Made by a program: the position numbers and the translations under genes | The notes under the pieces: generated by a model | What the model was told of the DNA's origin: nothing | The model's database searches: none | Seen by the model: only the letters and a program-made list of their open reading frames with translations | Shown here: positions 1 to 21,722 of the stretch, in pieces | Position numbering within the stretch: position 1 is the first letter of the stretch | Layout of the letters: every line of letters starts with the position of its first letter | DNA from: a virus | DNA length: 21,722 nt | Strand: one strand, 5' to 3' | IMG/VR virus record: IMGVR_UViG_3300049153_000011 | Coordinates: 1-21,722 of that record

Positions 1-42
1 CTCCGCGGGGAGGCTGGCCACCAAAAACGGCGGATCGATCAC
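1..42 (-). CDS. Start of a gene leaving the window (partial)
   Basis: A GTG codon at 42-40 overlaps the TGA of the upstream nuclease-like gene in a GTGA arrangement, the same coupling used throughout this operon. It opens a frame with no stop to the window edge. The 14 visible residues read MIDPPFLVASLPAE. This is too little to assign a family. The start is inferred only from the overlap. Confidence 0.5.
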   Translation of the reverse strand, partial: MIDPPFLVASLPAE

Positions 43-473
43 GACGGGCCGACCACCCTCATCGACGCGATCGGGATCAGAATCGTCGGTTCTACCTCGG
101 CGGGGTGTCGGTGCTCGGCTCGGACCTGATGACCGACGAGCTCGACGTTGGTGGCGTCGACCTCGGCGGCCGGCACCCACCGGATGCTGTCGGTGAAGCG
201 CACGACGTACCGCGCTGGGACCCCGAGGCCGAGCTCGGCTTGGCGCATGGCGAGCCACCGACGAACGGTGAGGTAGGTGGTGGCGTACCGATCGTGCTCG
301 TGCGATCGCTGCTTGATCTCGACGAGGCCAACCATCCGTCCGGCCCGCTCGGCCCAGTAGTCGAGCGGGGAGTAGCGGGCGAAGCGGTGCAGCGTGCAGC
401 GCCAGGCCTGCTCGAGGACCTCGGCGACCTCGGCCTCGTTGCGGGTGTCGGTGTCGTTGGCGTAGGTGGTCAT
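39..473 (-). CDS. PD-(D/E)XK nuclease-like protein
   Basis: This 144-aa protein of the early region carries an apparent PD-(D/E)XK nuclease core: Asp38 in the stretch SPLDYW, then a hydrophobic strand ending in Glu52-x-Lys54 (VGLVEIKQR). Downstream is an Arg-rich helix (TVRRWLAMRQAE) and a strand (PARYVVRFTD), as in small endonucleases, resolvases and VRR-like nucleases. Such enzymes in phage early operons usually process recombination or replication intermediates. That fits the RecT-like and replication-type genes just upstream. Its ATG overlaps the preceding small frame as ATGA, and its TGA overlaps the next gene as GTGA. The fold is inferred from the D...ExK spacing. The exact nuclease family and substrate are unknown. 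Confidence 0.6.
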   Translation of the reverse strand: MTTYANDTDTRNEAEVAEVLEQAWRCTLHRFARYSPLDYWAERAGRMVGLVEIKQRSHEHDRYATTYLTVRRWLAMRQAELGLGVPARYVVRFTDSIRWVPAAEVDATNVELVGHQVRAEHRHPAEVEPTILIPIASMRVVGPS

Positions 474-637
474 GCTCGGTTGTCCACACCCTCTTGTGGA
501 TGAAGCGCTGAAGGGCCGGGGATGCAGGTTGTGGATGTCGGTTGCTGGATGCTGGATGTGGATGCTGGATGTGGATGTGGTAGTTCGGCCTCTCTTGCCA
601 AGGCTCTTGGCCAGGCTCTTGCGAAGGCTCTTGCCAT
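470..637 (-). CDS. Possible 55-aa protein over a repeat-rich segment
   Basis: An ATG at 637-635 shares its first base with the stop of the upstream replication-type gene (TGATG). The frame ends at a TGA overlapping the nuclease ATG (ATGA). The predicted 55-aa product begins with a repeated Ala-Arg segment (MARAFARAWPRALARE) followed by a His/Pro/Ser/Thr-rich tail. The double coupling argues for translation. Against it, the composition is odd, there is no recognisable domain, and the DNA is tandemly repeated with DnaA-box-like words, so the frame may only be a passenger of a replication origin. I cannot decide between the two from sequence alone. Confidence 0.3.
   Translation of the reverse strand: MARAFARAWPRALAREAELPHPHPASTSSIQQPTSTTCIPGPSALHPQEGVDNRA
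474..637. other. Candidate replication origin (DnaA-like boxes plus iterons)
   Basis: This segment sits between a replication-type helix-turn-helix gene and a nuclease gene. It has a perfect TTGTCCACA at 480-488, the form preferred by actinobacterial DnaA. Four inverted-orientation words of the type TGTGGATGN lie at 495-503, 530-538, 557-565 and 570-578. Next to them, AGGCTCTTG recurs at 601, 613 and 625 with a 12-bp period, and a degenerate copy begins near 589. Boxes plus iterons beside replication genes are the classic layout of a phage or plasmid origin. Alternatively this is simple repeat drift inside a small coding frame. Confidence 0.45.
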
Positions 638-1083
638 CAGCCTTCTCCCGACCTCATCCGTCGTGCCTCCTGCGGTGCGCAGTACTTCAGGTCCCAGGCC
701 TCGGCCGGCAGGTTGTCGATCACGATCTGTTTGAGCGATCGGCTCTCGATGTTCTGCCAGCCGGCCCACATGCCTCGGCCCATGTTGGTGTTGCGGAGCA
801 CGCCGTCGTGCTCGACGAAGGTGCGCACGACGAGCTCGTCGGTGGACCAATCGCAGGCGATCATGCCGGCGACCTCGAGCTCGTCGATCCACTTGCCGAT
901 GGCCTCGGCGTCGACGCCGTAGGCCTGCCGGGCCCAGGCTCTCGGCTTGATGTCGAGGCAGCCCGCCATGCTCAGCTTGGCTTGGCTCAGCAGCAGCAGG
1001 AACAACCACTGCGCCTCGGGCGTCAGGCCACGCCACTCGTCGTCGCGCCAGATGTCTACTCGGATGCGGGCGTAGGTCCTCAC
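637..1083 (-). CDS. Helix-turn-helix replication-type protein
   Basis: The 148-aa product starts at a GTG (1083-1081) that overlaps the RecT-like stop as GTGA. Its opening (MRTYARIRVDIWRDDEWRGL) and the following LTPEAQWLFLLLLSQ, CLDIKPRAWAR, WIDELEVAGMI and LVVRTFVEHDG resemble a family of small actinophage proteins, usually annotated as replication or DNA-binding proteins, with a winged-helix, DnaD-like organisation. Residues 20-75 would form the helical DNA-binding part and 80-100 the conserved strand. Its place after a RecT-like gene and before a repeat-rich candidate origin suggests origin recognition or helicase loading. No ATPase motif is present, so it is not itself a helicase. The function is inferred from family resemblance and context. 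Confidence 0.6.
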   Translation of the reverse strand: MRTYARIRVDIWRDDEWRGLTPEAQWLFLLLLSQAKLSMAGCLDIKPRAWARQAYGVDAEAIGKWIDELEVAGMIACDWSTDELVVRTFVEHDGVLRNTNMGRGMWAGWQNIESRSLKQIVIDNLPAEAWDLKYCAPQEARRMRSGEG

Positions 1084-2051
1084 GCCGGCGGGTCGGGCTC
1101 GTGCTCGTCGGGGTGGAGCATGGCGGCGACGGGACCGTCCATGTAGGTCTGGACGGCGGTGAGGTCGTCGGTGCCGAGGGTGTCCAGCTTCCAGCCCGCG
1201 CCCCACCGTCGTGCGCCCCATTGCTTGACCCTGGTCAGCTGCGCCTTGGTGAGGCTGTCCCTCGTGGCCTTGGCGGTGCCGAGCAGCACGGGCCGGCGCA
1301 TGGCGTCGGCCATCGACCCAGGCGGGTCGGGTGTGAGCTCGGTGTCGGCGGTGCCGGCGGGAGGTGCCGCCTCGGCGCCGTTGTCCGCTTCCACCGAGCT
1401 CACGATCTCGCCGGTCGCAGGGTCGACGTCCGGCGGCGGGAGCTCGTCGGCCTCGTCGACGTCGACGATCCACGCTGAAGGTTCGACGCCACCCATCTCG
1501 GCTGGGGTGTAGACCGCGGCGCCCATCAGGACCTCGGGGCAGGCGGCGGTCACCGCGGAGCTCGTGGCGCGGGCGAGCATCATCCGTTGGGGGTACTGCT
1601 TGTAGGGCGAGGTCGGGCTCGAGCTGATGTCGCCGGCGCGCTCGGCCATGGCCATGGTGTAGGTCTCGCGGTGGTGGTGCTCGGGGTCGTCGGCGCGGAC
1701 GATCTCGACGGTGCAGGACTCGGCGGTCGACTCGATCACTCGGAAGCGGTGCCCTGCGCCGATGCAGAGGGCCCGCATCCCGACCGCGCTGATGGTCGGT
1801 CGGTTGTTGATGACGGCGATCTGTTCGATGGCGGTGACGGGGTCCCAGCCGAGTTGCTCGGCCTTGACGATCGCCCAGAGGACGTTCGCCGGTCGCCGCT
1901 TGAATTGCGGCGGGAGCATATCGGAGCGGGCGAGCTGCTCGGCGAAGTGAACCATGGCCGGCAGCTGCCTCATCAACGGTGGCGCGGTCTCGGGTGGTCG
2001 GTCCTCCCAGCGCACGAGCTCGGCGGGGATGGCCTCCTGCTCGGAGCTCAT
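1080..2051 (-). CDS. RecT-like single-strand annealing protein
   Basis: The 323-aa product starts at the ATG overlapping the upstream stop (ATGA). Residues 45-190 carry a pattern I associate with actinophage RecT-family proteins: LPPQFKRRPANVLWAIVKAEQLGWDP, a stretch with INNRPTISAVGMRAL near 81-95, GHRF at 100-103, an RADDPEH turn at 119-125, PYKQYPQRMMLARATSSAV near 149-167, then VLMGAAVYTPAEMG. Members anneal single strands during phage recombination and replication. The C-terminal part (about 200-323) is acidic and Pro-rich, and ends in a small helical segment with KQWGARRWGAG. A dedicated exonuclease partner is not obvious, unless the PD-(D/E)XK-like protein downstream serves. The RecT call rests on recalled motif resemblance and position in an early operon. 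Confidence 0.6.
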   Translation of the reverse strand: MSSEQEAIPAELVRWEDRPPETAPPLMRQLPAMVHFAEQLARSDMLPPQFKRRPANVLWAIVKAEQLGWDPVTAIEQIAVINNRPTISAVGMRALCIGAGHRFRVIESTAESCTVEIVRADDPEHHHRETYTMAMAERAGDISSSPTSPYKQYPQRMMLARATSSAVTAACPEVLMGAAVYTPAEMGGVEPSAWIVDVDEADELPPPDVDPATGEIVSSVEADNGAEAAPPAGTADTELTPDPPGSMADAMRRPVLLGTAKATRDSLTKAQLTRVKQWGARRWGAGWKLDTLGTDDLTAVQTYMDGPVAAMLHPDEHEPDPPA

Positions 2052-2281
2052 GTCTCGTCCCATCCGAACGGGTCCTCGTCGGCGGCCTGCTCGGCGGCGG
2101 CGACGAGGCGCTCGGCTCGAGCAGCGGACTCGAGGCGGGCCTGCCACTCGGCCGGTGCGGTGGCGGCCATGATCAGGTCGGCGAGCCAGGAGCCCTCGGC
2201 GAAGGCGTCGTCGTGGATGGTGTCGAGGACGGCGATGACGTCGGTGCGCCGGCAGGCTGGCACCACGTTGCTGCCGGCCAT
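2048..2281 (-). CDS. Small hypothetical early protein (77 aa)
   Basis: The ATG shares a base with the stop of the upstream gene (TGATG), and the stop overlaps the RecT-like start (ATGA), so it is embedded in a tightly coupled operon. The product is mainly helical. Residues 30-70 are Ala/Glu/Arg-rich (APAEWQARLESAARAERLVAAAEQ) and probably amphipathic, and the end is acidic (DEDPFGWDET). I recognise no domain. Its invariant linkage to the RecT-like gene suggests a role in recombination or replication, but this is position-based only. Confidence 0.7.
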   Translation of the reverse strand: MAGSNVVPACRRTDVIAVLDTIHDDAFAEGSWLADLIMAATAPAEWQARLESAARAERLVAAAEQAADEDPFGWDET

Positions 2282-2589
2282 CAGAAGCCAGCGTCGGTGA
2301 GCGGGAGGCGCTGGACGCCGGCGGCGGTCTCGAGGCGGAGCTCCTGGGCCCGCAGGGCGTCGGCGACCAGGTCGTCGTCGACGATGGCGGCGAGCTCGGC
2401 CTTGATCGAATGAACGCGCACGACGGCGTCGATGTCCTTGATGGCCTCGTGGCGGATCTTGGTGACGGTGCAGCGCAGCGCCAGGGTGATCTCGTCGCCG
2501 ATGCCGAGCTCGGCGTCGACGCCAACCTTGCCGGTGAAGGCGAGCTCGGTGGCGAGGACCTCGTGATCCTCGAAGGTGGTACTGCTCAT
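2281..2589 (-). CDS. Conserved phage hypothetical protein (102 aa)
   Basis: The start follows a GCAGGAG Shine-Dalgarno about 10 nt upstream. The core (GKVGVDAELGIGDEITLALRCTVTKI) has the look of a small beta-barrel family often seen in actinophage early regions, with a conserved D-x-E-L-G-x-G-D-E turn. I know of no established function for it. The C-terminal half is helical (IKAELAAIVDDDLVADALRAQELRLE). It heads the coupled set running into the RecT-like gene. Confidence 0.75.
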   Translation of the reverse strand: MSSTTFEDHEVLATELAFTGKVGVDAELGIGDEITLALRCTVTKIRHEAIKDIDAVVRVHSIKAELAAIVDDDLVADALRAQELRLETAAGVQRLPLTDAGF

Positions 2590-2617
2590 GGCGGTGGTCT
2601 CCTGCTTGGTGGTCGGT

Positions 2618-3061
2618 TCATCTCCAGGGCCGGCGGCCGGCCTGCTGGTAGAGGTGGAGCGCGGCTCGGGTGTTGGCCGGCGCCTCGTAGCGGTGCGCCC
2701 ACGAGGAGCCGGTCTCGTCGAAGCGCCAGGCGTGCATCCGGAGAAGCTGGAAGCATCCGGCGGCGCTGGACCTCTTGTTCTGCGCCCAGGCTCGGCCTCG
2801 GCTCTCCCGCTGGACGATGCGGTGCGCCCAGGCTCTCGAGCTCGCCGGCCAGATGGCGTCGACCGCCTCGTGGCAGGTAGCGGTCGGCGGCGGCGCGGCG
2901 CAGCCCGCGGCGATGGTGCCGACGGCGAGGAGGGTGGCGGCGATGCGCAGCGCCCTGCTGCGGGCCCGCTGCTCGTGCCGGCGGCCTCGGTGGTAGCCGA
3001 GGGCCCAGCCGGCGCCGAAGCCCAACACGCCGGCCACGAGGGCGAGCTCGGGGCCGGTCAC
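2618..3061 (-). CDS. Membrane-anchored lytic-transglycosylase-like protein
   Basis: The 147-aa product has two hydrophobic N-terminal stretches, residues 5-22 (LALVAGVLGFGAGWALGY) and 39-55 (a lipoprotein-like IAATLLAVGTIAAGC). A lysozyme-like domain follows at about 63-147. The domain shows a catalytic-type Glu86 (IVQRESRG), the AAGCFQLL element at 100-107, and a closing NTRAALHLYQQAGRRPW, as in small transglycosylase/lysozyme folds that cut peptidoglycan. The chosen start is the GTG at 3061-3059, which overlaps the stop of a 13-codon upstream frame (GTGA). That upstream frame has the strong AGGAGG site. The gene lies in the early region, far from the lysis genes, so cell-wall remodelling or a role in superinfection or DNA entry is as likely as lysis. 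The start is uncertain. The lysozyme-like fold is well supported. Confidence 0.65.
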   Translation of the reverse strand: MTGPELALVAGVLGFGAGWALGYHRGRRHEQRARSRALRIAATLLAVGTIAAGCAAPPPTATCHEAVDAIWPASSRAWAHRIVQRESRGRAWAQNKRSSAAGCFQLLRMHAWRFDETGSSWAHRYEAPANTRAALHLYQQAGRRPWR

Positions 3062-3099
3062 GAGGTTGCCTCGGGGCGCGCTGAAGCAGGGTGTCGCAT
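3058..3099 (-). CDS. 13-codon upstream frame with strong SD
   Basis: ATG at 3099-3097 is preceded by CCAGGAGGACCCCGCC, the best Shine-Dalgarno in the neighbourhood. It reads only MRHPASARPEATS before a TGA that overlaps the GTG of the transglycosylase-like gene. It looks like a leader frame delivering ribosomes to a weak GTG start. It may instead be a chance ATG under an SD that serves the GTG poorly. Confidence 0.3.
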   Translation of the reverse strand: MRHPASARPEATS

Positions 3100-3117
3100 G
3101 GCGGGGTCCTCCTGGTG

Positions 3118-3369
3118 TCAGGCCGAGGCGCGGGCGCGCGATCGGTGCTCGAGGTGCTCGGGGACGTCGATGGCCTTGATGTCGTCGTTGGTGAATCCGT
3201 ACCGCGCCTTGATGTCGGCGAGCGGAACGTTGCCCTCGAAGGCACCGGGGAAGCGCCGCTCGCCGATCGGCAGCTTGCGGTCGGCGGTCAGCCAACTCTC
3301 GATCGTGGACCTCGAGCGGCGCTCGAGCCAGGCGATGACGTCATATCCGTAGAACGGCTGCAGTTGCAT
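3118..3369 (-). CDS. Small HTH/excisionase-like protein
   Basis: The frame is open further upstream, but the ATG at 3369 has an excellent GGGAGGAG site, giving an 83-aa protein. Residues 8-45 (GYDVIAWLERRSRSTIESWLT followed by KLPIGERRFPGAFEGNVPLADI) suggest a DNA-binding helix pair of the kind found in small excisionases and phage regulators. Residues 46-65 would be a second short helical element. It is the first gene after the integrase terminators and stands beside GGTGTATC repeats, so a recombination directionality factor or Cro-like regulator is plausible. The fold is not certain. No catalytic motif is seen. Confidence 0.5.
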   Translation of the reverse strand: MQLQPFYGYDVIAWLERRSRSTIESWLTADRKLPIGERRFPGAFEGNVPLADIKARYGFTNDDIKAIDVPEHLEHRSRARASA

Positions 3370-3457
3370 GGCCGCGCTCCTCCCAGGGTGTATCTGGTCG
3401 GTCTCTCCCCCGACTGCCTGCTGTCGCCGGCAGCTCACTTTCCGTAACCTGCCAGCC

Positions 3458-3486
3458 ACTCTCGCGAGCTTCTGACGATCGGTCAA
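3458..3486 (-). promoter_or_regulatory. Weak leftward promoter candidate for the early operon
   Basis: On the minus strand, TTGACC (five of six matches to TTGACA) and GAGAGT (three of six to TATAAT, including the second A and last T) are 17 bp apart. The predicted transcript would start about 80 nt before the excisionase-like ATG, and the box lies after the integrase hairpins. The -10 is poor, so this is only a candidate. Confidence 0.3.
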
Positions 3487-3550
3487 TAGGTGCAGCGATC
3501 TGCTTGCGCTTGCTTTCCGATCCTTGCGGTGGCCTACCATCGATCCGTGA

Positions 3551-3596
3551 TCGATACACCCGATCTGCCTCGGGAGGCTGGGGTCGGGTGTATCGA
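3551..3596. repeat. 13-bp inverted repeat with GGTGTATC core
   Basis: TCGATACACCCGA at 3551-3563 and its exact reverse complement TCGGGTGTATCGA at 3584-3596 are separated by 20 bp. The right arm spans the loop of the neighbouring hairpin, so the two foldings exclude each other. It may be an operator or recombination-protein site. Confidence 0.6.
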
Positions 3597-3606
3597 CCCC
3601 AGCCTC
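3574..3606. terminator. Hairpin 2 after integrase (13-bp stem, 7-nt loop)
   Basis: GAGGCTGGGGTCG (3574-3586) and CGACCCCAGCCTC (3594-3606) form a perfect 13-bp stem around GGTGTAT. There is no T-run on either side. It is the second of two similar hairpins. It could act as a rho-independent-like terminator of the high-GC type, or as a recombinase core-like site (see findings). Confidence 0.45.
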
Positions 3607-3618
3607 ACCGAAATGTGA

Positions 3619-3651
3619 AGCGCCGGCGACCTCGGGCTGGTCGCCGGCGCT
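3619..3651 (-). terminator. Probable terminator of the integrase transcript
   Basis: AGCGCCGGCGACC (3619-3631) pairs perfectly with GGTCGCCGGCGCT (3639-3651) around a 7-nt loop, beginning 21 bp past the integrase stop. In the leftward direction the stem is followed by TCACATTTC, a weak T-rich tract. GC-rich hairpins with poor T-tracts are common terminators in actinobacteria. Confidence 0.6.
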
Positions 3652-3672
3652 CGTGAGGTGCGGGTCGGGAGT

Positions 3673-4926
3673 CTAGGTCCAGGCCTGGTCGATGGCCTCG
3701 AGGATCAGGGCGTCGGCTCCTGGTCGGACGTGGTCGTAGGTGCCGAGGCTGATCTCGGTCGAATGCCCCAGGTAGGCCGCGACCGCAGCGGGGTGAATGC
3801 CGGCGGCGTGGAGCTCGGACGCTCGGGCGTGGCGCAGGTCCTGGAAGCGAAGCCGGCCGAGCTCGGGCTCGAGCTCTCGGACCTTCTCCCACCAGTTGGT
3901 GATGGTGTCGGGCATGATCGGCGCCTCTCCCCAGCCGAGGCTGAAGATGAAGCCGGCCGCCGGCGGCTCGAGCTCGTGCTCGATGGCCATGGTCTCGTTG
4001 GCGACCTGCCGGCGCAGCAGGATCTCGGCCGCTGGTGCGGTGATCGTGATGCGGCGGTGCCGGTCGGTCTTGGTCCTCTTGAGCGCCCACCCGCCGCCGG
4101 CGAGAGTCTGGAGGGCCGAGCGGACCAGGATCGTGGCGGTGCCGTCCTGGTGGTGCTGGACGTCGGTGGTGCGCAGGGCGCTGATCTCGCCGCGCCGCAT
4201 GCCGGTCAGCAGGGCGAGGGTGGCGGCGTCGCGGATGAGCTCGGCGCGGTTGGGGTAGCCGGGCCGGCACTGGCGCGCTGCTCGGGCGAGGGCGTCCATC
4301 TCGGCGGTGCCGTTGGCGATGAGGCGGGCGAGCTCGGTGGCGCTCGGGATCTCCCGCTCGGCGACGGTGCGGCCGGTGTCCTTGATGACCAGGTCGGCGG
4401 CGGGGTTGCCTCGGACCTCGAGGTCGGGGTCGGCGCGGGCGTACCGAACGACCGCGGCCAGCACGATCTTGCGTTGGCGCACCGAGGCCTTGCCGCGCTG
4501 CTTGCCGTGCATCGTGGGCTCGGCGGCGTAGGTCTCGAGGTGGTCGGCGAGGTCGGTGCGGCGCAGGTTGTTGATGCGGACGCCGGCGAGCGGGGTCTCG
4601 GCGATGTCAGCGAGGTGCGCCTCTCGGTCTCGGCGGTGCGCCGGCGACCAGTCTTTCGCTGCGCCGGTCACCTTGATGTAGGCGCGGAGGACCTGCTCGA
4701 AGGTCGGACCAGCGGGGTCGTCGTCGTCGCCGGCCTCGAGCTCGGGCTCGGGCCCTGCCTCGGCCTCGGCTCGGACCTCGGCCTCCCAGGCGGCGGCGGC
4801 CTTTCGCACCGCGCGCTCGTTGCCGTAGAAGTTCTTGCTCTTGATGCGGCGGGTGCCGGCGCTGTTCGAGCCGAGGCTCACCCGCGCCTTCCACTTGCCG
4901 GGCTCGAGGTGCTGGATCGTGGCCAT
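3673..4926 (-). CDS. int: Tyrosine-type phage integrase
   Basis: This 417-aa site-specific recombinase catalyses phage integration. Residues 1-60 form the arm-type-binding N-terminal part, followed by an acidic linker (about 58-72). The core-binding SAM-like domain spans about 75-170 (TFEQVLRAYI onward) and the catalytic domain about 190-417. Catalytic residues visible are Arg244 (LLTGMRRGEI), Lys286 (KRTKTDRHRR), Arg365 in FQDLRHARAS, His388 (YLGHS) and the nucleophile Tyr397 (GTYDHV). The position usually held by the HxxR histidine is Gln362. The ATG shares one base with the stop of the upstream 69-aa gene (TGATG). The length is normal for actinophage integrases. Strong hairpins follow the stop. 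Confidence 0.95.
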   Translation of the reverse strand: MATIQHLEPGKWKARVSLGSNSAGTRRIKSKNFYGNERAVRKAAAAWEAEVRAEAEAGPEPELEAGDDDDPAGPTFEQVLRAYIKVTGAAKDWSPAHRRDREAHLADIAETPLAGVRINNLRRTDLADHLETYAAEPTMHGKQRGKASVRQRKIVLAAVVRYARADPDLEVRGNPAADLVIKDTGRTVAEREIPSATELARLIANGTAEMDALARAARQCRPGYPNRAELIRDAATLALLTGMRRGEISALRTTDVQHHQDGTATILVRSALQTLAGGGWALKRTKTDRHRRITITAPAAEILLRRQVANETMAIEHELEPPAAGFIFSLGWGEAPIMPDTITNWWEKVRELEPELGRLRFQDLRHARASELHAAGIHPAAVAAYLGHSTEISLGTYDHVRPGADALILEAIDQAWT

Positions 4927-5135
4927 CAGGCGACCTCGACCGTGCGCATGATCAGCTGGAGGAGCTCGTCGTAGCTGCCGGCGTCCATGGCCTCGGCCTG
5001 CCAGGTGCCGGCGGCGTCGGCGCCGGCGTGCGCAGCGATGGCTCGGGTGACCCTGCCGATCAGGGCAAAGGCGTTGCCGTCGGTGCCGGTGAGCTCGACC
5101 TCGAGCTCGGGGTAGGTGGGCTGGATGGTGTCCAT
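4926..5135 (-). CDS. Small conserved phage protein (69 aa)
   Basis: The product carries ELTGTDGNAFALIGRVTRAI near its start and AMDAGSYDELLQLIMRTVEV near its end, a pairing I recall from a widespread family of small phage proteins of unknown function. An AAGGGA site lies 9 nt upstream of the ATG, with GATACACC between them. Translation is coupled to the integrase by the TGATG overlap, so it is expressed with int. Confidence 0.75.
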   Translation of the reverse strand: MDTIQPTYPELEVELTGTDGNAFALIGRVTRAIAAHAGADAAGTWQAEAMDAGSYDELLQLIMRTVEVA

Positions 5136-5169
5136 GGTGGTGTATCCCTTGGGGTTGGTGGTCGGTCGG

Positions 5170-5541
5170 TCAGGCGTTGATGGCGGCGGCGAACCAGGTT
5201 GCGCCGGTGTTGGTGTGGTCGAAGCGGGCGGTGGCGGTCTCGACGCCGTTGGCGGTCAGGGCGAGGAGCTCGATGCCGTTGTCGCTCCACTTGGCGACGT
5301 TCGCCCAATGCTGGGGGTCGCCGGCGGGCTCGAGGCGAAAGGCCTCGTAGCCGCGCCGCTCGTAGTAGTCGAGGATCTTGATCTGGCGGCCGGTCAGCTG
5401 GAGCTCGTCGTCGGCGTGGCTCTCGAGCTCGTCGAGGGGCTGAAAGGCGGCGGTGATCAGCATCTCGCGGATCTCGTCGTCGAGGTCGTAGTCGACCTCG
5501 GTGGTCTTGGCGGCGGTCTTGGCGGCGGTGCTGATGGCCAT
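5170..5541 (-). CDS. Hypothetical protein, first gene of the integrase operon
   Basis: The 123-aa product has an AAGGA site 5 nt before its ATG. The N-terminus is Lys/Thr/Ala-rich (MAISTAAKTAAKTTEVDYD), then an acidic helical part (DDEIREMLITAAFQPLDELESH). After that comes a mixed region with ILDYYERRGYEAFRLEPAGD and a final strand-rich segment ending WFAAAINA. No domain is recognised. It stands between the box-containing promoter region and the 69-aa gene, so it is probably co-transcribed with int and could be regulatory, but nothing in the sequence proves that. Confidence 0.7.
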   Translation of the reverse strand: MAISTAAKTAAKTTEVDYDLDDEIREMLITAAFQPLDELESHADDELQLTGRQIKILDYYERRGYEAFRLEPAGDPQHWANVAKWSDNGIELLALTANGVETATARFDHTNTGATWFAAAINA

Positions 5542-5749
5542 GTCGGTCCTTGCTGGTCGGTCTCGGTCGGTGGTCTTGGTGGCAGCGGCGCCGGCGGGTG
5601 GGAGGCCTGGTATCGGTCCCTCTTGTTCCTACGCTCGCCGGCGCTGCTGCCGGTGTTCTGAAGCTCGGTGCCCTGCTGGGCTCAGGTCGGGGGCTCGGTC
5701 GTGCCGAGGTCTCGAGGCTGGCTTGGCGGCTGCTTTGCTTCTGAACCAC

Positions 5750-5778
5750 ACGTTACCGGAAGGGTAACCTTTAGTCGA
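5750..5778 (-). promoter_or_regulatory. Candidate leftward promoter of the integrase operon
   Basis: On the minus strand, TCGACT (5778-5773, four matches to TTGACA) and TAACGT (5755-5750, TAnnnT type) are 17 bp apart. The -35 lies in the spacer of the 11-bp inverted repeat and the -10 overlaps a GTTACC box. A protein bound to the boxes would therefore block or shape this promoter. The start would lie near 5743, about 200 nt upstream of the first gene. Confidence 0.4.
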
Positions 5779-5790
5779 GAGGTTACCCTT
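5760..5790. repeat. 11-bp perfect inverted repeat, operator or arm site
   Basis: AAGGGTAACCT (5760-5770) and AGGTTACCCTT (5780-5790) are exact reverse complements separated by 9 bp. A further half-box GTTACC is at 5752-5757. The layout suits a dimeric repressor or an integrase arm-type pair. Confidence 0.6.
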
Positions 5791-5992
5791 CTGCCGTTGT
5801 GAGGTCTCATGGCTCGGAAGCGGCGAGACCCTTGCAATGGCGGGGCTTTCGGTGCTTGGCCTCGGGGAGCTCGTGGGCTCGACCCTAAGACCCCCAGGCC
5901 CTGGTCGAGCCTGCCTCCTGCCGCTGATGGCCGCCGGCGCTTGCCATCTCCCACCGTAGGTTGGCGGGTCCTGCTGGGCCCTGCTTACCGTT

Positions 5993-6014
5993 GGGGTAAC
6001 CCGAGGGGTAACCC
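5993..6014. repeat. Two direct GGGGTAACCC boxes
   Basis: Identical 10-bp words at 5993-6002 and 6005-6014 have a 12-bp period. A degenerate TTACCG lies at 5985. They share the GGTAACC core with the cluster about 200 bp to the left and end 17 bp before the tRNA gene. Confidence 0.6.
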
Positions 6015-6031
6015 GCTACGCTCGCCGGCGA

Positions 6032-6105
6032 CGGGCCGTGGCTCAGCTTGGTAGAGCGCCGCACTGGGGGTGCGGAGGTCGTCGGTTCGAATCCGGCCGG
6101 CCCGA
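6032..6105 (+). tRNA. tRNA-Pro (anticodon GGG)
   Basis: The cloverleaf is complete. The acceptor stem is CGGGCCG/CGGCCCG (7 perfect pairs). The D-arm is GCTC-AGCTTGGTA-GAGC, the anticodon stem CCGCA/TGCGG with loop CTGGGGG, the variable loop AGGTC, and the T-arm GTCGG-TTCGAAT-CCGGC with one G-T pair. The discriminator is A and no CCA is encoded. Anticodon GGG reads CCC and CCU. It is the only plus-strand gene and converges on the lysis genes. It may be a phage-carried tRNA, or mark the attachment site, because tRNA genes are frequent targets for integrases of this type. A TACGCT box at 6017-6022 could be its -10. Confidence 0.93.
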
Positions 6106-6119
6106 CGAGCTCGAGCGCC

Positions 6120-6287
6120 TCAGGCGGCGAGGAGGGCGAGGGCGATCAGGCAGAGGGTCGCCGGCAGCAGGGCGTCGGTGGTCGCTCGTGCGGCGAGCTC
6201 GATCGCGGTCAGGACCGCGGCGCAGATGGCGGCGGCGAGGAGCAGGCCCTCGGTCCAGCCGGGGCTCGACCAGATGATGGCGGTCAT
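6120..6287 (-). CDS. Small two-helix membrane protein (holin-like)
   Basis: The 55-aa product has two predicted membrane segments, residues 14-32 (GLLLAAAICAAVLTAIELA) and about 38-55 (DALLPATLCLIALALLAA), with a short polar turn. Its ATG overlaps the stop of the preceding membrane protein (ATGA). Position after endolysin and a two-helix protein suggests a second holin, an antiholin, or another lysis-timing protein. Sequence alone cannot assign which. It ends only 15 bp from the opposing tRNA. Confidence 0.6.
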   Translation of the reverse strand: MTAIIWSSPGWTEGLLLAAAICAAVLTAIELAARATTDALLPATLCLIALALLAA

Positions 6288-6547
6288 GGCAGGTCTCCTT
6301 GATCGGGGTCGTGCTCGGCCGCCTCGTGGCGGCGGGTCCAGATCAGCGCGGCTCCTGCGCCGAGGTAGCCGGCGACCGCGCCGGCGAGGACGCCGCCGAG
6401 GGCCGAGAGCAGCTGGATGCCCTGCGCCGAAACGTCGTCGTCGATCGCGGCGGCGACCATGGCGACGGCCCAGCCGGCGGCGACGAACGAGGCGACCACG
6501 AACGCTGTCGCTCCCACCCATCCGTGGAGGGTGGTCGGTGCGCTCAT
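6284..6547 (-). CDS. Holin candidate
   Basis: This 87-aa protein has two hydrophobic helices, residues 11-34 (VGATAFVVASFVAAGWAVAM) and 43-70 (GIQLLSALGGVLAGAVAGYL), separated by an acidic loop with DDD. It ends in a charged tail (TRRHEAAEHDPDQGD). This matches the usual holin layout of small size, two membrane helices and a hydrophilic C-terminus. It follows the endolysin with an ATGA overlap. Holins permeabilise the membrane so the endolysin reaches the wall. No specific holin family was recognised, so the name rests on topology and position. Confidence 0.7.
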   Translation of the reverse strand: MSAPTTLHGWVGATAFVVASFVAAGWAVAMVAAAIDDDVSAQGIQLLSALGGVLAGAVAGYLGAGAALIWTRRHEAAEHDPDQGDLP

Positions 6548-7278
6548 GCGATGTGGGCTGGCTCGACGCCGACCTTCTGCGCGATCACGTTGGTGTTCCA
6601 GTAGATGCGGTTGTTGGCGGCCTCGGGGTAGCTGTCTCCCCAGGCGGCGTCGACCTGCCAGACGGTGTTGTCCATGCCGAGCACGCCGAGCATGATCTGG
6701 TCGCCGCCGAGCGCTGTCTCGTCGGGGACGTGCACTCGGTTGATGCCGTTCCAGCGGTAAACGCGACCGTTGTATTGAATGAGGGCAAACATCTGATCGG
6801 GTCCAATCGTCGGGGGTTGGGGTCCTGGTGCGCCGCCGAGCTCGGAGGCGATGCGGGCGAGCGCCTCGGCGTCGACGCAGATCTCGAAATGCATTTCGTC
6901 GGCGGTGCCTCCGTCGACGCCGTCGAGCCAATGGACGGCGCCCTGGACCTCGTCGAGGATCTTGTAGATCTCGCCGCGCTGCGCGTCGGTCCAGGTGCCT
7001 CGCACGCCGTTGGGGTGCTCGGGCGCGTTGTAGTCGATGGCGGTACCGGAGGCGTGGCAGGACAGCGAGCTCGGGTCGTTGGCGTTGGCTCGGTACGAAT
7101 ATCCCCAGCAGGTACCGCCGACCAGGCCCTCGACTCGGTGGTGGATCTGTTCGGCGACGTAGCGGAGGACGGTGGTGACGTCGCCGGCCTTGGCGCCTCC
7201 TGGGAACCACTCGGACTGGACCACGCCGATCTCACCCTTGTCGGGGCTCGCCGGCCAGCCGTTGTAGCTAGTCGCCAT
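6544..7278 (-). CDS. Endolysin, M15-type peptidase
   Basis: This 244-aa lysis enzyme has an N-terminal peptidase domain of the M15 (VanY/L-Ala-D-Glu or D-Ala-D-Ala) type. Zinc-site residues are His75 and Asp82 in SCHASGTAIDYN (the SxHxxGxAxD motif) and His130 in DEMHFEI. It would cleave peptide stems of peptidoglycan. After a Pro-rich linker (about 149-159), residues 161-244 (starting DQMFALIQYNGRVYRWNGINR) form a module I recall at the ends of actinophage lysins and tail proteins, perhaps for wall binding. The ATG has a GGAGA site 7 nt upstream and overlaps the end of the preceding small gene by 11 nt. No signal peptide is seen, so export depends on a holin. Confidence 0.9.
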   Translation of the reverse strand: MATSYNGWPASPDKGEIGVVQSEWFPGGAKAGDVTTVLRYVAEQIHHRVEGLVGGTCWGYSYRANANDPSSLSCHASGTAIDYNAPEHPNGVRGTWTDAQRGEIYKILDEVQGAVHWLDGVDGGTADEMHFEICVDAEALARIASELGGAPGPQPPTIGPDQMFALIQYNGRVYRWNGINRVHVPDETALGGDQIMLGVLGMDNTVWQVDAAWGDSYPEAANNRIYWNTNVIAQKVGVEPAHIA

Positions 7279-7426
7279 GGCTGGCTCTCCAATCCTCGAG
7301 GCGTTGCCGTGCTCGAGCTCGTGCCTCGTCGGCGGTGAGCACCGGGCTCGCGCTGTCGTTGCAGGTGTGCCGGCGAGCTCGGTGCTCGGTGCGGACGGGC
7401 TCGATCGGGAAGGGCTCGTCGCTCAT
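7268..7426 (-). CDS. 52-aa small basic protein before the endolysin
   Basis: An ATG at 7426-7424 overlaps the upstream stop (ATGA). The frame ends at TAG (7270-7268), inside the endolysin start, with an 11-nt overlap that also carries the endolysin Shine-Dalgarno. The product is basic and Arg-rich in the middle (RTEHRARRHTC) and ends in a helix (TADEARARARQRLEDWRASHGD). It fills the gap between tail genes and endolysin exactly, with coupling on both sides, so I consider it real despite its size. No function can be assigned. Confidence 0.65.
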   Translation of the reverse strand: MSDEPFPIEPVRTEHRARRHTCNDSASPVLTADEARARARQRLEDWRASHGD

Positions 7427-7680
7427 GCCGGCGGGTTGGCCTGGACGACGCCGAGGATCATGCCGTCGGTGATGACGCTCTCGTCGCCGCCGGGGTCGGG
7501 GTTTTCGGCGGCGAGGGCGCTCTCGTAGGCGGCCTCGATGTCGTCGGCGGAGGCGACGATCCAGCGGAGGCGGGTGGCCTCGTCGGTCGGGTCGTCGGTG
7601 CCCTCGTCGGCGATGCAGGCGCGGAGGCGGTCATTGAATGCTCGGTCCTCGGCGCACTTGGCGATGCTCGAATAGCTCAT
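7423..7680 (-). CDS. Small conserved tail-region protein (85 aa)
   Basis: The ATG at 7680 has a near-perfect AAGGAGG site, the strongest in the window. The acidic product opens MSYSSIAKCAEDRAFNDRLRAC and ends with a motif (DESVITDGMILGVVQA) that I recall from small actinophage proteins encoded just after tail fibres. Their function is not established. Residues 40-65 (RLRWIVASADDIEAAYESALA) form the central helix. It may be a tail assembly factor or a small structural protein. Confidence 0.75.
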   Translation of the reverse strand: MSYSSIAKCAEDRAFNDRLRACIADEGTDDPTDEATRLRWIVASADDIEAAYESALAAENPDPGGDESVITDGMILGVVQANPPA

Positions 7681-7694
7681 CGGTTGGTCCCTCC

Positions 7695-8480
7695 TTATGG
7701 GGCGATCTGGACGGCGTTGATCTTGCTGCTGTTGATGGTGATGTTGCGGGTCTGGTAGGTGAAGGCCTTGCAGCCCGCGTAGTTGCCGGGCGCCTTGATC
7801 GACGCCACATAGATGACGCTGGTGCCGAAGCGGGTCCCAGCGGCCTGCGCCTCGAAAACTCGGCCGGTCGTGATGTTGGATGTCCACCCACCGTTGGTGG
7901 CGACGAGGGGGTCGGGGAATGCCTCGACGTATCCGTAGGCGGTCTGGCCGGTGGCGTCGGCGTCGATCTCCACGCCGACCAGGTACAGCCCTGCCTTGTC
8001 GAAGTTGACGGTGCCGATCGACTCGCCGGTCGGGGTGTACCACCAGCTGCCGGTCGTGATCTGAGCGAGGGCTCGGGCTTGGCTCGACTTGATCAGCCGG
8101 CGGCTGTCGGTCATGGCCGATCCGACCATCTTGGCGATCGGGACCTCCCACACGCCGTTGGGGTCCTGCGCCGGGCTCACCGCGCCGTCGCGGTAGACGA
8201 GCTCGGCGGTGTTGGCGGCGGGGTCGAAGCGGACGACGACGAGGCCGTTGGCGGTGACGGTCAGGACCTGGCTCCCGAGGAGCTCGGTGAAGTGTCCATC
8301 GGCCCAGGCGGCGCCGGCCTGGACCGTCAGGTTCGGAAAGGCGAGGGTTGGCTTGAGCTCACCACCGACGCCGTCGATGACGCCGCTCGCAGCCCAGTGG
8401 CGAGCCATCTTGCGCCATCGTGCCTCGGTGGCGACCGAGCCGTCGGCGCCGTCGGTTGGCCAGACGTTCATGGCGACCAT
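7695..8480 (-). CDS. Putative minor tail / receptor-binding protein
   Basis: The product is 261 aa. Residues 1-130 (with EARWRKMARHWAASGVIDG and LTVQAGAAWADGHF) look like the N-terminal tail-anchoring region seen in phage fibre and baseplate-upper proteins. Residues about 135-261 are strand- and glycine-rich, consistent with a compact beta C-terminal head that could contact the host. A GAGAGG site 7 nt before the ATG at 8480 favours this start over the in-frame ATG at 8471. It follows the Gp37-like tail protein with a 1-bp gap, the usual place for receptor-binding proteins. The receptor-binding role is inferred from position. Confidence 0.6.
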   Translation of the reverse strand: MVAMNVWPTDGADGSVATEARWRKMARHWAASGVIDGVGGELKPTLAFPNLTVQAGAAWADGHFTELLGSQVLTVTANGLVVVRFDPAANTAELVYRDGAVSPAQDPNGVWEVPIAKMVGSAMTDSRRLIKSSQARALAQITTGSWWYTPTGESIGTVNFDKAGLYLVGVEIDADATGQTAYGYVEAFPDPLVATNGGWTSNITTGRVFEAQAAGTRFGTSVIYVASIKAPGNYAGCKAFTYQTRNITINSSKINAVQIAP

Positions 8481-8481
8481 G

Positions 8482-9585
8482 TCAGATCCTCTCGAGTTGT
8501 CGGACTCGCCGGTCGAGGCCGGCGAGCGATCGGAAGAGGGCGAGGTCTCCTGCTGGAGCTCCTACGCTCGGGATGACGGTCGCGCCGGCGGTGTCGAGCG
8601 TGACGTGGACCTCTCGGACCTGGTCGTGGACGGTGAGCCCGCCGGCCTTGACGGTCACGAGATCGCCGAGCGCCCAGTCTCTCCCGAAGGCTTGCGCCTC
8701 GGTGTCGAGCGGGGTGAAGACGACTGTCACCGGGGTGACGCCGGCGGCGAGCGCCTCGGCGGCGCTCTTGTCGAGCTCGGCGATGTCGGCGGTGTCGCGT
8801 CGGTCCTGGAAGCTCTCGGCGAGACCCCAGGTGTTCCACGAGGTGGTGTCGGCCATCTCTCGGATGAGGCGCGCGGTGCCTTCTCCTTGGCCGGCGACCG
8901 CGACGAAGTTGGCCTTGGGCGCCTCGGTGGTCATCTTCCAGGCGGCGAGGGTCTCGAGGCCGGCGCTGAAGATGGCGCCTCGGTCGGTGGCCTCGTAGGC
9001 CTCGAAGGCGAGCTCTCGGATGTCGAAGATGAGGCCGGCGGGTCGGGCGGTGTCTTGCATCAGGGTGAGCAAATTCTGCCAGCGTGCGGCGACCGTCGTG
9101 GTCGGGCCCACCGGCGCCGGCGGCGGTACGACCAGGCCCGGCACCCTTCTCGAGGTGGTGGCGGCGGGGCCGGCGTTGCGGCTCACGAGCTCGGCGAGGA
9201 CGGTGCTCATGGCGCCGGTGCGGACGTCGTAGGCCGAGCTCGAGTAGGGCGGTGCGGCGGTGCCGGGCTGGGGGTGGGCGTTGCGGCGTTGGAGCCAGAC
9301 GGTGTCGTCGACGCCGCTGATCTGGAGGTGGTCTCCATCGATGTCGACGGTGCGCTCGAGGTGGCTCACGGGCCCGCTGCGCCAAACCTCGGCGTCGAGG
9401 ACGATCTCGAGGCGGGCGAAGGTGTCGACCGAGAAGATCTGGCCGGCCTCGGTGGCGGTCGGGAGCGTCAGCTGCCAGGTGCTCACGTCATTCACTCGGC
9501 CGATGATCTCGGCCTTCTCGTAGGGGTCGACGGCGGCCTGCCTCGTGCCGGTGCGGTCGGTGACGTAGAGCTCCCAGCTGCTCAT
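8482..9585 (-). CDS. Tail protein, ReqiPepy6 Gp37-like
   Basis: The 367-aa product resembles the Siphovirus ReqiPepy6 Gp37-like tail family. It opens with MSSWELYVTDRTGTRQAAVD, followed by a stretch like NDVSTWQLTLPT and the strand-rich ARLEIVLDAEVWRSGPV. A long helical/strand alternation ends in SLAGLDRRVRQLERI, a coiled-coil-like tail. Such proteins form the tail-tip hub next to Dit. An upstream in-frame ATG (9597) exists, but the one at 9585 overlaps the Dit stop as ATGA and is preferred. The stop precedes the minor tail gene. Confidence 0.75.
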   Translation of the reverse strand: MSSWELYVTDRTGTRQAAVDPYEKAEIIGRVNDVSTWQLTLPTATEAGQIFSVDTFARLEIVLDAEVWRSGPVSHLERTVDIDGDHLQISGVDDTVWLQRRNAHPQPGTAAPPYSSSAYDVRTGAMSTVLAELVSRNAGPAATTSRRVPGLVVPPPAPVGPTTTVAARWQNLLTLMQDTARPAGLIFDIRELAFEAYEATDRGAIFSAGLETLAAWKMTTEAPKANFVAVAGQGEGTARLIREMADTTSWNTWGLAESFQDRRDTADIAELDKSAAEALAAGVTPVTVVFTPLDTEAQAFGRDWALGDLVTVKAGGLTVHDQVREVHVTLDTAGATVIPSVGAPAGDLALFRSLAGLDRRVRQLERI

Positions 9586-10448
9586 GCCGACAACCATCTG
9601 TTGCGCCAGGTGAAGGCGACCCTGCTCGAGGCGGTGCCGGATGCGAAGCCGATGCTGATGCGGTTCGGGCCGGGCACGAGCGGCCAGAGGACGCTGTCGT
9701 CGGTGAGGCGGCCGAAGGCGTTGGTGCCGTCGAGGCGGGCGCTCTTGTGCCCAGGTCGGTGGTCGACGACGAGCGTGCTGTTCGCGGCGATGCTGCCGGT
9801 GAAATGCCAGCTCTCGCCGGTGGTGTCGTTGCTCACGTTCAGGTCGGTGCCGGGGCCGGTGGTGGTGATGATCGGCCAGGCGTCGACGTCGCCGGCGTTG
9901 GTGATCGTGGCGGCGGCGAACACGTCGGAGGCGCCGAGGATCAGCGGGAGGAATGGAAACCAGGTGTAGGCGGTGCTGTCGATCGTGGCGACGTTGGAGC
10001 TCTCGGTGGCGTCGGCCCAGTAGGGGTCGGCGGCTCGGAACGCGAGCGTGGTCTGTCCGAGGAGGGCGAGGTCCTCGGCGTAACTGTCGAGGCCGGCCTC
10101 GTAGGCGCAGGTGATCTGTCGGCCGGCGTGCGCGCCCTGGACGACGGTCAGGGTGCCCTCACCCTTGAGCGGGTCGAGGGCTCGGGCCCAACGTCGGAGC
10201 TCGTCGCGGCCGGCGGTCGGGCCCGGCAGCACGACGGGCAGCGTGACGAGGCGCTCGTCGTGGCGGGCGCCTCGGAAGCGGCCGCCTTGGGCTTGGGGTA
10301 CTCGGACGGTGTGGATCGTGGTCGGTGGCATCATCCGTTGCTGGGCGCCGACCTCGGTGACGAAGCGGACGGTCTCGCCGGCGCTCGAGCGCCACTCGTG
10401 GGTCTCGCAGATGGTGTCGGGCACCCAGGGCGCGACGCCGGCGGTCAT
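9582..10448 (-). CDS. Distal tail protein (Dit-like)
   Basis: This 288-aa protein comes directly after the tape measure, the conserved place for Dit. The N-terminal half has the expected frame, with strands carrying TICETHEWRSSAGETVRFV, then RFRGARHDERLVTLPVVLPG and the helix DELRRWARALDPLKGEGTL. The typical AFRAADPYWAD stretch follows near 150-160. The C-terminal half (about 180-288) is a beta-sandwich-like region (DLNVSNDTTGESWHF and GPNRISIGFAS). Dit forms the hub connecting the tail tube to the tip. It starts at ATGA on the tape-measure stop. Confidence 0.8.
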   Translation of the reverse strand: MTAGVAPWVPDTICETHEWRSSAGETVRFVTEVGAQQRMMPPTTIHTVRVPQAQGGRFRGARHDERLVTLPVVLPGPTAGRDELRRWARALDPLKGEGTLTVVQGAHAGRQITCAYEAGLDSYAEDLALLGQTTLAFRAADPYWADATESSNVATIDSTAYTWFPFLPLILGASDVFAAATITNAGDVDAWPIITTTGPGTDLNVSNDTTGESWHFTGSIAANSTLVVDHRPGHKSARLDGTNAFGRLTDDSVLWPLVPGPNRISIGFASGTASSRVAFTWRNRWLSA

Positions 10449-12481
10449 GCCACGCCGGCCAGGAGCTCGAGGCGTCGGAAGCCGTAGGCGATGTCGGCGG
10501 CGTCGGCGGTGCGCGGGTAGATGTTGAGCTCGTAGTGGCCTCCTGCCTCGTCGGCGATGATCGAGCGGAGCATGGCCTCGGGTGCGACGATCTCGGTGCC
10601 GGCCTCGCCTCCTACGAAGAGGGTCGGGCGGGTGAGGACGCCGCCGGTGGCGAGGGTCGGGATGTGGGGGAAGCCGAAGGTCTGGCCGCCGAAGCTCCCG
10701 CCGCCGATGGTGCCGATGCCGGGGATGTCGACGCTCGGGATCGTGACGGTCGGGACCGTAAACTTGAGGCCGTTCCACGCGTTGATGACGGCGTTGATCG
10801 GCCTCTTGATGGCGTCGGCGATGCTCGAAATGGCGCCGCTGATCGTACCGACGACGCTCGAAATGGCGCCGGCGAGGGCTTGGAAGCGGCCGGCGATCCA
10901 ATCGTAAACGCTGGTCGCCGCCGCCTTGGCGGTGTTGAACCATCCGACCATCGTGCCGATCCACGACCCGACCGCGCTTACCGCCGAGGCGACGCCGGAG
11001 GCGATGGCCTGCCACTTGTCGACCACCCATTGCCACACCGCGGTGGCGGCGCTCTTGATGGTGTCCCAATGATCGATCACCATCTTGACCGCTATCCCGA
11101 CGGGGCCGGCGATGATGGCGAGGAGCAGCGGCCAGTTGTCCTTGATCCAATTGAAGACGGCGATGGCGGCGTCCTTGATCCAATTGAAGGCGGCGACGAG
11201 CGCGGCTCCTGTCGCGTCGACCGCGGTTCGGAACCAGTCGACCTTCTGGTAGGCGAGGATGATGCCGGCGACCAGCGCGACGATCGCGGCGACGACGAGG
11301 CCGATCGGGTTGGCGGTCATGGCGGCGTTGAAGAGCCACTGCGCGGCGGTGGCGATGTTCTGCGCCACCGTCAGGGCGGTGACCTGGACCCAAAGGATGC
11401 CGAGGCTGATGGCGTTGGCGATGGCGCTTGCGTTCAAGATGGCGAGCGCCGCGACCATGAGGCCGAGCACGATGGCGTTGTCCGAAACGAAACTGCCGAC
11501 CGCGCTCAGCGCCTCCCCGAGGACGCCGACATTCTCGACGGCGTAGCTGAAGGCCTCAGCCAGCTTGGTCATGATCGGCAGCAGGGCTTGGCCGATCGTG
11601 GCCTGCAGCTCTTTCATGTTGGCCTCGGCCTTTTTCTGCTTGATGGCGTAGTTGTCGCTCGAGCGGGCGACGTCACCCTGCGCGGTCTTGGTCTGCTCGA
11701 GGACGAGCGCGTAGCTGGCTTGCGCCTTCTGCGCGGCGGTGAGGCTCTTGGGGGTCTCGCCACCCATCACGCCGTTCAGCTTCATGTTGGCCTGCTCGGC
11801 GTCGCGCATGGCGTCCTTGTATTCGACCGAGCCCTCTCCATGCTTCTTGAGCGCCTCGGCGGCCTTGCGCGACGCCTTCTCGGAATTCTCTTGCGCGGCG
11901 CTCAGCTTCTCGACGTTGACGCTGGTCTCGACCAGGCCCATCTTCATGGCCTGCGCCATCAGGGTGGCCTCGTTCATGTTGACGCCGAAGGCCTTGAGCG
12001 GTTCGGTCTCGCCGGTGAGGCCGCTCTTGAGCGCGGTGAGGGCTTGGTCGACCGGCACGTTGTTGAAGGACGCCATGTCGGCGGCCAGCTGCACCAGGTT
12101 CTTGCTCATGTCGGTGGCGACGTCTTGTGGCAGGCCGAGGCTCAGCGCGAGGTTGCCGAAGGTGCCGGCGGCCTCGAGCGCCTCCTGCTGGCTCATGGCC
12201 ATGGCGTCGACGGCGGTCGTCGACCACTTCATGATCTCGCCGGCCGAGCTCCCGAACACGACGTTGGTCTTGGCGATGCTCTCGTTCAGGTTCGAGGCGG
12301 CGTCGACCGCTTGCTTGCCGAAGTCGACGACCTTGTCGATGGCGAAGGCGCCGCCGAGCGCGACCGCTGCGCCCTTGGCGACGTCGGTGATCTTGGCCAT
12401 GCCACCGGAGGCCTGATCGACGCCGCTCGTCATCTTGGAGGTGTCGGCGACGAACTTGGCGGTGATCGTGGGGCCGGCCAT
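10445..12481 (-). CDS. Tail tape measure protein
   Basis: This 678-aa protein sets tail length and is ejected into the host envelope. It follows the G/GT chaperone frames by a TGATG overlap. The N-terminal part (1-60) is Gly/Ala/Lys-rich. Residues about 60-325 are helical with KMGLVETSVNVEKL and KASRKAAEALKKHGEG segments. About 327-415 is strongly hydrophobic (VLGLMVAALAILNASAI, ANPIGLVVAAIVALVAGI), typical of membrane-active tape-measure regions. About 415-560 has repeated helices with Trp (FNWIKD, VWQWVVDKW). The C-terminus is Gly-rich. At about 1.5 angstrom per residue the tail would be near 100 nm. No lysozyme or peptidase motif was recognised inside. Confidence 0.92.
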   Translation of the reverse strand: MAGPTITAKFVADTSKMTSGVDQASGGMAKITDVAKGAAVALGGAFAIDKVVDFGKQAVDAASNLNESIAKTNVVFGSSAGEIMKWSTTAVDAMAMSQQEALEAAGTFGNLALSLGLPQDVATDMSKNLVQLAADMASFNNVPVDQALTALKSGLTGETEPLKAFGVNMNEATLMAQAMKMGLVETSVNVEKLSAAQENSEKASRKAAEALKKHGEGSVEYKDAMRDAEQANMKLNGVMGGETPKSLTAAQKAQASYALVLEQTKTAQGDVARSSDNYAIKQKKAEANMKELQATIGQALLPIMTKLAEAFSYAVENVGVLGEALSAVGSFVSDNAIVLGLMVAALAILNASAIANAISLGILWVQVTALTVAQNIATAAQWLFNAAMTANPIGLVVAAIVALVAGIILAYQKVDWFRTAVDATGAALVAAFNWIKDAAIAVFNWIKDNWPLLLAIIAGPVGIAVKMVIDHWDTIKSAATAVWQWVVDKWQAIASGVASAVSAVGSWIGTMVGWFNTAKAAATSVYDWIAGRFQALAGAISSVVGTISGAISSIADAIKRPINAVINAWNGLKFTVPTVTIPSVDIPGIGTIGGGSFGGQTFGFPHIPTLATGGVLTRPTLFVGGEAGTEIVAPEAMLRSIIADEAGGHYELNIYPRTADAADIAYGFRRLELLAGVA

Positions 12482-12962
12482 CAGCGGGACCTCTTGCGAG
12501 CGGCTCGGTTGTGCTCCTTGACCTCAGCGTTCTGGAAGGCGACGAATGCCCAGTAGGTGTCGTCGTCCATCTCGTAGACCTCGGTCGGGCTCAGGCGCCA
12601 GAAGCGACAGAAGGCGGCGAGGTCTCGGAGGCGGCGGGCGCCAAAGGGTCGGCCCTCGGTGCCTCGGCGTCGGTGTCGATCTGGACCTCGATGTCGGCGC
12701 AGTCCTCCCAGCGCAGGCCGGGGATGGTCTTGCGCAGCTGGGACCAGATGATGGTCTGGAAGCGGTCGGCGCTCTCGGCGTCGGGCCCGACGAGCTCGTC
12801 GTAGGAGCGGCCGGTCTCGGCCTGGAGCGCTCGTTGCGTACCGGGGCTCGGGACCCTGCCGGTGTCGGTCGAGGCGAGGTGGATGACCTCGGGGATGGCC
12901 GGTCGCTCGAGCTCGGGCTCGAGGGTGGCGGTGGTGCCGTTCACGCTGCTGTCGTTGTCCAT
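12481..12962 (-). CDS. Tail assembly chaperone GT (by -1 frameshift)
   Basis: The shorter frame (12591-12962) and a second frame ending at 12481 are joined by a -1 shift at CCCTTTG (12648-12642). The fused product is 160 aa. After the shift it reads FGARRLRDLAAFCRFWRLSP, then EVYEMDDDTYWAFVAFQNAEV and a basic KEHNRAARKRSR end. Two overlapping frames before the tape measure, with a -1 slip, are the hallmark of the siphovirus G/GT pair, where the fusion holds the tape measure during tail-tube assembly. The extension has no start codon or SD of its own and ends one base into the tape-measure ATG (TGATG). The mechanism is inferred. The heptamer and open frame are seen directly. Confidence 0.85.
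12591..12962 (-). CDS. Tail assembly chaperone G
   Basis: The 123-aa product begins at ATG 12962 with a GAGAGG site 5 nt upstream, overlapping the gp10-like gene by 22 nt. Its sequence has RSYDELVGPDAESADRF near the middle and WSQLRKTIPGLRWEDCADIE, typical of small chaperones before tape-measure genes. The normal zero-frame stop follows an Ala/Ser/Pro-rich tail (APAASETSPPSVASGA), coded past the slippery heptamer. The ratio of G to GT is usually important for tail assembly. Confidence 0.8.
   Translation of the reverse strand: MDNDSSVNGTTATLEPELERPAIPEVIHLASTDTGRVPSPGTQRALQAETGRSYDELVGPDAESADRFQTIIWSQLRKTIPGLRWEDCADIEVQIDTDAEAPRADPLAPAASETSPPSVASGA
12642..12648 (-). promoter_or_regulatory. 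Programmed -1 frameshift heptamer CCCTTTG
   Basis: In the G frame the codons are CCT TTG, preceded by C, which gives C CCT TTG, the X XXY YYZ slippery pattern. After the slip the codons are CCC TTT and the reading enters the open T frame. It lies 49 nt before the G stop. A GGCGCC right after it can pair with a second GGCGCC at 12599-12594, a possible weak stimulator. Confidence 0.8.
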
Positions 12963-13336
12963 GGATACCTCTCGGCGGTGTCGGTGGCGGTGGTCTCGGC
13001 GAGGCCGTACCAATCGGCCTCAGCGGCCTGCGCCGTTGGGTAGAGGTACCGGCCCTCGGAGATGTGCGGCCGGCCTCGGCTCCCGCCGAACTCGATCCAG
13101 CCGGCGTAGTCGAGGCCGTCGCCGATGCTCACGCCGGCGCCGAGCTCGGGGAGCTCGACGAGGTTCACCGAGGCGGCGAGCGCGCCGGTGAGGACCGGCG
13201 GGTGAACCCTTGCCGCTACTCGTGCGGCGAAGGCTCGGCTCTCCTTGTCGACGGCGGGCCCGACCTGCTGCGCCCAGCGGCGGAAGTCTGCCGCGGCCTC
13301 GTCGGCGCCGACGAAGACGAGGCCCTCGTCAGGCAT
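12941..13336 (-). CDS. HK97 gp10-like head-tail/neck protein
   Basis: The ATG at 13336 overlaps the major-tail stop by 8 nt. The 131-aa product has the HK97 gp10-type signature VHPPVLTGALAASVNLVEL, then GDGLDYAGWIEFGGSRGRPHIS and a Pro/Tyr-containing tail near YLYPTAQAAEADW. Such proteins act at the head-tail junction or in tail completion. Here it is downstream of the major tail protein instead of before it. The family pattern is clear. The role in this phage is inferred. Confidence 0.8.
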   Translation of the reverse strand: MPDEGLVFVGADEAAADFRRWAQQVGPAVDKESRAFAARVAARVHPPVLTGALAASVNLVELPELGAGVSIGDGLDYAGWIEFGGSRGRPHISEGRYLYPTAQAAEADWYGLAETTATDTAERYPWTTTAA

Positions 13337-13817
13337 CGACCTTGGCCTTGGGCGCCTTGGCCTCGGTGGCGGTGGCCTCGGCGCCGGCGATCGGCGTGAT
13401 GTTCGTCGTCGGGGTGTTGCCCCACCCGCTGATCGACCACTCGAGGTCGAAGCTGGAGGCGTCACCAACGTCGCCGCTCAGCGGGGTGAAGGGCTGGGGG
13501 ATCAGGTTGCCGGTGTACTCGGGGTTGGTCGCCGAGACCGGATCGCTCGAAGCCGTGACGGTAAACGGGACCTCGACGCCTCCCTCGACCGCGGCGGTGA
13601 GGACCTCGTTGGTGCCCTCGGGGTCGTAGGAGTGATAGAGCGTGGCCTTGAGCGTCCACTTCAGGGTGCCGGGGTACTCCCGCACGCCGCAGCTGGTGGT
13701 GATCTCGATCAGCGTGACGTCGGGCGTCATCTCGATGTGGCTCAGGACGCACTTCAAATCGACGCCGTCGATGGTCAGGACCGGGTCGACGAGGATGACG
13801 GGCTGGAGGTCGGGCAT
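13329..13817 (-). CDS. Major tail protein
   Basis: This 162-aa tail-tube subunit starts at the ATG after an AGGAG site 8 nt upstream. The sequence is beta-rich: ILVDPVLTIDGVDLKCVLSH, IEITTSCGVREYPGTLKWTL and DLEWSISGWG. A flexible, charged Ala/Lys/Glu C-terminus (EATATEAKAPKAKVDA) follows. Size and position, right after the terminator-like protein and a few genes before the tape measure, are typical for an HK97-like tail tube. Confidence 0.8.
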   Translation of the reverse strand: MPDLQPVILVDPVLTIDGVDLKCVLSHIEMTPDVTLIEITTSCGVREYPGTLKWTLKATLYHSYDPEGTNEVLTAAVEGGVEVPFTVTASSDPVSATNPEYTGNLIPQPFTPLSGDVGDASSFDLEWSISGWGNTPTTNITPIAGAEATATEAKAPKAKVDA

Positions 13818-13831
13818 GGTCGTTGCTCCTG

Positions 13832-14203
13832 TCAGGTGATCGGAACGCGGAGCGTGACCCGCGCCGCGAGGTAGTTGGTCTTGGCGATGGTGAAAACTCT
13901 CGGCCCGCTCACGTCCTGGAGCGGCCACTGGCCGGCGGCTCGGATGCGGGCGAGGGTGTAATCGACGAGCTCCTCGAGGGTCTCGACGCCGGCGCCGGGG
14001 ACGAGGCGGCTCGCGACGCAGGTCACGACGATGCGGCCGGTGGCGATGCAGCGGGTGTCGGGCTCGAGCCAGGGCTCTCCCCATCCGAGCATCAGCGCCG
14101 GTGGCTCGATGCTGTCGACCAGGTTGTCGAGGACCTCGGGGTCGGTGTCGGCGATCGGCGCGAGGTCGGCGGCCAGCTTGGGTCGGACCTCGAGCAGGTT
14201 CAT
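13832..14203 (-). CDS. Tail-terminator-like protein
   Basis: The 123-aa product has IEPPALMLGWGEPWLEPDT, a strand RIVVTCVASRLVPG, the helix ETLEELVDYTLARIRAAG and a final PRVFTIAKTNYLAARVTLRV. This strand/helix pattern and location before the major tail gene suit a tail terminator. A head-closure (stopper) role cannot be excluded. It overlaps the connector gene by 4 nt (ATGA). Confidence 0.6.
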   Translation of the reverse strand: MNLLEVRPKLAADLAPIADTDPEVLDNLVDSIEPPALMLGWGEPWLEPDTRCIATGRIVVTCVASRLVPGAGVETLEELVDYTLARIRAAGQWPLQDVSGPRVFTIAKTNYLAARVTLRVPIT

Positions 14204-14526
14204 CCGATGCCCCAGGTCTGCTTCAGCGGGATGAGCGTCGCGGCGTGGCGCTCAAAGCCCGAGGGCGCCTCGAGCGGGCCGGCGGTCTCGGTGGCGCCGA
14301 CCCCACCGTTGTAGGCCGCCGGTGCTTTGTACCACTCGACGGCGCGGTTCACGTTCGCTCGGACGACGAGCTCGGGTGTCGGTGTCGGGAGCGGGTCGAC
14401 CCTGCCGAGGGTGTGATCGATCTCGGCCGCCGCGGCGTCGAGGCAGGCCTGGAGGAGCTCGGTGTTGGCCGGCGTCACCCGAACGTCGAGCGCGACGCCG
14501 AGCTGGTCGGGTGACGCGTAGGCCAT
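14200..14526 (-). CDS. Head-tail connector (gp6-like)
   Basis: The 108-aa protein is helical. Helices read ELLQACLDAAAAEIDHTLGR and PELVVRANVNRAVEWYKAP, separated by a Pro/Thr turn. This matches the gp6-like connector family that binds the portal ring from outside the capsid. It starts one base into the stop of the acidic gene (TGATG). The C-terminus, near GFERHAATLIPLKQTWGIG, is the basic/aromatic end usual in this family. Confidence 0.75.
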   Translation of the reverse strand: MAYASPDQLGVALDVRVTPANTELLQACLDAAAAEIDHTLGRVDPLPTPTPELVVRANVNRAVEWYKAPAAYNGGVGATETAGPLEAPSGFERHAATLIPLKQTWGIG

Positions 14527-14768
14527 CAGCTGTCCTTGTCGGTGTCCTCGTCGGTGGTGTCCTTGGTGCGGCGGGACCTCTTGGTCGTCGTGGTCTCGGT
14601 CTCGACCTCGTCGGCCTCGGGGTCGACCTCGGGGTCGGGTGACGTGCTGCCACCCTCACCCTCATCCGCGGGTCCTGATCCGTCGCCGCGCACGACCTGT
14701 TGGTTCGGGGCGTCGAGGCGCTCGAGGCCGTCGTCGGCGCCGGGCTCGGTGTCCTTGGTGGGGCTCAT
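14526..14768 (-). CDS. Acidic low-complexity protein after capsid (80 aa)
   Basis: The ATG overlaps the capsid stop (ATGA). The product is rich in Asp, Glu, Thr and Pro (for example DPEVDPEADEVETETTTTKR) and ends with alternating Thr/Lys/Asp. It has no folded-looking core and is probably disordered. Its place between capsid and connector suggests a head protein or assembly factor. I do not recognise a family. Confidence 0.7.
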   Translation of the reverse strand: MSPTKDTEPGADDGLERLDAPNQQVVRGDGSGPADEGEGGSTSPDPEVDPEADEVETETTTTKRSRRTKDTTDEDTDKDS

Positions 14769-15982
14769 GGTCCGACCGTGACCTTGACGATGCCGCCGGC
14801 GTTCAAGATGTGGACCTTGAAGTAGCCGGCGTAGGCGACCTGGACGCCGAGGACGCTGGGCTCGACGACCTGGAGGGCTCCCACTCGGTCCTCGTAGAGG
14901 TTGGCCGAGGCGGTGTTGATGGCGACGATCTGGCCGGCGTCGAGGCCGGCGGTCATCACGAAGCTGATGCCGCTCACGCTCCCGACCGCGCCCGACCCGA
15001 AGTCCGCAGCGCTGAAGCCGGGGCTCGAGGCGTTCTGCGGATTCACGTTCGGGAAGAGGGGCCCGATCAGGCCCAGCATGTCGGGGCTGAACGCGACGAA
15101 CAAACGGCCGAGGCCGTAGGTGGCGCCGTAGGCCTGACCGGCCGCAGCCCACACCGCGGCGGCGACCTCGGCGGTCGTCGGTGCGGCGGGGAGCGTCGGG
15201 CCGGCGGTGGCGCCGGCGTAGAGGACGGTGCCGGCCTCTTCCTCGGTCTCGATCGAGTACTGGCCGGCGAGGTCGTTGATGACGGTGTCGAGGGCGTTGG
15301 GGTTGGACCAGTCGATGTTCTGGCGGCTCACGTTGACGTAGCCACCGAAGGTGTCGGCGTCGATCGGCGTCTTGGTGATGATCATCTTGCGGGAGGCCAG
15401 CTCGGTCTTTTCCGCTGTCTGCTTGGCGACGCTCGTGTGCTGAGTGACGTGGCTCACGAAGCCGGAGCCGGTGAGCGGCTGGGGGCCGAACACGCCGCAG
15501 ATCGGACGGGCGTAGTCGACGTAGTCGAGGACGGGCTGAAGGAGCGGCTCGGGGATGATGCCGGGGTTGTCGCTCGTGGTCTGGTGCGCGGCGGCGCGCT
15601 CGTAGAGCTCGAGGCGCTGCATTGCCTCGTCGTTGCCGATGGCGGCCTTCCAGCGGTCGAGGGCGTAGCCCGACGCCGATCGGTACTCGACCTTCTGCGC
15701 CATGGCCGGCGAGGTGAGCGCGGCGATCTCGGCGGCGTAGGTGGCGCCGGCCGCTCGGCTCTCCATGGCGATCTTGGTGGTCTCCTGGAGCGGAGCGAGC
15801 TGGCCGTTCACGATGGCGATGCGGTCTCGGGCTCGGGTGATGAGCTCCATCTCCTGAGGCTGAAGGTCTCGGCCCTCCTTCTGCGCGGCCTCGACGAGGC
15901 CGTTCACGAAGGCGTTGCGGTCCTCGATCTCATTCATCAGCTGCGCGACGAGAGCGTCGGTGCTGGGCGTGGCGGTAGGCAT
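14765..15982 (-). CDS. Major capsid protein, HK97 fold
   Basis: The 405-aa product has an N-terminal helical delta-like region (about 1-85: DALVAQLMNEIEDRNAFV, LVEAAQKEGRDLQPQEMEL), which in this family scaffolds assembly and is removed by the protease. The shell domain follows, with IIPEPLLQPVLDYVDYARP, a conserved turn at IITKTPIDADTFGGYVNVSR, then the spine helix and strands ending in AYAGYFKVHIL. An AGAGGA site lies about 8 nt before the ATG. The protease gene directly upstream matches HK97-type maturation. Confidence 0.93.
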   Translation of the reverse strand: MPTATPSTDALVAQLMNEIEDRNAFVNGLVEAAQKEGRDLQPQEMELITRARDRIAIVNGQLAPLQETTKIAMESRAAGATYAAEIAALTSPAMAQKVEYRSASGYALDRWKAAIGNDEAMQRLELYERAAAHQTTSDNPGIIPEPLLQPVLDYVDYARPICGVFGPQPLTGSGFVSHVTQHTSVAKQTAEKTELASRKMIITKTPIDADTFGGYVNVSRQNIDWSNPNALDTVINDLAGQYSIETEEEAGTVLYAGATAGPTLPAAPTTAEVAAAVWAAAGQAYGATYGLGRLFVAFSPDMLGLIGPLFPNVNPQNASSPGFSAADFGSGAVGSVSGISFVMTAGLDAGQIVAINTASANLYEDRVGALQVVEPSVLGVQVAYAGYFKVHILNAGGIVKVTVGP

Positions 15983-16085
15983 GGCAGGGTCCTCTTTCGC
16001 GAGAGCGTTGTGCTTCTATCGCGACGTTCACCCGCTGCTGGTGCCGGCCCTGCCGTTGTGCTCCAGGTAGTGCTCGTCCTGCGGT

Positions 16086-16727
16086 CTAGTGAAACAGGCC
16101 GCTCGATCGGTGTCCAGCATCGTAGGCAGCCTCGAGGGCCCAAAGCCGGACCTGGTCGAGGTTGGGGGTCGCCGGTGTCGCCGGCGCCTCGAGCTCGGCG
16201 TGGCGCACCGAGAGCACTCGGGCGTCGGCGTAGGCGGGCTCGGGGACGAGGGCGACGTGTCCGAGGTAGGCCTTGGTGATGCGACGGCGGGCGCGCTGAT
16301 CGAGGTAGTGCTCGCCGCCGGGGAAGGGTGCGAAGCCGGCCGAGGCGTCGAGGATGCCGTCGGCGGCGTACTCGAGGGTCTCGTCGCCGAGCGCCGAGCG
16401 ACCGATCTTCAGCTCGCCGACCAGGCCCTCGGCCCTCGAGGGGTGCAGCGCCACCACGCGACCGACCGTACGGGTGACGTCGTGGTCTCGGTTCACCTTG
16501 ATGCGGTTCGCTCGGCGCTCGACTCCCTCGAAGGCGCCAGGCGCGATCGACTCGGTGACCCACCGGCCGCCGGCGAAGACGGTGGTGTCGGTGTCGTAGG
16601 GCATGATGACGAGCTCGATGGTGCGCTGCTCGTATCGGACCTCGAGCAGCTGGCTCGGCGCCAGGCGAAACTCGAGCGGTGCGCGCGGTGGCGCCTCGTC
16701 GACGGGCTCGGTCTCGATGGTGGTCAT
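16086..16727 (-). CDS. Prohead maturation protease, HK97 (S78) type
   Basis: Although the frame is open further upstream, the ATG at 16727 overlaps the portal stop (ATGA) and has an AGGAG site 8 nt upstream. The 213-aa product has the family's HK97-type motifs: VNRDHDVTRTVGRV (catalytic His), ILDASAGFAPFPG (catalytic Ser) and RRITKAYLGHVALVPEPAY. It trims the capsid delta region and itself during head maturation. Its place between portal and capsid is canonical. About 103 bp without a recognised gene separates it from the capsid start. Confidence 0.9.
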   Translation of the reverse strand: MTTIETEPVDEAPPRAPLEFRLAPSQLLEVRYEQRTIELVIMPYDTDTTVFAGGRWVTESIAPGAFEGVERRANRIKVNRDHDVTRTVGRVVALHPSRAEGLVGELKIGRSALGDETLEYAADGILDASAGFAPFPGGEHYLDQRARRRITKAYLGHVALVPEPAYADARVLSVRHAELEAPATPATPNLDQVRLWALEAAYDAGHRSSGLFH

Positions 16728-17965
16728 GCTGGAGCTCCTGCCGGGGTGAGCGAGGGTGGCGCCGGCGCGGTGTCGCCGCTGATCACGAAGCGCTCGATCT
16801 CCTGGACCTGCCTCGGGGTGAGGACGCCGATGCGGATCAGGATGTCCCAGGTCTGCGCTCGGATCAGCGGGTCGGGTCGGACGTACTCGTCGCGGTTGAC
16901 CTCGATGTCGGTCCCTCGTGGTAGGAGCCACCCGCTCAGCGCCTTGGTCACCGGGCTCACCTTGGGGCGAAGGCCGGCGCGCCAGTGGTAGTCGAAGAGG
17001 GCATTCACGTTGGTGTAGGTCATGGCGTCACCACCGCTCGGGAGGCCGGCGAGGAACGGTGGCACGCCGAGCATGACGGCGATGCGGCTCTCGTTGTACT
17101 GGCTCAACTCGAGGAGCGTCATGTCTCTCGGGCTGGTCTGGAGCTGCTCGAGCTCGACGCCTCCCGAAAGGATGGCGGGCATGCCGAGGGCGTTCATTCG
17201 CGCCGTCCACCATTGGTCCTGGAGGCGGGTGATCTGGTCGTCGCCGAGCTCGGCGGGATGCTTGATGACGTAGTAGGGGACGCCGCCTCCCTCGATGACC
17301 TTGGCGGCGTATCGCTGGAGGAGGCCGGCGGCGACCATCCTGGTGGCGCCGGCGTCGAGCGGGCCGGTGCCGTGCGCCGAGCTCGACGTGCTCTTGTATC
17401 GGATGTGGAGCAGGTCGGGCCCTGGATCGATGCTCCCGATCTTGTAGTGGCGGAGGCCGTCGGGCCCGATCTCGGGCTCGACGAGCCAGGGCTCGAGGAC
17501 GTGGAAGCGGGCGGGGTATCCGTCGGCGTAGCGGGCGGTGCAGAGGACGTAGGCCTCGCCGAGCTGGTAGTCCCACCAGAGCTGTTTGGCGAACTCGTCC
17601 CACGAGGTGTAGCGGTCGGGGTCGGGGTTGGTCTGCCAGGTCGGCGGGCTCACGAGGGTGCCGGCCTGGAGGGCGTACGGGGGCATCGATGCGATGATCG
17701 AGCTGTTCAGATCGAGGCATGACCAGGCGGTGTCGACGAGCTGTTCGACGTGCTGCCAGCTCGGGGTGTCCCACTCGGCCGGCCAACCTGACCAGGGTGA
17801 GGTGAAGACCCTCGGTGGCGGTATCGGCGGGCCCTCGTCGATGATCTCGACGCCGGCGGGGTCTCCTGCTCGAGCGCTCGGCGGGCCGACCGTCGCCGGT
17901 GGCACCGAGGCGGGGTCGTTGCCGTTGGGGTCGAGGACCCTCGATCGGCGATCGAGCCAGCTCAC
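16724..17965 (-). CDS. Portal protein, HK97 family
   Basis: This 413-aa ring protein is the DNA gate at the capsid vertex. After a Pro-rich N-terminus (about 1-50), conserved regions include WSCLDLNSSIIASMPPYALQ, YQLGEAYVLCTARYADGYPA, SSAHGTGPLDAGATRMVAAG, and the long helix carrying TLLELSQYNESRIAVMLGVP ahead of FLAGLPSGGDAMTYTNVNAL. These match HK97-type portal proteins. The start lies 20 bp after the methyltransferase stop. The C-terminal end is Ala/Pro-rich. Confidence 0.93.
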   Translation of the reverse strand: MSWLDRRSRVLDPNGNDPASVPPATVGPPSARAGDPAGVEIIDEGPPIPPPRVFTSPWSGWPAEWDTPSWQHVEQLVDTAWSCLDLNSSIIASMPPYALQAGTLVSPPTWQTNPDPDRYTSWDEFAKQLWWDYQLGEAYVLCTARYADGYPARFHVLEPWLVEPEIGPDGLRHYKIGSIDPGPDLLHIRYKSTSSSAHGTGPLDAGATRMVAAGLLQRYAAKVIEGGGVPYYVIKHPAELGDDQITRLQDQWWTARMNALGMPAILSGGVELEQLQTSPRDMTLLELSQYNESRIAVMLGVPPFLAGLPSGGDAMTYTNVNALFDYHWRAGLRPKVSPVTKALSGWLLPRGTDIEVNRDEYVRPDPLIRAQTWDILIRIGVLTPRQVQEIERFVISGDTAPAPPSLTPAGAPA

Positions 17966-17984
17966 CCGCCGAGCCTAACCTGCC

Positions 17985-19250
17985 TCACCCGAAGTCGACA
18001 GGCTTACCGTCGAGCTCGGGAAGGCGGCCGGTGAGCTCCTGCCACCGACGGCAGGCGACGTCGACGTAGGTCGGGTCCTTCTCGATCGCGGCGCAGCGGC
18101 GGCCGGTGACCTCGGCCGCGGCGATGGCGGTGCCGGCCATGGTGGTGTTGGGCTCGAGCGCGACGTTGTCCTCGTCGGTCGGGTCGCCGGCGAGCTCGGC
18201 GGCGACGATGGCGGTGCCGCTCCCGCAGAAGGGCTCGTAGGCCCACTCGCCGGCGCGGAGATGCCAGGTGTAGGGGTCGGTGTAGAGGGCGACGGGCTTG
18301 ATGGTCGGGTGCTCGGGGTTGGCGCCGGCGCGGTCGAGCTCCCACACGTTGGTGCTCGAGCTCGGCGGTCTGCGCTCGGCTCTTGGCCGGCGGCCGGCGC
18401 GCCATCCGTAGGCGCAGGGCTCGATGCCCCACATGAAATCGGAGCGGCCGAGGACGGCGCGCTGCTTGCGCCAGAAGCAGGTCTGATGCCAGAGGAGGTC
18501 GTTGGCCTTCCAGGCCTGCTCGACGAGGTCGGCGCGCCTCGACGCATGCCACTGGTAGATCGGCGCTTGCGGGTGGAGGTGCTCGAGGGCGAGCTCGAGG
18601 TAGCGGGTGAAGAAGGCGACGCCGGCGGCCTCGTCGCCGACCGTGTCCCAGGCGGCGTAGTCGACAAGGTACGGCGGGTCGGTCACCATCAGCCTCGGGG
18701 TGATGCCGTCGAGCACTCGAGCGACGTCGCCGGCCTCGAGGCTGTCGCCGCAGAGGAGGCGGTGGTCTCCCAAGATCCAGAGGTCACCGAGAGTGGTGAT
18801 CGGGTTGGCCGGCGGCTCGGGGATGGCGTCGGGGTCTCCTGGTGTCGACCAGCGCTCGAGCAGCTTGGCGAGGTCGGCGTCGTCGAAGCCCGCGCCGTCG
18901 AGGTCGCCGGCGGTCTGGAGGTCCTCGAGCACTCGGGCGAGCTCTCGGAAGTCGTAGGTGGCCTGGTCGGCGCTCCAGTTGTCCATCAGCATGATGCGGC
19001 GGGCTTGGTCGTCGTCGACGTCGAGGAAGAGCGCCGGCAGCGCCTTCTCGCCGCGCCGGCGCGCGACCCTCTTGCGGTGGTTGCCGGCGATGATGAAGCC
19101 GGAGCTCTCCTGGACCAGCACCGCGCCGTAGAAGCCGTGCGCCGCCATCGAGGCGTCGATGGCGTCCTCGTCACCGCGCCTCGGGTTGTCGGGGTGCTCG
19201 AGCAGGGTCTCGATCGGTGCGGCGGCGACGTACCGCTGGGCGATGCTCAT
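17985..19250 (-). CDS. ParB-domain/DNA methyltransferase fusion
   Basis: This 421-aa protein has a ParB/Srx-like domain (about 1-110, with IAGNHRKRVARRRGEK) fused to a beta-class DNA methyltransferase. DPPY at 191-194 is followed later by HPTIKP (314-319) and the AdoMet motif FCGSG (341-345), then CAAIEKDPTYVDVACRRW. It should methylate adenine N6 or cytosine N4 in a short target. The order DPPY before FxGxG is diagnostic of the beta class. An extra 28 residues follow FCGSG and look like a duplication of that region (see findings). No restriction enzyme is visible nearby. It begins 10 bp after the large terminase stop. A role in protecting phage DNA or marking packaging substrate is inference. 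Confidence 0.9.
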   Translation of the reverse strand: MSIAQRYVAAAPIETLLEHPDNPRRGDEDAIDASMAAHGFYGAVLVQESSGFIIAGNHRKRVARRRGEKALPALFLDVDDDQARRIMLMDNWSADQATYDFRELARVLEDLQTAGDLDGAGFDDADLAKLLERWSTPGDPDAIPEPPANPITTLGDLWILGDHRLLCGDSLEAGDVARVLDGITPRLMVTDPPYLVDYAAWDTVGDEAAGVAFFTRYLELALEHLHPQAPIYQWHASRRADLVEQAWKANDLLWHQTCFWRKQRAVLGRSDFMWGIEPCAYGWRAGRRPRAERRPPSSSTNVWELDRAGANPEHPTIKPVALYTDPYTWHLRAGEWAYEPFCGSGTAIVAAELAGDPTDEDNVALEPNTTMAGTAIAAAEVTGRRCAAIEKDPTYVDVACRRWQELTGRLPELDGKPVDFG

Positions 19251-19260
19251 GGTGCTCCGT

Positions 19261-20676
19261 TCAGTGGATGGCGGGCTCGGGGATGCGGGCTCGGGTGACG
19301 ATGCCCCAGCGCGCCAGGGTGGCGGCGATCAGCGGGCTGATGTCGGCGTTGCCTCTCCTGCGCCACACCCAGGCGTCGGTGACGCGCCTCTTGGTGGCGC
19401 CGGCGACGGCGTCGGTCAGGCGGTAGTCGCCTCGGTGGCTGAGGCGAGCCTGGACCGCGGCGTCGTGGAAGTCGCCGCAGGCTCGCACGAAGTCAGGCAG
19501 GGCGATCTGTCGGACCTCGACGCCGGCCCGCTCGAGCGCGGGGATGGAGCTCGCCGCCGGACCGCCTCGATCGAGGACGACGGTGGCCTTCCACCGGAGC
19601 GCGACCTCGGCGGTACGGGCGACGAGGCGCTCGAGGTCGGAGGTGGCCTCGATGACCTCGAGCGGTGTCCTGCCGTCGACCTCGGCGGCGACGACGAGGG
19701 TGCCTCGGTCGCGCTCGGGCGTGAAGTCGAGCGAGAGGGCGACCTCGCCGATCGGGCGGAGCTCGTCGTCGCGGCATGCAGCCCAGGTGACGGGGTCGAT
19801 GCCGGTGAGCTGGGCGAGGTCGACCCAAATGTTCAGGTGTTCCCGCCGGAAGACGTCGGCGTCCATGCCGCTCAGCGCCGCGCCGCTCAGCGCGACGCTC
19901 GTGACGCCGCCTGGTAGGTCGAGGCTCGGGTTGGCGTCGCGCCAGGCCTGGTGGTCGAGGATGTCGGCGTCCTCGGCTGCAGCCCACTCGAGCCAGGCGA
20001 GCGAGGCGAGCGGGTTGTCGACCTGGGCTCGGCCGGTGTCGGTGTAGTGGCGCCAGAGGACGCTCTCGAAGGTGCCGGCGTTGCTCAAGATCCAGAGCTG
20101 GGCGTGAGGGCGCGCCGCCATGGTCGGGCTCAATGCACCGATGATGCCGAGGTCGGGTTGGCTGAAGGCCTCGTCGATGATGGCGAGGTCGAGGCTCATC
20201 GATCGGCCGGCCTTCTTGGGGTCCGGTGTCACGATCAGGTACTGGGAGCCGTTGTCCATGATGAGCGCCTCGTTGCCGTTGATGCGCGAGACCCTGCGCA
20301 CCCGATCGGCGAACGGGGTGCTCATCAGGAGCTCGACGTGCTCGGCCCACTTGAAGCGGGCGAGCGTGCGGTCCTGCGCGGTGTAGGCGACGGTCTGGCG
20401 CGGGATGATCAGCTGCAGGGCGATGCGCGCCGCGACCAGGGTGGTCTTGCCGTTCTGCCGTGCGCACCCGATGCCGACCGTGCGGAAGGCCGGCAGCTTG
20501 GTGCGCCGGTCGTACTCGAGGGCGACCGCGCCGGCGTGCTCCTGCCAAGGGTGGAAAGACCAGCCGATGAGCTCGGCGATCTTTACCAGTAGCGGTCCTC
20601 GGGTCGGTCGGTCTCGCCGGCGCGGGGTGCCGTACCGAGGGCCGGCGTCAACCAGGCTCGGTGCCGGTGAGCTCAC
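19261..20676 (-). CDS. terL: Terminase large subunit
   Basis: This is the packaging motor. Counted from an upstream ATG (20700), Walker A is at 78-87 (GCARQNGKTT), Walker B at 172-179 (LAIIDEAF) and the coupling motif at 202-210 (LWILSNAGT). The RNase-H-like nuclease has Asp325 (LSLDFTPE), Asp377 (VVLDRGG) and Asp430 (YRLTD). I use the GTG at 20676 because GGGAGG lies 9 nt before it, while the ATG has no such site. The other start would add 8 residues. The product is then about 471 aa, normal for the family. It overlaps the small subunit by 29 nt. Confidence 0.95.
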   Translation of the reverse strand: MSSPAPSLVDAGPRYGTPRRRDRPTRGPLLVKIAELIGWSFHPWQEHAGAVALEYDRRTKLPAFRTVGIGCARQNGKTTLVAARIALQLIIPRQTVAYTAQDRTLARFKWAEHVELLMSTPFADRVRRVSRINGNEALIMDNGSQYLIVTPDPKKAGRSMSLDLAIIDEAFSQPDLGIIGALSPTMAARPHAQLWILSNAGTFESVLWRHYTDTGRAQVDNPLASLAWLEWAAAEDADILDHQAWRDANPSLDLPGGVTSVALSGAALSGMDADVFRREHLNIWVDLAQLTGIDPVTWAACRDDELRPIGEVALSLDFTPERDRGTLVVAAEVDGRTPLEVIEATSDLERLVARTAEVALRWKATVVLDRGGPAASSIPALERAGVEVRQIALPDFVRACGDFHDAAVQARLSHRGDYRLTDAVAGATKRRVTDAWVWRRRGNADISPLIAATLARWGIVTRARIPEPAIH

Positions 20677-21148
20677 GAGCGATGGCCTCCCATGGATCAT
20701 CGGCCGGCACCGAGCTCGTGGCGATGCCCTGGAGATCCTCGACCGAGGTGGTCAGGGTCTCGCGCTCGAGGCGGGCGCCGAGCTCGAGCAGGCGTGCGGC
20801 GGCGTAGGCAGGGATGTCCTTGGGCTCGAGCTCGTTGAGCGCGGCGAGCGCCTTCTGCATGACGCCTCGGCCGGCGCGCTGGTGCAGGTCGTGCATCGTG
20901 CGCAGCTGCTCGAGGCGCCGGCGGTCGTCGAGTTGGTGGACCTCGTCGTCCCAGGCGACGGCGCGCTCCCACCAGAAGTTGTTCTGCGCCCAGCGCTCGA
21001 TCGTGCGGCGCGAGACCTGGAGCGCCTCGGCGATGTCGCGCAGGTTGCGCAACGGGCCGGCCTCGCGGAAGCGGCGGAAGGCGTCGTAGGCGCGGGCTGG
21101 CTCTTTCGGCCGCCGCTCCCAGGCGAGGCGCTCGAGCTCGGCGGTCAT
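20648..21148 (-). CDS. Terminase small subunit-like protein
   Basis: The 166-aa product starts at the ATG that overlaps the upstream stop (ATGA). It has an HTH near 38-55 (LRDIAEALQVSRRTIERWAQ) followed by WWERAVAWDDEVHQLDDRRR, then a helical oligomerisation part (LEQLRTMHDLHQRAGRGVMQ) and a short C-terminal tail (DDPWEAIARELTGTEPG) that would contact the large subunit. Small terminases recognise the packaging site. Position just before the large subunit supports the call. Confidence 0.8.
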   Translation of the reverse strand: MTAELERLAWERRPKEPARAYDAFRRFREAGPLRNLRDIAEALQVSRRTIERWAQNNFWWERAVAWDDEVHQLDDRRRLEQLRTMHDLHQRAGRGVMQKALAALNELEPKDIPAYAAARLLELGARLERETLTTSVEDLQGIATSSVPADDPWEAIARELTGTEPG

Positions 21149-21342
21149 GGCCGGCGCTCCTGGACGTGGAGCGTGCCGTAGGGGACGTTGGGCGAAAGCT
21201 CGAAGGTGACGGCGGTGCCGCGCCAGACCTCGAGGACGCCGAAGCGGCCAGACTGCAGCGCCGCCTCGCAGGCCTGCTCCCGCGCCGCAGCGATGTCGCG
21301 GAGGTGGTGGTCGATCCAATCGTTCAGGTGCTGCTCGGTCAC
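21145..21342 (-). CDS. Small hypothetical protein (65 aa)
   Basis: The frame is open further upstream, but a GTG at 21342-21340 overlaps the HNH stop (GTGA) and its TGA overlaps the small terminase ATG (ATGA), giving 65 aa. It is helical first (QHLNDWIDHHLRDIAAAREQ) and then strand-rich (GVLEVWRGTAVTFELSPNV). I recognise no family. It may be a packaging accessory. Confidence 0.65.
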   Translation of the reverse strand: MTEQHLNDWIDHHLRDIAAAREQACEAALQSGRFGVLEVWRGTAVTFELSPNVPYGTLHVQERRP

Positions 21343-21620
21343 CAGGACCTCGAGGGCTCGGGTGGTGTCCTCGGCGCCAACGACGACCGCCGGCCTCGGG
21401 CGAGGTTGCAGAGCTCGATGGCCTGCCGGCGTTGGCATGGACCGCACGCCGGTCGAAGCTGGCAGCAGTTGGTGCCGTTGCGATGCTCGTGTAACGCGAG
21501 CGGCGGCTGGTGATCGGCCTCGGTCGCCGGCGCCCCGCACGAGCACCGAGGGTCGCCGGCGAGAAGCCGAGCGCGCGCCCGCTGGTACTCGGGACCGTAG
21601 GGCGACCCTCGTCGCGGCAT
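21339..21620 (-). CDS. HNH endonuclease
   Basis: This 93-aa protein has two Cys pairs, CSC near 26-28 and CGPC later, framing the HNH core. The first His is in TEADHQPPLALH, the middle Asn is probably in RNGTN, and the last element is ACGPCQRRQ, where Gln replaces the usual His or Asn. HNH proteins directly before terminase genes are typical of HK97-like cos phages and help packaging cleavage. The ATG has no obvious Shine-Dalgarno, so it could be leaderless or start elsewhere. Confidence 0.85.
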   Translation of the reverse strand: MPRRGSPYGPEYQRARARLLAGDPRCSCGAPATEADHQPPLALHEHRNGTNCCQLRPACGPCQRRQAIELCNLARGRRSSLAPRTPPEPSRSW

Positions 21621-21722
21621 GCACCGAAGCGTACCGATGCGACCAGGTCGAGCCCGATCGAGACCGACCGCCGGCGGGGCTCCCGTTTTCCCACCGATCC
21701 GAGGGGAGAGAGCCCTGCGGAG
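21621..21722. other. 102 bp at the right edge without a supported gene
   Basis: No convincing coding frame is seen upstream of the HNH gene. In HK97-like phages the cos site often lies near here, but the segment is cut by the window edge and no cos sequence can be identified. Confidence 0.3.

Follow-up and report, generated by a model that had tools for sequence, protein, structure and literature searches.

Where does this phage begin to copy its DNA, and which of the repeats crowded behind its replication gene would mark the place? The window analysed here is the whole 21,722-nucleotide (21.7-kb) stretch of IMG/VR record IMGVR_UViG_3300049153_000011. The original prediction had proposed one origin cluster at 474–637, made of DnaA-like boxes and 12-bp iterons. 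The repeats are there, but they form two adjoining arrays of one structure (592–636 and 520–581), and the best DnaA-box pair lies outside both. Judged from sequence and setting, it is highly likely that 520–636 forms the core of a phage replication origin, in which the iterons would be bound by the initiator and the adjoining array opened for helicase loading.

Two tandem arrays lie directly behind an initiator gene

The recognised genes of the window are on the minus strand. Read in that direction, a RecT-like annealing protein (2051–1080; phrog_561, E = 4.1e-30), the upstream neighbour in a replication/recombination module, is followed by the initiator (1083–637), the two arrays, a PDDEXK_14 phage endonuclease (473–39; PF24579, E = 5.4e-18; phrog_7141, E = 9.7e-17) and the end of the record, which bears out the predicted setting between a replication-type helix-turn-helix gene and a nuclease gene. 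The 148-aa protein of 637–1083 matches PHROG 3171, 'replication initiation protein', with E = 6e-33 over profile positions 3–125 of 331. The match stops at residue 124 and the stop codon lies at 637; the protein consists of the winged-helix N-terminal domain only, the C-terminal module being absent, and such short forms are known also in Arthrobacter phages. Its AlphaFold2 model (pLDDT 90.3) has the helix and strand order of a winged helix, and among its best matches to viral folds are proteins that carry the name replisome organizer; a fold search of the PDB gave no significant match.

The iteron array (592–636, minus strand) begins right after the final base of the initiator stop codon, outside the gene, and comprises about 3.8 units of 12 bp, which read TGGCAAGAGCCT / TCGCAAGAGCCT / GGCCAAGAGCCT / TGGCAAGAG on the coding strand. 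An iteron-type origin is recognised by at least three direct repeats near an initiator gene, and 592–636 holds 3.8 copies. The second array (520–581, minus strand) consists of nine CATCCA(G) units of 6–7 bp, in the order CATCCA-CATCCAG-CATCCA-CATCCAG-CATCCAG-CAACCGA-CATCCA-CAACCTG-CATCC, and is a putative opening or single-strand loading element. Tandem Repeats Finder (TRF) scored the first at 69 and the second, as a 13/7-bp array at 520–577, at 72, the top two scores among 49 rows for the window; the best self-match at lag 12 anywhere in the window begins at 592, and the best at lags 13 and 7 both begin at 520. On the coding strand 520–581 is C-rich and holds only 5 G in 62 nt (20 A, 29 C, 5 G, 8 T), and, apart from stretches that overlap it, no other 62 nt on either strand of the whole window are as poor in G. 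Its GC content (55% vs 68% locally) is lower than that of its surroundings, yet it is not AT-rich.

The words named in the original prediction were all found where it placed them and are rare by chance. The repeat recurring every 12 bp, AGGCTCTTG, occurs at 601, 613 and 625, within the TRF array 592–636, with one stray copy at 11742, against a chance expectation of 0.12 in the window. GC skew shows no sign change at the arrays in the window, nor in the complete phages Bran and Vibaki; the skew test does not discriminate, because these two phages have clear arrays.

The closest relatives by capsid reach up to 55% identity. The initiator family had no match in 18 records of these relatives, which suggests, from sequence comparison, that the replication module has been swapped relative to them, a suggestion rather than a proof because the 18 records are fragments. 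L156, a capsid relative without a match to the initiator family, carries dense arrays of 10–11-bp period (CGCGGACAGAA) at 3082–3165 and 3251–3308, which are possibly the origin of another replication module. Scans for relatives with single proteins returned one for the initiator, none for the nuclease and one for RecT. Genome contigs scanned with the window's initiator contained no relative, and one plasmid record carries a relative of it.

Several other features of the window were recorded. Repeated GGTAACC/GTTACC sites (ACGTTACCGGAAGGGTAACC, GAGGTTACCC, GGGGTAACCCGAGGGGTAACCC) at 5750–5800 and 5984–6015, beyond the integrase, are apparently non-coding and operator-like. A tRNA-Pro (GGG) at 6032–6106 (plus strand), opposite the phage genes, is either a phage tRNA or an attachment-site remnant, and a tRNA-Ser called by ARAGORN at 20873–20971 (plus strand), antisense within the terminase region, is probably a false positive. 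Between portal and terminase, 17985–19250 (minus strand) encodes a ParB-like nuclease domain fused to a DNA methyltransferase.

The two-part layout recurs in distant phages

We collected 14 annotated phage regions and 80 metagenomic loci, which reduced to 75 non-redundant loci including the window, and took 816 control segments, each 400 bp long, from these loci. Iterons were called at periods of 10–13 bp and short repeats at 6–8 bp, each with a TRF score of at least 40; for both arrays together the cut-offs were at least 35 and at least 30. Read as conservation and not as independent events, because the loci share ancestry, the counts place iterons just after the initiator domain in 52 of 75 targets (69%) vs 9 of 816 controls (1.1%), short repeats in 35 targets (47%) vs 2 controls (0.2%), and both arrays in 46 targets vs 2 controls. 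In some 20–40% of relatives, one array or both scored too low in TRF to be called. The order is fixed almost throughout: of 41 pairs that could be scored, 40 have the short array on the 3' side of the iterons. The arrays lie within full-length rep genes or, as in the window, right behind the stop of short ones.

The iteron period is 12 bp in 48 loci, 13 in four and 11 in two; for the short array it is 6 bp in 35, 7 in 20 and 8 in three. Mean autocorrelation rises at lags 11–13 and 23–25 and falls at the codon-type lags 9, 15, 21 and 27. In 48 of 58 loci the coding strand of the short array has more C than G, the other 10 being G-rich, and the array is not AT-rich in the family either (mean GC 62% vs 66% locally). 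The units themselves differ. The iteron core of the window, AAGAGCCT, is unlike the ACCCTTC common in relatives, and the short unit is ACTCCTTA in Vibaki and Mufasa8, ACAACAG in EastWest and BarretLemon, CAACAG in Bran, CCCCTAA in BrutonGaster, and CCCCTG or CCCCTA in many metagenomic loci. No tandem repeat in the 44.5-kb genome of Bran ranks above the array, which holds all eight AACCC[AT]TC words; in Vibaki, too, the array ranks first among the tandem repeats. Metagenomic locus L004, with an initiator 46% identical over 94 residues, has 11-bp repeats (GATAGCCTTTC) right behind the domain and within a full-length gene. Full-length relatives carry C-terminal modules that match primosomal or replication-initiation families.

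Two further motifs were seen in this collection. C-run motifs capable of forming G-quadruplexes on the template strand occur between 430 and 730 after the rep start in 41% of targets vs 3.7% of controls. About a dozen relatives have a motif like TTACGTAAGTAAC (also TCACCTAAGTAAC) 3' of the short array, at positions from the start of the rep match of 812 in L005, 737 in L008, 753 in L010, 821 in L012, 669 in L013, 529 in L033, 642 in L034, 522 in L043 and 722 in L075; the motif is absent from the window and is possibly a further origin element.

The two-part layout is thus found at an equivalent place in dozens of distant phages, of which those identified mostly infect actinobacteria, and because of this recurrence the site is very probably where these phages start replication. 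Of the origin role originally proposed, the iterons beside their own initiator gene stand, with dozens of relatives showing the same placement and architecture, but a core of DnaA boxes is not supported.

DnaA-like words are not a conserved part of the site

The prediction had given weight to DnaA boxes, and a DnaA-dependent origin would have host DnaA recruited by TTGTCCACA and the TGTGGATG words, with the 12-bp repeats secondary, a reading that we now consider very unlikely. It draws on TTGTCCACA at 480–488, the only exact TTRTCCACA in the window (0.06 expected), and on its inverted partner TCATCCACA at 495–503 on the minus strand, with one mismatch. The two span 24 bp, form the best DnaA-box pair and are the sole sites at one mismatch or fewer in 21.7 kb; two such sites are nonetheless the number chance would supply (1.65 expected). 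There are exactly four copies of TGTGGATG, at 495, 530, 557 and 570 (0.5 expected; none of 100 shuffles reached four). The copy at 495 lies outside the second array, but the other three each differ from TTRTCCACA at two positions and form the complement of CATCCACA where it falls at the edges of CATCCA(G) units. An origin of the DnaA-box type is recognised by clustered, conserved boxes, and the equivalent region contains an exact box in 0 of 74 relatives and one with at most one mismatch in 1 of 74, which is below background density. A hairpin at 474–520 was no better than those of shuffled sequences. Because of the counts in relatives, the pair at 480–503 is at best a window-specific feature; its role is uncertain, and it is a possible but unconserved DnaA site, through which host DnaA would at most act as an accessory.

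Operator, partition site or protein-level repeat

The arrays might instead be an operator or a parS-like centromere, bound by the winged-helix protein for autoregulation or partition while replication starts elsewhere. The protein, as a winged helix, would be a fitting candidate for such binding, and direct-repeat parS sites are present in actinophages, RedRock having eight 8-bp repeats (PMC7157519). However, the arrays sit on the 3' side of the DNA-binding domain and not at its promoter, an ordered second array would not be expected of an operator, and the window proteins searched included no recognisable ParA. The annotation of the family is moreover replication initiation, relatives having C-terminal modules of primosomal type, and we regard this explanation as very unlikely.

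It could also be asked whether the repeats are low complexity at the protein level, belonging either to a disordered linker within the initiator or to a separate small protein. Of 54 scored loci, 45 have the arrays inside the rep frame, which speaks for this reading, but they persist outside any rep frame in the other nine, and where the first array was scored these out-of-frame iterons start no more than about 20 bp from the stop codon. Periods of 11, 13, 7 and 8 bp in some arrays break the codon register, and in eleven loci the iteron core is present in either direction, the peptides encoded by the two orientations being different. As for a small protein, the window has an open frame of 52–55 aa over the arrays (470–637, minus strand) which overlaps both neighbours (TGATG and ATGA), the only point in its favour. 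The 13-bp period of the second array breaks this frame, frames of at least 50 codons number 149 in this GC-rich window, and the translated frame had no PHROG or Pfam match and no tblastn match in 50,697 phage records; it is probably not a gene. The same searches yielded no relative that keeps the small protein without the repeats. Related phages had been expected to keep the boxes and iterons while this frame decays: the iterons do recur in relatives, the DnaA box does not, and the frame is without a homologue. Protein-level low complexity is a very unlikely reading. What the sequences show is the arrays themselves, where they sit relative to the initiator domain, the order in which they come, and that relatives conserve them as DNA features irrespective of coding.

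A putative mechanism of opening

If 520–636 is the origin core, the winged-helix initiator (637–1083) would bind the 12-bp iterons of 592–636 with one protein per repeat, at a spacing of about one helical turn, and the bound initiators would assemble into a compact complex. This complex could strain the adjoining array at 520–581 until it opens. The C-rich, G-poor strand would then be kept single-stranded by the initiator or by a separately encoded helicase loader, and the replicative helicase would be loaded there. With the C-terminal module absent in the window, such a loader would be a separate protein encoded past the end of the fragment; none was seen because the record ends 519 bases past the second array.

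A more tentative proposal concerns the family as a whole, and we hold it with less than even confidence. Its opening element may be this fast-evolving, strand-asymmetric array of 6–8-bp repeats rather than an AT-rich tract, offering the initiator or helicase loader of GC-rich genomes a single-strand loading site defined by sequence. The short units are often CCCCTR-like and hence G-quadruplex-capable on the opposite strand.

We found no description of a two-part origin of this kind in the open literature, most subscription papers being outside the scope of the search, so that an earlier description is possible. Initiators of the PHROG 3171 type occur in hundreds of actinobacteriophage records, 255 of them in one collection, and no origin is given for the phages that carry them in the record regions and papers examined. 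The position rule, by which a winged-helix domain is directly followed by 12-bp iterons and these by short C-rich repeats, gives a prediction of where the origin lies that can be tested directly. Actinobacterial genetics would gain minimal replicons from it, and the phages form a natural series in which to ask how DNA in GC-rich genomes is opened without an AT-rich element.

Comparison with known systems

Among actinophage replicons with an initiator gene, the RepA-type and RNA-type prophage origins of cluster A mycobacteriophages invite comparison. RepA of these phages is related to plasmid proteins of the pMSC262 family, and the origin has been proposed to lie in or beside repA; this is the nearest published work that we found, and, unlike in the window, no repeated motifs were found near repA in the region that it examined (PMC7157519).

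Lambda iterons are longer than 12 bp. In the lambda origin, the iterons of the O protein and an AT-rich opening tract lie in gene O, behind the N-terminal DNA-binding domain of O (PMC7466680), and the window shares with it direct-repeat iterons in or beside the initiator gene and a distinct tract on one side (PMC7466680). Here, however, the iterons are of 12 bp, the flanking tract consists of strand-asymmetric 6–8-bp repeats and is not AT-rich, and the arrays come after the stop codon of a short initiator gene rather than lying inside it.

The oriV of RK2, an iteron plasmid with TrfA iterons and repeated 13-mers, likewise places iterons before a second, differently repeated array, and its initiator contacts the opened repeats of the unwinding element strand-specifically (PMC10797057). 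It differs in that the second array here has short 6–8-bp units, usually C-rich and not AT-rich, in that DnaA boxes do not recur, and in that the initiator is of PHROG 3171. Also among the closest known counterparts are the PHROG 3171/8064 proteins, annotated 'RepA-like replication initiator', of Gordonia, Arthrobacter and Mycobacterium phages. Although the 148-aa protein of the window is without their C-terminal half, it shares with them a homologous N-terminal domain and the layout of arrays downstream.
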